Below, piece after piece: positions 1-64,000 of a DNA stretch of 64,000 nt (position 1 is its first letter; each line of letters begins with the position of its first letter). The DNA is from Phycisphaerae bacterium (GTDB taxonomy: Bacteria; Chloroflexota; Anaerolineae; 4572-78; J111). Where the stretch lies: assembly GCA_028285035.1 (NCBI GenBank), contig JANQQF010000017.1, positions 33,448 to 97,447 of the forward strand, in the 5' to 3' direction. Position numbers and translations under genes: made by a program. The notes under the pieces are model-generated. The model saw only the letters and a list, made by a program, of their open reading frames with translations, made no database searches and was not told the origin of the DNA.

Positions 1-2
1 CC

Positions 3-533
3 CGCCTCCGACCCTCTGGGCGTGGGGTCGATGTCTGGGACCAACTCCGGCCGACACAGGCCCAAAATGAAGGGCTTTACCATTGGCTAATGGCTCACCC
101 CGATGTCCTCACCGGCGACTCCTTCTTCCACCTCTCTGCGCACGGTCAACCGTTAGATGGTTTGAATATGTGTGGGGCAGGCCGAATCGTTTGTTGTGTT
201 GACCCGGTGGGTGAAGTGTACGCGTGTCCCTTTGTTCTGGCCCCCGAATTTTCGGGCGGTAATGTCCGTCAACCCGGCGGCTTTGCCGACATTTGGCGCA
301 ACTCCGAGTTGTTTGCCTATCTGCGTGAATGGCAAGTTGGCGGCAACTGCCAAACCTGCAACGCCTATGAATTGTGCCACGGCGGCTGTATGGCCGTGAA
401 GCATTTCACCGGGCGTTCTATTGATGATCCTGATCCTGACTGCGTTTTTGGTAATGGCGATAATGAGTCAGTCGGCTACCACGGTGACTTTATTCCCCTC
501 AAAGCGTTGATGGGCGAAGAAAGTTATGTGTAA
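3..533 (+). CDS. mftC: Mycofactocin radical SAM maturase MftC, C-terminal part (5' end outside window)
   Basis: The frame is open from the left edge, so the gene begins outside the window; 176 residues are visible. MftC modifies the C-terminal Val-Tyr of the MftA peptide in mycofactocin synthesis. What is seen is the SPASM-type auxiliary Fe-S region: MCGAGRIVCC, then VDPVGEVYACPF, then CQTCNAYELCHGGCMA and a final DPDC. This Cys spacing and the LRPSGRG and LTGDSFFHL stretches upstream match MftC as I know the family. The radical SAM core with CxxxCxxC is not in the window. The next gene is a mycofactocin-type alcohol dehydrogenase, which supports the call. An internal ATG at 90 is not a real start because conserved sequence continues upstream of it. 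Confidence 0.9.
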   Translation, partial: RLRPSGRGVDVWDQLRPTQAQNEGLYHWLMAHPDVLTGDSFFHLSAHGQPLDGLNMCGAGRIVCCVDPVGEVYACPFVLAPEFSGGNVRQPGGFADIWRNSELFAYLREWQVGGNCQTCNAYELCHGGCMAVKHFTGRSIDDPDPDCVFGNGDNESVGYHGDFIPLKALMGEESYV

Positions 534-777
534 ACTATAGATATTTTTTTACTTAGTAATCATCTACTGATGATAAAGGACAAATAATCAACAAGAAACT
601 TACAGAATAAGGAGGGAGATCACCTGGGAACAAAATAACAAGGTAGGCTATCAACCTGCCTTCACACATTTATTTGTCATACACTTAGGCGATAACATCG
701 TCAAGTTGTAAACCATTTTTATTAAATTATTAATTCGGCTCAATGCAGAGCCTAACTATCACATAGGAGCGATAATT
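534..777. other. Intergenic region between mftC and the alcohol dehydrogenase
   Basis: About 240 AT-rich bases without a credible gene. A weak stem (AGGTAGG and CCTGCCT around 641-662) without a clear T tract may slow transcription. An AAGGAGGGAG sequence near 609 resembles a ribosome binding site but has no open frame after it. I searched for an MftA-like peptide ending in CGVY or similar and saw none. The alcohol dehydrogenase has a TAGGAG site about 10 bases before its ATG. Confidence 0.5.
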
Positions 778-1896
778 ATGAAATCACGTGCAGCGTTGCT
801 TTATGGTCCTGGTCAAGACTTTGTTATTGATGAAGTTGAAGTTGGTGATCCTAAATACGGGGAAATTACGGTTAAATTAGCCGCCAGTGGTTTGTGCCAC
901 TCGGACTATCACATGGTCACTGGCGAATTTGGCGATTTACACTTCCCGATGTGTGGTGGACACGAAGGGGCTGGTACCGTTGTTAAAGTTGGTGAAGGCG
1001 TTACAAATTTCAAAGAAGGGGACACCGTTCTCCTGACATTTATCCCCGCGTGTGGTCAATGTAAATGGTGTTCACAAGGGTTGAGTATGCTGTGTGACAA
1101 TGGGGCCAACATTTTGGCTGGCCCACAGTTAGATGGTACCTTCCGAATGCACTCCAGCAAAGGCGAAGACGTTGGCCAATTTTGTATGATTTCAACCTTT
1201 AGTGAGTACACCACGTGCCCCGCGATTTCTGCGGTTAAAGTTGAGCCAGATCTTGATTTAACAAAACTTTGTATCGTTGGTTGTTGTGTACCCACTGGCT
1301 TCGGTTCAGCCGTGAATACAGCTGATGTTCAACCTGGTGAGTCAGTGATTGTCTTTGGAATTGGTGGGGTTGGTATCAACTCCATTCAAGGGGCGGCTAT
1401 CAAAGGGGCGGCTCAAGTCATCGCCGTTGACCCTGTTGACTTCAAGTTGGAAGTAGCTGAACAAATGGGTGCGACCCATACGATCAATCCCAACAAAGAA
1501 GATGTGATGGAACGCGTCATGGAATTGACGAATGGCATCGGTGCCCGCAAAGCAATTATCACCATTGACTGCCCCACACCTGATGACATTGGCTTAGCCT
1601 TCAACACTACTAGCAAGGCTGGCCGAACCGTCTTGACCAGTGTTTCAAACGTTAAACATCAACACGTTAGCATCTCCCCATTCATGTTGACCCTCTTCAA
1701 GAAAGAACTGGTCGGTAGCCTCTACGGCGACTCTACTATTCAATCTGACTTGCCACGTTACATCGATCTCTATCGTGCTGGTAAGCTGAAAGTTGATGAA
1801 CTTGTCACCAACACCTACACCCTCGATCAAATCAACGAAGGCTATAAAGATATGATTGATGGTAAAAACATCCGTGGCGTTATGATTTACGACTGA
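778..1896 (+). CDS. NDMA-dependent (mycofactocin-coupled) Zn alcohol dehydrogenase
   Basis: A 372-residue medium-chain zinc alcohol dehydrogenase. Catalytic zinc ligands are visible at C40-H41 (GLCHSDYH) and H62-E63 (CGGHEG). The structural zinc loop has four Cys at about 92, 95, 98 and 106 (CGQCKWC and MLC). The nucleotide-binding GIGGVG lies near residue 195. Enzymes of this type hold NAD tightly and pass electrons to mycofactocin, or to the artificial acceptor NDMA, instead of exchanging free NAD. Adjacency to mftC favours that subgroup over an ordinary NAD-dependent or formaldehyde dehydrogenase. It probably oxidises the alcohol substrate that feeds the downstream acyl-CoA synthetase. The subgroup assignment rests on context and overall resemblance. 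Confidence 0.88.
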   Translation: MKSRAALLYGPGQDFVIDEVEVGDPKYGEITVKLAASGLCHSDYHMVTGEFGDLHFPMCGGHEGAGTVVKVGEGVTNFKEGDTVLLTFIPACGQCKWCSQGLSMLCDNGANILAGPQLDGTFRMHSSKGEDVGQFCMISTFSEYTTCPAISAVKVEPDLDLTKLCIVGCCVPTGFGSAVNTADVQPGESVIVFGIGGVGINSIQGAAIKGAAQVIAVDPVDFKLEVAEQMGATHTINPNKEDVMERVMELTNGIGARKAIITIDCPTPDDIGLAFNTTSKAGRTVLTSVSNVKHQHVSISPFMLTLFKKELVGSLYGDSTIQSDLPRYIDLYRAGKLKVDELVTNTYTLDQINEGYKDMIDGKNIRGVMIYD

Positions 1897-1955
1897 TAAA
1901 ATTGAGGAGTTTGTGCGACAGGGGGTGTCTAAGGCATCCCCTGTTGTTTTAGCAT

Positions 1956-3938
1956 ATGGACATTAAAGCGATTTATGACATTGTACAGGACCGGGTGGTA
2001 GGCCGGGATGATGAGGTCAGACTCATCCTCGCGGCGTTGGGTGCGAATCGAGACTTATTGTTGGAAGGGCCGCCTGGCACAAGTAAATCAACCATTTTAC
2101 GGACAATAACCGATGTAGAGCATCGGTCATTTTATTTGGTCGAAGGCAATGCCGATTTGACCCCCGCCAAGATTATTGGGCACCACAGCCCGTCAAGGGT
2201 ACTGAAAGAGGACTACTCGGCTGACAACTTTATGCAAGGGCCGCTGCCTCGGGCCATGGAAGAGGGCGGTTTCTTGTATGTGGAAGAGTTCAATCGGGTG
2301 CCCGAAGATACCCTCAACACCTTGATTACCGCAATGGCGGAACGTGAATTGTCAATTCCCCGGGTCGGCATCATTAAAGCTGATCCCGGTTTCCGGGTCA
2401 TCGCGGCGATGAACCCGTTTGATAATATCGGCACGGGGCGACTCAGTGGCGCCTTGATGGATCGATTGTGCCGGGTGCGGATGACGTACCAAACCGAGGC
2501 TGAAGAGATTGCCATTGTCAAGCGCCGCACTGGCAGTGATGACGATTGGCTCGTGCGATTTGCAGTACGGGTGATCCAAAATACGCGTCACCATCCCGAT
2601 TTACGGATGGGAGCCTCTGTGCGAGCCGCTATTGATTATGTTTTGGTTACTGAGCAGATGGCAACCTTGACGGGCACGCTTCCCGCTCGGGCGATGGGGA
2701 ATACCCACGCCTTGCAAATGCTGATCGACTCGGCCCGCACCGCTGTTGCTATCAAAGTGGCCGTACGAGAGTCGGCCCGTCGCTCAGATGAAGAAATTAT
2801 TGACGAAATTGTGATGGGCGCTTTATCCGATTTTTCTAAAGAAGGAGAAACCGGTAGCCCCGATGGTAGCTCACCCCCCGAAGGCTCAACCCCGCAAGAT
2901 GGCCCGACCCAACAAGGTAACCCCAAATCAGGTAAACCAAACATTGGTCCGCCCAGTGCGGATGCTAGAGGGACGCCGAATGAAGGGGCCATCACCGCTG
3001 GCGGAGAGCTGTTTTTTGGTGAAGAAGCCCAAAAAAGTGCAGCGGGTCGGCCTCGTGGTGACCGCAGTTCCAAAAAATTTGCGAGCGATTACCCCGAGTT
3101 GGCGGATCAGATTTTTAACAAACGGGATGTCAATCCTGCCGATCTGGAAAATGCTTTAAATGAAGGTGAGGAAGATCCCCTGGACCTGCTTGGCCAGATG
3201 ACCAGCTTTTTTGATCGGATGGATCTGCGTGAGTTGGCCCGCAAATTAGCGATTGAGCTGATTGTGCGTGATGCCCGCCGCAATGTCAGTTATCGCAGTG
3301 GTCGGGGTAAGCTAACTAGCGTGCCCTACAATGGCGATGCCTGTGAATTGGATATGGAGCGCACCGTCGAGAATTTGATCGGCAACCCACGCCCCGCTGA
3401 TAATGATATTTTTACATGGGAGCGTCGTCAACGGCAACGGTCTTATGCGTTGATGCTCGATATTTCTGGCTCGATGAAGGGTAAGAAAATTTTTTATGCA
3501 GCCTTGGCCCTTGCTGCGGTCGCGGTACGAGTGCAACGAGAGCCGTTTTCCGTGGTCGCCTTTTGGCGGGATGCAGCCATGCTCAAACAAATTCACGAAC
3601 CCGCTGAACTCGAAACATTGCTCGATAAACTGCTCTCGCTCTCAGGCCGAGGATTAACAAATTTAGAGTTGGCCTTACAGGCAGGTCTCGATCAATTGGA
3701 CAGTGCCACCACCCAAGAAAAAATTGGTATTCTGTTTAGTGATGGTTTACAAACCGCAGGTAAACCTGCTGGCCCGTTGGCCGCTGCCTTCCCCACGTTG
3801 CACGTTGTGGGCACGGGGGAAAGTGAAGAGTCAATTGCCAATTGCCATCATCTCGCCGATCTCGGCCACGGCCGTTGTGCTATTGTGGCCCATTCTGGCG
3901 GGGTATCTCAGGCGGTGAATGCCTGTTTAGCAAACTAG
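1956..3938 (+). CDS. AAA+ ATPase (MoxR/ChlI-like) fused to a VWA domain
   Basis: A 660-residue fusion. Residues about 1-290 form a MoxR/Mg-chelatase-like AAA+ ATPase with Walker A GPPGTSKS and a Walker B-type FLYVEEFNR. A Gly/Pro/Ser-rich linker covers about 295-350. The C-terminal part (about 480-655) is a von Willebrand A domain with the MIDAS motif DISGSMKG. AAA+/VWA pairs such as CbbQ/CbbO, NorQ/NorD, CoxD/CoxE and BchI/BchD remodel enzymes or insert metals. Here both halves are on one chain, as in BchD-like proteins. It starts 59 bases after the alcohol dehydrogenase and precedes the CoA ligase and nitrile hydratase, so a maturation role for a metalloenzyme of this island is plausible but not shown. 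Confidence 0.8.
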   Translation: MDIKAIYDIVQDRVVGRDDEVRLILAALGANRDLLLEGPPGTSKSTILRTITDVEHRSFYLVEGNADLTPAKIIGHHSPSRVLKEDYSADNFMQGPLPRAMEEGGFLYVEEFNRVPEDTLNTLITAMAERELSIPRVGIIKADPGFRVIAAMNPFDNIGTGRLSGALMDRLCRVRMTYQTEAEEIAIVKRRTGSDDDWLVRFAVRVIQNTRHHPDLRMGASVRAAIDYVLVTEQMATLTGTLPARAMGNTHALQMLIDSARTAVAIKVAVRESARRSDEEIIDEIVMGALSDFSKEGETGSPDGSSPPEGSTPQDGPTQQGNPKSGKPNIGPPSADARGTPNEGAITAGGELFFGEEAQKSAAGRPRGDRSSKKFASDYPELADQIFNKRDVNPADLENALNEGEEDPLDLLGQMTSFFDRMDLRELARKLAIELIVRDARRNVSYRSGRGKLTSVPYNGDACELDMERTVENLIGNPRPADNDIFTWERRQRQRSYALMLDISGSMKGKKIFYAALALAAVAVRVQREPFSVVAFWRDAAMLKQIHEPAELETLLDKLLSLSGRGLTNLELALQAGLDQLDSATTQEKIGILFSDGLQTAGKPAGPLAAAFPTLHVVGTGESEESIANCHHLADLGHGRCAIVAHSGGVSQAVNACLAN

Positions 3939-4030
3939 AGTTTGTAGATTTAGAGTGTTTATAGAGTGTATGGCGTTCATTGAATCGATGTAATTTTTAA
4001 CGCTATAAACCCCACGAACTCTTAAACTCT
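3937..4030. repeat. Imperfect 28-base inverted repeat in the gap before fadD
   Basis: Arm 1 (3937-3964) begins at the stop codon of the AAA/VWA gene and arm 2 (4003-4030) is its imperfect reverse complement. The first 7 bases (AGAGTTT) and last 8 (GTTTATAG) pair exactly and the middle does not. Short TAGAGT-like words recur inside. It could fold in mRNA. No T tract follows, so it is not a classical terminator. Confidence 0.5.
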
Positions 4031-4056
4031 ATCAACCCAATGAAGGAGATGGAACT

Positions 4057-5763
4057 ATGACAAAACATACGATAAGTTACACATCAGGCACAAGTGATAA
4101 ACCGTTACTGGGCTTGACGATTGGGGATATGTTTGACCAAACGGTGGAGATGTATCCTGACAATACGGCCTTGATTGTTCGACATCAGAATGTGCGATGG
4201 AACTACCAAAAACTTCAAGAGCAGGTGGATCAGTGTGCTCGTGGCTTGATGGCAATTGGCCTAAAAAAGGGTGATCGGATTGGGATGTGGTCGCCTAATA
4301 ACTCTGAGTGGGTGGTTATTCAATTTGCCACCAGTAAAATGGGCGCAATTTTAGTTAATCTCAACCCCGCTTATCGGGTCCACGAGTTGGACTATGCCCT
4401 CAACCAGTCGGGCTGTAGCGCTATTGTCATTGCCCCTGAATTCAAAACCTCAAATTATACTCAAATGTTGTATGACTTAGCCCCCGAATTGAATGACTGT
4501 GAGCCTGGACAGTTAGAGGCAGAGAAATTGCCGCACTTAAAATCCGTCATTCGCATAGGAGAAGAAAGCAAACCTGGGATGTGGAATTGGGGCGATTTGA
4601 TGGAGATGGGGCAGCGGGTTACCCCGGCTGAGCTAGCCGAGCGGCAAGGTCAGCTTGAATTTGATGATGCCATTAACATCCAATACACGAGTGGCACAAC
4701 GGGCTATCCCAAAGGAGCCACCCTCAGCCACCATAACATTCTCAACAACGGCTATCTTGTCGGCGAGATTATGAAGTTCACGGACAAAGATAAACTGATC
4801 ATTCCAGTGCCCATGTATCACTGTTTTGGCATGGTGCTCGGCACCTTGGCTTGTGTCACCCACGGTTCAGCGATGCTTTACGCCAGCGAGGGTTTTGAGC
4901 CAGAGACTGTGTTGCAAATGGTTGAGGAAGAAAAAGCCACGGCCTTACACGGTGTCCCAACGATGTTTATTGCCGAGCTGGAGCATCCCAACTTTGACAG
5001 ATACGACCTGACCAGCCTCCGCACTGGCTTGATGGCCGGGTCGCCCTGCCCGATTGAGGTGATGAAGCAAGTCAACACCAAAATGCACATGAACGAAGTG
5101 GAAATCGCTTACGGGATGACCGAAACCAGCCCAGTCAGCTTCCAAACGCGGGCCGATGCCCCCCTCGAAAAGCGGGTCAGCACTGTCGGCCAGATTTTGC
5201 CCCATACTGAGGTTAAGATTGTCAATCCCGAAACGGGCCAGATTGTTCCTGTCGGCGAGATGGGCGAGCTGTACACCCGTGGTTATTGTGTGATGTTGGG
5301 CTACTGGAATGATGAGGAGAAAACCCGGCAAGCCATCGACCCCGCTCGCTGGATGCACACCGGCGATTTGGCGGTGATGGATGATGAAGGTTATGTGAAC
5401 ATTGTAGGTCGCAGCAAAGATATGCTTATTCGTGGTGGGGAAAATGTCTATCCTCGTGAGATCGAAGAATTCCTCTACACCCATCCCAAAATTAGCGATG
5501 TGCAGGTTATTGGCGTGCCGGATAAGAAGTATGGCGAGGAGATTATGGCTTGGGTCAAGCTCAAAGAGGGCGAGGAGGCCACATCTGAGGAGCTACGCGC
5601 CTTCTGTAAAGACAAAATCGCTCACTTCAAGGTGCCCCGCTACTTTAAATTTGTCGATAGCTTCCCAATGACCGTGACCGGGAAAATCCAAAAATTCAAA
5701 ATGCGCGAAACGAGCGTTGAGGAGCTTGGGCTGCAAGATGCGGCAGCGGTGGCAACAGCCTGA
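4057..5763 (+). CDS. Acyl-CoA synthetase (AMP-forming, FadD-like)
   Basis: A 568-residue ANL-superfamily adenylating enzyme. The P-loop-like AMP-binding motif [18 protein letters not shown] is present, followed by [21 protein letters not shown] and the hinge [20 protein letters not shown]. The catalytic Lys lies in the C-terminal [13 protein letters not shown]. It activates a carboxylic acid to its CoA ester through an acyl-AMP intermediate. Chain-length preference cannot be read from sequence; the overall pattern resembles medium/short-chain FadD3/AcsM-like enzymes. An AAGGAGAT site lies 6-8 bases before the ATG. In this island it would supply acyl-CoA to the OYE, MaoC-like and ETF-linked steps downstream. 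Confidence 0.9.
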
Positions 5764-5800
5764 TAATTCTACTAGTGCAAAACGATAGAGGTTCACTACG

Positions 5801-6469
5801 ATGAATGGTGTGCACGATATGGGGGGGATGCACGGCTTTGGTCCGATTGAGTATGAGGAAAATGAGCCTGTGTTTCACGAGGCCTGGGAAGGCCGTGTTT
5901 ATGCGATGAGAACCCAAACACGGATTTCAATACCTGGTGGGTTTCGCTTTGCTGTGGAGCGGATGGGACAGTCTCTCTATTTGGCCTCAAATTATTATGA
6001 ACGTTGGCTTCATTCGGGAGTCCAGGGTTTCATTGAAGCGGGTGCTTTTTCGCAAGAGGAATTTGATGAGCGACTTTCATATTTTCGTGAGAATCCCGAG
6101 GCAATCCCGAAAAAAAGTGAAGACTCAGAAGCGGTAGAACGGGCCATCAAAAGTCTTTGGTCCTCGCGATCCCATCGCAGGGAGATAGATGTGAAGCCCT
6201 CTTTTGCCATCGGAGATACGGTCAGGGCGAAGAATATTCATCCAGCGGGCCATACCCGTTTGCCTCAATATGCTCGCGGTAAATCTGCCGTCATTGTCAA
6301 TTATTATGGGGTTCAAGATTTTGATGATGCGATGTCGGCTGGACGTGGCCCAGATCCGCAACCATTGTACAACGTTCGTTTTGAAGGCCAAGAGCTTTGG
6401 GGTGAGTCAGCCGAGCCAAATAGTGCCGTTTATTTGGATATGTGGGAAAGTTATCTTGAGGCGGCATAA
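5801..6469 (+). CDS. nthB: Nitrile hydratase, beta subunit
   Basis: A 222-residue nitrile hydratase beta subunit. The family N-terminus MNGVHDMGGMHGFG is exact in style, followed by EAWEGRVYAM. The C-terminal SH3-like half contains IGDTVRAKNIHPAGHTRLP, YARGKSAVI and the end region VRFEGQELWGESAE. With the alpha subunit it forms the heterodimer that hydrates nitriles to amides. The order beta, alpha, activator is that of cobalt-type enzymes such as the Rhodococcus rhodochrous J1 operons. It starts 37 bases after the CoA ligase gene. No amidase is present in the window, so the fate of the amide is unknown. Confidence 0.95.
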   Translation: MNGVHDMGGMHGFGPIEYEENEPVFHEAWEGRVYAMRTQTRISIPGGFRFAVERMGQSLYLASNYYERWLHSGVQGFIEAGAFSQEEFDERLSYFRENPEAIPKKSEDSEAVERAIKSLWSSRSHRREIDVKPSFAIGDTVRAKNIHPAGHTRLPQYARGKSAVIVNYYGVQDFDDAMSAGRGPDPQPLYNVRFEGQELWGESAEPNSAVYLDMWESYLEAA

Positions 6470-6482
6470 TCCACTTAGCTTG

Positions 6483-6517
6483 ATCATAAATCATAAATCC
6501 AAAGTCGTAAATTGATG
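6483..6517. repeat. Short heptad tandem repeat between nthB and nthA
   Basis: Five 7-base units in phase: ATCATAA, ATCATAA, ATCCAAA, GTCGTAA, ATTGATG. Only the first two are identical and the rest are degenerate. They resemble the short tandem repeats seen between genes of some bacteria. The nthA ribosome binding site (GAGGAGAACC) follows directly. Confidence 0.5.
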
Positions 6518-6540
6518 AAGATGATGAGGAGAACCTAATT

Positions 6541-7173
6541 ATGACCCAACCCCACATCAGTAACCATATTGATGTTGAAATGAACGCAGCCCTCCGTACC
6601 AAAGCTCTGGAGGCCCTGCTGGTTGAAAAGGGACTGATTTCAACCGATGTTATCGATGAAGTGGTCCGTCAATATGAACAAGACATTGGCCCGCTTAATG
6701 GAGCTAAAGTTGTGGCCCGTGCCTGGAAAGACCCAGAGTACAAAGCCCGCTTACTATCAGATGGCACTGGGGCTATTGCTGAGCTGGGATTTCTGGGCCG
6801 ACAGGGAGCGGATATGGTCGTTTTAGAAAATACTCCAACCATTCATAATGTGGTGGTTTGCACCTTATGTTCCTGCTATCCCTGGCCCGTTCTGGGCTTG
6901 CCGCCCAATTGGTATAAATCATTTGCCTATCGCTCGCGGGTGGTGCGGGAGCCAAGGGCCGTCCTCAAAGAGTTTGGGCTTGATTTGCCCGACTCAGTGG
7001 AGGTCCGGGTGTGGGATAGCAATTCAGAAGTGCGTTATATGGTCCTACCAGAGCAACCTGCTGAATTAGAGCAACTCAGTGAGGCAGAATTGATCCCCTT
7101 GATTACGCGTGATGCCATGATTGGAGTGGCGAAAATAGAAGCCTCACAAGAGCAAGCGGGAGGTATATCGTGA
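6541..7173 (+). CDS. nthA: Nitrile hydratase, alpha subunit (cobalt type)
   Basis: A 210-residue alpha subunit carrying the metal-binding claw CTLCSC at residues 107-112 ([19 protein letters not shown]). In this family CTLCSC goes with non-corrin cobalt and CSLCSC with iron. The second and third Cys-side groups (C110-S111-C112) are the ones oxidised to sulfenic/sulfinic acids in known enzymes. Downstream [16 protein letters not shown] is typical of the subunit. Thiocyanate hydrolase gamma subunits share the motif, but the separate full-length beta subunit argues for nitrile hydratase. The stop codon overlaps the GTG start of the activator gene. Confidence 0.95.
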
Positions 7174-7556
7174 GCGAACCCATTGATCAACGGATTTCGA
7201 ATATGGATGAGGAGATTGCCTTGCCTCGAAAAAATGGCGAATTGATTTTTGAGGCTCCCTGGGAAGCCCGAGCGTTTGGTTTGGCTGTTGCTCTCAACGA
7301 GCAGGGGATGTATCCGTGGCGTGATTTTAGCCAGGAACTAGCCAAAGAAATTGCGACAGCAGAGTCGGCCAATGAGGCCTCAACCTACTATGAGCGGTGG
7401 CTAGCCACGCTCGAAAGCCTTGTTTTCAGCTCAGGCTTAGTCACTAAAGCAGAGCTTGAGGCAATGGTCCTTGAGCAGGCTCGCCACGATGCTCATGAAC
7501 ATGATCACGATCATGACGGGCACCATCATCACCATCATCATCGCGATATGTGTTGA
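7170..7556 (+). CDS. Nitrile hydratase activator/cobalt chaperone with His-rich tail
   Basis: A 128-residue protein related to the N-terminal region of the nitrile hydratase beta subunit, as in the NhlE/P14K class of activators that deliver cobalt and a preformed alpha subunit by self-subunit swapping. Visible family sequence includes [16 protein letters not shown] and [13 protein letters not shown]. The last 23 residues contain 12 His with Asp/Glu, ending in seven consecutive His and RDMC, an obvious metal-binding tail. It starts at GTG in a GTGA overlap with the alpha-subunit stop, after a GGGAGG site. Such a long tail is more than the short metal motif I expect for this family and suggests local cobalt storage or delivery. 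Confidence 0.88.
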
Positions 7557-7588
7557 TTGAGAAAGTAAAATAACTAGAGTAAGAATTG

Positions 7589-8311
7589 ATGGATGAATTT
7601 ACGATACCGCAGACAAAGGTTGAAGTAGATACTTGGCTAAAGAGTGAGTGGCCAGAATGGGTTGATTATGAAGGGCTCGTATATCCAATATCTGGGTTCC
7701 CACCATCATGTCCTTGGCAGTTTGATGCAAACCTAACAATTGATCAAATTATTTCAGAACAATTTCGACCTTTAGAAGCAGTTCTACCTAAAACTATCCA
7801 AACCCTAAAGACACGGTGCCAAAGCATTTTTGCATTGCAACATCAAAATAGGTGGTATCTCCTGTACATTTTGAAAATAGTTTTAAAGAATGATAATTTG
7901 AGCTTAAAGAGATTTGGTGGTGGTGAGCCAACAAGAACACCTCAAATGCGAACGGAAGTTAGTCAATTGGGATGGACTGTTCCAAATGAACTGAAACTAC
8001 TCTACCAAGTACATAATGGGTTTGGCACATTTGATTTACCAGAATTTATTTGGGATGTTGTATTACCAGATCGGCAATTGAATGTTTTAAGTGAGCGCTT
8101 TGATGAACCCGATTTAGTTGAGTATATCCCAGAAGATTTACTAGAATTTTTTCCAGATGGTGCTGGTAACGGCCAATATTTCTATCGAAAAGAAGGTGAC
8201 ATTTTGTATACTGTGGATTGGGATCACGAAACCGATGAAATCAGTAAACCTGAACCGTTTTGGGAGTTTGTTAATAGAAAACTTAGCAAAGTTGATGAAA
8301 CAAAATATTGA
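7589..8311 (+). CDS. SMI1/KNR4 (SUKH)-like protein
   Basis: A 240-residue protein tentatively placed in the SMI1/KNR4 (SUKH) superfamily from a late segment: QLGWTVPNELKLLYQVHNGFG, here given as LGWTVPNELKLLY plus HNGFG, and a closing PFWEFVNRKLSK. SUKH proteins are often immunity proteins of toxin systems but also occur alone. No toxin gene is next to it. Its sequence is clearly more AT-rich than the genes on either side, which hints at later insertion into the operon. ATG 7589 is preferred over a TTG just before it. The stop overlaps the putative TTG start of the next gene. Confidence 0.5.
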   Translation: MDEFTIPQTKVEVDTWLKSEWPEWVDYEGLVYPISGFPPSCPWQFDANLTIDQIISEQFRPLEAVLPKTIQTLKTRCQSIFALQHQNRWYLLYILKIVLKNDNLSLKRFGGGEPTRTPQMRTEVSQLGWTVPNELKLLYQVHNGFGTFDLPEFIWDVVLPDRQLNVLSERFDEPDLVEYIPEDLLEFFPDGAGNGQYFYRKEGDILYTVDWDHETDEISKPEPFWEFVNRKLSKVDETKY

Positions 8312-10311
8312 TCCTAAACCCTGACAACCTTGATACCGTGACAAATAAACTGCTTTCACCCCTAAAACTCAATAACCACACCCTCTCCAATCGCATCGTT
8401 TTTGCGGCCCATCAAACCAACTACGGCATCCACAATCACTTTGAGGCCCGACACGCGGCCTACTACGCAACACGGGCAGCAGGTGGGGTGGGGCTGATTG
8501 TGCTAGAGGGAAGTGTGGTCCATCCTTCGGATTGGCCGTATGAATATACCCTGTTTGGCTATGAGCCGGATATTATCGAAGGCTATCGATTGGTTGCGGA
8601 GGCGGTGCAGGCGCATGGGACGGTGGCCTTGGCCCAGCTGACCCATTCTGGTGGGCAGGGCAGCAGTCACTACTCGCAACGGCCGCTATGGGCACCCTCG
8701 CCCGTGCCAGAGGTGAACAGCCGCGAGGTGCCGCAGGAGATGGAGGTTGAGGAGATTGCCGAGGTGGTGACGGCCTTTGCTCAGGCAGCAGAGTATGCAA
8801 TGGCTGGTGGTTTGAATGGTGTTGAGATTAACGTCGGGCAAAATAGCCTGCTTCGCCAATTTATGTCCCCGCTGACCAATATGCGGCAGGATGAGTATGG
8901 GGGAGAGCTGGACAATCGGCTACGATTTACCCGTGAGGTCATTGAGGCGGTGCGACAGCGCATCGGAAGTGAAGCCATCGTTGGGCTGCGGCTGTCGGGT
9001 GATGAGTATGCGCCGTGGGCGGGACTGAAGCCCGAAGATATGGTGCAGATTGCTCGAATATTGACTGAGGGTGAGCAAATCGACTTCATTAGCGTTACCA
9101 GTGGCAGTATTTACAGTCAACACTTAACTCGCGCTGGATTATACATGCCGCAGGGATATGCCGCTCATCTGGCGGGTAATATCAAACAGCAGGTTTCGAT
9201 CCCCGTTTTTGCCCAGGGCAGCATCGTTGAGCCTGAAATGGCCGAGCAGTTGCTCCAAGATGGTCAGGCCGATGCGATTGAAATGACTCGTGCTTTAATT
9301 GCTGACCCAGATTTGCCTCGCAAGTTAGCCGAGGGACGACGTCAGGACATTCGCCCTTGTATTTTGTGCAACCAAGATTGTGTGGTCACGACCGTGCAAA
9401 ACCCCCGCCTAAGCTGTGTCCACAATCCAGCGGCGGGCTACGAAACCGAGGCCGAATTTGGGCCGTTGCCATCAGCCACACCACCCCGCAAGGTGATGGT
9501 GGTAGGTGGTGGCCCAGCAGGACTGGAAGCAGCACGGGTAGCGGCTTTGCGGGGGCATCGTGTGACCTTATATGAGCAGTCGGCTGAGTTAGGCGGTGCA
9601 CTCAATCTGGCCGCAGCAGCACCAGGTCGGGCCGGCTTGGGACAAGCCATCGACTGGCTGAAAGACCAAATTGGTGTTTTGCCCATAGATATCAAAACGG
9701 GTGTAATGGTGACACCAGAGATAATTGACGTCGAAGCCCCAGAGGCTGTCATTGTGGCAGTTGGTGGGGTGGCGGGGCAATATCCAGTGGTCTGTTTTGA
9801 GGATGAGACCGTGGTTGTTAATCCCCGACAGGTTTTGGCTGGCGAGGTCCCTGATAGGTCGGGAGAGCCAGAGAGTCCTGGTAAAGCTATTGTGCTCGAT
9901 GAGGCTGGCGATCATCCAGGAATGGCCGTAGCCGAGTGGTTGGCAGACCACGGCTGGCAGGTGGAGGTCGTGTCAGCGGATATGTTCGTTGGTCAGCGGT
10001 TGACGGCGACGATGGAGATTACGCCGTGGAACCAAAGAGCGCCCACTAAAAATATCGTCTTTCGGCCCCAAACTGTGGTCGAGAAGGTGGCTGGTTCGAC
10101 GGTGTTTGCCAAAGATAAATTTAGTGACACTAAAATTACAATTGAAGACGTTGATTTGGTCGTTACTGCGACCTATGATTTGCCAAATGAAGATTTATAC
10201 TTTGCTTTGAAGGAACAGGGGTTATCTGTCTATCGAGCGGGCGATTGTGTCGCCCCCCGTCGATTAGGACAGGCTATATTGGAAGGTTATCGTGTAGGAA
10301 GGACAGTCTAG
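8308..10311 (+). CDS. Mycofactocin-associated FadH/OYE family oxidoreductase (first)
   Basis: About 660 residues with the layout of 2,4-dienoyl-CoA reductase FadH. An Old Yellow Enzyme TIM barrel with FMN covers about 1-340 (LSPLKLNNHTLSNRIVFAAH near the start, EYGGELDNRLRF near 195). A 4Fe-4S site begins with CILCNQDC at about 351-358 and ends with a Cys in SCVHNP. A C-terminal FAD/NAD(P) domain shows VVGGGPAGLEAARVAALRG near 395. Pairs of such enzymes accompany mycofactocin loci in several phyla. The true start is uncertain: TTG 8308 overlaps the previous stop, and GTG 8338 gives MTNKLLSPLKL, a better family N-terminus. No good ribosome binding site precedes either. The electron partner is probably the ETF encoded downstream. 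Confidence 0.87.
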   Translation: MILNPDNLDTVTNKLLSPLKLNNHTLSNRIVFAAHQTNYGIHNHFEARHAAYYATRAAGGVGLIVLEGSVVHPSDWPYEYTLFGYEPDIIEGYRLVAEAVQAHGTVALAQLTHSGGQGSSHYSQRPLWAPSPVPEVNSREVPQEMEVEEIAEVVTAFAQAAEYAMAGGLNGVEINVGQNSLLRQFMSPLTNMRQDEYGGELDNRLRFTREVIEAVRQRIGSEAIVGLRLSGDEYAPWAGLKPEDMVQIARILTEGEQIDFISVTSGSIYSQHLTRAGLYMPQGYAAHLAGNIKQQVSIPVFAQGSIVEPEMAEQLLQDGQADAIEMTRALIADPDLPRKLAEGRRQDIRPCILCNQDCVVTTVQNPRLSCVHNPAAGYETEAEFGPLPSATPPRKVMVVGGGPAGLEAARVAALRGHRVTLYEQSAELGGALNLAAAAPGRAGLGQAIDWLKDQIGVLPIDIKTGVMVTPEIIDVEAPEAVIVAVGGVAGQYPVVCFEDETVVVNPRQVLAGEVPDRSGEPESPGKAIVLDEAGDHPGMAVAEWLADHGWQVEVVSADMFVGQRLTATMEITPWNQRAPTKNIVFRPQTVVEKVAGSTVFAKDKFSDTKITIEDVDLVVTATYDLPNEDLYFALKEQGLSVYRAGDCVAPRRLGQAILEGYRVGRTV

Positions 10312-10317
10312 GTTTAG

Positions 10318-12273
10318 ATGCGAACACAACAAAAGTTACTATTTACGCCGATCAAAATCGGGTCGATGACACTCCGCAATCGGATCGTTTTTTCGGCCCA
10401 TTTAACCAATTATGCCGAGGACTTCCATCCCTCAGAGCGCCACGCCTATTACTATCGAGAACGGGCACGCGGTGGGGCAGGTTTGATTATTACCGAGGAG
10501 CACTCAGTCCATCCGACAGACCATCCCTATGAAAAGCTGATTCACGCTTTTAACCCCGATGTCATTCCTGGTTATCGTCGTATCACTGAAATGGTCCACG
10601 CGGAAGGGGCGAAAATTCTAGCCCAAATCAATCATAATGGTGGTCAGGCCAGTGGAATGTTCACTCGTCAGCCCGCGTGGGCACCCTCGGCGGTGGCTGA
10701 TCCTTTGTTTCGCGAAGTTCCCAAAGCGGTTGAAATTGAGGATATTCAAGAAGTCATTCAAGGTTATGCAACAGTGGCGGGGTATACCCAACAGGGTGGC
10801 TTTGATGGCGTGGAACTGCAATGTTCACACTCTTCACTAGTTCGCCAATTTTTGTCACGGCATAATAATCGCCGGACCGATGCCTATGGTGGTGGGCTGG
10901 AGAATCGCATTCGGTTGTTGCGGGAGATCGTGGATGCAATTCGCGCCAATGTCGGACGTGAGTATGTGATTGGCATTCGGCTGTGTGGTGATGAATTGAT
11001 CCGTGATGGAATCGTGCTCGATGAGGCGGTGGAGGCAGCCAAAATTCTGGAGGCCGATGGGCAAATTGATTACATCAACACCAGCATCGGCACGGCGACA
11101 CATACGCTTTACATGATTGAGGCCTCGATGCATATTCCGCCGGGGTATGCCTTGTATATTCCCTCGGCCATCCGTAAGGCGGTCAATTTGCCGGTCGTCG
11201 GCGTTGGGCGTATCAAAGATCCGGTGCAGGCGGAACGCGTATTGACAGAAGGCCACGCCGATTTGGTGGGCATCGTCCGCGCTCAAATTGCTGATCCTGA
11301 ATTTGCTAAGAAGTCTCGTGAAAATCGAGTAGAAGATATTCGGCTTTGTCTCTCTTGTAACCAGGAGTGTGTCGGGCGAATGGGCCTTAATCGCTGGATG
11401 GGTTGTATTGAAACGCCAGGGACAGGGCAGGAGAAAACGCTTGGGGTGGGTACCCTCCAGATGCCCGACCATCTGAAACGGGTGACTGTGATTGGGGGTG
11501 GTCCGGCGGGGATGAAAGCGGCGGTGGTTGCCGCTCGGCGTGGTCATCGAGTCACGTTGCTGGAAAAGGACACTCAATTGGGCGGGCAGGTGAAAACAGC
11601 CGTTCGCGTGACCAATCGAGCCGAGTATGGCGATATCGTTCGCAACCTGATGCACGAGCTGTCTCAGGTTGATGTTGAAGTTGGAACTGGGGTGACTGCG
11701 ACTCCTGAGATGGTTTTGGCTGATAAACCTGATGCGGTGATTCTGGCGACGGGGTCTAATCCCAACCGCTACGCCTTGCCGGGGGCAGATGGACCGAATG
11801 TGGCCGATGTCAGTGAAATTTTAGATGGGACAGCCGAGCCGGGCCAGCGTGTCCTGATTATTGACCAACTTGGCTTCCACGAGGCGACCAGTACTGCCGA
11901 ATTTTTAGCCGAGAAGGGCTGTGAGGTCGAGATCATCACCCAGACGCTCTACGTGGGGCAGGATTTGGGCGTGTCCCTTGATTTGGAAACGTGGTATCGA
12001 CGGGCACGTAAGCTCGGCATCAAATGCACGCCGAATGTCTCAGCGTTGAGCATCAATGGTGGGGTGCAGGCTATTCATAACTATACCGGACAAATGTTGA
12101 GTTTTGACAATGTGGATACGGTTGTGCTGGCCGTGCCGCGTGTGGTAAATCGCGATTTATATTTAGCCTTGAAGGGACAGGTATCGGAGTTATATCGGAT
12201 TGGTGATTGTGTTGCCCCGCGTCGTGCTCATGCGGCGATTATTGAAGGTGAAAAGGCGGGGCGGGCGGTTTAA
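10318..12273 (+). CDS. Mycofactocin-associated FadH/OYE family oxidoreductase (second)
   Basis: A 651-residue paralogue of the preceding gene with the same three parts: FMN-binding OYE barrel (MRTQQKLLFTPIKIGSMTL at the start, AYGGGLENRIRLL near 185), Fe-S cluster Cys CLSCNQEC from about 344 with a later Cys in GCIETP, and a flavin domain with VIGGGPAGMKAAVVAARRG near 390. It starts 6 bases after its neighbour's stop, so the two are surely co-transcribed and translationally coupled. Sequence divergence between them suggests different substrates rather than a recent duplication. Such enzymes reduce enoyl/dienoyl thioesters or demethylate amines; which applies here cannot be told. Confidence 0.87.
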   Translation: MRTQQKLLFTPIKIGSMTLRNRIVFSAHLTNYAEDFHPSERHAYYYRERARGGAGLIITEEHSVHPTDHPYEKLIHAFNPDVIPGYRRITEMVHAEGAKILAQINHNGGQASGMFTRQPAWAPSAVADPLFREVPKAVEIEDIQEVIQGYATVAGYTQQGGFDGVELQCSHSSLVRQFLSRHNNRRTDAYGGGLENRIRLLREIVDAIRANVGREYVIGIRLCGDELIRDGIVLDEAVEAAKILEADGQIDYINTSIGTATHTLYMIEASMHIPPGYALYIPSAIRKAVNLPVVGVGRIKDPVQAERVLTEGHADLVGIVRAQIADPEFAKKSRENRVEDIRLCLSCNQECVGRMGLNRWMGCIETPGTGQEKTLGVGTLQMPDHLKRVTVIGGGPAGMKAAVVAARRGHRVTLLEKDTQLGGQVKTAVRVTNRAEYGDIVRNLMHELSQVDVEVGTGVTATPEMVLADKPDAVILATGSNPNRYALPGADGPNVADVSEILDGTAEPGQRVLIIDQLGFHEATSTAEFLAEKGCEVEIITQTLYVGQDLGVSLDLETWYRRARKLGIKCTPNVSALSINGGVQAIHNYTGQMLSFDNVDTVVLAVPRVVNRDLYLALKGQVSELYRIGDCVAPRRAHAAIIEGEKAGRAV

Positions 12274-12297
12274 ATTTTGGAGAGACATTTATAACGA

Positions 12298-13284
12298 ATG
12301 ACCATCGTCGTTATTGCTGAAATTGAAAATGATGAATTGACGCTAGCATCACTTGAATGTGTTGAAGAGGCACGAGGGGTGGCTGATGTTTTAGAGCGAA
12401 CCGTTGCCACTGTTTTGCTTGGCGAAAACGTGGCTCATCTCGCTGATGATTTAATAAGCCACGACACAGACTCTGTATTGGCTGTTGAGCAGACATTGCT
12501 GGGCAATTTTAGTAGCGATGGTTGGCTGCAAGCCCTCGAAGCAACCTTGACCTCAGCTAACTTCTCGTTGTTACTTACCCCAAATAGTGCTCATAGTCGA
12601 GCGTGGCTGCCCCGATTTGCTCTACGCCAGCAAATTCCATTGGTGACAGGGTGTACGCAGGTGCGAGTGATGCCTGATGGACAGCTTGAATTGACCCGAC
12701 CTGTGTATGGAGGACTGCAGCGTGAGATGCTTCACTGGGATGCAGCCAGTCCCTTGTTGGTCACCTTTGTTGCTGGGATGCGTGGGCTTGAGGCAAATAT
12801 CGCCTCAGGGGAAAATCAGGCTGTCGTCCAAAAAGAAACATCTGTATTGGATGAAACCCAGCTTCGTGATCAGACTGTGGCCCAACATCCTCCTGACACG
12901 AAAATTGTTGATGTGAGTGAGGCCGAACGAATTGTGGCTGGCGGGTTGGGAATAGGTACAGCTGAGGCCGTTAATGTATTGTGGCAATTGGCGGAGCCAT
13001 TGGGGGCGACCGTGGCGGGCACACGGGTGATCTCGGATCGGCATTGGATTCCCCACGAGCGATATATCGGCTCGACAGGCAAGACCGTTGCCCCTAAGTT
13101 GTACATTGCCCTCGGCATTTCAGGAGCCAGCCAGCACACGGTTGGAATGTCCGACAGCGACACGATTATCGCCATCAACATTGATCGAACGGCTCCAATT
13201 TTTGGGTTAGCTGATTTAGGAATTGTCGGGGATTTACACGAGATTGTACCGAAGTTGATTGAGAGGCTGAATGGAAACATTTGA
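12298..13284 (+). CDS. etfA: Electron transfer flavoprotein alpha subunit (mycofactocin-associated, FixB-like)
   Basis: A 328-residue ETF alpha chain. The C-terminal FAD-binding domain is clear: SEAERIVAGGLGIG, then ISDRHWIPHERYIGSTGKTV, LYIALGISGASQHTVGM and IIAINIDRTAPIFGLADLGIVGDL. The N-terminal ETF domain is divergent. It pairs with the beta subunit encoded at 14861. ETF collects electrons from flavin dehydrogenases and hands them to the FixC-type oxidoreductase whose gene overlaps this one by 14 bases. Presence of all four Fix-type parts (B, C, X, A order) allows either simple quinone reduction or electron bifurcation as in FixABCX; sequence alone does not decide. Confidence 0.9.
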   Translation: MTIVVIAEIENDELTLASLECVEEARGVADVLERTVATVLLGENVAHLADDLISHDTDSVLAVEQTLLGNFSSDGWLQALEATLTSANFSLLLTPNSAHSRAWLPRFALRQQIPLVTGCTQVRVMPDGQLELTRPVYGGLQREMLHWDAASPLLVTFVAGMRGLEANIASGENQAVVQKETSVLDETQLRDQTVAQHPPDTKIVDVSEAERIVAGGLGIGTAEAVNVLWQLAEPLGATVAGTRVISDRHWIPHERYIGSTGKTVAPKLYIALGISGASQHTVGMSDSDTIIAINIDRTAPIFGLADLGIVGDLHEIVPKLIERLNGNI

Positions 13285-14575
13285 TGCGATTGTGGTTGGA
13301 GCGGGACCGGCAGGGAGTGGTGCGGCGTTGGTGATGGCACGGGCGGGAATGAAGGTGTTGTTGCTTGAGCGTGGTGAGTATCCGGGGGCAAAAAATGTTT
13401 CTGGTGCGGCCTTTTATGGTAGCCCCATCTTAGACGAGGTGATCCCGAACTGGTGGGAAGATGCGCCCGTGGAGCGACATATCACTCGTCGGATGCTCTC
13501 CTTTGTTTCCCCCGAAACCTCAGTTTCTCTGGATTTTCGCACAACTAAATATGGCGAACCACCCTACAATGGCTTTACAATTTTGCGTCCCAAATTTGAT
13601 CGCTGGTTTGCAGAACAGGCTGAAAAAGCCGGGGCGTTTCTGCTAAATGAAACCGTCGTTGATGATGTGATTTGGGAGAATGATCAGGTTGTTGGCGTAC
13701 GGGTGCGACGAGATGAGGGTGAAATTCGAGCCAAGGTCGTGGTTGCCTGTGATGGAGTCAACTCCTTTTTAGCCAAAAAGGCTGGACTACAACGCGAATT
13801 CAAGTCTGAAGAGATTTCACTAGGTGTGAAAGAGGTCCTCGGCTTTGATGAGCAAACGATCAAAGAGCGGTTCCAACTGACAGGTGATGAGGGAATGGTC
13901 GTCGAGTACATCGGTGACGTCACCGACCAAGTGCATGGTGGGGGGTTTCTCTACACCAATCGTGACTCCATCTCGATTGGCATTATCGCCCAAATCTCGT
14001 CGCTCGCTGAGCAAAAACAACGCCCTGATGAACTATTGGAGCGATTCAAAGCCCATCCATCTGTTGCTCCGCTTGTGCGGGATGGCACATTACGCGAATA
14101 CTCAGCCCATTTGGTGCCAGAGGCGGGCTGGGAAATGATGCCAAAGCTTTACACTGGCGGAATGATGGTGGCGGGTGATGCGGCGGCGTTTTGTTTTGCC
14201 ACAGGGCTTTATCTCGAAGGTATCAATTATGCCCTGCAATCGGGTTTAGCCGCTGGTGAAGCCGCGATTTTGGCACATGGAGATAATGACTATTCAGCCA
14301 AAAGTCTGGCCCGTTATAAAGATTGTCTTGAAGCCCGTCACGTCACCACGGATTTTAAGAAATTCAAACACGCGCCCGAATTTGTAAATGATGAAGAATT
14401 ACAAAATATCTACCCTGCTATGATTGCCCACGGCGCAGAGCAGTTATTCAAAGTAGATGGTCAAGGCAAGAAAAAGATCATTCCCATTGCCTTAGCCTCA
14501 CTAAAAGAGTTTGGGGTATCACCTTGGCAGGTGGCCAAGACATTGTATCAGGGAGGACGATCGTTCGGATGGTAA
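13271..14575 (+). CDS. fixC: FAD-dependent oxidoreductase, FixC / ETF-quinone oxidoreductase type
   Basis: A 434-residue flavoprotein with an N-terminal dinucleotide fold (IVVGAGPAGSGAALVMARAG, residues about 7-26), EYPGAKNVSGAA, and later AGDAAAFCFATGLYLEGINYA, a typical FixC/ETF-QO flavin-ribityl region. Length and pattern match FixC. Together with the adjacent ferredoxin it receives electrons from ETF and delivers them to quinone. It overlaps etfA by 14 bases and the ferredoxin gene by 7, showing tight coupling. Confidence 0.9.
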   Translation: METFDAIVVGAGPAGSGAALVMARAGMKVLLLERGEYPGAKNVSGAAFYGSPILDEVIPNWWEDAPVERHITRRMLSFVSPETSVSLDFRTTKYGEPPYNGFTILRPKFDRWFAEQAEKAGAFLLNETVVDDVIWENDQVVGVRVRRDEGEIRAKVVVACDGVNSFLAKKAGLQREFKSEEISLGVKEVLGFDEQTIKERFQLTGDEGMVVEYIGDVTDQVHGGGFLYTNRDSISIGIIAQISSLAEQKQRPDELLERFKAHPSVAPLVRDGTLREYSAHLVPEAGWEMMPKLYTGGMMVAGDAAAFCFATGLYLEGINYALQSGLAAGEAAILAHGDNDYSAKSLARYKDCLEARHVTTDFKKFKHAPEFVNDEELQNIYPAMIAHGAEQLFKVDGQGKKKIIPIALASLKEFGVSPWQVAKTLYQGGRSFGW

Positions 14576-14856
14576 ATACGACGCTTGAGGAAAAGATGCG
14601 TACGGCCCGCTATAAGGTCGATAAAGAAGCCCACATCACGGTCAATACGGATATTTGCAAGGACGATTGCACTGTTTACAGTTGTATCTATGTTTGTCCC
14701 GCCTATTTATTCGTACCCCTCAACGATGGCGGTATTTTGTTTAATTATGAGCAGTGTTTTGAGTGCGGGGCCTGTTATGTCGCTTGCAACAAAGAGGGAG
14801 CTATCTCCTGGAGTTATCCCAAAGGTGGTTTTGGGGTGACCTTCCGCGAGGCTTAA
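14569..14856 (+). CDS. fixX: FixX-like 4Fe-4S ferredoxin
   Basis: A 95-residue ferredoxin-like protein. Cys are found in CKDDC, SCIYVCPAYLF and CFECGACYVACNKEG, as in FixX and the ferredoxin domain of eukaryotic ETF-QO. The chosen ATG at 14569 overlaps the FixC stop by 7 bases and has GGGAGG about 12 bases upstream. An earlier in-frame ATG at 14524 lies deep inside fixC and would add a non-conserved leader. It is the partner that links FixC to quinone or low-potential acceptors. Confidence 0.9.
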   Translation: MVNTTLEEKMRTARYKVDKEAHITVNTDICKDDCTVYSCIYVCPAYLFVPLNDGGILFNYEQCFECGACYVACNKEGAISWSYPKGGFGVTFREA

Positions 14857-14860
14857 TACG

Positions 14861-15802
14861 ATGGATATTGCTGTTTGTCTGAAATATGTGCCCGATTTAG
14901 ATAGTGTTGACGTTGATCCAATCACGGGTGAGGTTGACGAGAGTCGTCTGTTGTATCTCATCAATCCGGCGGACGAATCTGCCTTGGAATTGGCGCTTGA
15001 GATGAAAACGTCGGGCCAGGTTTCAGTTTACACCGTCGGCCCACCTCGGGATGAGGCAGCGTTACGTGAGGCTTTGGCTGCCGGGGTGGACCAAGTCGAG
15101 CGGTTGTGGGATCAAGCTTGGACTAACACCCATCCCTTGCGGACAGCCGCGATGTTGGCAGGTGCGCTTAAGGCCGATGGTTTGCCCGATGTGATTTTGT
15201 GCGGCACCCACAGCGATGATCGAGGGAGTGGGCAAGTTCCCGCTCTGTTGGCCGAGCATTTGGGCTGGCCTGTGATCACCAATGTGACGTTTCCGGTGAT
15301 GCTTGGCGACATGCTCCACACGCAAGCGGAAGTGGAAGGGTTGCCCCTTCAGGCCGATTTATTGCCCGAGACCGATCCCGACACGGCTCGGGTTTTTCGC
15401 CGAATGAGCCGAGGAATGCGTGAGGAGGTCACGGTGAAATTGCCAGTGGTATTGGCCCTTGAGCCAGACCTGCTCAGACTACGCCACGCCAGCCTACCCA
15501 ATTTGATGATGGCTCAACGGGCTGAAATACCGGTTCGCTCCCCAGCTGATCTAAATTTGAGTAGCAATGATTTTGACCTGCCTAGGCCTGTCCTTGTGTC
15601 CACCAGCGCCCCTCGACCTCGGCCCCAAACGATTTTTACCCCCAATGGCGATCTCTCTGCGGATGAACGAATTGCTCAAATTCTCTCGGCTGGCGTGACC
15701 CGCGACTCTGGTCGAATTATTGAGGGGTCGTCCGATGAAATGACCGAGGCCATTGTGACATTTTTGCAAGAACGTGGCTTTCTGGGGCAGGACTCAATAT
15801 GA
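14861..15802 (+). CDS. etfB: Electron transfer flavoprotein beta subunit (FixA-like)
   Basis: A 313-residue ETF beta chain, somewhat longer than the usual 250-260. It begins MDIAVCLKYVPDLDSVDVDP and contains LINPADESALELALEM, the AAGVDQVERLW stretch and LCGTHSDDRGSGQVPALLAEHLGWP, which correspond to the AMP/FAD-binding and subunit-contact parts of the family. The extra length is a C-terminal extension ending in TFLQERGFLG. The separation of the alpha and beta genes by fixC and fixX is unusual compared with plain etfBA operons but matches Fix-type modules. The stop overlaps the next ATG (ATGA). Confidence 0.88.
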   Translation: MDIAVCLKYVPDLDSVDVDPITGEVDESRLLYLINPADESALELALEMKTSGQVSVYTVGPPRDEAALREALAAGVDQVERLWDQAWTNTHPLRTAAMLAGALKADGLPDVILCGTHSDDRGSGQVPALLAEHLGWPVITNVTFPVMLGDMLHTQAEVEGLPLQADLLPETDPDTARVFRRMSRGMREEVTVKLPVVLALEPDLLRLRHASLPNLMMAQRAEIPVRSPADLNLSSNDFDLPRPVLVSTSAPRPRPQTIFTPNGDLSADERIAQILSAGVTRDSGRIIEGSSDEMTEAIVTFLQERGFLGQDSI

Positions 15803-16182
15803 TTACCTTTGATGACTTCACGCCTGGTGGGGTGGTGGGGACTACTCCGCTCACTGTTGATGAGGACATCGTGTCAACGTGGCAAGATTTTGTCGGTGAA
15901 CCACTAGACCCCGCTGCCCTACCGCCCAGTCTGACGATGGCATTGGTGATGCGAAGTTATATGATGATTATGCCAGAGCGTACCCCTGGCAACGTCCACG
16001 CCCAGCAAAAGCTCAAAATTGAACGCCCACTGCGTGCAGGTGAAACGGTACAAGCCTCTCTGATCTGCACTGATAAGCAGGTGCGAAAAGAGCGAAACTG
16101 GGTTTACTTAGAAACTCGATTCGAAGATCAAGCTGGACAACCGATTTGTGTGGGCGAGATTTGGATGGTGTGGGCGAAATGA
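15799..16182 (+). CDS. MaoC-like / FAS1-type dehydratase half (hot-dog fold)
   Basis: A 127-residue protein resembling the N-terminal hot-dog half of two-part enoyl-CoA hydratases: FTPGGVVGTTPLTVDEDIVSTW at the start (given here as FTPGGVVGTTPLTVDE), and HAQQKLKIERPLRAGETVQA in the middle. It lacks an evident catalytic Asp/His pair, as structural halves often do. Its stop overlaps the ATG of the next gene, which encodes the catalytic-type half, so the two probably form a heteromer that hydrates an enoyl-CoA or removes water from a 3-hydroxyacyl-CoA. Confidence 0.65.
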   Translation: MITFDDFTPGGVVGTTPLTVDEDIVSTWQDFVGEPLDPAALPPSLTMALVMRSYMMIMPERTPGNVHAQQKLKIERPLRAGETVQASLICTDKQVRKERNWVYLETRFEDQAGQPICVGEIWMVWAK

Positions 16183-16586
16183 GCGAGGCGAATGTGGGGG
16201 ATAACATAGATACTCCCCCTGAAAATTTGGTCCAGGTGAATTTTGTGGTGATGGCTGCGGACATTCGACGCTATGCTGAGATTACGCAGGACTACAATCC
16301 CCTCCACCTTGACCCCGAATTTGCTGCCACTACTGCCTATGGTCGCCCCATTGCCCACGGCACAATGACGCTCAGCTTGATCTGGACTGCTTTGATGCGA
16401 ACCTTTGATGTTCATCGAGCGTGTGACTTCGCCATTGACATCAAATTCACTAAACCCGTGTTTGAGGGAGATGCCCTGTTGGCTGGTGGCGTTCGTACTG
16501 CTGAAACCCCGTTGGCATATGAGGTGTTTGTCAAAAATGAAGCTGGTGAGGCAGTGGTAGTAGGGACAGCGACACAAGCGCTTTAA
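16179..16586 (+). CDS. MaoC-type (R)-specific enoyl-CoA hydratase half
   Basis: A 135-residue hot-dog protein with the hydratase-2 signature YAEITQDYNPLHLDPEFA, the catalytic Asp/His being the D and H of DYNPLH, followed by GRPIAHGTMTLS. The start at 16179 (ATGA overlap with the previous stop) is better than an upstream ATG at 16146 that would read through the preceding gene's end. It is the last gene of the island. Its TAA shares bases with the TAA of the convergent comM gene, so the two operons end tail to tail with no terminator between them. Confidence 0.85.
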   Translation: MSEANVGDNIDTPPENLVQVNFVVMAADIRRYAEITQDYNPLHLDPEFAATTAYGRPIAHGTMTLSLIWTALMRTFDVHRACDFAIDIKFTKPVFEGDALLAGGVRTAETPLAYEVFVKNEAGEAVVVGTATQAL

Positions 16587-18103
16587 ATCATCCGGCGCGG
16601 GCGATATTGGATCGCTTCGGCGATGTGAGCAGATTGAATATCGGTTTCGCCAGCCAAATCCGCAATCGTACGAGCCAACTTGAGGATACGGTGATAGGCG
16701 CGGGCACTGAGTTGCATCTGTTGCATTGCGGCTTTGACGAGGTTTGTACTTGTTTGATCAAGGGGGCAAAATTGACGAATTTCGCCTGGCCCCATATCGG
16801 CATTGATCTGTAGGGTGGTATCTGCAAAGCGTTCGCGTTGAATGTTGCGAGCCACTTCAACCCGTTCACGAACAGCAATACTGGTTTCACCTGTCCGTTT
16901 ATCGCTCAATTTTTCAAATGGAACACGAGGGACTTCGACGTGAATATCAATCCGGTCCAAGAGGGGGCCGGATATTTTTTTCTGATAATTCTTCACCATT
17001 GTCAGCGAACAGGTGCATTCTTTTTCAGGATCAGTGTAGAATCCACAAGGGCAAGGATTCATCGAGGCGATCATGGTAAAGTTGGCTGGATAGGTGAGTG
17101 ACCCCGCCGAGCGACTGATAGACACAATTTTATCCTCCAATGGCTGGCGCAGCATTTCCAGCATTTTACTGCCAAATTCAGGAAGCTCATCCAAATAGAG
17201 GATGCCTCTGTGAGCCAAACTTATTTCACCAGGCTTTGGCCAGCGGCCACCACCGATTAGTCCAGCATAGCTCACCGTGTGATGGGGTGCCCGAAAGGGG
17301 CGATGTCGAATGAGTGGCTCGTCTGCTGAAAGTTGATCAGCGACGGAGTAGACTCGGGTTACGTCCAGCGCTTCCTCAATCGCTAGGCGGGGGAGAATCC
17401 CTGGCATTGAGCGGGCAATGAGGGTTTTGCCCGACCCTGGCGGCCCACTCATCAGGAGGTTGTGCCCCCCAGCGGCGGCCACTTCTAAGGCTCGTTTGAC
17501 GTGCTCTTGCCCTTTGATCTCCGACAAATCAGCAGCGAAAGGGGGAAGGCCTGCCTCGTCCACGTTATGTTGTGGTTCGTAGGGGGAGAGCTTTTTGTGA
17601 CCTGTCACGTGGTCAACCAGTTCAAGTAAAGAAGTGACAGGGTAAACCGTTAAACCTTCAATGAGAGAGGCTTGGGGGGCATCTTCAGCCGGAACAAAGA
17701 GCGTGGTGAAACCTTCTTTTTTTGCCAGACTAGCCATCGGTAAAGCACCACTCACATGCCGTACACTACCGTCAAGCGAAAGTTCGCCCATAATTATTGC
17801 CTCGTCGAGATTGCCATAAATGGCTTGTGAGGCGAGCAGGATGCAAATGGCAATGGGGAGATCATATGCGGGGCCAGCCTTACGAATATCAGCCGGGGCA
17901 AGGTTGACAGTGACCCGTTGGGTGGGAAAGGGCAGGCCGGAGTTTTTGATGGCAGCCCGGACCCGCTCGCGACTTTCCTGCACGGCAGCATCCGGAAGAC
18001 CGACAATGGTCATTGAGGGGAGGCCTCGGGCAATGTCAACTTCAACTTGAATAAGAACGCCTTCCAGACCGACGATGGCGCAACTGGTGACTTTAGCTAG
18101 CAT
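16583..18103 (-). CDS. comM: ComM/YifB family Mg-chelatase-like ATPase
   Basis: A 506-residue AAA+ protein of the YifB/ComM family. The N-terminal Lon-protease-like domain begins MLAKVTSCAIVGLEGVLI. Walker A is GPPGSGKT at residues 220-227, followed by FRAPHHTVSYAGLIGGG and Walker B-type GILYLDELPEF. A Cys cluster MNPCPCGFY ... ECTC lies around 345-365, and the C-terminal domain ends in AEAIQYRPR. In naturally transformable bacteria ComM is a branch-migration helicase for integrating incoming DNA; the family is widespread in non-competent species too. No other competence gene is nearby. It is convergent with the mycofactocin island. Confidence 0.95.
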   Translation of the reverse strand: MLAKVTSCAIVGLEGVLIQVEVDIARGLPSMTIVGLPDAAVQESRERVRAAIKNSGLPFPTQRVTVNLAPADIRKAGPAYDLPIAICILLASQAIYGNLDEAIIMGELSLDGSVRHVSGALPMASLAKKEGFTTLFVPAEDAPQASLIEGLTVYPVTSLLELVDHVTGHKKLSPYEPQHNVDEAGLPPFAADLSEIKGQEHVKRALEVAAAGGHNLLMSGPPGSGKTLIARSMPGILPRLAIEEALDVTRVYSVADQLSADEPLIRHRPFRAPHHTVSYAGLIGGGRWPKPGEISLAHRGILYLDELPEFGSKMLEMLRQPLEDKIVSISRSAGSLTYPANFTMIASMNPCPCGFYTDPEKECTCSLTMVKNYQKKISGPLLDRIDIHVEVPRVPFEKLSDKRTGETSIAVRERVEVARNIQRERFADTTLQINADMGPGEIRQFCPLDQTSTNLVKAAMQQMQLSARAYHRILKLARTIADLAGETDIQSAHIAEAIQYRPRRMI

Positions 18104-18196
18104 AATAGATCCTTGGTATGAATGATACCGTGTATCTTAACATATTAAGTTATTATATCAAATTAGTACATAGTAAAAATTTATTAAAATAGGATT

Positions 18197-18982
18197 TTAT
18201 CCAAAGAATGTCCCGACCAGGCTTCGTCCAAGGATAAGTTGAATGCCTGTGAGCAATAGGAAGATGTAGACAATCATATTGAACCAATATTCATTAACCC
18301 GCTTATTAAGAAATAACCCCAGCCTGACACCCACCAGGCAGAGTGGCGCGAGTAGGGCAATTGTGGTGAGATTACCAACATGTAATAAGCCAAGGTATCC
18401 ATAAGGAATCAGCTTGACCCAATTGACAGTGGTAAAAATGATGACATTGGTGCCAACAAAAATATGTTTGGGGAATTTTTGGGGAAGCAGATAGATAGCT
18501 GCGGGCGGTCCCCCAACGTGGGCTAGCGTAGATACAAAGCCGGATACAACGCCAATTGCAACCCCGGCTGGGGCTGGGGGGCGGTAGGTTTCCAGCACGC
18601 CAAAAATAATACGTCGCGTGAGTTGAAAGAGCACAAAAAGTAACGCAACAAGCCCCATCCCTGTTCGCATCACCTGCTCATTGTCGCTAAAGTTGCTAAA
18701 AAAGAAGGCACCAAGTGCGATGCCAACCAGAGCCCCTGACAGTAGTAGTTTTACACTCGGACGGTCATAGGTTCGACTGTAAAAATAGAGGGCAAACATA
18801 TCGGCCATGATGAGGAGGGGGAGAAGCAAGGCGGCGGCCTCAGCGACGGGCAAGGTGATCGCAACCAGGGGAGTAGCCACTACGCCTACGCCGCCACCAA
18901 ACCCGGCTTTAGCAATACCAATCATAATGACGGCGATGCTGGCGGTGATCCAAAATAGGAGGGAATACTCGGGGATGCTCAT
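18197..18982 (-). CDS. TauE/SafE family membrane transporter
   Basis: About 261 residues, almost entirely hydrophobic segments (eight or so), with the family start SIPEYSLLFWITASIAV, a Gly-rich AGFGGGVGVVATP after the first segment, and a second repeat containing GFVSTLAHVGGPPAA. TauE/SafE proteins export sulfite, sulfoacetate or other organosulfur anions, but many members are uncharacterised. The start at 18982 is chosen because the upstream alternative (19021) overlaps the preceding gene and adds a polar leader. It lies directly downstream of the EamA gene with an 16-base gap, so the two form one operon. Confidence 0.85.
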   Translation of the reverse strand: MSIPEYSLLFWITASIAVIMIGIAKAGFGGGVGVVATPLVAITLPVAEAAALLLPLLIMADMFALYFYSRTYDRPSVKLLLSGALVGIALGAFFFSNFSDNEQVMRTGMGLVALLFVLFQLTRRIIFGVLETYRPPAPAGVAIGVVSGFVSTLAHVGGPPAAIYLLPQKFPKHIFVGTNVIIFTTVNWVKLIPYGYLGLLHVGNLTTIALLAPLCLVGVRLGLFLNKRVNEYWFNMIVYIFLLLTGIQLILGRSLVGTFFG

Positions 18983-18998
18983 GAAATGGTATCTCGGT

Positions 18999-19913
18999 TT
19001 ATTTCCAACTGACCAAAGCAATTCCGGCTAAGACGATGCCACTGCCAATGATTTGTAACAGGGATGGCACTTGATTGAATGCAAAAAAGGCGATGATGCC
19101 ACTGACAACAACCGCCATTTGTAAAATGACGCTCATATAGGTGGCGTGAAAGTAGCGAAGGCCCATATTGATGGGAACGTGGCCAAAAAATTGGGTAATC
19201 AGGGTCACAATCAGAAGCCAACTGTATCCTTCAAGTGTGTAGCCAGTCAAGGGGATTCCCGTGAACAGAACCACCATAAGCATTAAGGTGCCGCCGATGA
19301 GAAATATCAACCAACTGTAGAGGAGCGATGGAATTCGATCGCTGAATTTTCGGCCAATCAACAGGTAAATGCCAATGACGATGGAGCCAATCAAGGCTAA
19401 AATGATGCCGAGTGTCGGATTGCTCCCTGCTTCAATCGCGCCACCATTCCCGAGGCCAACGAGGATGCTTCCGCCCACCGTGAAAAATAAGCCGAGCCAA
19501 ACTTGTCGCGTAAATATGGCCCCCAGAAAGATAATCTCCAGGCCAATAACCCACAACGGTGACGTGCGGCGTAAGACACTGGTGACGAGAACGCTGGAAA
19601 ATTCGAGAGCCAGAAAAAGAAAGGCTAAATTGAGAGTAAACATTAAGGCTGAGATAAATATCCAAACCCAGTCCCACCCCTGTATGTCTTTGAATCCAGC
19701 GCGGTGGTTTCGAAAGACAATTGGGGTTAACACCAACGCTGCAATGAGCTGACGAACGGCAATGATGTAAAATGAGGGCATCCCCACCAATTGGGCTTGT
19801 CGAATGGCGATAGGTCCGGTCGATGCCGCGAAAATTATAGCCAGAGCAATAATGTAGGCTTGAATGGGATATGTTGATTTTTGTGGTTCTAGGGTTTCTA
19901 GCTTGACATTCAT
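18999..19913 (-). CDS. EamA/DMT family transporter
   Basis: A 304-residue integral membrane protein with about ten hydrophobic segments arranged as two EamA repeats. Visible features are the repeat start AIIFAASTGPIAIRQAQLVG, a VLRRTSPLWVIGLE stretch around residues 120-135, and the second repeat ending in IIGSGIVLAGIALVSWK. EamA proteins export metabolites such as amino acids or sugars; substrate is not predictable. A hairpin with a T tract at 19932-19958 lies just upstream and ends transcription from the galactoside operon, so this gene needs its own promoter in the remaining short gap. Confidence 0.87.
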   Translation of the reverse strand: MNVKLETLEPQKSTYPIQAYIIALAIIFAASTGPIAIRQAQLVGMPSFYIIAVRQLIAALVLTPIVFRNHRAGFKDIQGWDWVWIFISALMFTLNLAFLFLALEFSSVLVTSVLRRTSPLWVIGLEIIFLGAIFTRQVWLGLFFTVGGSILVGLGNGGAIEAGSNPTLGIILALIGSIVIGIYLLIGRKFSDRIPSLLYSWLIFLIGGTLMLMVVLFTGIPLTGYTLEGYSWLLIVTLITQFFGHVPINMGLRYFHATYMSVILQMAVVVSGIIAFFAFNQVPSLLQIIGSGIVLAGIALVSWK

Positions 19914-19924
19914 CAGTTTACCAA

Positions 19925-19958
19925 AAAATAAAAAGATCGGCGACGGTCACCGATCTTT
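19925..19958 (-). terminator. Rho-independent terminator of the galactoside operon
   Basis: A perfect 9-base stem, AAAGATCGG (19932-19940) and CCGATCTTT (19950-19958), with a 9-base loop. On the - strand it is followed by a T-rich run. It lies after the kinase gene that ends at 20095 and before the EamA start. Confidence 0.85.
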
Positions 19959-20008
19959 GTGATCTGAGTAGATTAGACGATATGGGGTTGGTTAGCAAGT
20001 TTTGGGAC

Positions 20009-20100
20009 CAGGGTAGTAAAGTAATAAGGTCGCAGGGTAGCATGACTGCCTGCTTTCCTTTGTCCCTCTGTTACCCTATTACCTTGCTACCTTATTACCC
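20009..20100. repeat. Inverted clusters of degenerate 8-base repeats
   Basis: Arm 1 (20009-20040) reads as four octads CAGGGTAG, TAAAGTAA, TAAGGTCG, CAGGGTAG. Arm 2 (20071-20100) reads TTACCCTA, TTACCTTG, CTACCTTA, TTACCC, roughly the complement. The last unit contains the stop codon of the kinase gene. The function is unknown. Confidence 0.55.
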
Positions 20101-21009
20101 AGCCTCGATTGCCGCAAAAATCTCCGCAAAAGCGATGCCTGTTTCCCAGCCATGGCCAGTATCCTCAAAATCCCACCAAGCTGATAACACGGCTTGCGCT
20201 AAGGCCCAGCCGAGAATACGTTCACGTTCGAAACCAAGAATTTCGGTGAAAATGTCGATTCGTCGGTTTAGCCGCTGTTTGACATCGGGCTGCTGTAAAA
20301 TATCTGGCATTGGGTTGCGAAGAAATGCGCCAACTTCATAGTCGGCTTCACCAACCAGTCCTTTGGGGTCAATGGCCAGCCATCTGTCCGACCCAGATTG
20401 GAGAATGTTGCCGTGGTGCAGGTCACCATGGAGGAGGACAGGCTCTGTTGGGGAAGCCAGAAATGTCTCGAAAATGGTTTCAGCCTGCTCGACTAGGTTT
20501 TTTGGGAAAGAACCAACCCCACCTGCAAAGTGATTTCTTAGCCGAGTTAAGCCCTGCGCCCAGCGAGCAGTTGTGGGGAAACTGTGCCCTGCCGGCGCAG
20601 GCCGCCACAATCGTTGCATAATCCCTGCCGCAATTTCTGTCGCTTTTGTATCATCTTCAAAATACCACAGCGAACTGCCGGGTAGGACTCGTTCAATCAA
20701 AAATATCCCGTCATCGTGGGCTACTTCGAGGAGTTGCACCATTCCTTGTCCATCATACAAGCGTAAGGCTTCAATCTCTGTATCAAGCTCGGGATGTGGC
20801 ACACCTGCTTTTAGCACAACTTCTGAGCCATCTGTTCGTGTGGCTGGAACAACATAATTGTAGGACAAGCCAAAGGGAGTATGGAGTTGCAAACTCCATT
20901 TTTTTGCGTATTGCTCTAACAAACTAGGCAATGTTTCAACCCATGTTGCGCCTGGCTCGCCATGTAGCTCGATCATATGTTGCGCGAATTCTGCGGGAAT
21001 AGCATTCAT
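20095..21009 (-). CDS. Aminoglycoside phosphotransferase-like kinase, APH(6)/streptomycin 6-kinase type
   Basis: A 304-residue kinase. Visible signs are LKAGVPHPELDTEIEALRLY (nucleotide-binding Lys region), LLHGDLHHGNIL (Brenner-type catalytic loop with the catalytic Asp), and AIDPKGLVGEADYEVGAFLR (metal-binding Asp). The DPKGLVG stretch is typical of the APH(6)/hydroxyurea kinase group. It starts 4 bases after the galT stop and ends the operon. Its setting with lacZ and galT makes phosphorylation of a sugar or sugar-like metabolite a reasonable alternative to antibiotic resistance. The ATG at 21009 is preferred to one at 21039 inside galT. Confidence 0.82.
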   Translation of the reverse strand: MNAIPAEFAQHMIELHGEPGATWVETLPSLLEQYAKKWSLQLHTPFGLSYNYVVPATRTDGSEVVLKAGVPHPELDTEIEALRLYDGQGMVQLLEVAHDDGIFLIERVLPGSSLWYFEDDTKATEIAAGIMQRLWRPAPAGHSFPTTARWAQGLTRLRNHFAGGVGSFPKNLVEQAETIFETFLASPTEPVLLHGDLHHGNILQSGSDRWLAIDPKGLVGEADYEVGAFLRNPMPDILQQPDVKQRLNRRIDIFTEILGFERERILGWALAQAVLSAWWDFEDTGHGWETGIAFAEIFAAIEAG

Positions 21010-21013
21010 CAAG

Positions 21014-23126
<2,113 letters not shown>

Positions 23127-23139
23127 TGTATTTCACAAA

Positions 23140-26439
<3,300 letters not shown>

Positions 26440-26460
26440 TCAAAAATGTGTAATTTACTG

Positions 26461-26488
26461 TTGACAACAATCTTGTATTGTGTATAAT
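26461..26488 (+). promoter_or_regulatory. Near-consensus sigma-70 promoter of vapBC
   Basis: TTGACA (26461-26466), a 16-base spacer and TATAAT (26483-26488), both hexamers matching the consensus exactly. The -35 box lies inside TGTTGACAACA (26459-26469), an odd-centred palindrome that could be bound by the antitoxin for autorepression. The first codon of vapB is 32 bases after the -10 box. Confidence 0.88.
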
Positions 26489-26519
26489 GAATGTGTAATA
26501 TTGTTGTTGAGGTGTAATC

Positions 26520-26813
26520 ATGAAACGTGTGCAAATAATTTTAGAAGAATGGCAACATGAATGGTTAGCGGAAGAAGCCGAGCAGGCATCGACTAGTATG
26601 TCTGCTTTATTACGTGAGTTATTGACCGAAGCTATTGAACGACGGCAAAGTGAAAGTATAGAAGATGACCCAATTTGGGGAATTATTGGCTTGGGTGAAG
26701 GGCCTAATGATGGAGTCACGAGTGAAAATCTCGACCAATTTTTATATCAAACTGATTGGCAAAATCGGCGTACTGATTTAAAGGTAGCAGAAGATGACAC
26801 AGATTATAGTTGA
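26520..26813 (+). CDS. vapB: Ribbon-helix-helix antitoxin (VapB-like)
   Basis: A 97-residue protein whose first 45 residues look like a ribbon-helix-helix DNA-binding domain: MKRVQIILEEWQHEWLAEEA followed by STSMSALLRELLTEAIERR. The C-terminal half, acidic and with no clear fold, would wrap the toxin. A GAGG site precedes the ATG. The gene ends 20 bases inside the next gene, the usual antitoxin-toxin arrangement. It would neutralise the PIN RNase and repress the strong promoter upstream. Confidence 0.85.
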   Translation: MKRVQIILEEWQHEWLAEEAEQASTSMSALLRELLTEAIERRQSESIEDDPIWGIIGLGEGPNDGVTSENLDQFLYQTDWQNRRTDLKVAEDDTDYS

Positions 26814-27198
26814 CACAAGCGGGCTATACGCCCTAGTTGACCGTAAAGACCCACATCATCAACAAGCTGCTGTCTTTCTTAAAAGTTATGCAATCCCTCG
26901 TGGATTGCTGATTTCCAATCATATTTTTGATGAAACAATGACAACTGTTAAAGGACGACTAGGTGCACAAGTGGCGTTACAGCTGGGTATTCGACTACGA
27001 AACAGTCGTTTGGTTGAAATGGTCATTTTTACCCAGGCTGATGAACAAGAGTTATGGCGATTATTTAGTCGATACACCGATAAAGCTTGGAGCTATACCG
27101 ATTGTGCCTGTTGGATGTTAGCTCAACGGCGTGACATCCAACAGGCGTTTAGTTTTGACCATCACTTTAAACAAATGGGGCTAACCACTGTCCCCTAA
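26794..27198 (+). CDS. vapC: PIN-domain ribonuclease toxin (VapC-like)
   Basis: A 134-residue PIN-domain protein. The acidic metal-binding residues are visible: D7 in IIVDTSGLYALVDR, an E in HIFDETMT, D in SYTDCACWMLA, and D in AFSFDHHF. VapC toxins cleave tRNA or rRNA when freed from VapB. The pair sits between lacZ and the ABC transporter genes, in the opposite direction, and converges with the permease gene that ends at 27210 only 12 bases away. Confidence 0.88.
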   Translation: MTQIIVDTSGLYALVDRKDPHHQQAAVFLKSYAIPRGLLISNHIFDETMTTVKGRLGAQVALQLGIRLRNSRLVEMVIFTQADEQELWRLFSRYTDKAWSYTDCACWMLAQRRDIQQAFSFDHHFKQMGLTTVP

Positions 27199-27209
27199 TT
27201 CTCACAAAA

Positions 27210-28097
27210 TTACTTTCCAGATCCCAACGTTAATCCGCCAATAAAGTAGCGCTGTAGGGCCACAAAGACAATCAGGGTAGGTAGGGTTGCAATGAGCGAG
27301 CCAGCCACAATCAACGGCCAGTTGGTCACAAATTGACCTTGTAGGGTCGATAGACCCGCAGTTACTGGTTTAAGTGAGTCATCTTGAATTAAGATGATTG
27401 CCCATAAGTAGTCATTGAAAATCCAAGTGAATTCCAGCGTTGATACAGCGGCAATGGCTGGAACCGTCAACGGCATCATGATTCGCCAATAAATCCCCCA
27501 CTCACTGGCCCCATCGATCCGGGCCGCATCCATAATTTCCCCAGGGACCGTCCGCATAAAGTTACGTAAGACGAAGGTACAGAAGCCCAACTGAAATGCA
27601 ACGTGAATGATAATTAGTGCCCAATAAGAATTATAAATTCCTAACTCATTGCTCAATAAGAAGACAGGGAGCAATAGAATTTGGAAGGGCAACATTGTGC
27701 CAGATACGTACATAAAATATAGGAACCGATTTCCTGGAAATCTGTATCGGGCTAAGGCATAGGCAGAGAGCGAAGATAAGAAAATTGCCCCAACCAGAGC
27801 TGGGATGGTAATGATAAAGCTATTGAGCAGATAGTTGTTAACACGGGCTTGCGACCAGGCCGTGGGAAAATTGCTCAATGTGATCTCTTGAGGAATGCTC
27901 CAAAAGCCGTTCACACTGATGTCTTCTTGTGTCCGAAGCGCCGTAACAATCGCACTGAAAAAGGGCATCAAATAGGTTAAGGTGAAGATGATGAGAAATG
28001 CATAAAGTAGGAGGCGACCCCAAGAGATAGAGTCCTTTTTCTTTGTTGTAACACTCGCGGCTGAGGGTACAGCTTGATTAGTTGTAGTTGCCATCAT
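27210..28097 (-). CDS. Carbohydrate ABC transporter permease (MalG type)
   Basis: A 295-residue inner-membrane permease of the CUT1 sugar family with about six membrane segments. The cytoplasmic EAA-loop is visible as EIMDAARIDGASEWGIYWRIMMPLTVPAIAA (key part MDAARIDGASEWGIYWRIM). It ends in LQRYFIGGLTLGSGK, the typical MalG-type C-terminus. It starts 8 bases after the companion permease. No ATPase gene is in this cluster, so the transporter must use a shared ATPase (MsmK/UgpC type) encoded elsewhere, common for CUT1 systems. Confidence 0.93.
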   Translation of the reverse strand: MMATTTNQAVPSAASVTTKKKDSISWGRLLLYAFLIIFTLTYLMPFFSAIVTALRTQEDISVNGFWSIPQEITLSNFPTAWSQARVNNYLLNSFIITIPALVGAIFLSSLSAYALARYRFPGNRFLYFMYVSGTMLPFQILLLPVFLLSNELGIYNSYWALIIIHVAFQLGFCTFVLRNFMRTVPGEIMDAARIDGASEWGIYWRIMMPLTVPAIAAVSTLEFTWIFNDYLWAIILIQDDSLKPVTAGLSTLQGQFVTNWPLIVAGSLIATLPTLIVFVALQRYFIGGLTLGSGK

Positions 28098-28105
28098 AAT
28101 CCTCC

Positions 28106-29029
28106 TTAATACTCTAATTCGTCTTGCATTACGCGTGATAGATAGAAAATGATAACAACGGCACTAATGGCAAATAGGACAACTGCCGTTGCTGCGCCTA
28201 GCCCTAATTTATAATTGTTAAATGCCTGAATATACATTAGAACGGCCAACACATTAGAGGCGTTACCAGGTCCACCTCTCGTCATGACCCAAATGAGATC
28301 AAAGGAGCGAAGTGAATCAATGACGGAGATGATGACAACAATTGTTGTAACGGGTGCTAGGAGTGGAAAGGTAACGTGTCTAAAGGTTTCCCAACGGTTG
28401 GCTCCATCGACCTTGGAAGCATCAAGTAGGGTCGGATCTACATTTTTGAGACCAGCCACATACAAAATCATGATATAGCCTATCTGTCGCCAGGCGGCGG
28501 CGGCGATGACGGCCCAAATCACAAGTTGCTTGTCAGCTAACCAAGCCGGAGGGTCTGCCACCCCAAGGGCAGTAAGGAACGTATTAAGAAGACCAGCGCG
28601 GGGGTTGTAAACCCAAGCCCATAATAGAGCGATAACGGGGAGAGAGAGGACTTGGGGCAAGAAAATGCCCATTTTGAACCAGCGGTCTCCTTTGATATCC
28701 TGATTTAAGATAATGGCTAACCCTAACCCCATTGCTACAGGAATGGTGATAAAGACTAAGAGCCACTTTAAATTGTTAATAAGAGCGAATTCAAAGGCAG
28801 AGGTCAAGCGTTTGCCTAAACTGCCAAAGAGTGAATCAAAATTTGCTAGGCCAATGTATTGGGCTTCACGGGAGATGCCGTCCCAATCAGTTGTACTCAA
28901 ATAAAACGTGTAAAGCATTGGCCCAATAATCCAGATGATATAAAGCAAAAGCGGGCCGATGAGGAATAAGTAAGGGGTAGGATTAAATTTGCTTTTGTGC
29001 CGAGGTATATTCGGTGTTGTTGCAGCCAT
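28106..29029 (-). CDS. Sugar ABC transporter permease (MalF type)
   Basis: A 307-residue permease with six predicted membrane segments, starting NPTPYLFLIGPLLLYIIWIIG. The EAA loop reads TLLDASKVDGANRWETFRHV. The start at 29029 has a strong AGGAGG site 8 bases upstream; an earlier in-frame ATG at 29116 would place coding sequence inside a long inverted repeat and is unlikely. It forms the channel with the next permease. It is separated from the binding-protein gene by about 166 bases holding two hairpins. Confidence 0.93.
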   Translation of the reverse strand: MAATTPNIPRHKSKFNPTPYLFLIGPLLLYIIWIIGPMLYTFYLSTTDWDGISREAQYIGLANFDSLFGSLGKRLTSAFEFALINNLKWLLVFITIPVAMGLGLAIILNQDIKGDRWFKMGIFLPQVLSLPVIALLWAWVYNPRAGLLNTFLTALGVADPPAWLADKQLVIWAVIAAAAWRQIGYIMILYVAGLKNVDPTLLDASKVDGANRWETFRHVTFPLLAPVTTIVVIISVIDSLRSFDLIWVMTRGGPGNASNVLAVLMYIQAFNNYKLGLGAATAVVLFAISAVVIIFYLSRVMQDELEY

Positions 29030-29055
29030 TTTTCGTAACCTCCTCTTTATATAAA

Positions 29056-29123
29056 TCGTAGGACCCAGTGCGTAATGCGATGCTGGGCTTTCAGTCGAAC
29101 GCGCTACGCACCACATCCTACGA
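29056..29123. repeat. REP-like inverted repeat between binding protein and permease genes
   Basis: Outer arms TCGTAGGA (29056-29063) and TCCTACGA (29116-29123) pair perfectly, and an inner TGCGTA/TACGCA pair extends the fold. The GCGTAGCGC-type core resembles dispersed intergenic repeats. In mRNA it could protect the upstream binding-protein message. Confidence 0.6.
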
Positions 29124-29129
29124 ATGGAC

Positions 29130-29159
29130 GGCCTGCTTTTGGATATTGTTTAGCAGGCC
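29130..29159 (-). terminator. Intercistronic hairpin after the sugar-binding protein gene
   Basis: A perfect 8-base stem GGCCTGCT (29130-29137) and AGCAGGCC (29152-29159). It lacks a T tract on the - strand, so partial termination or mRNA stabilisation is likelier than full stop. Such a hairpin between binding protein and permease genes commonly gives excess binding protein. Confidence 0.5.
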
Positions 29160-29195
29160 GCCCAGACAATTTAAATCACTCGTTTATGCTAGATT

Positions 29196-30557
29196 CTACT
29201 CTTCGGCAAAAATTTCTAGACGAGCAGCTTCAAGTTCTTCCAAGATGTCATCAATGGCTTCAGGATCATCCCAGTATGACATCATTCCGTTCATACCAAC
29301 ATCAGCCATCTCAGGTGTTGTGTCGCGGTCGTAGAACTGAACAACCAAGTCAGCACTTTCGATCAACTCAATACCTTTTTGCTGCATTGGGTCAAACAGG
29401 CTGCGATCAACATCAGCGTGTACTGGCAAGCGACCTAATTCTTGAACCATCAAGGTTTGTGCTTCAGCGCTACCCAGGAAGCGAAGGAAGTTTTTACCAC
29501 CTTCAACGTTCTGAGCGTTAACTGACATGAAGAATCCATCTGTTGGCGCGTCCTCACCAATCGGCACGTCAGGATCGATGATTGGGAACTGGAAGAAGTC
29601 CATATCATCTTGAATGTCTTCAGCAACCGTACCCATAATGAACTGCCCCATCAAGTACATTGCAGCTTGACCTTGGTTCAATGGATCAACCGCTTCTTGC
29701 CAACTATAGGCTGCCGCATCTTCGATAAAGCAGTTATGCTCAAACAGTTCGTTCCATCTTTCGAACACAGCTTTGACCCTTGGATCAGTGTAACTTTCTT
29801 TCCCTAACATTAAGTCTAGATGGAATTCTGGACCATTGACACGCATGTTGATGTAATCAAACCAAGCAGCGGCAGTCCAGCGGAACTTTGTACCGATTGT
29901 AATCGGGATCAAACCAGCGCCGTCCAGCGTATCACAAGCAGCTAACAACTCATCCCAAGTTTCTGGGGGCGTGATGTTATGTTCTTCAAAGATTGACTTG
30001 CGATAGAAAACGGCCCACCAGTACCAGCTACTGGGAACGAAGTATTGCTTGTCATCAACAGAAGACATTGCGCGGAAACCTTTTGGATACGATTCGTTCC
30101 AACCTTCTTCTTCCCAAACATCACTGATATCGAGGATGAGACCTCGGTCAATGAAGAAGCGGGCGCGGTTTCCAGCAAACCAAGTCATAACGTCCGGTGC
30201 TGGGTCAGCAACCAAGTAAGCGCGAATGGCTTGCTTGAAGTCTTCGTGCTGAACAACTGAGTGATCGAGAGGGGTTTCAGGATTTTGTTCGTTGAACAAC
30301 TCAACCATTTTTTCATCGAACGCTCGTACATCAGGATCACTGTTATAAGAGTTGTAAATAATGGGTCGAACTTCTTTAACAACTTCAACTTCTTTTTCAA
30401 CTTCAACTTCTTTAACAACTTCAACTTCAACTTCTTTTTCTACGACAACCGTCTCAACAACAGTTACTGTTTCTGGTTGAGCTGAACCACAGGCAGCTAC
30501 AAAGACCAATGTGATAACACTCAACAGCAAAATAGATAACTTGTTGTACATACGCAT
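29196..30557 (-). CDS. Sugar ABC transporter substrate-binding lipoprotein
   Basis: A 453-residue extracellular solute-binding protein, family 1. A lipoprotein signal ends at LVFVAACGSA with the lipidated Cys at about 23. Next comes a stretch of about 35 residues built of VEKEVEVE/VVKEVEV-like units, a probable coiled stalk. The binding domain starts near residue 65 and shows DVMTWFAGNRARFF, YKEHNI-type and TWDELLAACDTLDGAG elements of family 1 proteins. It probably binds a galactoside, given lacZ and galT nearby. It has a GGAGG site 8 bases before the ATG and is the first gene of the transporter operon. Confidence 0.93.
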   Translation of the reverse strand: MRMYNKLSILLLSVITLVFVAACGSAQPETVTVVETVVVEKEVEVEVVKEVEVEKEVEVVKEVRPIIYNSYNSDPDVRAFDEKMVELFNEQNPETPLDHSVVQHEDFKQAIRAYLVADPAPDVMTWFAGNRARFFIDRGLILDISDVWEEEGWNESYPKGFRAMSSVDDKQYFVPSSWYWWAVFYRKSIFEEHNITPPETWDELLAACDTLDGAGLIPITIGTKFRWTAAAWFDYINMRVNGPEFHLDLMLGKESYTDPRVKAVFERWNELFEHNCFIEDAAAYSWQEAVDPLNQGQAAMYLMGQFIMGTVAEDIQDDMDFFQFPIIDPDVPIGEDAPTDGFFMSVNAQNVEGGKNFLRFLGSAEAQTLMVQELGRLPVHADVDRSLFDPMQQKGIELIESADLVVQFYDRDTTPEMADVGMNGMMSYWDDPEAIDDILEELEAARLEIFAEE

Positions 30558-30619
30558 TGTATCCTCCTTTGAAACTATCTACGTTGATTTAAATTTGGCG
30601 AATTTTTGCAAAACCTCTT

Positions 30620-30652
30620 GAAAGAACCTACGCTACGCCATCGCGTTCTTTC
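30620..30652. repeat. Hairpin repeat between lacI and the binding-protein gene
   Basis: Arms GAAAGAAC (30620-30627) and GTTCTTTC (30645-30652) pair perfectly around a core containing GCGTAGCGTAGG on the - strand. The core is like that of the repeat at 29056-29123, so both may belong to one dispersed family. Confidence 0.5.
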
Positions 30653-30724
30653 GCTTTTACCAATTGAAAAGTGTTTTTAACTTGTTCTGTTAATAACCAC
30701 CCCCTTTGCAAGGTTATATAAAAA

Positions 30725-31753
30725 TTAGGCTGATTGACGGATGATGAGTTCGGCAGGGAGTATCATCTCCCGTTGTGATAATGCTTCTCCTGCAATCAGC
30801 TTAAATAACATCTCAGTAGCCACCTGCCCCATTGTCTTACTCGGCTGTCTCACCGTTGTTAGGGCTGGGCTAAAATCTGCGGCAGCGGGAATATCATCAA
30901 AACCCACCACTGCGATATCGTCAGGCACTCGTAAGTTTGCTGCGTGTAGGGCCCGAATGGCCCCCATCGCCATCCGATCATTGAGTGCAAAGATAGCGGT
31001 TGGTGGCTGCGGTAAGGCTAGCAGCTTTTTAGTTGCGGCTTGTCCACTCGCTCTCGTGTAATCGCCATAAACCATCAAATTTGAGTCAAACGTGTACCCT
31101 GCTTCGGCCAATGCCTGTTGATGCCCCAACAATCGCTCCTGCATTGTCACGATAGCGCCAACCGAGGGACCATTGATGACTCCAATGCGATGGTGCCCTT
31201 TTTCTAATAAATGATGGGTCGCAGCACGAGCCCCACCGCGATCATCACAATGGACAAAGCAGGTGTTGTTGTTGTGAATTACATAACCTAGATTGACATG
31301 GGGATAGTTGTGGGTTCGTAGTAAATCGCCACCCGCTTCATTACTGGCTGTCTCGACAACCAAAGCCCCATCCGCGACCTGATTGCGGATAAAACGTTGA
31401 TATGCTTCAACACCTGATGTCGAGTGACCGGCTGTGGATAGAAGAACGTTGTAATCGTGGGCGTTGGCAATCGTATCGATGCCACTAATTTGAGCGAGAA
31501 GATGGGGGTCTCTAAAAAGATAATCGGCCTCATAGGGGATAATTAGGCCGATAACAAAGGAGCGTTTGCTGGGCAGACTACGCGCCGCTAAATTCGGTCT
31601 GAAGTTCAGATCTTCGATAGCATTTTGCACGCGTTGACGCGTTTCATCTGTAACATCTGGTTTGTTGTTTATTACACGCGAAACCGTTTGATACGAAACA
31701 CCTGCTCGAGCTGCAACATCTTTGATTGTGGCACGCTTCTTTGCTATTGCCAT
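30725..31753 (-). CDS. LacI family transcriptional regulator
   Basis: A 342-residue LacI-type repressor. The N-terminal helix-turn-helix is ATIKDVAARAGVSYQTVSRV, followed by the hinge region and a periplasmic-binding-like sensor domain (GLIIPYEADYLFRDPHL, HHRIGVINGP, IAVVGFDDIPAAA). A double GTGAACGTTCAC operator lies 33-66 bases upstream of its start, so it very likely represses itself. It probably also controls the adjoining sugar transporter and lacZ operons, but I found no exact copy of the operator in front of those genes. Confidence 0.93.
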   Translation of the reverse strand: MAIAKKRATIKDVAARAGVSYQTVSRVINNKPDVTDETRQRVQNAIEDLNFRPNLAARSLPSKRSFVIGLIIPYEADYLFRDPHLLAQISGIDTIANAHDYNVLLSTAGHSTSGVEAYQRFIRNQVADGALVVETASNEAGGDLLRTHNYPHVNLGYVIHNNNTCFVHCDDRGGARAATHHLLEKGHHRIGVINGPSVGAIVTMQERLLGHQQALAEAGYTFDSNLMVYGDYTRASGQAATKKLLALPQPPTAIFALNDRMAMGAIRALHAANLRVPDDIAVVGFDDIPAAADFSPALTTVRQPSKTMGQVATEMLFKLIAGEALSQREMILPAELIIRQSA

Positions 31754-31785
31754 TTGTTATAACTTACAGTGTTAGTAGTTTTTAC

Positions 31786-31819
31786 TTCTTGTGAACGTTC
31801 ACGTGAACGTTCACAAGAA
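31786..31819. promoter_or_regulatory. 34-base perfect palindrome with two LacI-type operators
   Basis: Positions 31786-31819 form a perfect palindrome made of two abutting copies of the 12-base palindrome GTGAACGTTCAC (31791-31802 and 31803-31814), flanked by TTCTT and AAGAA. The 12-mer has the central CG and symmetric arms typical of LacI-family operators. It lies upstream of the lacI gene and about 210 bases before gdhA on the other side. Confidence 0.9.
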
Positions 31820-32031
31820 TTTAACATGGAGTAATTTAATTGTCAAATTCAGAAATTTATTCTTGATACAGGACTATTATAACCTTGAACACGCATCCGA
31901 AAAATTGTTCAAAGTTAAATGTACTCACTGCTGTTGAATACTTAGGAAAAGTATTTACCTCGTGGTATACTGAAGCTATCTTCAATGATGAAGGTCAATA
32001 ACCAAGAATGTTATAGAAAGGGTTTTACCCA

Positions 32032-33330
32032 ATGTCAACACAATTATCCTTAAATTCTGAAGTAGGCAATACCCCAGGGCTACGGATGTTGCGGACAGCC
32101 CAGAGTCACCTCGATGATGCGGCGGCTCGGTTACAATTGAACCCAAGTTATCATCGCATATTGCGGAGTTGTGAACGCTCCTTGATTGTCTCCCTACCCA
32201 TTGAGACAGATGATGGCGAGATTGAAGTCTACACTGGTTATCGTGTCCAGCATACGAGTGTACGCGGTCCGGGCAAGGGGGGCGTACGTTATCACGCTGA
32301 TGTGTCTTTAGAAGAAGTGACCGCTCTAGCCCAATTGATGACCTGGAAATGTGCCGTGTTAGATTTACCATATGGTGGCGCAAAAGGGGGAATATGTGTT
32401 AGCCCAAATACCCTGTCTGAAAATGAACTGCGGCGTTTGACACGGCGCTATACCTATTCAATTTTGCCAATCATCGGCCCCAAGAAAGATATTCCAGCCC
32501 CGGATATGAATACGGACGAGCGAACAATGGCCTGGATGAGTGACACCTACAGTATGCTGAAAGGTGAAGCGAGTCAGGAAATTGTGACGGGGAAACCGAT
32601 TATGCTTGGCGGGAGTCTTGGGCGGAGTGATGCCACAGGGTTGGGGGTAGCGATCATCGCGGAAAGTACAATGAAACGATATGGCACGCCAATCGAGGGG
32701 GCAACTGTTGTGGTACAGGGCTTTGGCAAGGTGGGCTACTGGGCCGCTTATCATTTAGCCAAGGATGGTTGCAAGGTGATTGCGGTTAGTGATATTTCGG
32801 GCGGTTACCATAACCCCGATGGTCTTGATATCGCTGCAATGTTCCAATACACCCGTACCTCACCGACCCGTACCCTCGAAGGGTATGAGGCCGAGGGTGT
32901 TGAAAAAATTTCCAATGAAACTTTGCTTACCTTGAAGTGCGATGTTCTGATTCCTGCCGCAATGGAAGGGCAAATTACCACCCGTAATGCCAATGAAATT
33001 CAGGCCAAATATATTGTTGAGGGTGCGAATGGCCCCACAGATGCTGAGGCCGATCCTATTCTCTTTGAACGTGGCATCATTGTTGCCCCTGACATTTTAG
33101 CCAATGGCGGTGGGGTGACCGTGAGCTATTTTGAGTGGGTGCAGGGCTTACAGGCTTTCCCTTGGAGTATTGAGGAAGTACAAATCAATCTGCGGCGATT
33201 TTTGGCCACAGCGTTTCATCAAGTCTGTGATTTTAGCGAGAACCATAATGTTTCCTTGCGTCAGGGAGCCTTTATGCTCGCTGTTTCGCGGGTCGCTGAA
33301 GCCATTGAGCAACGCGGGGTCTTCCCATAA
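32032..33330 (+). CDS. gdhA: Glutamate dehydrogenase (Glu/Leu/Phe/Val dehydrogenase family)
   Basis: A 432-residue enzyme. The substrate-binding and catalytic Lys are in KGGVRYHADVS and LPYGGAKGGI, with the catalytic Asp in PAPDMNTDERTMAW. The NAD(P)-binding core is VVVQGFGKVGYWAA near residue 225, and ANGGGVTVSYFEWVQ is a late family motif. It interconverts glutamate and 2-oxoglutarate plus ammonia. The length of about 430 matches hexameric catabolic/archaeal-type GDH. A TATACT box lies upstream near 31970. It stands alone, divergent from lacI. Confidence 0.95.
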   Translation: MSTQLSLNSEVGNTPGLRMLRTAQSHLDDAAARLQLNPSYHRILRSCERSLIVSLPIETDDGEIEVYTGYRVQHTSVRGPGKGGVRYHADVSLEEVTALAQLMTWKCAVLDLPYGGAKGGICVSPNTLSENELRRLTRRYTYSILPIIGPKKDIPAPDMNTDERTMAWMSDTYSMLKGEASQEIVTGKPIMLGGSLGRSDATGLGVAIIAESTMKRYGTPIEGATVVVQGFGKVGYWAAYHLAKDGCKVIAVSDISGGYHNPDGLDIAAMFQYTRTSPTRTLEGYEAEGVEKISNETLLTLKCDVLIPAAMEGQITTRNANEIQAKYIVEGANGPTDAEADPILFERGIIVAPDILANGGGVTVSYFEWVQGLQAFPWSIEEVQINLRRFLATAFHQVCDFSENHNVSLRQGAFMLAVSRVAEAIEQRGVFP

Positions 33331-33481
33331 GAACCTGAACTTGACATAAGTTGCATTTTCTATGAATTTACAGCATAATAAGAGAGGTTTACGATTGCTG
33401 ACCCAGATATAGAAAAGTAAACCAATTTTCTTGTTCTATAGATCATCGTCAAACTTTAGTAAATTATAACTGGGTCAGTAA

Positions 33482-35258
<1,777 letters not shown>

Positions 35259-35268
35259 TGTAAATTAT

Positions 35269-37374
35269 TTACTCCAAACAAGCTTGAGAATCAACCGTAA
35301 TTGGCAGTGTGACTTGCCCAAATGTTGGGAATTCGTTGCCTTGAACCTGATACAGATTAACAACGAGTTGGATGCTGGGTAACGCTGCTGGCTCTCTTAC
35401 GATAAGGTCAAACTCGTCACGAATAATTTCATTGGGTCTTAAATCCGAGGTGGCGAGATATCCACGCATCAAAGCGAGATGATCTTTTTTATCCAAAACG
35501 GTTTCTCCACCCAATGGTTGAACGGCAATGTAGTAGTCATCAGCCAACTCATTTTTAGCCTGCCAAAATAACGTTAACCTTAGAAAGCATCCTGTCCGTT
35601 TTTGAATGATTTGCTGATGATGGGCCACCACCGATACTTGTCCGTCCAAGAATTGACCTGGCCCAAGAACATGTACAAACTCCTGTTGAGGGAGTATTGC
35701 TGGTTGTGGACGTGGGAGGATTTCCCAAAGATATGGGTGTCCCGTTGGTGCCAGAAAAACATTTTCGGTCTCAATGGCCTCAGATAACCACGGAATAAAG
35801 TTGAGGTCGATGGTTTCAATATCCACCATAACCCGATGCCCCTTGGTAAATTCGGCCTCAATTAAGGCTTGACTTTCCGCTTCTGGCATCCGGGCCAGGG
35901 TTGTGGTTGAACGCGGCGTAATGGTGTCACCAACCAAGGTCTTAGCGTAGATAAAATCGGGTAACACACTGTTATCCTGCCCAATAATCGTCAACGGCGT
36001 CCCGTTACTGCCGATGGTTACCACCTCTTCAACTAGATCAAAGGCTTGCCAGTCCCCGCTGAGATTGACATCGGTGAAATTCGCTTTGGCCAGGGGCTGG
36101 AAAAAGAAGTAGGCACCAATGCCGAGAGCGAGGGCAATAACGGTTTGTAGGACTGGGCTGAGCCAAGTTCCACGAAAAACTTCATCCTTGACTCGAATAT
36201 TTCGGATGATTAAGGTGACAATGGTTCGTAACACTAAGCCGATGATATAACCTAAACCAACACAAAGTGTGAGGGTTAAGGGGATAAGCATACTGTCCAA
36301 GTCGGTCACTTTATAGCTTACCCCGAAGTATATCAGCCCGAGTAGTGGCGGCCCGAATAGTGCCAAATAACGGCGAGAGAGAAGCAGTCCAATCAGCCCA
36401 AGTAGAACACTTAGTATTGTGATTTGATCTGCTTGTTGGTTGAATAGAACAGTGAGCGCAGTTCCCCACTCGGCCAAATTTTGGGGAGATTGGACGAGAC
36501 CCCACCATTCACGTGAAACGACGATGAACCAAAAGGTGTTCCAGTCAGAGGCATCCGCATAAATCCAGGTTTGGCCTTGCCGCTGAGAGGCGAGGGGTAA
36601 ATAAAGATAGGATAATAATGGAATGAGAGCTGTGCTACCCAAGATGAGCCAACGCTGTAAGACCAATTTCCAGCGCTTCCCCGGCCTGTAGGGGAGTTGC
36701 GTCCGCTCCAAACTTTTTGGGCGTTTGATGAGCACCCACAGAGCTATCGTTGGGGGTAAAATGAAGGCGGTTCGATGGTGGGCCAAACCCGCCCCCAAAA
36801 CTAGACCAAGTATCACAAGCCATCGATTGCGAGGATCGGTGTCCCACTTTAAGGCCAACCAGTAGGTGAGTACAAAAATTAGGGCATTCAAGCTGTATAC
36901 TTCAGCCATGATTGCACCGCGCCAAAAGATGAAGCTTAAGGCAAGAATGCTGGTCGCTAAAAGGGCCGCAGTTCGGCTACGGGAAAGCTTGCGGACCGTG
37001 GCATACAAGAAAACCAGCGTTAACAGGCTCGTTGCAGTAGACCAAGCGGTCACGCGCCAAACAATAGGGGTATCTGAGAAGCCAGGAATAATGCCCAAGA
37101 TACGGACATACAAATTCGAAATGATCGTGTATAGCGGATAGCCCGGTGAGTGGGGGATTCCCCACGTGCTACCAGTGATCTGGAACATTGCTGAGTCCCA
37201 GCCCTCGATAATCCAGGAACTCATTCCCGGCGGCATCGTTTGACGATAGAGCCAGCCAAATCCAATTAATAGGACTAAAAGCTCCCAAGGCCACGTCTTT
37301 AATTGGTTAAGGTAGTAACCCCAATTTAGACCGATTTTTTGTTTTTGAGTATTGCGTTGAGCAATTGTTGCCAT
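35269..37374 (-). CDS. DUF2723-type membrane glycosyltransferase (PMT-like)
   Basis: A 701-residue membrane protein with about ten hydrophobic segments in the first 470 residues and a soluble C-terminal domain of about 230. The N-terminal part has the DUF2723 look: GWDSAMFQITGSTWGIPHSPG, YPLYTIISNLYVR, and RGAIMAEVYSLNALIF. The family is related to protein O-mannosyltransferases that use lipid-linked sugars. It is probably involved in glycosylating surface proteins or envelope lipids. It is divergent from asnS with a 259-base shared upstream region. Confidence 0.82.
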   Translation of the reverse strand: MATIAQRNTQKQKIGLNWGYYLNQLKTWPWELLVLLIGFGWLYRQTMPPGMSSWIIEGWDSAMFQITGSTWGIPHSPGYPLYTIISNLYVRILGIIPGFSDTPIVWRVTAWSTATSLLTLVFLYATVRKLSRSRTAALLATSILALSFIFWRGAIMAEVYSLNALIFVLTYWLALKWDTDPRNRWLVILGLVLGAGLAHHRTAFILPPTIALWVLIKRPKSLERTQLPYRPGKRWKLVLQRWLILGSTALIPLLSYLYLPLASQRQGQTWIYADASDWNTFWFIVVSREWWGLVQSPQNLAEWGTALTVLFNQQADQITILSVLLGLIGLLLSRRYLALFGPPLLGLIYFGVSYKVTDLDSMLIPLTLTLCVGLGYIIGLVLRTIVTLIIRNIRVKDEVFRGTWLSPVLQTVIALALGIGAYFFFQPLAKANFTDVNLSGDWQAFDLVEEVVTIGSNGTPLTIIGQDNSVLPDFIYAKTLVGDTITPRSTTTLARMPEAESQALIEAEFTKGHRVMVDIETIDLNFIPWLSEAIETENVFLAPTGHPYLWEILPRPQPAILPQQEFVHVLGPGQFLDGQVSVVAHHQQIIQKRTGCFLRLTLFWQAKNELADDYYIAVQPLGGETVLDKKDHLALMRGYLATSDLRPNEIIRDEFDLIVREPAALPSIQLVVNLYQVQGNEFPTFGQVTLPITVDSQACLE

Positions 37375-37633
37375 AGGGCCTAGCTAATCATTTTCTTGCA
37401 TAACAAACAAGAGGTTTGAAAAAATAGAATTTCCTGCTTTGTTCTGTCTCATCCAGGTTAGGAGAATGATAATAAAGCAGAGTGAGGCCTTTGGCAAAGT
37501 TATGACGACTTGTTGTCCATAGATTTGCCAATGTTTCGTACTATTTTTGTGCAAAATTGCTCGGGTCAAAAGTTTTGATTATAGTTACACAAATATTATG
37601 TACTTGATAAATCTGGTGCAAGGAGTAACTAAC

Positions 37634-38971
37634 GTGAGTATAGTAGTAGCGATTGAGAATATTGCAGAGCACATCGGACAAGAGGTGACGATAAAAGGCT
37701 GGTTGTATCACAAAACGGGCAAAGGGAAATTACAATTTTTGCAAGTGCGAGATGGGACAGGTACGATGCAAGCGGTCTTATTTAAGCCTAATTTGGATAT
37801 AGAGATTTTTGAGGCAGGCAAGCGATTGACTCAGGAGTCAGCCTTGATTGTGACAGGGATGGCCAAAGAGAATGAGCGGGCTCCTGGGGTGCCGGGGGGC
37901 TATGAAATCGAAGTTTCGAATTTGGAGGTTGTTCAGGTTGCTGAAGATTATCCGATTAGTCCAAAAGATCATGGCGTTGAATTTTTGCTGGAAAATCGCC
38001 ATCTTTGGATCCGTAGCCGAAAGCAATGGGCTTTATTGCGCCTGCGAAGTACAATCATGAAAGCCTGTCGGGACTGGCTTGATAGCAATGGTTATATTGA
38101 AATGTCAACACCTATTTTGACGCCAACGGCGGGTGAAGGGACAAGTACTCTGTTTGAAGTTGACTATTTTGGTGACCCTGTCTACCTGGCCCAGACCGGT
38201 CAGCTATATAATGAAGCGAACATTTACTCCTTTGGCAAGGTGTATTGTTTTGGCCCTACCTTCCGGGCCGAAAAAAGTAAAACGCGGCGACACCTGACCG
38301 AGTTTTGGATGCTAGAGCCGGAGATTGCCTTCTGTGATCTGGATGAATTGATGAATATTGAAGAGCAACTCATTAGTTATATTGTCCAGCGTTGTCTTGA
38401 AGAACGAGCCAATGAATTGGCTGTGTTGGAGCGTGATACAACGGTCTTAGAGAACTTTATACCCCCGTTCCCTCGTATTTCATACGACGATGCAATTGCA
38501 CGGGTGCAAAAAATTCAGGCGGAAACCGAAGATCCTGAACTGAAAGAGCTTTTGAAAATTGAGTGGGGGCAAGATTTTGGTAGCCCACACGAAACTGAAC
38601 TGACCAAGGAATTTAATAAGCCTATTTTTGTCTACGGCTATCCCAGTGCGGTCAAGGCATTTTATATGGAACCGTGGCCAGGACGCCCCGAAGTGTGCAA
38701 GAGTGTGGATATGCTCGCCCCTGAAGGGTATGGTGAGATTACTGGGGGAAGCGAACGTATCAGTGATCCTGAATTGTTGCTTAAACGTATTCGCGAAGAT
38801 AGTTTGCCAGAAGAAGCCTTCACCTGGTATCTTGATTTACGCCGCTACGGTAGCGTACCTCATAGTGGCTTTGGTCTCGGCATCGAGCGAACCGTGACGT
38901 GGATTGCGGGGATACATCACGCCCGCGAAACCAACCCCTTCCCACGCACACTAGGGCGTGTTTATCCCTAA
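37634..38971 (+). CDS. asnS: Asparaginyl-tRNA synthetase
   Basis: A 445-residue class IIb synthetase. The N-terminal OB-fold anticodon domain shows VTIKGWLYHKTGKGKLQFLQ and VRDGTGTMQAVLF. Class II motif 2 is FRAEKSKTRRHLTEFWMLEPE (key part FRAEKSKTRRHLTEFWML), and motif 3 is HSGFGLGIERTVTWIAG. The GTG at 37634 is preferred because AGGAGT lies 8 bases before it and the OB fold starts right after. An upstream ATG (37547) would add an unrelated leader. Asp-specific features differ in the LTEFWMLEPE region, supporting Asn. Confidence 0.94.
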   Translation: MSIVVAIENIAEHIGQEVTIKGWLYHKTGKGKLQFLQVRDGTGTMQAVLFKPNLDIEIFEAGKRLTQESALIVTGMAKENERAPGVPGGYEIEVSNLEVVQVAEDYPISPKDHGVEFLLENRHLWIRSRKQWALLRLRSTIMKACRDWLDSNGYIEMSTPILTPTAGEGTSTLFEVDYFGDPVYLAQTGQLYNEANIYSFGKVYCFGPTFRAEKSKTRRHLTEFWMLEPEIAFCDLDELMNIEEQLISYIVQRCLEERANELAVLERDTTVLENFIPPFPRISYDDAIARVQKIQAETEDPELKELLKIEWGQDFGSPHETELTKEFNKPIFVYGYPSAVKAFYMEPWPGRPEVCKSVDMLAPEGYGEITGGSERISDPELLLKRIREDSLPEEAFTWYLDLRRYGSVPHSGFGLGIERTVTWIAGIHHARETNPFPRTLGRVYP

Positions 38972-39006
38972 GCCCTCTCTCTTTGAAACAAAATAGTAGC
39001 AAAGTA

Positions 39007-39032
39007 AGCCCTGACTTGGTTGGGGCTTTTTT
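39007..39032 (+). terminator. Terminator of asnS
   Basis: Stem AGCCC (39007-39011) and GGGCT (39023-39027) followed by six T. It lies 35 bases after the asnS stop and just before the shared regulatory element of the next gene. Confidence 0.75.
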
Positions 39033-39044
39033 GTTCTGATATTG

Positions 39045-39157
39045 TTCCGTAGTAACTACGGAAACTATCTTCACTTTGTCCGTTATCCGCCACATAACCC
39101 TGACGATAAAAATCCGCACATTTCACGCTTCATTTCGCAAGGCTTTCTCTCTATACT
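39045..39157 (+). promoter_or_regulatory. Shared regulatory element/promoter, copy A (before the beta-helix gene)
   Basis: A 19-base perfect palindrome, TTCCGTAGTAACTACGGAA (39045-39063), then TCCGTTATCC (39079), CACGCT (39124-39129), exactly 22 bases, and TATACT (39152-39157) as a probable -10 box. The same parts in the same order and spacing occur before the two other cohesin/dockerin genes. Confidence 0.82.
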
Positions 39158-39230
39158 GTATCACGTATTAGCATTTCTAAACTTAGGAGAGATAGCGTTT
39201 AGCTGTATAGACTAAAGAGAGGACAGGAAT

Positions 39231-41570
39231 ATGTATCAGAAAACCAAATTCCCAAAAACTACACTTTTGCTATTGATGCTCTCATTACTATGGTTACTCC
39301 CTACACCAACGATGGTGGAGGCGCAATCGAGTGCAAGTTGTGATTATTTTATTGGTCGTGATGTTGCTCAGGCGGATGGACGCAGTAATTACAGTGATGT
39401 CAAGCCTGGTGATGTCGTTTGTATTGAAGCAGGGACGCGTGGTGGTTTGACGCTGAAAAACTTTAAGGGCACCGAAACTAATCCGATTATCTTCAAGAAC
39501 AACGGCGGTCAGGTTGTGATCAACTCGACTAGCTACTATGGTATTCGGATTATGAATAATCAACATTTCCAAGTTACTGGAACGGGCAGTGATACCAAAT
39601 ATGGGATTAAGATTATTGACTCGCAAAACCAAGGCGTTCGGATTGGTTGGCGCAGTGAATATATGACCATCGATCATATTGAAATTGCAGGTGTTCCAAA
39701 AATTGGGATTCAAATTCAAACAAAAGCGACTTGTTCTGATGGTTCAAGTAATGAGTTTGATTATGACAATGATGGTCAAATCCTATTTGATCTCGATGAT
39801 GTTGATAATCGAGATAGGTTTGTTCAACGCGATACGATTTTACGAGATTTATACATTCACAATGTTGGAACTGAAGGCTTTTATATTGGTAGCACATACT
39901 ACACATATGGTTTAACAGAAATTTGTGCGACTGGAACTGAAGTCATTTACGCCCCTGCGCTGAATAATATCCAGATCTTTGACAATCTTGTAGAGGATAC
40001 AGGCTGGGACGGTATTCAGGTTGGCTCTGCCGATAATGGTTGTGCAATTTATGGTAATGAAATTTATCGCGACAGTCGTTCACAAGTTGATGGTCAACAA
40101 AGCGCGATTATGAATAACCCTGGCAGTGTTTGTGACATCTACAACAATCTGATTAAAGATAGTGATGAACGTGGGATTATCGTTCAGGGTAATGGCGGGA
40201 ATAAAGTTTATAACAACATTATTGTTGACGCAGGTCAAGGACGTTCTGATCAAGGGTCAGGAATTTACATTGGCAAGAGTAACGGATCAGGTAATGTTAC
40301 TGTTTTTAATAACACCATTATTGATCCGTATGTGTACGGTATCGCTTATGGTAACGCCGCTGGTAATAACAACGCCATTGAAAATAATATTATTGTCAAC
40401 CCAGGTAAGAATGAAGGTATCAATATCTTTGGTGACAGTAAAGTTGCCCCCGAAAATAACTTTGTGGCCCAAGATTTAGCAGAGGTTAAATTTGTTAATC
40501 CAGCACAAAGTAACTTTGAGCTTGCTGCAGACTCCCCAATGGTTGACCAAGGTCTTGAGCAACCAATTACAACTGATTTCGAAGGGGCCCCTCGCCCTCA
40601 AGGAGCTGGTTTTGATCTTGGCGCGGTAGAAGCAGGCGACATTGAAGCTCCAGTTGCCGAAGAGCCAACAATAACGACGATTGCTGATTTTGCTTTACAA
40701 ACTGATGTCTTCCAGGTTGAAGCTTACCCAGAAGATGAGGTTATTGTAGCGTTGAAAATCAAAAATGCTGACAATATGTATGGTGCACAGGTGACCTGTG
40801 AGTATGATCCTGAGGTAGTTACACTAGCAGATGTATTCTTTGGTGGATTTTTCGCAGACCCATTGATTGGGGCAAATATAAACAATACGGACAGCGGTGT
40901 TTGGACTGGAGCCTTAAGCCAGAAAAACCCAGCCCCAGCCTTATATGGTGATGGCCGTTTTGCTACCCTGCACTTTGACGCAGTTGCGGCTGGGTCTACA
41001 AATATCGTCTGCCAGCCATTGGCCTCAGATCGTGATGGATTGCCTCAGACGGTGCGACCCATCGATGGTACGGTTACTGTCTTGGATATGTCTGGGTTGT
41101 CAGGGGCAATTCAAGGTGTCTTAGCCTATCAAGGACGTTTTGAGAATGATGGTATTGAGCTCTCACTCTCCGGTCCAGTTGAAACTACCGCTCAAACAGA
41201 TGAGGTTGGTCAGTTTGGAATTACCGAACTGCCAAACGGAGATTATACAATTCGGGCTGATGCTGACCTTTATCTCCCAATGTGTACCTCGGCTATTGCT
41301 CACGACTCGCAGGTTACTGAACTGATGCGTACCTACTTGTTGGGCGGGGATACAGATGATGATGACGCGATTAAAATCAATGACGTGACTTTGGTTGGTA
41401 GCAATTTGGGCTTGAGCGCAACTTCAACGCCAGCAATGGACCCCCGAGCAGATCTCAACAGGGATGGCGAAGTTAATGTACAAGATCTATCTATGGTCGG
41501 TGGTAATTATGGGCTGATCGGTTGTCAAGACTGGGAAACAGACATCGGTGAGGCTGCGACAGCGAGCTAA
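39231..41570 (+). CDS. Secreted beta-helix protein with cohesin-like and dockerin-like modules
   Basis: A 779-residue secreted protein. A signal peptide (LLLLMLSLLWLLP) ends near residue 32. Residues about 35-450 carry right-handed beta-helix repeats rich in NNI/NNT turns, as in pectate lyase-like and polysaccharide-binding folds. A cohesin-like module spans about 485-620 (MYGAQVTCEYDPEV, LSQKNPAPALYGDG). A small carboxypeptidase-regulatory-like beta domain follows (623-703). A dockerin at 704-766 has two calcium loops, DTDDDDAIKIND and DLNRDGEVNVQD. Catalytic residues of a specific lyase family are not evident. Having both cohesin and dockerin on one chain is unusual. Shared upstream element copy A precedes it. 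Confidence 0.85.
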   Translation: MYQKTKFPKTTLLLLMLSLLWLLPTPTMVEAQSSASCDYFIGRDVAQADGRSNYSDVKPGDVVCIEAGTRGGLTLKNFKGTETNPIIFKNNGGQVVINSTSYYGIRIMNNQHFQVTGTGSDTKYGIKIIDSQNQGVRIGWRSEYMTIDHIEIAGVPKIGIQIQTKATCSDGSSNEFDYDNDGQILFDLDDVDNRDRFVQRDTILRDLYIHNVGTEGFYIGSTYYTYGLTEICATGTEVIYAPALNNIQIFDNLVEDTGWDGIQVGSADNGCAIYGNEIYRDSRSQVDGQQSAIMNNPGSVCDIYNNLIKDSDERGIIVQGNGGNKVYNNIIVDAGQGRSDQGSGIYIGKSNGSGNVTVFNNTIIDPYVYGIAYGNAAGNNNAIENNIIVNPGKNEGINIFGDSKVAPENNFVAQDLAEVKFVNPAQSNFELAADSPMVDQGLEQPITTDFEGAPRPQGAGFDLGAVEAGDIEAPVAEEPTITTIADFALQTDVFQVEAYPEDEVIVALKIKNADNMYGAQVTCEYDPEVVTLADVFFGGFFADPLIGANINNTDSGVWTGALSQKNPAPALYGDGRFATLHFDAVAAGSTNIVCQPLASDRDGLPQTVRPIDGTVTVLDMSGLSGAIQGVLAYQGRFENDGIELSLSGPVETTAQTDEVGQFGITELPNGDYTIRADADLYLPMCTSAIAHDSQVTELMRTYLLGGDTDDDDAIKINDVTLVGSNLGLSATSTPAMDPRADLNRDGEVNVQDLSMVGGNYGLIGCQDWETDIGEAATAS

Positions 41571-41592
41571 CTCGTATTTGGACTAAGTTAAG

Positions 41593-41624
41593 AGGTTGGA
41601 GTGAGTACACTATCACCCCAACCT
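41593..41624 (+). terminator. Hairpin between the beta-helix gene and the anchored cohesin gene
   Basis: Arms AGGTTGGAGTGA (41593-41604) and TCACCCCAACCT (41613-41624) pair with one mismatch. No good T tract follows, so read-through into the next gene is expected. It may set the ratio of the two products. Confidence 0.5.
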
Positions 41625-41665
41625 TTAGTAAACAAACACAATCATTTAATACAAGGATGAAACTC

Positions 41666-42421
41666 ATGAAATTGCAAAGAAATACTTTAATCCTCTTGAT
41701 CTCATTAACACTTTTTGTCATATTGCCCGCTCTGGCTCAAGCTGCGAATCCACGGTTGCGACTTGAGACAAACGAGCAGAGCTTCAGTGTTAATCAAGAA
41801 ATGACAGTTGACGTTTTTGTAGAAGATGCTGCCTCGGTTTATGGCACTGAAGTTAGTCTGCTCTTCGATCCTGCGGTTTTAGAAGTTGTATCAATCAATC
41901 ACGGTGATTTTTTATCAGATGACCCTGATAATCAGGCCTTTATCTTACAAAATGAAGCTGATAACGATCTTGGTCGAGTAAACTATGCCCTTTCTCTGCT
42001 TAATCCTGCTCCTCCTGTCGACGGTAGTGGCTTGTTACTTCAAATCACCTTTCAAATAAAAGCTGAAGGTGATACACAACTCCAATTTGAAAATGGTTTG
42101 TTTGGTACACAAACTGGCGAAGAAATCTCACCTGCCCTGGAAGGGTTAAACGTGACAATTGGTAGTAACGCCCCAGCTGCCCAAGCTGAAGCACCACAAG
42201 TACAAGCTGAAGTGAGCCAGCCCGCTGTTGAGGCTCGCCCAGAGCAACGCGTTCGCCCCGCTGAGACGGCTGAAGATAATAGCACAATGCTGTTAGGTCT
42301 GGGCGTGGTCGTAGGAACAACGGTTATTCTTGTCATCGCTTTGATTGGGGTTATCTTACTCATTGCCCTCTGGATGTTTCTCAATCGCTCAAAGCAGAAA
42401 AATCGGCCAGCGCGTAGCTAG
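41666..42421 (+). CDS. Membrane-anchored cohesin-domain protein
   Basis: A 251-residue surface protein. A signal peptide ends near residue 27 (ALAQA-A). A single cohesin-like module spans about 28-165 (DVFVEDAASVYGTEVSLLFDPAVLEVV, key part VYGTEVSLLFDPAVLEV). An Ala/Glu/Gln/Pro linker follows, then one membrane segment (about 208-240, LLGLGVVVGTTVILVIAL) and a basic cytoplasmic tail NRSKQKNRPARS. It lacks the two Cys found in the cohesins of its neighbours. It could be the anchoring scaffoldin that holds dockerin proteins on the cell. ATG 41666 is better placed after AAGGA than 41657. It follows the beta-helix gene by 95 bases and probably shares its transcript. Confidence 0.85.
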   Translation: MKLQRNTLILLISLTLFVILPALAQAANPRLRLETNEQSFSVNQEMTVDVFVEDAASVYGTEVSLLFDPAVLEVVSINHGDFLSDDPDNQAFILQNEADNDLGRVNYALSLLNPAPPVDGSGLLLQITFQIKAEGDTQLQFENGLFGTQTGEEISPALEGLNVTIGSNAPAAQAEAPQVQAEVSQPAVEARPEQRVRPAETAEDNSTMLLGLGVVVGTTVILVIALIGVILLIALWMFLNRSKQKNRPARS

Positions 42422-42440
42422 AAATTTACAGACTTTTTTG

Positions 42441-42468
42441 AAAGGACGGTGCTCAGCCGTCCTTTTTT
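42441..42468 (+). terminator. Terminator of the beta-helix / anchored cohesin unit
   Basis: Perfect stem AAAGGACGG (42441-42449) and CCGTCCTTT (42457-42465) with a T run to 42468. Confidence 0.9.
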
Positions 42469-42667
42469 GTTTTAAACAGTTTCTCTTCTTGCAAAACAAT
42501 CCTATCTTAGTAAAATTATAGTCTTTAGTCTTGTCTATTTGTGTCTATTTCACATCAGGAGGCTCATCAAAACCATTTTTGGCAAACGGTGCTTATGGGT
42601 GGATTTATGATCTCGTAAACACAATAGGAAATGCAATCCCCTCAGATTACGTACAAAGGAGATACAT

Positions 42668-44779
42668 ATGTGTATCAAAAAGTACCTGATGATCGTTATT
42701 TTTGTTGTATTGTTTCTTAGTGCCTGTAATAGTGAAGCGCTCCCTGAAGTGGCTGAAGCTGACACAGCAACACCCTTACCTCCGACCGCTACCCCAGCCC
42801 CAACAAATACGCCAGAACCTACCGATACCTCTGTTCCGACGGCTACCCCAGCCCCAACTGACAAGCCTATGTCTACTGATACACCTACGCCCGAACCATC
42901 CCCAACGCCAACCCCGTTACCTGACTTTGAGGCGATGTTTGAAGAGGCAGCGTGTGCCTTCGATACAAACTTTACAGAACGCGATGTGACTTGTGGCTAC
43001 TTAACTGTTCCCGAAAATCGGCAGCAACTTGACCCTGAAGATACACTAAAATTACACGTCGCTATCTTTGCCAGTGATAGCAAGGTACCTGAGGCGGATC
43101 CGATTATTTATCTGGAAGGCGGCCCTGGTGGTGATGCTTTAGAGATTGTGCCACTCGTCTTGGAAGCAAGATTGGCACCCATCCTGGCTGACCGTGATTT
43201 GATTGTCATCGACCAACGCGGGACTGGCTACTCACAACCCTCATTGGCCTGTGATGACGTCCAAAACTTGGATCGTGAGAGTCTAGAGACAATTTTAAGT
43301 GCTGAAGAAGAACAAGATTTGGTACGTGAAGCGCTGGCTGAATGTCAAAGTCAATTGCTTGAGGCTGGGATTGATCTGACAGCCTACAACAGTGTTGAAA
43401 ATGCTGCTGATATTGAGGACCTTCGCCAGACTCTCGGTTATGACCAGTGGAATTTGTATGGTAATTCATATGGTACTCGTCTCGCTTTGACGATTATGCG
43501 AGATCATCCCGCTGGTTTACGAAGCGTTATTTTGGACTCACCATTTCCTCTGCAAGTTAATCTTTCCGTGGAAGGTCCAGCAAATTTTGATCGTGCATTT
43601 GATATGCTATTTGATGCCTGTACTAATGATCCAGTCTGTGATGCTGCCTACCCAAATCTTCGAGAGGTATTCTTTGAAGTACGAGATCAGTTGGATGCTG
43701 AGCCAGTTACCTTGCCTGTGCTCAATCCGTTAAGTGGCGAAAGTTATGATGTGGCGTTTAATGGGAAACGATTTTTAGGCGTATTCTCTCAGGCTTTATA
43801 CAACGCGGAACTTCTGCCTACCTTACCTGAAGCAATTTATGATACCCAGGCTGGAAATTACGAGGTTGCCACTCTGCTGACTACAGTCAGTATTGTAACG
43901 AGCGAATTTTTGAGTGCAGGGATGAACATCTCGGTTCAATGTAATGAAGAGATTGTGTTTAGTGATCCCAATGAAGCAGCGGCTGCTGTGGCTGCTTATC
44001 CTGAATATGGTGATTTATACAACAATAGTATTACCGTAGGAGACTTTGCTTCCAGTGTGTGTGCCGATTGGGTGACCAGCAATGTCGACCCAATGGAAAA
44101 TCAAGCGGTCGTTAGCGATGTACCAACTCTCATTTTGGTCGGTGATTTTGATCCAATTACACCACCAGCTTGGGGACAGCTTACCCAAGAGACTCTAGCC
44201 AATAGCTACCTTTATGAGTTTCCAGGACTCAGTCACGGGGTGACCGTTTCTAATGATTGCCCTCAGGAAATTATGTTAGACTTTCTGAGTGCTCCCACCG
44301 AAGCGCCTGACTCGAGTTGTATTGCTACACTTGGGTCCCTTACTTTTGTTGAAGAGGAGACTGAGACAGAAGATGTTCTGCTGGTTCCCTTTAGTGATGA
44401 CACGTTTGGGCTTTCAGGTCTGGTGCCTGAAGGGTGGGGTAATATTGCCCCAGGGACGTATGCTCGGCAGGCATCACCGCTGGACCAAACCTCATTGGCC
44501 TTTGTTTCCGCCCCTGGCGTAGACGCACAAACCTTCTTAACGCTTATCCTTGGCCAGTTCGGTATCACCGAAATTCCTGCAGTCGTAGATACCGTTGAGA
44601 CAGAACTGACAACTTGGTCAGTCTATACAGTAGAGGTCCAAGCCCAAAGTATTACTATTGCTGTAGGAGAAGAAGGTGGATTTACCATTTTAGCCATGTT
44701 TGTTAGTTCGGCAGAGGAAGCAGACACATTGTATGAGATCATTTTCTTGCCGATTTTGGATGCAATTGAACTTCAGTAG
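42668..44779 (+). CDS. Lipoprotein alpha/beta hydrolase (peptidase S33, tripeptidyl aminopeptidase-like)
   Basis: A 703-residue lipoprotein. The lipobox is FLSAC at about residue 19. A Pro/Thr linker of some 60 residues follows (PTATPAPTNTPEPT type). The hydrolase shows the oxyanion loop LEGGPGGDAL, DQRGTGYSQPSLAC, the nucleophile elbow GNSYGTRLAL, the acid VGDFDPITPPAWG and the catalytic His in GLSHGV, all as in S33 TAP-like peptidases. About 150 residues at the C-terminus (from SLTFVEEETE) form an extra domain I cannot name. It has neither cohesin nor dockerin, nor the shared upstream element, so it may only be a neighbour of that system. Confidence 0.85.
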   Translation: MCIKKYLMIVIFVVLFLSACNSEALPEVAEADTATPLPPTATPAPTNTPEPTDTSVPTATPAPTDKPMSTDTPTPEPSPTPTPLPDFEAMFEEAACAFDTNFTERDVTCGYLTVPENRQQLDPEDTLKLHVAIFASDSKVPEADPIIYLEGGPGGDALEIVPLVLEARLAPILADRDLIVIDQRGTGYSQPSLACDDVQNLDRESLETILSAEEEQDLVREALAECQSQLLEAGIDLTAYNSVENAADIEDLRQTLGYDQWNLYGNSYGTRLALTIMRDHPAGLRSVILDSPFPLQVNLSVEGPANFDRAFDMLFDACTNDPVCDAAYPNLREVFFEVRDQLDAEPVTLPVLNPLSGESYDVAFNGKRFLGVFSQALYNAELLPTLPEAIYDTQAGNYEVATLLTTVSIVTSEFLSAGMNISVQCNEEIVFSDPNEAAAAVAAYPEYGDLYNNSITVGDFASSVCADWVTSNVDPMENQAVVSDVPTLILVGDFDPITPPAWGQLTQETLANSYLYEFPGLSHGVTVSNDCPQEIMLDFLSAPTEAPDSSCIATLGSLTFVEEETETEDVLLVPFSDDTFGLSGLVPEGWGNIAPGTYARQASPLDQTSLAFVSAPGVDAQTFLTLILGQFGITEIPAVVDTVETELTTWSVYTVEVQAQSITIAVGEEGGFTILAMFVSSAEEADTLYEIIFLPILDAIELQ

Positions 44780-44819
44780 CGGCTTGATTTAGATTATCTT
44801 TGAATATTTGATTTTCATT

Positions 44820-44858
44820 AAGACTGTAGCAGAAGATAAGCTACAGTCTTAATTTTTT
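44820..44858 (+). terminator. Terminator after the S33 hydrolase gene
   Basis: Perfect 11-base stem AAGACTGTAGC (44820-44830) and GCTACAGTCTT (44840-44850), then AATTTTTT. Confidence 0.9.
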
Positions 44859-44917
44859 AAAGATAATTTGGCTAAAAATTTCTAAAAAAATCCCTTTTTC
44901 AAGTAAAACCCTCGATT

Positions 44918-45031
44918 TTCCGTAGTTACTACGGAGCCTAGTTCCGATTTCCTCCGTTGTCCCCTACGATAAATCCTCTCGAAAAATCCGAGTATTCCAC
45001 GCTACGCAACAGGTCAAGAATGCTCTATACT
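44918..45031 (+). promoter_or_regulatory. Shared regulatory element/promoter, copy B (before the esterase gene)
   Basis: Palindrome TTCCGTAGTTACTACGGA (44918-44935), TCCGTTGTCC (44953-44962), a 26-base block at 44978-45003 identical to copy C and ending in CACGCT (44998-45003), exactly 22 bases, and TATACT (45026-45031). It fills most of the 327-base gap upstream of the gene at 45107. Confidence 0.85.
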
Positions 45032-45106
45032 AGGACCATATCGTACACAGCAGTAAGGATGTCGAACCAGTAAATTTTATTCGTTTCACAACAAGGAGAT
45101 AGTGCG

Positions 45107-46906
45107 ATGAGGATTTCAAAAACTATGAGGAAAACGGTCTTGTACCTGGCAGTTTTGACAACAATTTTATTTTTTGGTGGACAGGCTAACAGTGTTTCGG
45201 CCTACGCCCCCTCTGGTGCCTATTTGGACATTGAGCCAATCGGCAACGAGTTTTTTCCAGGGGATATGATCACAGTCAATGTGCCTGTAAAACAGGCTAC
45301 AGATCTCTACGGACTGCAAGTGGTCTGTAATGTTGACCCGGCGGTACTCCGTTGGGAGTCAGCTCAAATTCTAGACTTTTTTACAGAGCCATTGATTGGG
45401 GCTAAAAGTTTAGATGCAGATACTGGAACGTGGTCAACTGCGATTAGTCAAAAGAACCCTGCCCCTGCATTGTCGGGGGATGGCGATTTTGCAACATTTA
45501 CATTTGAGGCAATTGCACCGGGGACAACTGCAATTACCTGTGAGCCAGTTGCTTCGGATCGTAACGGATTTACCTTGCCTTTTTCTGTTGAGAACGCGGA
45601 TATTACCGTCGTTTCTTTAGGGGATGCAGGTGGTGTACTAAGCGGTTCTGTCACCTATCAAGGGCGAAGTGAGCACGTCGGTATTCAACTTGATCTAACG
45701 GGTGTGGCTGATCGCTCGCTAACTGTTGACAGTTCAGGGCAATTCACAGTGAGTGAGCTACGTGAGAGTGCTTATGAGGTGAAGGCAGATGGTGCCTTAC
45801 ACTTGCCAGCCTGTGCTTCGGTTGATGTTGCTCGTCGTCAAAACGTTGCCTTGGCCTCTATTGTCCTGGCTGGTGGGGATACAAATGATGATGATGAAAT
45901 TAAAATCAATGATGCAACTCTGATTGGAAGTAATTTTGGTCTAAGTTCAACCAGCACCCCAGCAATGGACCCGCGAGCTGATATAAATACCGACGGTATT
46001 GTCAATGTTCAAGACTTATCAATGTTGGGTGGTAACTTTGGGAAAATTGGCTGTCAAACTTGGGAAATTGATGATACGTCAACATCAGACCCGACGCCTG
46101 AGCCACAGCCTGAGCCAGAACCTGAGCCAGAGCCAACACCAGATCCAATCCCAACTTCGGTTGCTGCATCGTGTAATCCAACCAATGGTTCAGGTGGTTT
46201 GAAGCCAGGTATTCACGATGTAACCGTAGCTGGTATGAAAACAACAATTGTTGTCGGTGAAGACTACGACCCAAGTACACCTACTTACCTGACCTTCCAC
46301 TTGCACGGCGACGGTGGGAAGATTGTAGACTCATTCTTAAGCTCTTCAAACGCAGTGACAAAATATGTTGATAAACAAGGTTGGATTTTTGTAGCCCCTC
46401 AAGCGCCTAACAGTGAGAACATTTGGTGGACAAAGTATAACGGGGATCACGTTGAAAAGTTTGCTGATGTGTTAGATCATATGTTTGCTAAATACAATGT
46501 TTGTCGAGACATCGTTTTAGGCTCTAGCGGTTCAGGTGGTGGTGTTTTCTGGGCAGGACAGTTCTTCGTAGATAAAGGGGATGAATACCCAGCTCACGTC
46601 GTAATGAGCTGCGGGGCTAGCGTTGCTAACTCTAGTGACCGTAAAAAGGTTGAGGCGTTGGGTAAAGATCCCGAGATTGTTAGCCGAGCGACATTCTTCC
46701 AATACTACGGGGCCAAAGATAAAATTGTACCTCCATCATCCATCGAAGGTAACATCTCAATGTACGAGAAGGCGGGCTTTAATGTAGACAGCTTGAAATT
46801 ATCCAACGGTGGACATTGTAACGAGTGGAAAGATCAAGGCTACCCAGGCCAGAGCGACCGCATCGTTGAAAAATGGAGCGACTGGGCTGATGAATTCGGT
46901 CTATAA
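45107..46906 (+). CDS. Secreted esterase with cohesin-like and dockerin-like modules
   Basis: A 599-residue secreted protein. A signal peptide ends around residue 32. Order of parts: cohesin-like module about 36-170 (LYGLQVVCNVDPAV, SQKNPAPALSGDG), small beta domain 174-254, dockerin 255-318 (DTNDDDEIKIND and DINTDGIVNVQD), Pro/Glu linker about 325-346, and an alpha/beta hydrolase about 350-599. The hydrolase looks like carbohydrate esterase/PHB-depolymerase types: LHGDGG oxyanion region, nucleophile elbow GSSGSGGG, acid in GAKDKIVPP, and His in NGGHCNEW. Strict GxSxG is replaced by a Ser-rich variant. AAGGAG lies 9 bases before the ATG. Shared element copy B is upstream. Confidence 0.85.
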   Translation: MRISKTMRKTVLYLAVLTTILFFGGQANSVSAYAPSGAYLDIEPIGNEFFPGDMITVNVPVKQATDLYGLQVVCNVDPAVLRWESAQILDFFTEPLIGAKSLDADTGTWSTAISQKNPAPALSGDGDFATFTFEAIAPGTTAITCEPVASDRNGFTLPFSVENADITVVSLGDAGGVLSGSVTYQGRSEHVGIQLDLTGVADRSLTVDSSGQFTVSELRESAYEVKADGALHLPACASVDVARRQNVALASIVLAGGDTNDDDEIKINDATLIGSNFGLSSTSTPAMDPRADINTDGIVNVQDLSMLGGNFGKIGCQTWEIDDTSTSDPTPEPQPEPEPEPEPTPDPIPTSVAASCNPTNGSGGLKPGIHDVTVAGMKTTIVVGEDYDPSTPTYLTFHLHGDGGKIVDSFLSSSNAVTKYVDKQGWIFVAPQAPNSENIWWTKYNGDHVEKFADVLDHMFAKYNVCRDIVLGSSGSGGGVFWAGQFFVDKGDEYPAHVVMSCGASVANSSDRKKVEALGKDPEIVSRATFFQYYGAKDKIVPPSSIEGNISMYEKAGFNVDSLKLSNGGHCNEWKDQGYPGQSDRIVEKWSDWADEFGL

Positions 46907-46950
46907 GCCCTAGGCAACGCAAGATAGACAGTTTCTAAATAACTAAACAA

Positions 46951-46986
46951 AACGACCTTGGTCACAGCTACCAGGGTCGTTTTATT
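46951..46986. terminator. Bidirectional terminator
   Basis: Stem AACGACCTTGGT (46951-46962) and ACCAGGGTCGTT (46970-46981), nearly perfect, flanked by A-rich and T-rich runs. It serves the esterase gene and the opposing small membrane protein gene. Confidence 0.85.
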
Positions 46987-47004
46987 TTACAAAGCAGTTG
47001 TTAT

Positions 47005-47175
47005 TTACAGCCGAGGCAAAAGAACGCGCTCAATAATAGCGCTGATAATCCCCCCAACCAAGATGGCTGCTCCGGTAGCCCACCAGGTCTGCCAAGTGAG
47101 CCATCCGATAACCCCGGCGATAATGGGCAGGAATAAAGAAATGAGTTGAATTATTTGTTTGCTACTTAAGTTCAT
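47005..47175 (-). CDS. Small two-segment membrane protein
   Basis: A 56-residue protein, MNLSSKQIIQLISLF onward, with two hydrophobic segments separated by WQTWWATG and a short basic end (ERVLLPRL). The start at 47175 has GAGG 4 bases upstream; an earlier ATG at 47277 would overlap the neighbour. It resembles no family I can name. It is downstream of another small envelope protein gene and probably co-transcribed. Confidence 0.55.
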   Translation of the reverse strand: MNLSSKQIIQLISLFLPIIAGVIGWLTWQTWWATGAAILVGGIISAIIERVLLPRL

Positions 47176-47237
47176 GACCTCACTTTGCCACGGTTTGTAG
47201 ATTTGGCAAGTTGTAATGATCAAAATGGGTGTATGGT

Positions 47238-47726
47238 TTAGTTTTGGATAACAGTTCGTAGAATCCGGGTTGTGCAACTAAACCCATCATTGATGCACAC
47301 ATCAACCTCTCCCGTGTAATCACCTGGTTGTAGCGCAACTACATTGAATGTGATGGAAACAGCTTCCCCATTAGGAATGATGCTCCCAAACGCATACGAC
47401 TCATAATCGAAGACAGGGATGGTCAACGCCTCATTAAATGGAGGCTCACTTGAGGTAATCACAAATCCTTCTAAATAGACAGCTTCGAAGTCAATACTGT
47501 CAACGATCTGGGATGTGGATGATGAATTTTCAATACGAAAGTTAATCGTGAATTCTTCGTTGACAGTTACATTTGTGGGGACATCTAGTTGAATAGCAAT
47601 ATCTTCTGGTTCTTGCAACCCGAACATAACAAGGAGCCCCCCGCCCAGTAGGATGGCCAGAAAACTCACAACTACACACCCAACACTACATCCAATCCCT
47701 AGCCAAAGTGCAGTTTGTTTATTCAT
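47238..47726 (-). CDS. Hypothetical exported or membrane-anchored protein
   Basis: A 162-residue protein with one N-terminal membrane segment (about residues 8-35, GIGCSVGCVVVSFLAILLGG) and an extracellular beta-rich domain with ENSSSTSQIVDSIDFE and LQPGDYTGEVDVCIN. The pattern (VPTNVTVNEEFTINFRIEN) suggests an immunoglobulin-like or DUF11-type beta sandwich. ATG 47726 follows GGAGGGAG by 3-5 bases. It lies between two cohesin/dockerin genes in the opposite direction; any link to them is unknown. Confidence 0.7.
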   Translation of the reverse strand: MNKQTALWLGIGCSVGCVVVSFLAILLGGGLLVMFGLQEPEDIAIQLDVPTNVTVNEEFTINFRIENSSSTSQIVDSIDFEAVYLEGFVITSSEPPFNEALTIPVFDYESYAFGSIIPNGEAVSITFNVVALQPGDYTGEVDVCINDGFSCTTRILRTVIQN

Positions 47727-47883
47727 ATCTCCCTCCAATTTATTGGTTTACTTTCGACAACATATGGCTCTACAAAGGTACAGAATTTAGACGCTAATGA
47801 GGTAGACAATGTTGCGTATCTTTGTGTAAATTTGAGGTCAAAAACCAGGTTTTTAGAGTTTTTTGCGGGTTTTCCTATGCGAG

Positions 47884-47997
47884 TTCCGTAGTCTCTACGG
47901 AGGGGTATCTGTCATTCCTCCGTTGTCCGCCGTAGAAATTTCCCTCGAAAAATCCGAGTATTCCACGCTTAATTTCCTCCTTGTTTTCGCCTATACT
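47884..47997 (+). promoter_or_regulatory. Shared regulatory element/promoter, copy C
   Basis: TTCCGTAGTCTCTACGGA (47884-47901), TCCGTTGTCC (47919-47928), the 26-base block (47944-47969) identical to copy B and ending in CACGCT (47964-47969), exactly 22 bases, and TATACT (47992-47997). The gap 47727-48068 also contains AT-rich sequence upstream of the element with nothing else I can recognise. Confidence 0.85.
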
Positions 47998-48068
47998 GGG
48001 ACCATCAAAAGGAAAGAGCAGTAAGCCACGTGCTAAACGGCACGGGAGATAGAAGGAAGGATTGAACT

Positions 48069-49088
48069 ATGAAACGACAAAACTTTACTCGCACACGATT
48101 GGTTCAACTGATGGTTATCGCCCTATTGTGGATGGTTGTCCCAGTAGCTATGGAAGCACAGGCAAATGGTGATGGTGTTGAGATAACAGAAGATGCACTA
48201 GGGACGATCTTGACGATGCAACCTAATGTCTCAGAAATGTATATTGGCAGCACCGTTCAGGTTAATGTAATGATTGAAAATGCCGAGGACCTCTATGGTT
48301 TGGAAGTTAGCTGTAGCGTAGACCCAACTGTACTGAGTTGGCAAAGTGCTGAATTTTCTGGCTTCTTTTATGAGGCATTGGTAGGAACAAATCAATTTGA
48401 TCAAACAACCGGTCAGTGGACTGGTATTATCAGCCAGAAAAACCCAGCCCCGTCATTAAATGGAAATGGCCTTTTCGCCCAGCTAACGTTTGAAGCTGTA
48501 GGGGTTGGTACAACAAGCGTTTTATGTGAGCCTTTAGCCGCTAACCGAGATGGGTTTGAAGTCCAAATGGATGTGTCTGGGACACCAATGAGCGTGTTAG
48601 AAACACCGATTACTGGCTTTATCTCAGGTGGTGTTGCTCACCAGGGTCGCTTTGACCACAGTGGTATCATCGTCAACTCAACTGGCCCAGTATCATCCAG
48701 CTTCTCAACAGGTGTTAATGGTTTGTTTGAACTAGCTGAATTGGAAGATGGTGAATATCAAATTACAGTTGATGCCAACGGCTATTTGCCAACCTGTACT
48801 ACTGTAACAGTTGCAAATGGTGACTTGACCCTACTTGATACTACCCTGCTGTTTGGTGGCGACTTAGATGATGACAATGAAATTCGCATCAATGATGCAA
48901 CCTTAATTGGGAGTAATTTAGGTCTCTCTGCCTCTAGCACCCCGGCAATGGACCCTCGCGCTGACATCAATGCCGACGGTCAGGTGAACGTACAGGATTT
49001 ATCAATCCTAGGTGGTAATTTCGGACAAATTGGTTGCCAAGAATGGACACCTGACACATCTACAACTGCCCCTGTAACCTCAAGTTAG
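48069..49088 (+). CDS. Secreted cohesin-like plus dockerin-like protein (no catalytic domain)
   Basis: A 339-residue secreted protein: signal peptide to about residue 33, cohesin-like module about 50-178 (LYGLEVSCSVDPTVLSW, ISQKNPAPSLNGNG, CEPLAANRDG), a small beta domain 184-260 (GVAHQGRFDHSG), and a dockerin 262-325 with loops DLDDDNEIRIND and DINADGQVNVQD. There is no enzymatic or carbohydrate-binding part, so it may act as a connector or chain extender. It shares high similarity across all three modules with the proteins at 39231 and 45107. Element copy C is upstream. AAGGAAGGA precedes the ATG. Confidence 0.87.
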   Translation: MKRQNFTRTRLVQLMVIALLWMVVPVAMEAQANGDGVEITEDALGTILTMQPNVSEMYIGSTVQVNVMIENAEDLYGLEVSCSVDPTVLSWQSAEFSGFFYEALVGTNQFDQTTGQWTGIISQKNPAPSLNGNGLFAQLTFEAVGVGTTSVLCEPLAANRDGFEVQMDVSGTPMSVLETPITGFISGGVAHQGRFDHSGIIVNSTGPVSSSFSTGVNGLFELAELEDGEYQITVDANGYLPTCTTVTVANGDLTLLDTTLLFGGDLDDDNEIRINDATLIGSNLGLSASSTPAMDPRADINADGQVNVQDLSILGGNFGQIGCQEWTPDTSTTAPVTSS

Positions 49089-49105
49089 TGAGACCAAATT
49101 TTCTA

Positions 49106-49140
49106 AAAAGAGGGCCGCGTTAACACGGCTCTCTTTTTTT
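49106..49140 (+). terminator. Terminator of the last cohesin/dockerin gene
   Basis: An imperfect stem with AGAGGGCCG (49110 region) and CGGCTCTCT (49126 region) followed by seven T. Confidence 0.82.
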
Positions 49141-49263
49141 GTTTAGATCGTACAGAAGAAATAGCAAACAACAACTTGATAAAACAATGCGGTTATGTAT
49201 CAAACTATTCTTGGTCAGGCTATAATTTTACCCGACTTGTTTGTGGGAAATGCCTTAAACAAG

Positions 49264-49295
49264 AAAAGGCGCAGCATAAATATGCTACGCTTTTT
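49264..49295. terminator. Terminator downstream of tatA
   Basis: Stem GCGCAGCAT (49269-49277) and ATGCTACGC (49282-49290) with one mismatch, A-rich on the left and TTTTT on the right. It can end tatA transcription on the - strand. Confidence 0.7.
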
Positions 49296-49365
49296 ATCAC
49301 AGATTATTGTTTGTTGATACAAAGATGCGGCTAAGTAATTCGCAAAACGTAATAAGAATTACGAA

Positions 49366-49551
49366 TTAAACTGTTTTACCTTCAACTGAGTCGTCAGAAT
49401 CTTCGTCTTTGCCGCCTACAGCTTCGCGGAATTCACGAATAGATTGACCTAGGGCTGACCCAACACCAGCTAGACGGCTACCGCCAAACAAAATAATCAC
49501 AATTACTAAAATAATCAGCCATTCCCAACCACCTAAGCCACCAAAACGCAT
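49366..49551 (-). CDS. tatA: Twin-arginine translocase subunit TatA/TatE
   Basis: A 61-residue protein with the TatA layout: short N-terminus with [18 protein letters not shown] as the single membrane segment, the conserved FG pair, an amphipathic helix ([15 protein letters not shown]) and an acidic tail (DEDSDDS). TatA forms the pore for folded-protein export. No tatC is adjacent. Small size is normal for the family. Confidence 0.92.
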
Positions 49552-49669
49552 AATAAACTCCTTAAAAATCTATTCATCAAAATAAGATAAAAAGACATAA
49601 ATTTTGATACTAGAGGGACATTATAGCATTGTAGATAGGGGGAAGCAAAATTACCAAATATTTGCCTCT

Positions 49670-49698
49670 TTGTCATTTACGTTGGCCCGATTTATAAT
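49670..49698 (+). promoter_or_regulatory. Sigma-70-type promoter of upp and the selenoprotein gene
   Basis: TTGTCA (49670-49675), a 17-base spacer and TATAAT (49693-49698). The upp start is 47 bases downstream. Confidence 0.8.
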
Positions 49699-49745
49699 GA
49701 GCCAGTTTGTAATTTTGAATATCGTTTAACTGTATGGAGAGAAAT

Positions 49746-50375
49746 ATGTCAGGCAATGTGTATGAGTCACAACATCCCTTGGTAAAGCATAAACTTACAA
49801 TTTTGCGCGATAAGGAAACGACACCGAAAAAATTTCGCGAACTCATCCGCGAAATCGCAATTCTATTGGCCTACGAGGCCACCCAAGATTTAGCCCTTGC
49901 AGATTCTGAGGTAGAAACACCCCTAGCAATGGCTCCTGGGCATTTATTACAAGAACAAATCGGCTTGGTGCCTATTCTCCGAGCTGGTTTGGGGATGGTT
50001 GAAGGAGTATGGGAAATGATGCCAGGGAGCGAGGTTTGGCATATTGGCCTTTTCCGAGATGAACGAACCTTGCAACCCGTTGAGTATTACAACAAATTGC
50101 CTATTGGGCCGACAGTGCAACTCTGTATTGTGTTAGATCCTATGCTGGCTACAGGAGGGTCAGCCACAGCAACGGTCGATTTACTCAAACGTTGGGGAGC
50201 TAAACGCATCAAATTTATGGGAATTATTGCCGCCCCTGAAGGCGTTCAAGCGATGCAAGAGCAACACTCTGATGTAGATATCCATCTTGGCGTGATTGAT
50301 GAGCGACTAAATGAGATTGGTTACATCGTTCCTGGTTTGGGTGATGCGGGTGATCGACAGTTTGGAACAGGGTGA
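49746..50375 (+). CDS. upp: Uracil phosphoribosyltransferase
   Basis: A 209-residue UPRT. The family start is [19 protein letters not shown]. The middle has [21 protein letters not shown] and the PRPP loop is [18 protein letters not shown]. It ends in [13 protein letters not shown], a strict UPRT signature. It makes UMP from uracil and PRPP for pyrimidine salvage. ATG 49746 is chosen because GGAGAG sits 4 bases upstream; the ATG at 49734 has no such site. The AhpD-like selenoprotein gene starts 4 bases after its stop. Confidence 0.96.
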
Positions 50376-50379
50376 GCGA

Positions 50380-50937
50380 ATGACGGCCTGGATTGAAATC
50401 ATTTCCGAAAATGATGCCGAAGGCGATTTGGCTGAACAATATAGTAAGCTGATTGAACCGTGGGGTGGGGTTGATAATATTCTTAAAATTCATAGCCTGA
50501 ACCCGGCCACACTAGAGGCTCACGTGTTGTTATACAAAACAGTGATGTATGGGAAATCACCTATCAAACGTCCCCAACGAGAGATGATTGCCGTTGTGGC
50601 CTCAGTCGCCAACCATTGTGAATATTGAATTAAACATCATTCGGCTGGTCTTAGCCGATTGGTAAAAGACGAGGCCTTGATTCTAGCTTTGCAAACGGAC
50701 TATCGACAAGCCAAGCTTAGTCCTCGTAATCGAGCTATGCTTGATTATGCGTATAAATTGACGTTAACCCCCTGGGATATGGTTGAAGGTGATGTAAAAA
50801 TCCTGCGTGAACACGGTTTTTCAGATCGCGCCATTTTGGATATCAATCAAATCACAGCTTACTATGCCTATGTCAATCGTTTAGCTGATGGTTTAGGGGT
50901 TCCTTTGGAGGATTTTTGGCAGGCGATTGAGAAATAA
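50380..50937 (+). CDS. AhpD-like peroxidase-related selenoprotein (in-frame TGA as Sec at codon 83)
   Basis: A 185-residue protein if the TGA at 50626-50628 is read as selenocysteine. Both halves lie in one frame with no shift. The family (carboxymuconolactone decarboxylase/AhpD, peroxidase-related branch) has a redox CxxC in NxCxYCxxHH; here it reads NHCEY-U-IKHHSAGL, so Sec replaces the second Cys (C80, U83). Directly downstream is a hairpin with a GGTCTT loop that starts 18 bases after the TGA, the spacing I recall for E. coli fdhF. The C-terminal half is intact (LSPRNRAMLDYAYKLTLTPWD, ITAYYAYVNRLADGLGV). It would reduce peroxides or act as a disulfide oxidoreductase. No selA, selB or selD is in the window. 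Confidence 0.88.
50641..50658 (+). promoter_or_regulatory. Bacterial-type SECIS hairpin
   Basis: Perfect stem TCGGCT (50641-50646) and AGCCGA (50653-50658) with the six-base loop GGTCTT. It begins 12 bases after the TGA and the loop begins 18 bases after it. SelB-binding SECIS loops in bacteria carry G at the first or second loop position; E. coli fdhF uses GGUCU. Confidence 0.85.
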
Positions 50938-50956
50938 ATTTTGATTATGAGAATTT

Positions 50957-50999
50957 TATGGGGTAGATAATCTTGAGTGTCTACCCTATTTTTATTTTA
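50957..50999. terminator. Bidirectional terminator after the selenoprotein gene
   Basis: Stem GGGTAGA (50961-50967) and TCTACCC (50980-50986) followed by TATTTTTATTTT. The opposing gene ends inside the tail at 50992. Confidence 0.82.
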
Positions 51000-51876
51000 C
51001 ATAGAGGCCTAGATGATTTCCGACCGGCCTTTGGTTCATCGGAATGCGACGATCAATTGGTGCGTTTAATACTTCTGCACCATCTTGTGTTTGCACCACC
51101 AACGTCGTCGAGCCGCCACCGTCAAGATTGATTGCTTGGTCGGCCCCAAGGTCGATAATGATTTGGACTAGCTCATCCAGTGTGATTCCCTCACTATAAT
51201 TATTTTGGCGACCATCGACCAAAATCAACCATAAGGTTTCTTCCGTGTCATCTATGCCCACAGCTGTACGAGGATGAGGTTGATTTAACCACGAGGTTGG
51301 CTTGAATTCTCCAGCCACCCCATCTTCAACCAGAATTCGATTTCCGGCAATGGCGTGCAAAGTATCTTTAGGGCAGGTACTTTTATGGATGTGAATTGAG
51401 TGTGTTGAGTCAAAACAAAGTACCGGCTGTTTATAGGTGTTGACTGAATATGTTCTTCCATCAGACATCGCTAGTCCGACGATATCGACAGGTTGCCCTG
51501 ATTTTGGGGAATAATCCCAAGGCGAATTGTAGTAAAATGGATCAAAGAATCCTGCATTGATTGCGATTTGTAAATCGAATTCGTTCAAAAAATCTTGGGT
51601 GGTTTGAGCCAGGACTTCTTCACTTTCATTTATTTCTTCTAGCCCTGGGGTGACAAAAGGGATAACGTTCGCAACGGTTAAATCAATGGTTACAATGTGG
51701 ACCATCATTCGACGTGGATTTTGGTAAGCCTCGCGTTGATATGTGATGCCTTGGAATAGTGCCAGCGAGTTATTCGTGCGAGGCGGCCGTAGAGAGCGGG
51801 GATAAATAAAAATAGCAAAGTAGACAGTAATGAGAAACCCGATGGTGATGAAGAGGAAAAGCAAGAGACGTCGCAT
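50992..51876 (-). CDS. Phosphodiester glycosidase family protein (NAGPA/DUF2233)
   Basis: A 294-residue protein with an N-terminal membrane anchor (RRLLLFLFITIGFLITVYF) and an extracellular domain of the NAGPA type: AINAGFFDPFYYN, HPRTAVGIDDTEETLWLILVDGR (key part PRTAVGIDD), GITLDELVQIIIDLGADQAINLDGGGSTT with the family hallmark NLDGGGSTT. In eukaryotes the relative removes GlcNAc from mannose-6-phosphate; bacterial members act on envelope polysaccharides. The ATG at 51876 is chosen because the earlier one (51909) lies within the tRNA terminator hairpin. Confidence 0.88.
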   Translation of the reverse strand: MRRLLLFLFITIGFLITVYFAIFIYPRSLRPPRTNNSLALFQGITYQREAYQNPRRMMVHIVTIDLTVANVIPFVTPGLEEINESEEVLAQTTQDFLNEFDLQIAINAGFFDPFYYNSPWDYSPKSGQPVDIVGLAMSDGRTYSVNTYKQPVLCFDSTHSIHIHKSTCPKDTLHAIAGNRILVEDGVAGEFKPTSWLNQPHPRTAVGIDDTEETLWLILVDGRQNNYSEGITLDELVQIIIDLGADQAINLDGGGSTTLVVQTQDGAEVLNAPIDRRIPMNQRPVGNHLGLYVK

Positions 51877-51893
51877 TGTATTTCTCAGGGAAT

Positions 51894-51920
51894 AAAAAAA
51901 GCCACTCATTTAAGAGTGGC
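51894..51920 (-). terminator. Terminator of tRNA-Val
   Basis: Perfect stem GCCACTC (51901-51907) and GAGTGGC (51914-51920); on the - strand a seven-T run follows (A run at 51894-51900). It lies 19 bases after the tRNA 3' end. Confidence 0.88.
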
Positions 51921-51939
51921 AATTTATTGGGTATAGTAG

Positions 51940-52013
51940 TGGGCGATACAAGACTCGAACTTGTGACCCCCTCGGTGTAAGCGAGGTGCTCTAGCCAACT
52001 GAGCTAATCGCCC
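51940..52013 (-). tRNA. tRNA-Val (anticodon TAC)
   Basis: The - strand folds as a full cloverleaf: acceptor GGGCGAT/ATCGCCC, D arm GCTC-AGTTGGCTA-GAGC, anticodon arm CCTCG-CTTACAC-CGAGG with TAC at the loop centre, five-base variable loop, T arm ACAAG-TTCGAGT-CTTGT, discriminator A. The 3' CCA is not encoded. It reads GTA and other Val codons. Its terminator is directly downstream. Confidence 0.96.
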
Positions 52014-52083
52014 AAAGCTCGAAAATTATACAGATACATTTTCATTTGGGCAAATCGTTATTTTGATTTAATGACATTTTGGT

Positions 52084-52995
52084 CTAACTGCTTTTTGCCT
52101 TGTCATTATCAGCCTCATCTTCAAGTGCTGGTAAATCTGGAAAATCTCTACCTACCTTGCTGCCGCTTTCGTTGGTTGGAACCTCATCAGATACTTCCAC
52201 CTCTGAACTAGTTTCATCAACAGAGGCATCCCATCTATCTTTTGCGGTATCATTAGAGTTTTCCTCATCTAATGGGCTTTCCCAACTTTCTTCATCAACC
52301 TCAGCCACGCTATCATCATCAAATTTATCGTCTGCCAAAATGGGTGTGGGATCTAACTCAGTCGTTTCCTCTATCTCTCTGGGAGCCTCATCACTTGCCA
52401 GTAAATCATCCTCCACGGGTTCTTCAATCTCTAGTGTCGATGGGGGGATCTCAATAGGGGCTTCGGCAGTTTGACCCTCCAAATCAAAGGCCCAGCTTTG
52501 TTGTTCTGCTTTGACCATATCGATAACCAACTTTTTGGTTTCGTGACCTGGCTCTGTAACAATCTCACGAGAAATGAGCTTGTTTTTTGAGAGTGGCCCA
52601 GCAATCATGGGGCGGGTTATGGTAAAGCCTAATACTTGACCAGTAGTTGCGAAAAGCGCATCATCAATGTAGCCAATTTTTGTACCACTGGAGGACTCTA
52701 TTTCACGACCTTGTATCTCTGATCGTCGAACCCACGTATTAAATCCAGCCAAATCTTGTCCTTTAACAATGATGTCTGACTCGTATACTAAAATAACATC
52801 TTCTCCATAAAGCTGAACCGCATTGTGTTGCACAATCAGAGGACTTCGTCTTAACAATCCTTCGGTGCCAAGATAAAGGCCGACGATTGCCCCCACATTG
52901 TTATCCAGATACACATCTTTAACATCACCAACGATACGGCCATCAGCCACGCTGATGATTTGTTTGTTAATTAGTTTATCGGCAGCTAACATCAA
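52084..52995 (-). CDS. PRC-barrel domain protein with acidic tail
   Basis: A 303-residue protein. Residues about 5-75 and 85-160 look like two PRC-barrel domains (KLINKQIISVADGRIVGDVKDVY at the start; SSGTKIGYIDDALFATTGQVLGF in the second). The remaining 130 residues are highly acidic and of low complexity (EEPVEDDLLASDEAP, DDSVAEVDEES) and probably unfolded. PRC barrels occur in RimM, photosynthetic reaction centre H subunits and cell-division or envelope-linked proteins of actinobacteria. The role here is unknown. It precedes tRNA-Val on the same strand. Confidence 0.8.
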   Translation of the reverse strand: MMLAADKLINKQIISVADGRIVGDVKDVYLDNNVGAIVGLYLGTEGLLRRSPLIVQHNAVQLYGEDVILVYESDIIVKGQDLAGFNTWVRRSEIQGREIESSSGTKIGYIDDALFATTGQVLGFTITRPMIAGPLSKNKLISREIVTEPGHETKKLVIDMVKAEQQSWAFDLEGQTAEAPIEIPPSTLEIEEPVEDDLLASDEAPREIEETTELDPTPILADDKFDDDSVAEVDEESWESPLDEENSNDTAKDRWDASVDETSSEVEVSDEVPTNESGSKVGRDFPDLPALEDEADNDKAKSS

Positions 52996-53156
52996 TCATT
53001 TTCTCCAAAATGCATGAATTTTTCTGGCGGTACCCAGATCACTAAGATGTGGAGCTAAATATCTGAGGTTATGAAGTGCAATATTAAGCGGTTGGGTGGT
53101 CTGTAGTATACAGAGGTTGGGCTTGAGTGTCAATCGAGGATGATATTTCAGGTTTG

Positions 53157-53185
53157 TTGACGCTGAGTTTTTGTAATGTTATAAT
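53157..53185 (+). promoter_or_regulatory. Sigma-70-type promoter of the Ser/Thr kinase gene
   Basis: TTGACG (53157-53162), 17-base spacer, TATAAT (53180-53185). The kinase start is 92 bases further, leaving a 5' leader with no feature I recognise. Confidence 0.82.
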
Positions 53186-53277
53186 GGTTCAGTACAAACC
53201 ATTTGGTTTCTTATATAATATTATATCTTCTACTCAAGTTATTTTGAGTAAAATCTTCGATATATCCCAGGAAAAAT

Positions 53278-55953
53278 ATGGCAGATTTAGTTGGTAGTGC
53301 GATCGGTAGATATCGTATTGTATCAAAGCTCGGTCGCGGTGGTATGGCCGAGGTGTATAAAGCATTTCAGCCTAGTTTGCAACGTTATGTTGCGATCAAA
53401 GTGATGCTCGGGCACATGGTTGATGACCAAGATTTTGTAGACCGATTTGAGCGTGAAGCACTTAATACCAGTAAATTAACCCACCCCAATATTGTTAAAG
53501 TAATTGATTTTGACAGTGAGTATGGCAAATACTATATGGTCATGGACTATATAGATGGGCCAACCCTCAAAAGTGAAATCAAAGCCCGAAAAGTAGCTGA
53601 AAAGCCTTTCACATTCAAAGAAATTGCTCGTATCTTCAGTGCCTTGTGTAGCGCGGTTGACTATGCTCATGCCCGCAAGATGATTCACCGGGACATAAAA
53701 CCGGCGAATGTGATGATCAACCAGGAAGGTGAAGTTGTTCTTACTGACTTTGGTATCGTACGGTCAATGGAAGGGACTCAACATACTGCTACTGGTGCTT
53801 TAACGGGGACACCCGCTTATATGTCTCCTGAACAGGGCCGTGGCGAACGGGCCGATGAGCGTAGTGATATTTATGCACTTGGGGTTATGCTGTACGAGAT
53901 GGTGACTGGGGATGTGCCTTATGACGCGGATACCCCGTTTGCTGTCATTATGAAGCATATTAATGAACCATTGCCTTTGCCTAGTAAGGTGAATCCAGAG
54001 GTGACTGAGGGTATTGAGAATATCGTCCTCAAGGCGATGGCTAAACATCCAGATGATCGATATCAAACCGCTTCAGCCATGGCTAAGGAACTGCGAGACA
54101 GTGTTGATCTAAGTTATGTTGAACTTAATCGTCCCGTTACAACTTTGGCTCCAAAGTCGACAACTGCCGATATTGATCACGACACTGGTCCGATTACTGC
54201 CGAGGAGAAACAACATAGTCGTGTTCGTTTGGGCGGTGGACAGGCTACTGTAGTATCTACGGCTGGTGAGCAGGCAACAGTTACTTCACAAACAGGGACA
54301 TCATCTGACCGAAAATTGCCTATCGTTCCAATTGCGATTGGTGGCGGTGTTTTGCTTCTTCTAGCTTTAATCGGGATTTTCTTTGTCTCAAGTCAAAGTT
54401 CTAGTAATGCCGCTGCTACTGCTGAGATGCTTGCTATTTCAGAGACAGAAGCAGCTGAGGCCGAGGCCGATAGAGCAACAAGTTTAGCAATTGCTGCGGC
54501 GGAAACTGAAGCGGCAGGTGAGTCTACATCAACAGATGAACCCGAAGATGAGTCTACCCCCACAGCGACGGTTTCGGTAGATACCCCGACACCGATTCCT
54601 CCAGGTACACCACAGGGGACTATAAAAGAGAGTGCTCAAATTTGGTTAGAACCTGATGACGAGTCACAGCTGCTGGGGCGACTCAATCCTGGGGCCATTG
54701 TAGAGGTTGTTGGTGGTGACGAAGCAGGAACCTGGTGGCGAATAAAAACTGCTTTGAGTAGTAATGGGTTTGGTTGGATTAAAGCCGATGAGGAGACAGT
54801 TTCTGTAACAAGCCAAGTAAATGTGCCCATTGCTGTTATTCCAACAAAAACCCCTACACCAACTTCAACCCCACCCCCAACTGCTACGGAGACGGACGAG
54901 CCTCCAACCGATACACCTGTGCCGGTAGATACCAATACTCCCACCCCAGCACCACTACCAACTGACACAGCAACCCTTGGGCCGCCGACAGATACCCCCA
55001 CTGCAACTTCAACACCAACGCCCGAGGCACCAGCCATTGCTGGTAAGCTTGCCTTCCCTGTAGATAATGGGTCTGGTGCCTATGATGTCTTCATTTACTC
55101 ATTGCCTGACGGTGACCAACTCGGCAGAATCAACGGAGCACGTCAACCAAACTTCCGTTTGGATGGTGAAACATTGTTGGTGAATGGTCAGAGTGGTAGT
55201 TTTGGGGAAAATGTATTTGAGTTTACCGGTTTGGGCAATAATCCCAAGGTCGTGAGCGAGTCGCCTACAGATCTGCATCCAGTTTATAAACCTGATGGAT
55301 CAACTTTGGCCTTTGGGAATCCTAATTTGGCAACAGGTAGTCAAGGGATTCAGCCCTATATTTTTGTACAATGTAGTTTGAAAGTACCTAATCAGGAAGG
55401 TGACCAAAGCTGTAATGATATTGCTGGTACCGGCATCATTGTCCCTGATGGGCAAATTGGTGATATCATTGGTAGCAATCCTGTTTGGACTGTATCGGAT
55501 CAACTTGCATTCAAAGGATGTGGTACCTGGCCAGGGGGTTCAAGCGGCTCTTGTGGTATTTATCTTGTCCCCTCTTGGGCAACATCGCGAAATGGTGGAG
55601 TGACGCCACGCGTGAAGCTTGTCGATGGTGGTAGTACAATTCCGACTGATAGTAAAGCGGGTCTGGTTGCCTTTCAATCGCGCGAGTCTGGGAACTGGGA
55701 TGCTTACGTTATCAGTGAAGGTGGTGGAACGCCAATCAATTTGTCTGATAACCCCGCTGATGATGGATTGCCAACGATTTCTCCAGATGGCAGTTCCGTA
55801 ATCTTTGCCTCAAATCGAGACGGAGGTTGGGCGTTTTATGTGGTGTCTTCATCTGGTGGGGAAGCGACAAAGGTATTTGATTTTCCCAAAGGAAATCCTT
55901 GGGCAACTGGAGATCGTGACTGGACAACTGAAAGAATTTCCTGGGGACCATAA
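53278..55953 (+). CDS. Transmembrane Ser/Thr protein kinase with SH3-like and beta-propeller-like sensor
   Basis: An 891-residue receptor-type kinase. The N-terminal PknB-like kinase (about 10-275) has GRGGMAEVYKAF, AIKVM (catalytic Lys), HRDIKPANVM, DFGIVR and GTPAYMSPEQGRG. One membrane segment lies at about 348-370 (PIVPIAIGGGVLLLLALIG). Outside are an SH3-like domain (about 445-515, WLEPDDESQLLGRLNPGAIVEVV, key part LLGRLNPGAIVEVV), a Pro/Thr linker (about 525-590), and a TolB/PD40-like propeller (about 595-891, with SPDGSSVIFASNRDGGW). It likely senses an envelope signal and phosphorylates cytosolic targets. The two roadblock proteins next door are candidate partners. Confidence 0.92.
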   Translation: MADLVGSAIGRYRIVSKLGRGGMAEVYKAFQPSLQRYVAIKVMLGHMVDDQDFVDRFEREALNTSKLTHPNIVKVIDFDSEYGKYYMVMDYIDGPTLKSEIKARKVAEKPFTFKEIARIFSALCSAVDYAHARKMIHRDIKPANVMINQEGEVVLTDFGIVRSMEGTQHTATGALTGTPAYMSPEQGRGERADERSDIYALGVMLYEMVTGDVPYDADTPFAVIMKHINEPLPLPSKVNPEVTEGIENIVLKAMAKHPDDRYQTASAMAKELRDSVDLSYVELNRPVTTLAPKSTTADIDHDTGPITAEEKQHSRVRLGGGQATVVSTAGEQATVTSQTGTSSDRKLPIVPIAIGGGVLLLLALIGIFFVSSQSSSNAAATAEMLAISETEAAEAEADRATSLAIAAAETEAAGESTSTDEPEDESTPTATVSVDTPTPIPPGTPQGTIKESAQIWLEPDDESQLLGRLNPGAIVEVVGGDEAGTWWRIKTALSSNGFGWIKADEETVSVTSQVNVPIAVIPTKTPTPTSTPPPTATETDEPPTDTPVPVDTNTPTPAPLPTDTATLGPPTDTPTATSTPTPEAPAIAGKLAFPVDNGSGAYDVFIYSLPDGDQLGRINGARQPNFRLDGETLLVNGQSGSFGENVFEFTGLGNNPKVVSESPTDLHPVYKPDGSTLAFGNPNLATGSQGIQPYIFVQCSLKVPNQEGDQSCNDIAGTGIIVPDGQIGDIIGSNPVWTVSDQLAFKGCGTWPGGSSGSCGIYLVPSWATSRNGGVTPRVKLVDGGSTIPTDSKAGLVAFQSRESGNWDAYVISEGGGTPINLSDNPADDGLPTISPDGSSVIFASNRDGGWAFYVVSSSGGEATKVFDFPKGNPWATGDRDWTTERISWGP

Positions 55954-55976
55954 TACTATTAAAACTATTGATAAAT

Positions 55977-56017
55977 AAAAGGCCAACCATTTGATTAGGT
56001 TGGCCTTTTGTATTTTT
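55977..56017. terminator. Bidirectional terminator after the kinase gene
   Basis: Perfect 12-base stem AAAAGGCCAACC (55977-55988) and GGTTGGCCTTTT (55998-56009), then GTATTTTT. Confidence 0.92.
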
Positions 56018-56046
56018 GGGTGCGTGATGTCAAACAATCACATTTA

Positions 56047-56433
56047 TCAATTGAAAATCTCGGAAATTTGTTGCGCTGCACGACGCATTGATTGAATCAA
56101 CAAGCCTAATTTTGCATCGGCTGTTAGAAGCACTGCTAGAACCGTTCTCTTTCCAGCCTTAAAGATAATTGTAGTACGTTGTTCACCTTCAATCATTACC
56201 CGATTTAGATGACCCTGTTCCAATTTTTGACTAAAATCAGATGCCATATCTACTAAATCAGAAGCAATCAGACCGATGTTATCGTCGTCCTTATGCGGAA
56301 TACCAGAGGCTACCGTTAAACCATCATCGCTCACAACAAGCGCACTTAGAATATCTGCATTGTGGTTAACTAAAGTATCCAATACATCTATCAGTAGTTC
56401 ACTATTGTTTTTTTGTTTTGTAATTTCAGACAT
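56047..56433 (-). CDS. Roadblock/LC7 domain protein (second)
   Basis: A 128-residue single-domain roadblock/LC7 protein: LDTLVNHNADILSALVVSDDGLTVAS, DNIGLIASDLVDMASDFSQ, and KAGKRTVLAVLLTADAKLGLL (key parts LVVSDDGLTVAS and VLAVLLTADAKLGLL). In bacteria these act as partners of MglA-type small GTPases or as regulatory platforms. No MglA gene is in the window. It lies 51 bases after another roadblock gene on the same strand. Confidence 0.87.
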   Translation of the reverse strand: MSEITKQKNNSELLIDVLDTLVNHNADILSALVVSDDGLTVASGIPHKDDDNIGLIASDLVDMASDFSQKLEQGHLNRVMIEGEQRTTIIFKAGKRTVLAVLLTADAKLGLLIQSMRRAAQQISEIFN

Positions 56434-56484
56434 AATAACTTAGGCCAAGTATTTGCCATCATTGATTGAGATTATTTCTTTAAA

Positions 56485-56898
56485 TCAGCGAGGACTATTC
56501 TCCAAAATGCTGCTGATCGTTTTCGCACTTTGTTGAAGAGCATATAAAACCAAGCCCATCTTTGCTTCACGATCGACCATAACCGCTACGGAAGCGCGTC
56601 GATTAGCTGGCACAACAATCATTCCCCCATCATCCCCTTCTATTAGCAGCCGAATCATGTCCCCTTGGGCTAAACGAGCCAGAGTACGTTCTCCCAAAGC
56701 AATCAGGGTAGCAGCCATAGCCGCGACCTGCGGACTACTGGTTGGGCCTTCTTCATCCATATCACTCTCACTAGGGGCATATGCGGCAACCACAAATCCT
56801 TCAACGCTTACAATAACGGCGCCCTGAACCCCTTCCAACTTTGAGCATAGCTCTTTAAGTGATCCTTCAAGTAAATCAGTTTTGTATATTTGAGACAT
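56485..56898 (-). CDS. Roadblock/LC7 domain protein (first)
   Basis: A 137-residue roadblock/LC7 protein with LCSKLEGVQGAVIVSVEGFVVAA at the start, SPQVAAMAATLIALGERTLARLAQGD in the middle and RASVAVMVDREAKMGLVLYALQQ near the end. The ATG at 56898 is preferred to one 60 bases upstream because family sequence starts there. The insertion ESDMDEEGPTSSP near residue 60 is not seen in its neighbour. The pair may heterodimerise. Confidence 0.87.
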   Translation of the reverse strand: MSQIYKTDLLEGSLKELCSKLEGVQGAVIVSVEGFVVAAYAPSESDMDEEGPTSSPQVAAMAATLIALGERTLARLAQGDMIRLLIEGDDGGMIVVPANRRASVAVMVDREAKMGLVLYALQQSAKTISSILENSPR

Positions 56899-57183
56899 AA
56901 CCCCATGAACCTTTATGGAGGATTTTGGCGGATTGGCTAATTCGTTAAATGTGATCAATCATTAAGTACTGATTAGTCACTTAACTTTATGAGTCGTAGA
57001 TTACCTTAATTGTTTGATTTAATACCCAGAGGCAAAGTACTTACAATATTGTAACAGAATTTTTACCTTAACAACAATTCTTTTGTTAAAGAAATTCAAA
57101 ATAATTATATCTCACAAGAGGTGCTAGGGCAATAGGATGGAAAGACTATCAAAAATTCACCTGTAAAATCTGAGAGAGATATT
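56899..57183. other. AT-rich divergent intergenic region
   Basis: About 285 AT-rich bases between the roadblock pair and rplI. I see no open frame, repeat or RNA gene. It must hold the roadblock promoter on the - strand, but no box stands out. Confidence 0.5.
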
Positions 57184-57211
57184 TTGATAAAGCCCGCTTT
57201 TGCGGTATACT
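57184..57211 (+). promoter_or_regulatory. Promoter of rplI
   Basis: TTGATA (57184-57189), a 16-base spacer and TATACT (57206-57211). The spacer contains CCGC-TTTT-GCGG, a small hairpin. The rplI start is 82 bases downstream. Confidence 0.75.
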
Positions 57212-57292
57212 CTGCGTTTGTGTGTTTATTCAAACAATGATATGTGCGACAGCATATTGCCAATATAGTATTTTGAGTGGAGTGTAAGTTTT

Positions 57293-57955
57293 ATGAAGGT
57301 TTTATTGATTGAAGATGTAGATAACTTGGGATATGCAGGGGATGTTAAAAAAGTAGCAAATGGCTATGGTCGAAACTACTTAATCCCTCAACAATTGGCT
57401 GTTTTAGCTACCCCAGGCGCTTTGCGACAGGCTGAAACCATTCGCAAAGCAGCAGAAAAGCGCCGTGCTCAGGAAATGGAAGATGCCAAAGCGATTGCAG
57501 CCCAGCTAGTAGGCTTGGAATTGGTTTTTGAACGCCGTGCGGGTGAGATGGGTAAATTATACGGCTCTGTCACCTCGGGGGATATCGCTCAAGCGATTGA
57601 TGATAAGGTTCAAATTCCGATTGATAAGCGAAAAATTGCTTTACCTGAACCAATTCGGGTGCTCGGTGTTCAAGATGTGCCAATTAAACTGATGATTGAC
57701 TTAAAGACTGAGATCAAAGTTGAAGTCTTGCCCTTAGGTGGTATCTTGGAGCGGTCACGTCTGGCCGAAGCCGAAGTTGAGAATGCAGAAGCGGTTGAGA
57801 CTGTTGCAGGCGAAGAGGCTTCGGAAGCTGAAGTTGTTGAAGAGGCTCCGATTGCTGAAGCAGCAGACGAAGCACCGCAAGCTGAGGTAGCAGAAGCGGC
57901 TGTTGAGGCTGAAGCAGCCCCTGAGGCAACAGCGACAGAATCAGACAAGTCATAA
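57293..57955 (+). CDS. rplI: 50S ribosomal protein L9 with long acidic C-terminal tail
   Basis: A 220-residue L9; the family is normally about 148. The 23S-binding N-domain is MKVLLIEDVDNLGYAGDVKKVANGYGRNYL (key part NLGYAGDVKKVANGYGRNYL), followed by the long helix (RQAETIRKAAEKRRAQEME) and the C-domain (KLYGSVTSGDIAQAI, IPIDKRKI). From about residue 155 there is an extra tail of some 65 residues, almost only Ala, Glu and Val, ending in TESDKS. It stands alone rather than in the usual rpsF-ssb-rpsR-rplI set. Confidence 0.95.
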   Translation: MKVLLIEDVDNLGYAGDVKKVANGYGRNYLIPQQLAVLATPGALRQAETIRKAAEKRRAQEMEDAKAIAAQLVGLELVFERRAGEMGKLYGSVTSGDIAQAIDDKVQIPIDKRKIALPEPIRVLGVQDVPIKLMIDLKTEIKVEVLPLGGILERSRLAEAEVENAEAVETVAGEEASEAEVVEEAPIAEAADEAPQAEVAEAAVEAEAAPEATATESDKS

Positions 57956-57978
57956 AACATCCTTATTTTTCTAAAATT

Positions 57979-58014
57979 AAAGGTCTGCCAAATAAAGAAC
58001 GGTAGACCTTTTTT
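57979..58014. terminator. Bidirectional terminator after rplI
   Basis: Stem AAAGGTCTGCC (57979-57989) and GGTAGACCTT (58001-58010) with one mismatch and a T run to 58014. Confidence 0.85.
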
Positions 58015-58043
58015 GTTTGCTGAAATAATAAAAATATCTTCTT

Positions 58044-60410
58044 CTAGGGTGCTAAGGTTAGTACCCCTTCAGCTTGAGCCAAAATCTGTTTGCGTTCCCA
58101 GAGCATCGGCTGATAACTTCCCTGAATCCAGGGGTGTAACTGATCAGAATAATGTGGACTGCCAATGTGCCCGGATTGACCGGGTGGGACACTGGTTAAC
58201 GACCGTGAGAAATCCTGTAAATCAATAATATGACGGACTGAAGGACCCCACCCCTTCGCATCGTAAGGGTCTTCAGGAAGCATCGCCATTTGGCAAACTG
58301 TATCTGTATCACCACCAATGGGGATTGGCCCACAGTTGAAGATGCGATCAAGTGGGGCCTGCACCCCCAAAGCGTGTCTAAAAATAACCCGATGAAGTTT
58401 TCCCCATTGCCATTCTTCCAGATTAGGTCCCAACTCTCTTTCCAACCAAGCAATGGCCTGATGCAGGCTACGTTGTAATACGGCTTCTTTGCCCCCAGCA
58501 TCTTGCAACCATTGAGATTGACCACCCGCTAACATTCGCAGCAAATTGACAGTGTCATAGCCATAAAATTCGTGGCTACCTGACAGAACAGGATTAAAGC
58601 CAAGCCCAATGACCCGTTTAGCGAAATCTTTGCCTAAGATTGGTTCCAATAGATTTCGCAACATCATTGTTCGGGTCACTTCGTACAAAGCGCCTCCCAC
58701 ACTATCTGCCGTAAGATTGCCGTCCCACATAATCAATCGGGATAAGGCTAATTGGGCCTTTGGAGTTAGATTTTTGATGGGCAAGTCTTTGTAATGATTT
58801 CTGAATTCCTGACCCGGTAGACAGATGAAATCTAGTTGCATTTCTTTAAAGTCACTGAGGGTTAGCATCTGCTTTTGAGTAAAAATTTGTTCTAATCGCC
58901 GAGCCCGATAACCATTCATCCAGGCGTTGCCGAGATAATAGGGATAATCATCTGCTATGATTTTATGATTGCAGGTTAGAATGTAGCCTGTAGTTGGATT
59001 TAGGCTGTGAGGCATTTCGGCGAAGGGAATTTCACCCACCCAATCATACTCCCCACTCCAGCCAGGGACAGGTACAGAGCCATCACCTTTACCTCGAATG
59101 GGAGTACGTCCGGTGAGCCAATATCCGATGTTCCCCTTTTGATCCGCATAGACTACATTCAATTGTGGAGCTTCGATCAGTTTCATTGCCTGAACAAAGC
59201 TATCCCAATCGTGGGCACGATTTAACTGCCAAAATGCGCGGGTAACAGGGGAAGGCTGTAATGACATTGATTGTAAAGCTAATCGCTCGCCTTCAACGCC
59301 GATGACGTCAGAGACTACTGAGCCATGTTTGGTAATGAGAACTTTCTCTGTATGGGGCACAGTTTGACCTTTGATATTTATTGTTTCGGTAACAACTTCG
59401 GCTTTGCACCATTCATCCTTATATAAATAACGAGTCGAATGAAGTGGATCAAACTTTTCGATAAATAGATCCTCACAATCGGTAAAGGCAAGGGTGATAC
59501 CCCAAGCGATGGCTTCATTGTGCCCGATGATGACAAGCGGTGCTCCTGGTAACGAGGTCCCCGTGACGTGAACATCACCGCCGATGAGATGGTTTTGATA
59601 CCACGTGCCAGGTGCCCGAAGGGCAAGATGAGTGTCGTTGCACAAGATCGGCTGGCCAGTTTTAGTCCGTGTGCCTGTCAGGACCCAAGCATTGCTGCCT
59701 TGGGCTTGACTCAGAAAGGGGCCGTCTGTGGCGATGAGTGATTGATCGTCTGCAAGGCGATGGAATTCGATGCCTGATGGTAAAGTAGGTGGATTTTCCG
59801 AAGGATAGTGAATGTCCCATTCTGCCGCCAACTCAGGACCTACACGCTCGACGAGTTGGGCTCGTACCACTGTAGGATACCAAGCGTGGGACATTTGCCA
59901 AGCCATCAATCGTAGAAAACTCATCGTGTCCAATTCAGTCCAAGGCTGCGGGGTATGTCGGATGAGGGTGAATTCCATAGGGAGCCGACTCTTGGGTAGA
60001 TTTAGAAATGTATTGACCCCGGTGGTGTAGGCTGTGATTGTATCACGCATTTGATCATCGGCCTGATCCCAATCAATACGGCCAATACGTTCAAATCCAA
60101 ATGTTCGAGAGGCGCGATCTGTACTGAGGGCAATCGCCCCGAAAACTTCGCTCAATGTGCCTCTAGCGGTGCGCCGAGCCAACTCCATCTGCCAAAAACG
60201 GTCTTGGGCGTGGACAAATCCCTGAGCAAAGAATAAGTCCCAATGATTGGTGCTATAGATGTGCGGGATACCCCAATTATCTCGAATAATTTCAATCGTA
60301 TCGATTAGCCCTGTGAGTTTTAGTTTGCCATCAATCTGAGGCAATCGTCGTTTACTTAACTGTTTTAGCCCGCTATGAAAAATCGGACCAAAAATATCAT
60401 TTATCTTCAC
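58044..60410 (-). CDS. Penicillin acylase family (Ntn-hydrolase) enzyme
   Basis: A 788-residue Ntn-hydrolase precursor. The alpha part has RDNWGIPHIYSTNHWDLFFAQGFVHAQDRFWQMELARR (key part GFVHAQDRFWQMELARR). The nucleophile after self-cleavage is S239 in QGSNAWVLTG, followed by CNDTHLALRAPGTWYQ and PGAPLVIIGHNEAIAWGIT. Near the end a conserved GQSGHIGSPHYSDQLHPW is typical of the family. It hydrolyses an amide bond: beta-lactam side chains, N-acyl homoserine lactones or other acyl amides. No signal peptide is visible, unlike periplasmic relatives, so the protein may be cytoplasmic. Confidence 0.93.
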   Translation of the reverse strand: MKINDIFGPIFHSGLKQLSKRRLPQIDGKLKLTGLIDTIEIIRDNWGIPHIYSTNHWDLFFAQGFVHAQDRFWQMELARRTARGTLSEVFGAIALSTDRASRTFGFERIGRIDWDQADDQMRDTITAYTTGVNTFLNLPKSRLPMEFTLIRHTPQPWTELDTMSFLRLMAWQMSHAWYPTVVRAQLVERVGPELAAEWDIHYPSENPPTLPSGIEFHRLADDQSLIATDGPFLSQAQGSNAWVLTGTRTKTGQPILCNDTHLALRAPGTWYQNHLIGGDVHVTGTSLPGAPLVIIGHNEAIAWGITLAFTDCEDLFIEKFDPLHSTRYLYKDEWCKAEVVTETINIKGQTVPHTEKVLITKHGSVVSDVIGVEGERLALQSMSLQPSPVTRAFWQLNRAHDWDSFVQAMKLIEAPQLNVVYADQKGNIGYWLTGRTPIRGKGDGSVPVPGWSGEYDWVGEIPFAEMPHSLNPTTGYILTCNHKIIADDYPYYLGNAWMNGYRARRLEQIFTQKQMLTLSDFKEMQLDFICLPGQEFRNHYKDLPIKNLTPKAQLALSRLIMWDGNLTADSVGGALYEVTRTMMLRNLLEPILGKDFAKRVIGLGFNPVLSGSHEFYGYDTVNLLRMLAGGQSQWLQDAGGKEAVLQRSLHQAIAWLERELGPNLEEWQWGKLHRVIFRHALGVQAPLDRIFNCGPIPIGGDTDTVCQMAMLPEDPYDAKGWGPSVRHIIDLQDFSRSLTSVPPGQSGHIGSPHYSDQLHPWIQGSYQPMLWERKQILAQAEGVLTLAP

Positions 60411-60473
60411 AAAAATTCTCCGGCCAGAATGGGCCGAAGATTACCATTATGCTGGTCTTTTGTCTACTTCCAA

Positions 60474-60512
60474 TAAAAAAACGCCATCTAAATTTTGGAT
60501 GACGTTTTTTTA
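60474..60512. terminator. Terminator of the monooxygenase gene
   Basis: Stem AAAAACGCCATC and GATGACGTTTTT with one mismatch, flanked by A- and T-runs on both sides, 19 bases after the monooxygenase stop. Confidence 0.85.
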
Positions 60513-60530
60513 GGTTTGTTCACTTAAAGC

Positions 60531-62333
60531 CTAGCTCAAATGATGAACGGGTCCCATTCCATAAACCGGAGTGGGAATACCTTCCATCCGGGCTTTGATT
60601 TGTAACGACAGGAATTGAGAATAGTGACGGGATTGGTGCAAGTTGCCCCCATGGAACCAAAGCGCTTCCTGATGAGTTGGTTTCCACATATTGCGCTCTT
60701 CACCTTCCCACGGACCAGGATCTTTAGTGGTGTCCGAACCTAACCCCCAGCACTTACCCACTTTGTCAGCGACTTCTTGAGAAATTAACCTTGCTGCCCA
60801 ACCATTCATTGAGCCATAGCCGGTAGCATAGACGATTAAATCGGCAGGGAGTTCTTTGCCATTTTCCAACACAACCGAATTCTCTTTGATTTCCTTAATG
60901 TTCGTGCCACTTTCCAACTTGATGCTGCCATTGATAACAAGTTCTGAAGCGCCTACATCAATGTAGTAGCCTGAACCACGCCGTAGATATTTCATAAATA
61001 ATCCAGAACCGTCATCTCCCCAATCAAGAAGGAACCCTGCTTTTTCTAATCGCTGATAGAACTCGGCATCAACCTCGGCCATTTTCTCATAAACTGGGAT
61101 TTGGAATTCGTGCAAAATTTTATAGGGGACCGAGGCAAAAATTAGGTCGGCAGTATGATGGTCGATACCGTTAGCAATAGCACGTTCTGAATAAAGATCA
61201 CCCAAAGCCAACTCCATCAAGGTATCGGAGCGGGCGATGTGGGTTGACGAACGTTGAATCATAGTCACGTCGGCCTCGTTTTCCCACAATGCGGCACAAA
61301 TGTCGTGAGCTGAGTTATTGGAGCCAACGACAATACACTGTTTACCAATGTAGGCCTCATTTCCAGGATACTGACTAGAGTGATATTGATCTCCTTGGAA
61401 TTTTTCAGCCCCTGGAAATTTGGGAACATTCGGCATGCCAGACATCCCTGTAGCCAATACGAGTTGTTTGGGGCGCAGGACAACTGTCTCGCCATTTCGA
61501 TTAACCGTGACCTTCCATTCTTCATTTGTTTCATCGTATTGGGCGTTAATACATTCTGTTGAACTCCAATAGTTCAACTCCATGACCTTAGTGTACATCT
61601 CTAACCAATCACCAATTTTGTCTTTTGGTGAGAATACTGGCCAGTGATCTGGGAAGGGGATATAGGGCATATGATCGTACCAGACTGGATCATGCAGACA
61701 GAGCGACTTGTATCGCTGGCGCCAGGAGTCGCCAGCTCGCTCATTTTTTTCAATAATAATCGTTGGAACGCCTAATCGCTTTAATCGAGCACCAAGACCA
61801 ATACCCCCTTGTCCACCGCCGATGATGACACAGTACGGCTGTTTGATATAGCCAAGGTCAGCCTCTTCTTCCTGTTTGCGCTCTAACCAGCTCTTGCGAT
61901 TTCTGAGCGCACCATGCTCCACGCCTTGTGGACGGGTCGGCCCTTTTGCTTCTTCGTGCCCTTTGAGTTCAACCATCGTGGTTAACAACGTCCAACATTT
62001 GCTGTCTCTGAGCCGGATATGCCCTTTACCTCGAGAGACGCCCGTCTCAAAAGTGATCCAGGCATCGGTGATACCACCAGCCTCATTGGCATCCCCTTCG
62101 ATTTGCCAGTTACTAGGCTGAACATCAGCTGTTCGGGCCTCCAACATCGCCTTGATCTCATCTTTGCCCTCCATCGTTTTAATATTCCAGGTGAACGAGA
62201 CCAAGTCGCGCCAGTAGCTGTCATCCTCGAACATATCTGCTGCTGCCGCCAAATCATTTCCCTCTAGAGCGGCTCCAAAGCCATTAAGCCACTCAGTTAC
62301 CACTTGGGTTGGTGAACTACCATTATCACTCAT
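60531..62333 (-). CDS. Flavin-containing monooxygenase with N-terminal NTF2-like domain
   Basis: A 600-residue fusion. Residues about 1-135 are an NTF2/SnoaL-like alpha-beta barrel (WLNGFGAALEGNDLAAAADMF, key part NDLAAAADMFEDDSYWRDLV). The rest is a group B flavin monooxygenase: VIIGGGQGGIGLGARLKRLG (FAD), GDSWRQRYKSLCLHDPVWYDHMP, ATGMSGMPNVPKFPG and the NADPH loop VVGSNNSAHDICAAL. It oxygenates a small substrate at S, N or carbonyl carbon (the last as in Baeyer-Villiger enzymes). The fused NTF2-like domain is seen in some putative monooxygenases of this group. It is downstream of a SorC-type regulator with a 478-base gap. Confidence 0.9.
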   Translation of the reverse strand: MSDNGSSPTQVVTEWLNGFGAALEGNDLAAAADMFEDDSYWRDLVSFTWNIKTMEGKDEIKAMLEARTADVQPSNWQIEGDANEAGGITDAWITFETGVSRGKGHIRLRDSKCWTLLTTMVELKGHEEAKGPTRPQGVEHGALRNRKSWLERKQEEEADLGYIKQPYCVIIGGGQGGIGLGARLKRLGVPTIIIEKNERAGDSWRQRYKSLCLHDPVWYDHMPYIPFPDHWPVFSPKDKIGDWLEMYTKVMELNYWSSTECINAQYDETNEEWKVTVNRNGETVVLRPKQLVLATGMSGMPNVPKFPGAEKFQGDQYHSSQYPGNEAYIGKQCIVVGSNNSAHDICAALWENEADVTMIQRSSTHIARSDTLMELALGDLYSERAIANGIDHHTADLIFASVPYKILHEFQIPVYEKMAEVDAEFYQRLEKAGFLLDWGDDGSGLFMKYLRRGSGYYIDVGASELVINGSIKLESGTNIKEIKENSVVLENGKELPADLIVYATGYGSMNGWAARLISQEVADKVGKCWGLGSDTTKDPGPWEGEERNMWKPTHQEALWFHGGNLHQSRHYSQFLSLQIKARMEGIPTPVYGMGPVHHLS

Positions 62334-62572
62334 AGAATTTCTCCTTCGAAAATACTAATAAAGATTTTTGGTTTTTTATGCTTCGAGACAGAGATGGTGA
62401 GCATACGCCTCGAAGGGGTTAACATTGTTGATTTTAACATTGTTGATATGAAGGGCGTGTGATTTTTTATAAAATAGTTCGAGATGAAATATTTTTTGAG
62501 ATTGAGGCATGACCCAAAGAATAAATCAAAATTTTTTTATAGACAAATCAATTCTTTTTGCAAAAAAGGCGC

Positions 62573-62806
62573 TTACATCAAGACGCCGGGATGTTCGATA
62601 GCTTGCTTTAAGTCGGCCGTTAAGGCTGGGCGCTTAACGGTTAGAGTATCATCGGTTTCGACGATACGTCTGACAACTTGCCCTACAGCCAAAATTATGT
62701 TTGTCTTGGGTTGATGAAGGTGGTGTTGTGCATCAGCCGCCTTTAATTGTTCGTCACGGCATGAATGAGTACCTAAATCGTCTAGCCTAAAAGCAATCCT
62801 TTGTGA
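62573..62806 (-). pseudogene. Possible coding remnant without a start codon
   Basis: In the 478-base gap 62334-62811 the - strand has a 77-codon open frame from 62806 to the TAA at 62573, with protein-like composition (TNIILAVGQVVRRIVET, RPALTADLKQAIEHPG). It has no ATG, GTG or convincing TTG near its beginning; the only Met is the last residue. It is GC-richer than the AT-rich sequence at 62334-62560. It may be the C-terminal remnant of a lost gene or chance. I do not recognise it. Confidence 0.25.
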
Positions 62807-62811
62807 TTAAA

Positions 62812-63777
62812 TCAATTTGCATGTAATTCAAGAATATGACTGGCTGTTGTTGCCTCAGTAATCAGTGTATGAAGATATTGGCCTTTCAATGTGGCTAAGA
62901 TGGCCGGAGCCTTTGTTGTATCCCCAGCCACACCGATAACCGTTGGTACTTGACGTAAGGCTTCTAAATTAAGCCCAATGATACAACGGTTAACCGCCAA
63001 ATCAAGTTGATGTCCGTCTTGATCAATAAAACGTCCAATCAAATCTCCTACAGCGCCTTCAGCTTTGTAGTCATTCATATCAGCTTCACTAAAATAGCCC
63101 GTTCGATATAATCCAGATAATCGGGAGTCAATTGTACCAATGCCGACCAAGCTGATATCAACATTGCTTGCTTGCGATAGGGTTTTATGAATACTACGTT
63201 CCTGTAGTAGAGACTTGGCAATTGTTTCGTTTTCGACAAAGAGAGGTGCAGAAAGGGTGCGATGGCTAGCATTTAATTTTTGTGCTAACCATTGGGCTAA
63301 TTCGCTACCATCCATCATAGGATCACTATGGCCAGCAGCTCCCATAATTTGGATGATTTTACAGTTCCTCAGCTCAGTTTTATGGACCGAGCGTACCAGT
63401 TGATATAGGGAAACACCCCAACCAATCCCAATTTTTATATCATCCTTTAACTTTTCGTGTAGACAAAGTGAGCCCAAACGACCTAGTCTTCGCAGAAGGG
63501 TTGTTCGATCATTGGTAGGAGGGTTGGCTAAAACCCAGGCTTGGGGGAGATGAAACGTTTCACATAGTTGTATTTCAAGGTCGGTATCTCGTTTTAGGGG
63601 ATACGTGACCCGTATGTCAACGAGACCTTGTTCTCGAGCTTCTTGGAGCATGCGAGAAATCATCGAACGAGATTTCCCAATTCGTTTGGCAATGACTGAC
63701 TGATCTAAATTGTCTTCGTAATACCAAACTGCTACTTGGCCAAGTAGCTCAAGACGGTCATTATCCATGTTGCTCAC
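62812..63777 (-). CDS. SorC/DeoR-type sugar-binding transcriptional regulator
   Basis: A 321-residue SorC-family regulator. The N-terminal helix-turn-helix is YYEDNLDQSVIAKRIGKSRSMISRMLQEAREQG (key part QSVIAKRIGKSRSMISRML). The effector domain follows with IKIGIGWGVSLYQLV, QIMGAAGHSDP and VGIGTIDSRLSGLYRTGYFSE (key part LVGIGTIDSRLSGLYRTGY). Such regulators bind phosphorylated sugars or polyols. It is upstream of, and co-directional with, the flavin monooxygenase. A candidate operator lies 16-44 bases before its start. Confidence 0.92.
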   Translation of the reverse strand: MSNMDNDRLELLGQVAVWYYEDNLDQSVIAKRIGKSRSMISRMLQEAREQGLVDIRVTYPLKRDTDLEIQLCETFHLPQAWVLANPPTNDRTTLLRRLGRLGSLCLHEKLKDDIKIGIGWGVSLYQLVRSVHKTELRNCKIIQIMGAAGHSDPMMDGSELAQWLAQKLNASHRTLSAPLFVENETIAKSLLQERSIHKTLSQASNVDISLVGIGTIDSRLSGLYRTGYFSEADMNDYKAEGAVGDLIGRFIDQDGHQLDLAVNRCIIGLNLEALRQVPTVIGVAGDTTKAPAILATLKGQYLHTLITEATTASHILELHAN

Positions 63778-63792
63778 ATTTGTGAATTAGAT

Positions 63793-63821
63793 ATAACATA
63801 TTTTCGAGGTAGCCATGTTAT
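63793..63821. promoter_or_regulatory. Candidate SorC-type operator
   Basis: Inverted repeat ATAACAT (63793-63799) and ATGTTAT (63815-63821), separated by 15 bases, just upstream of the regulator gene. It may mediate autoregulation. Confidence 0.45.
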
Positions 63822-63970
63822 GATGGCCAACTATGTTTTGTCAAATTAGGTTTTGAAAACTTCAGGAATTTTTTCGGGCTAAAAATGATAACACAGTCAA
63901 AAGAGTTGTTCCTGAATAAGAAATCATATCAGACTACCCTGATTTAACAGCAAATTGAGGGATGGATCGA

Positions 63971-64000
63971 ATGAAAATCTTTGGTAAATCCTCAAATTCG
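63971..64000 (+). CDS. Possible start of a gene running off the right edge
   Basis: An ATG at 63971 opens a frame to the window end (MKIFGKSSNS). GAGGG lies about 10 bases before it. Only ten codons are seen, so neither coding status nor product can be judged. Confidence 0.3.
   Translation, partial: MKIFGKSSNS

Follow-up and report, generated by a model that had tools for sequence, protein, structure and literature searches.

A probable selenocysteine form of the AhpD-like, peroxidase-related enzyme (TIGR01926) encoded directly behind upp in an Anaerolineae-type Chloroflexota bacterium

The window, that is, the whole 64-kb stretch of DNA that was analyzed, contains a gene for an AhpD-like protein that lies directly behind the uracil phosphoribosyltransferase gene and whose frame is crossed by one TGA codon. 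The features of this locus are as follows.

49734..50375, forward strand: upp, uracil phosphoribosyltransferase (TIGR01091, 261 bits against a cut-off of 208.35)
50380..50937, forward strand: predicted selenoprotein gene, AhpD-like/peroxidase-related enzyme (TIGR01926) with Sec83; 185 residues in one frame with a single TGA
50581..50640, forward strand: active-site stretch with Glu68 (50581-50583), Cys80 (50617-50619), Tyr82, Sec83, and His87 (50638-50640)
50626..50628, forward strand: in-frame TGA, codon 83, predicted to be read as selenocysteine at the second position of CxxU
50641..50658, forward strand: predicted bacterial SECIS hairpin, stem TCGGCT/AGCCGA, loop GGTCTT, with GGTCT 18 nt past the TGA

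The AhpD-like frame runs from an ATG at 50380 to a TAA at 50935-50937, and the TGA at codon 83, which falls in the motif NHCEY-U-IKHH (i.e., Cys80-Glu-Tyr-Sec83), is its sole internal stop. The hairpin is composed of six pairs between TCGGCT (50641-50646) and AGCCGA (50653-50658), which enclose the loop GGTCTT (50647-50652). A sequence-only reading of this DNA had described one continuous frame broken only by the TGA at 50626-50628 and followed, 18 bases on, by the GGTCTT loop of a six-base-pair hairpin; the frame, with its 185 residues, and the hairpin are both confirmed. The end of upp, whose own stop codon is a TGA (50373-50375), is separated from the start of the selenoprotein gene by 4 nt. 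This placement of upp directly upstream is also found in three other genomes, G619, G486, and G611 (loci L111/L131, L112, and L113), and a divergent tatA-like gene lies ahead of upp in the window (the three genes together span 49366-50937), an order that by eye is the same in G619. Reading window ORFs of at least 150 amino acids by eye, we saw no ahpC beside the selenoprotein gene, and a full-text search of a PMC subset, judged by title and start of abstract, found no paper on the pairing of upp with a selenoprotein gene.

A scan of the window for read-through frames (at least 120 codons, one or two TGA codons, and at least 40 codons on either side) returned ten frames, of which by eye only 50380-50937 resembles a gene with an internal selenocysteine codon. 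The frame at 52084-53133 on the reverse strand was rejected as an upstream extension of an existing ORF across a TGA. Elsewhere in the window, three ORFs between 39231 and 49088 (39231, 45107, and 48069) share cohesin/dockerin-like repeats by eye, for example DPRAD.N.DG..NVQDLS, and ORF 41657, which lies between them, has a related first half; two ORFs at 5801-7173 resemble, again by eye, the beta and alpha subunits of nitrile hydratase.

The window protein is a member of TIGR01926 (peroxidase-related enzyme), scoring 153 bits against the curated cut-off of 81.8, and it also matches the Pfam CMD model (PF02627; 49.9 bits, cut-off 23). Its structure model (pLDDT 96.5) has an AhpD-type fold, with 3c1l as the best match in the PDB (TM about 0.88). 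All five AhpD relay residues are present with AhpD spacing as Glu68, Cys80, Tyr82, Sec83, and His87, and the corresponding positions are E, C, Y, U or C, and H in all 81 sequences composed of the window and 80 related loci, a count for which the script pattern itself required C, Y, and H or R, with all 81 fitting it.

These 80 loci are the best of at least 578 relatives found in a scan with one genome per species. The codon at the Sec site is TGA in 74 of them, TGC in 5, and TGT in 1. The in-frame TGA aligns with Cys of homologues, which is a mark of selenoprotein genes, and it does so at all six non-TGA loci, in agreement with the proposal of the sequence-only reading that the TGA stands where the family has its second redox Cys. 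In an evenly drawn sample of 400 Chloroflexota genomes, 166 match the protein. The eight best matches listed (48-62% identical) all contain an internal TGA, and one of the eight has a TAG as well; among the matches listed, the highest without a stop is 45% identical, and both kinds occur lower down. The window protein shares 65 of 80 residues before the TGA and 84 of 102 after it with the product of the nearest gene, which is that of G619; pN is 0.112 and 0.120, respectively, and pS is saturated at 0.82 and 0.84. As estimated from these sequences, selection is equally strong before and after the TGA. The same comparisons bear on the possibility that an ordinary Cys enzyme is encoded here and that the TGA arose either from faulty sequencing or assembly or from a genuine nonsense mutation that has broken the gene. 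The base is known from one assembly and a Cys form does exist (6 of the 80 loci); however, the same codon is TGA in 74 of the 80 loci, which come from many phyla, the nearest gene also has TGA at 72% DNA identity, conservation downstream of the TGA equals that upstream, and a hairpin accompanies the TGA and not the Cys codon. We reject an error or nonsense mutation, in the main on the conserved TGA, and regard it as very improbable.

The hairpin directly follows the TGA and has a G in its small apical loop (GGTCTT), as specified for bacterial SECIS elements in an excerpt of PMC1088965. The 51 nt around it have a predicted stability of -13.6 kcal/mol (z -3.55), which 1 of 200 shuffles equals, while a 91-nt stretch around it is of unremarkable stability (z -0.95; 34 of 200 shuffles equally stable). 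When the window's own codons are recoded synonymously, 139 of 20,000 recodings match the observed stem score. Counting both strands, the window contains 2,767 TGA trinucleotides; three are followed by a stem of at least 5 bp with GGNCT at +18, and only one of these three (50626) sits in frame within the ten read-through frames. These counts agree with the earlier view that a random stop together with such a hairpin is very unlikely. The likeness to fdhF that had been proposed with it also holds, as the GGTCT of Escherichia coli K-12 MG1655 fdhF (TGA at codon 140) likewise starts 18 nt past the TGA.

Among the relatives together with the window, and leaving out L003 because of an N in it, a hairpin defined by a stem of at least 5 bp and a loop start at +14 to +19 occurs in 64 of 74 TGA sequences versus one of six Cys sequences; by this definition, 10 of the 74 TGA sequences are without a hairpin. 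GGNCT at +18 to +22 is present in 54 of 74 TGA sequences versus none of six Cys sequences, and in 54 of 74 TGA sequences at most 5% of synonymous recodings match the stem score. The sequence and register of the stem vary around one loop position: among 75 TGA sequences, a run of five pairs is found in register i+j=36 in 31 and in register 40 in 27, and the window's own register, 41, occurs in 4. The hairpin of G619 is weaker in the window's register; by eye a GGCC/GGCC stem surrounds its GGTCT, and RNAfold gives a different fold. At Sec+7/+8, the 75 TGA sequences encode Gly-Leu (55), Ala-Leu (9), Asn-Leu (7), Asp-Leu (3), or Gly-Phe (1), and all six Cys loci encode Ala-Leu. Together, the hairpin, the conservation of the TGA, and the equal pN on both sides of it indicate that the gene is most naturally read as being translated through the TGA.

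A clade of Chloroflexota TGA sequences (L017, L018, L021, L023, L025, L026, and L072; support 100/99) is without the GGTCT hairpin at +18. In its members, the loop is AGTT and lies at +28, and 6-8 of the 8 positions that flank it are paired; of 68 other TGA sequences, 4 have at least six positions paired in this register. In L017, the +28 hairpin includes a change from C-G to T-A, and throughout the clade the protein has Asn, not Gly, at the place of the former loop. The SECIS of this clade looks as if it has shifted downstream.

Under translation table 11, the AhpD-like frame is reported as a 105-aa ORF, which begins at an earlier ATG, and a 92-aa ORF. Taken literally, this would mean two proteins, an 82-residue N-terminal piece from the ATG at 50380 to the TGA and a 92-aa piece from a TTG at 50659, and public data hold products that would fit such a division: in an alignment of the query with the best 120 of 366 proteins found, 17 of the 121 have no letter at the Sec column and 16 of these 17 are only 101-106 aa long. 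Against this, the split would separate Cys80 from His87 within the five-residue active site, unbroken Cys homologues of full length exist, and a plain stop has no need of a hairpin as good as one reached in 139 of 20,000 recodings. Two separate genes are rejected on these grounds and seem to us highly unlikely. The gene very probably encodes a single protein rather than two hypothetical proteins, and reading its internal stop as selenocysteine implies selenium use in a Chloroflexota lineage.

The remaining letters at the Sec column of the 121 aligned proteins are W in 53, C in 46 (query included), G in 3, R in 1, and L in 1, while Cys80 and Tyr82 are kept in all 104 rows of the protein set that have a letter there and position 87 is H in 118 and R in 2. 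The Gly, Arg, and Leu entries count against Sec as letters of the protein set, not of DNA. The 53 Trp entries (of 121, query included) would be expected if UGA had a different amino-acid meaning in the host, such as Trp under code 4, in which case position 83 would be Trp. Four of the proteins have a locus at least 88% identical to them, and three of these (P0030, P0034, and P0037) cover the Sec site; all three have W there and are 93-99% identical to L004, whose DNA at this codon is TGA, so their W comes from the gene caller. In addition, window ORFs end normally at TGA, as upp does at 50373-50375, the alternative to this codon in relatives is Cys, and the relatives have Sec machinery. We reject Trp at position 83 for these reasons and consider it exceedingly improbable. 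Most of the W and G entries probably arose when gene callers applied a genetic code that assigns TGA to Trp or Gly. The sequence-only reading had expected a standard gene caller to split the gene in two, which table 11 does, but splitting is not the sole error, as the TGA is also read as Trp. Because many TGA-form genes are stored in protein databases with a Trp or in pieces, a survey based on called proteins overlooks them, and the W-bearing homologues (P0002-P0121 set) will escape any motif search built on CxxC.

When the 64-kb window was searched with ARAGORN and Rfam, the one hit was a tRNA-Val and no tRNA-Sec was found, and no sel genes were seen in the window (ORFs of at least 150 aa by eye; family HMMs on ten other ORFs). 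The AsnRS encoded in the window is closest to those of Anaerolineae-type Chloroflexota (names in the best 120 hits: Anaerolineae, Anaerolineales, Chloroflexi, and Ardenticatenia), and among 396 genomes of one class the nearest by this protein are G680 (84%) and G619 (83%). The gene of G619 is 82% identical (72% for DNA), keeps the TGA, follows upp, and shares a contig with the AsnRS gene; in G680, the best match has 42% identity and likewise a TGA. G619 encodes selA (567 bits), selD (364 bits, with a TGA of its own), and tRNA-Sec (65 bits). No SelB over the family cut-off was found in G619, only a fragment, a C-terminal SelB piece at a contig end that is 67% identical to the SelB of G646. Of the 20 genomes whose AsnRS is nearest to that of the window, G619 among them, 18 have selA over cut-off, 17 selD, 15 tRNA-Sec, and 12 SelB; the protein has a match in 7 of them and none in 13, and the matches of at least 60% (G619, G486, and G611) all have TGA. 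In 14 control genomes, the numbers over cut-off are 2 for SelB, 1 for selA, 2 for selD, and, depending on the search, 3 or 5 for tRNA-Sec, which makes the tRNA-Sec cut-off lenient when used alone. From the machinery in these related genomes, we infer that the host probably has Sec machinery as well.

A similar search covered the genomes of 50 of the 80 loci, 44 with the TGA form and 6 with the Cys form. SelB is over cut-off in 39 of the 50 and tRNA-Sec in 40. The 44 TGA-form genomes include 37 with SelB, 37 with tRNA-Sec (best hit in each at least 55.9 bits, cut-off 47), and 39 with at least one of the two, and the 6 Cys-form genomes include 2 with SelB and 3 with tRNA-Sec, that of G048 (49.3 bits) being near the cut-off of 47. 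Given that two of the six Cys-form genomes have both SelB and tRNA-Sec, the machinery alone is no marker of the Sec form. Neither component was over cut-off in five of the 44 TGA-form genomes (G002, G007, G016, G031, and G049), which may be incomplete assemblies. With a closer SelB query, the first 58 residues of SelB were found in G007, where a contig ends, and no convincing match came up in G002, G016, G031, or G049. The G049 locus, L080 (CP070792.1), is from a 3.2-Mb Gemmatimonadota MAG labelled as a chromosome and has the TGA form with the hairpin, without SelB or tRNA-Sec over cut-off.

Our phylogenetic analysis used 98 of 100 rows; L103_Sec and L108_Cys, most likely wrong-strand translations (branch 5.5), were excluded, and a count of four Sec/Cys changes on the tree includes these two excluded rows. 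The window gene pairs with that of G619 (100/99), and the two fall within a set of eight, all Sec (95/93), together with G486, G611, and four Neomarinimicrobiota sequences. Fourteen of the 15 usable Cys rows are in one loosely supported set with nine Sec rows (83/89), and the fifteenth, L090, is placed next to a Sec row, on a long branch. The grouping of Neomarinimicrobiota with the window gene points to transfer between phyla, and the mixing of phyla more generally suggests horizontal transfer, in a tree without a resolved root or deep forks. The four Neomarinimicrobiota loci (L001, L003, L004, and L005) are closer to the window gene in the tree than most Chloroflexota sequences are. A broader picture, which we consider possible but rather doubtful as a whole, is that in the main clade of TIGR01926 Sec is the usual and perhaps ancestral state in many phyla with most Cys forms apart on the tree, that this state is hidden in public sets by Trp readings and cut genes, and that the SECIS dictates Gly-Leu (GGU-CU) at Sec+7/+8, versus Ala-Leu in Cys loci.

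Based on these comparisons, we conclude that the gene almost certainly encodes the selenocysteine form of a TIGR01926 AhpD-like (peroxidase-related) enzyme in an Anaerolineae-type Chloroflexota bacterium, and that it is very probably one selenium-containing enzyme of antioxidant type whose internal stop is read as selenocysteine. From what is established for selenocysteine insertion in bacteria, SelB carrying Sec-tRNA(Sec) would bind the hairpin as the ribosome meets the UGA at 50626, and Sec83 would be inserted, a step to which the conserved signals and the genomes of relatives point. In the resulting protein, predicted to be all-helical, Cys80-x-x-Sec83 would form the redox centre, with Glu68, Tyr82, and His87 as the proton relay. 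Sec83 may attack a hydroperoxide or other oxidised substrate, Cys80 would then resolve the intermediate, and a thiol reductant would recycle the selenenyl-sulfide. We take Sec83 to be the attacking rather than the resolving residue, after Cys133 of Mycobacterium tuberculosis AhpD. This redox chemistry is putative for the window protein and follows knowledge of the family.

The closest solved structures, both by sequence and by the fold of the model, are 3c1l, 2pfx, 6k40, 2prr, and 2oyo, which are like the window protein in fold (TM about 0.86-0.90) with 24-37% sequence identity in structural alignment; in the printed alignments of 3c1l and 2pfx, Cys and not Sec stands at the site, as CYYC and CFYC, respectively. 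An excerpt of PMC3141380 describes the five proton-relay residues of AhpD in PA0269 and in M. tuberculosis AhpD; the PA0269 relay (Glu36, Cys48, Tyr50, Cys51, and His55) has the same spacing as that of the window protein. As described there, both proteins have the relay set that is also found in the window protein, Glu-x11-Cys-x-His/Tyr-Cys-x3-His; however, they have Cys where the window protein has Sec, and their overall sequences are far apart from it. Two other (seleno)protein families match weakly, the AhpD-related CFYUT family NF041238 (46.5 bits, far under its cut-off of 175) and the YciW-related family NF053654 (31.6 bits, far under its cut-off of 310).

The sequence-only reading had proposed a new selenoprotein: a CxxU AhpD-like selenoprotein with a SECIS is strongly supported, but the family has been reported since 2005. 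In the portions of the literature covered, a 2005 paper describes an AhpD-like protein (COG2128) in 27 Sargasso Sea sequences with CXXU and a predicted SECIS (PMC1088965), the 2008 GOS survey lists 299 "AhpD-like 1" sequences (COG2128, CxxU; PMC2398784), and a 2026 review gives an AhpD-like protein under TIGR01926 with CxxU, citing the 2005 paper (PMC13188914). A full-text search of a PMC subset, judged by title and start of abstract, found no paper on an AhpD-like selenoprotein in Anaerolineae. As far as these excerpts go, the family of 2005 and 2008 is like the window gene in its label, in the Sec at the second place of the motif, and in the SECIS just past the UGA, a link made by family label and motif. 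This kind of selenoprotein has thus been known since 2005, and the window gene is a well-supported new example of it, distinguished from the known AhpD-like family as an Anaerolineae-type Chloroflexota member encoded directly behind upp.
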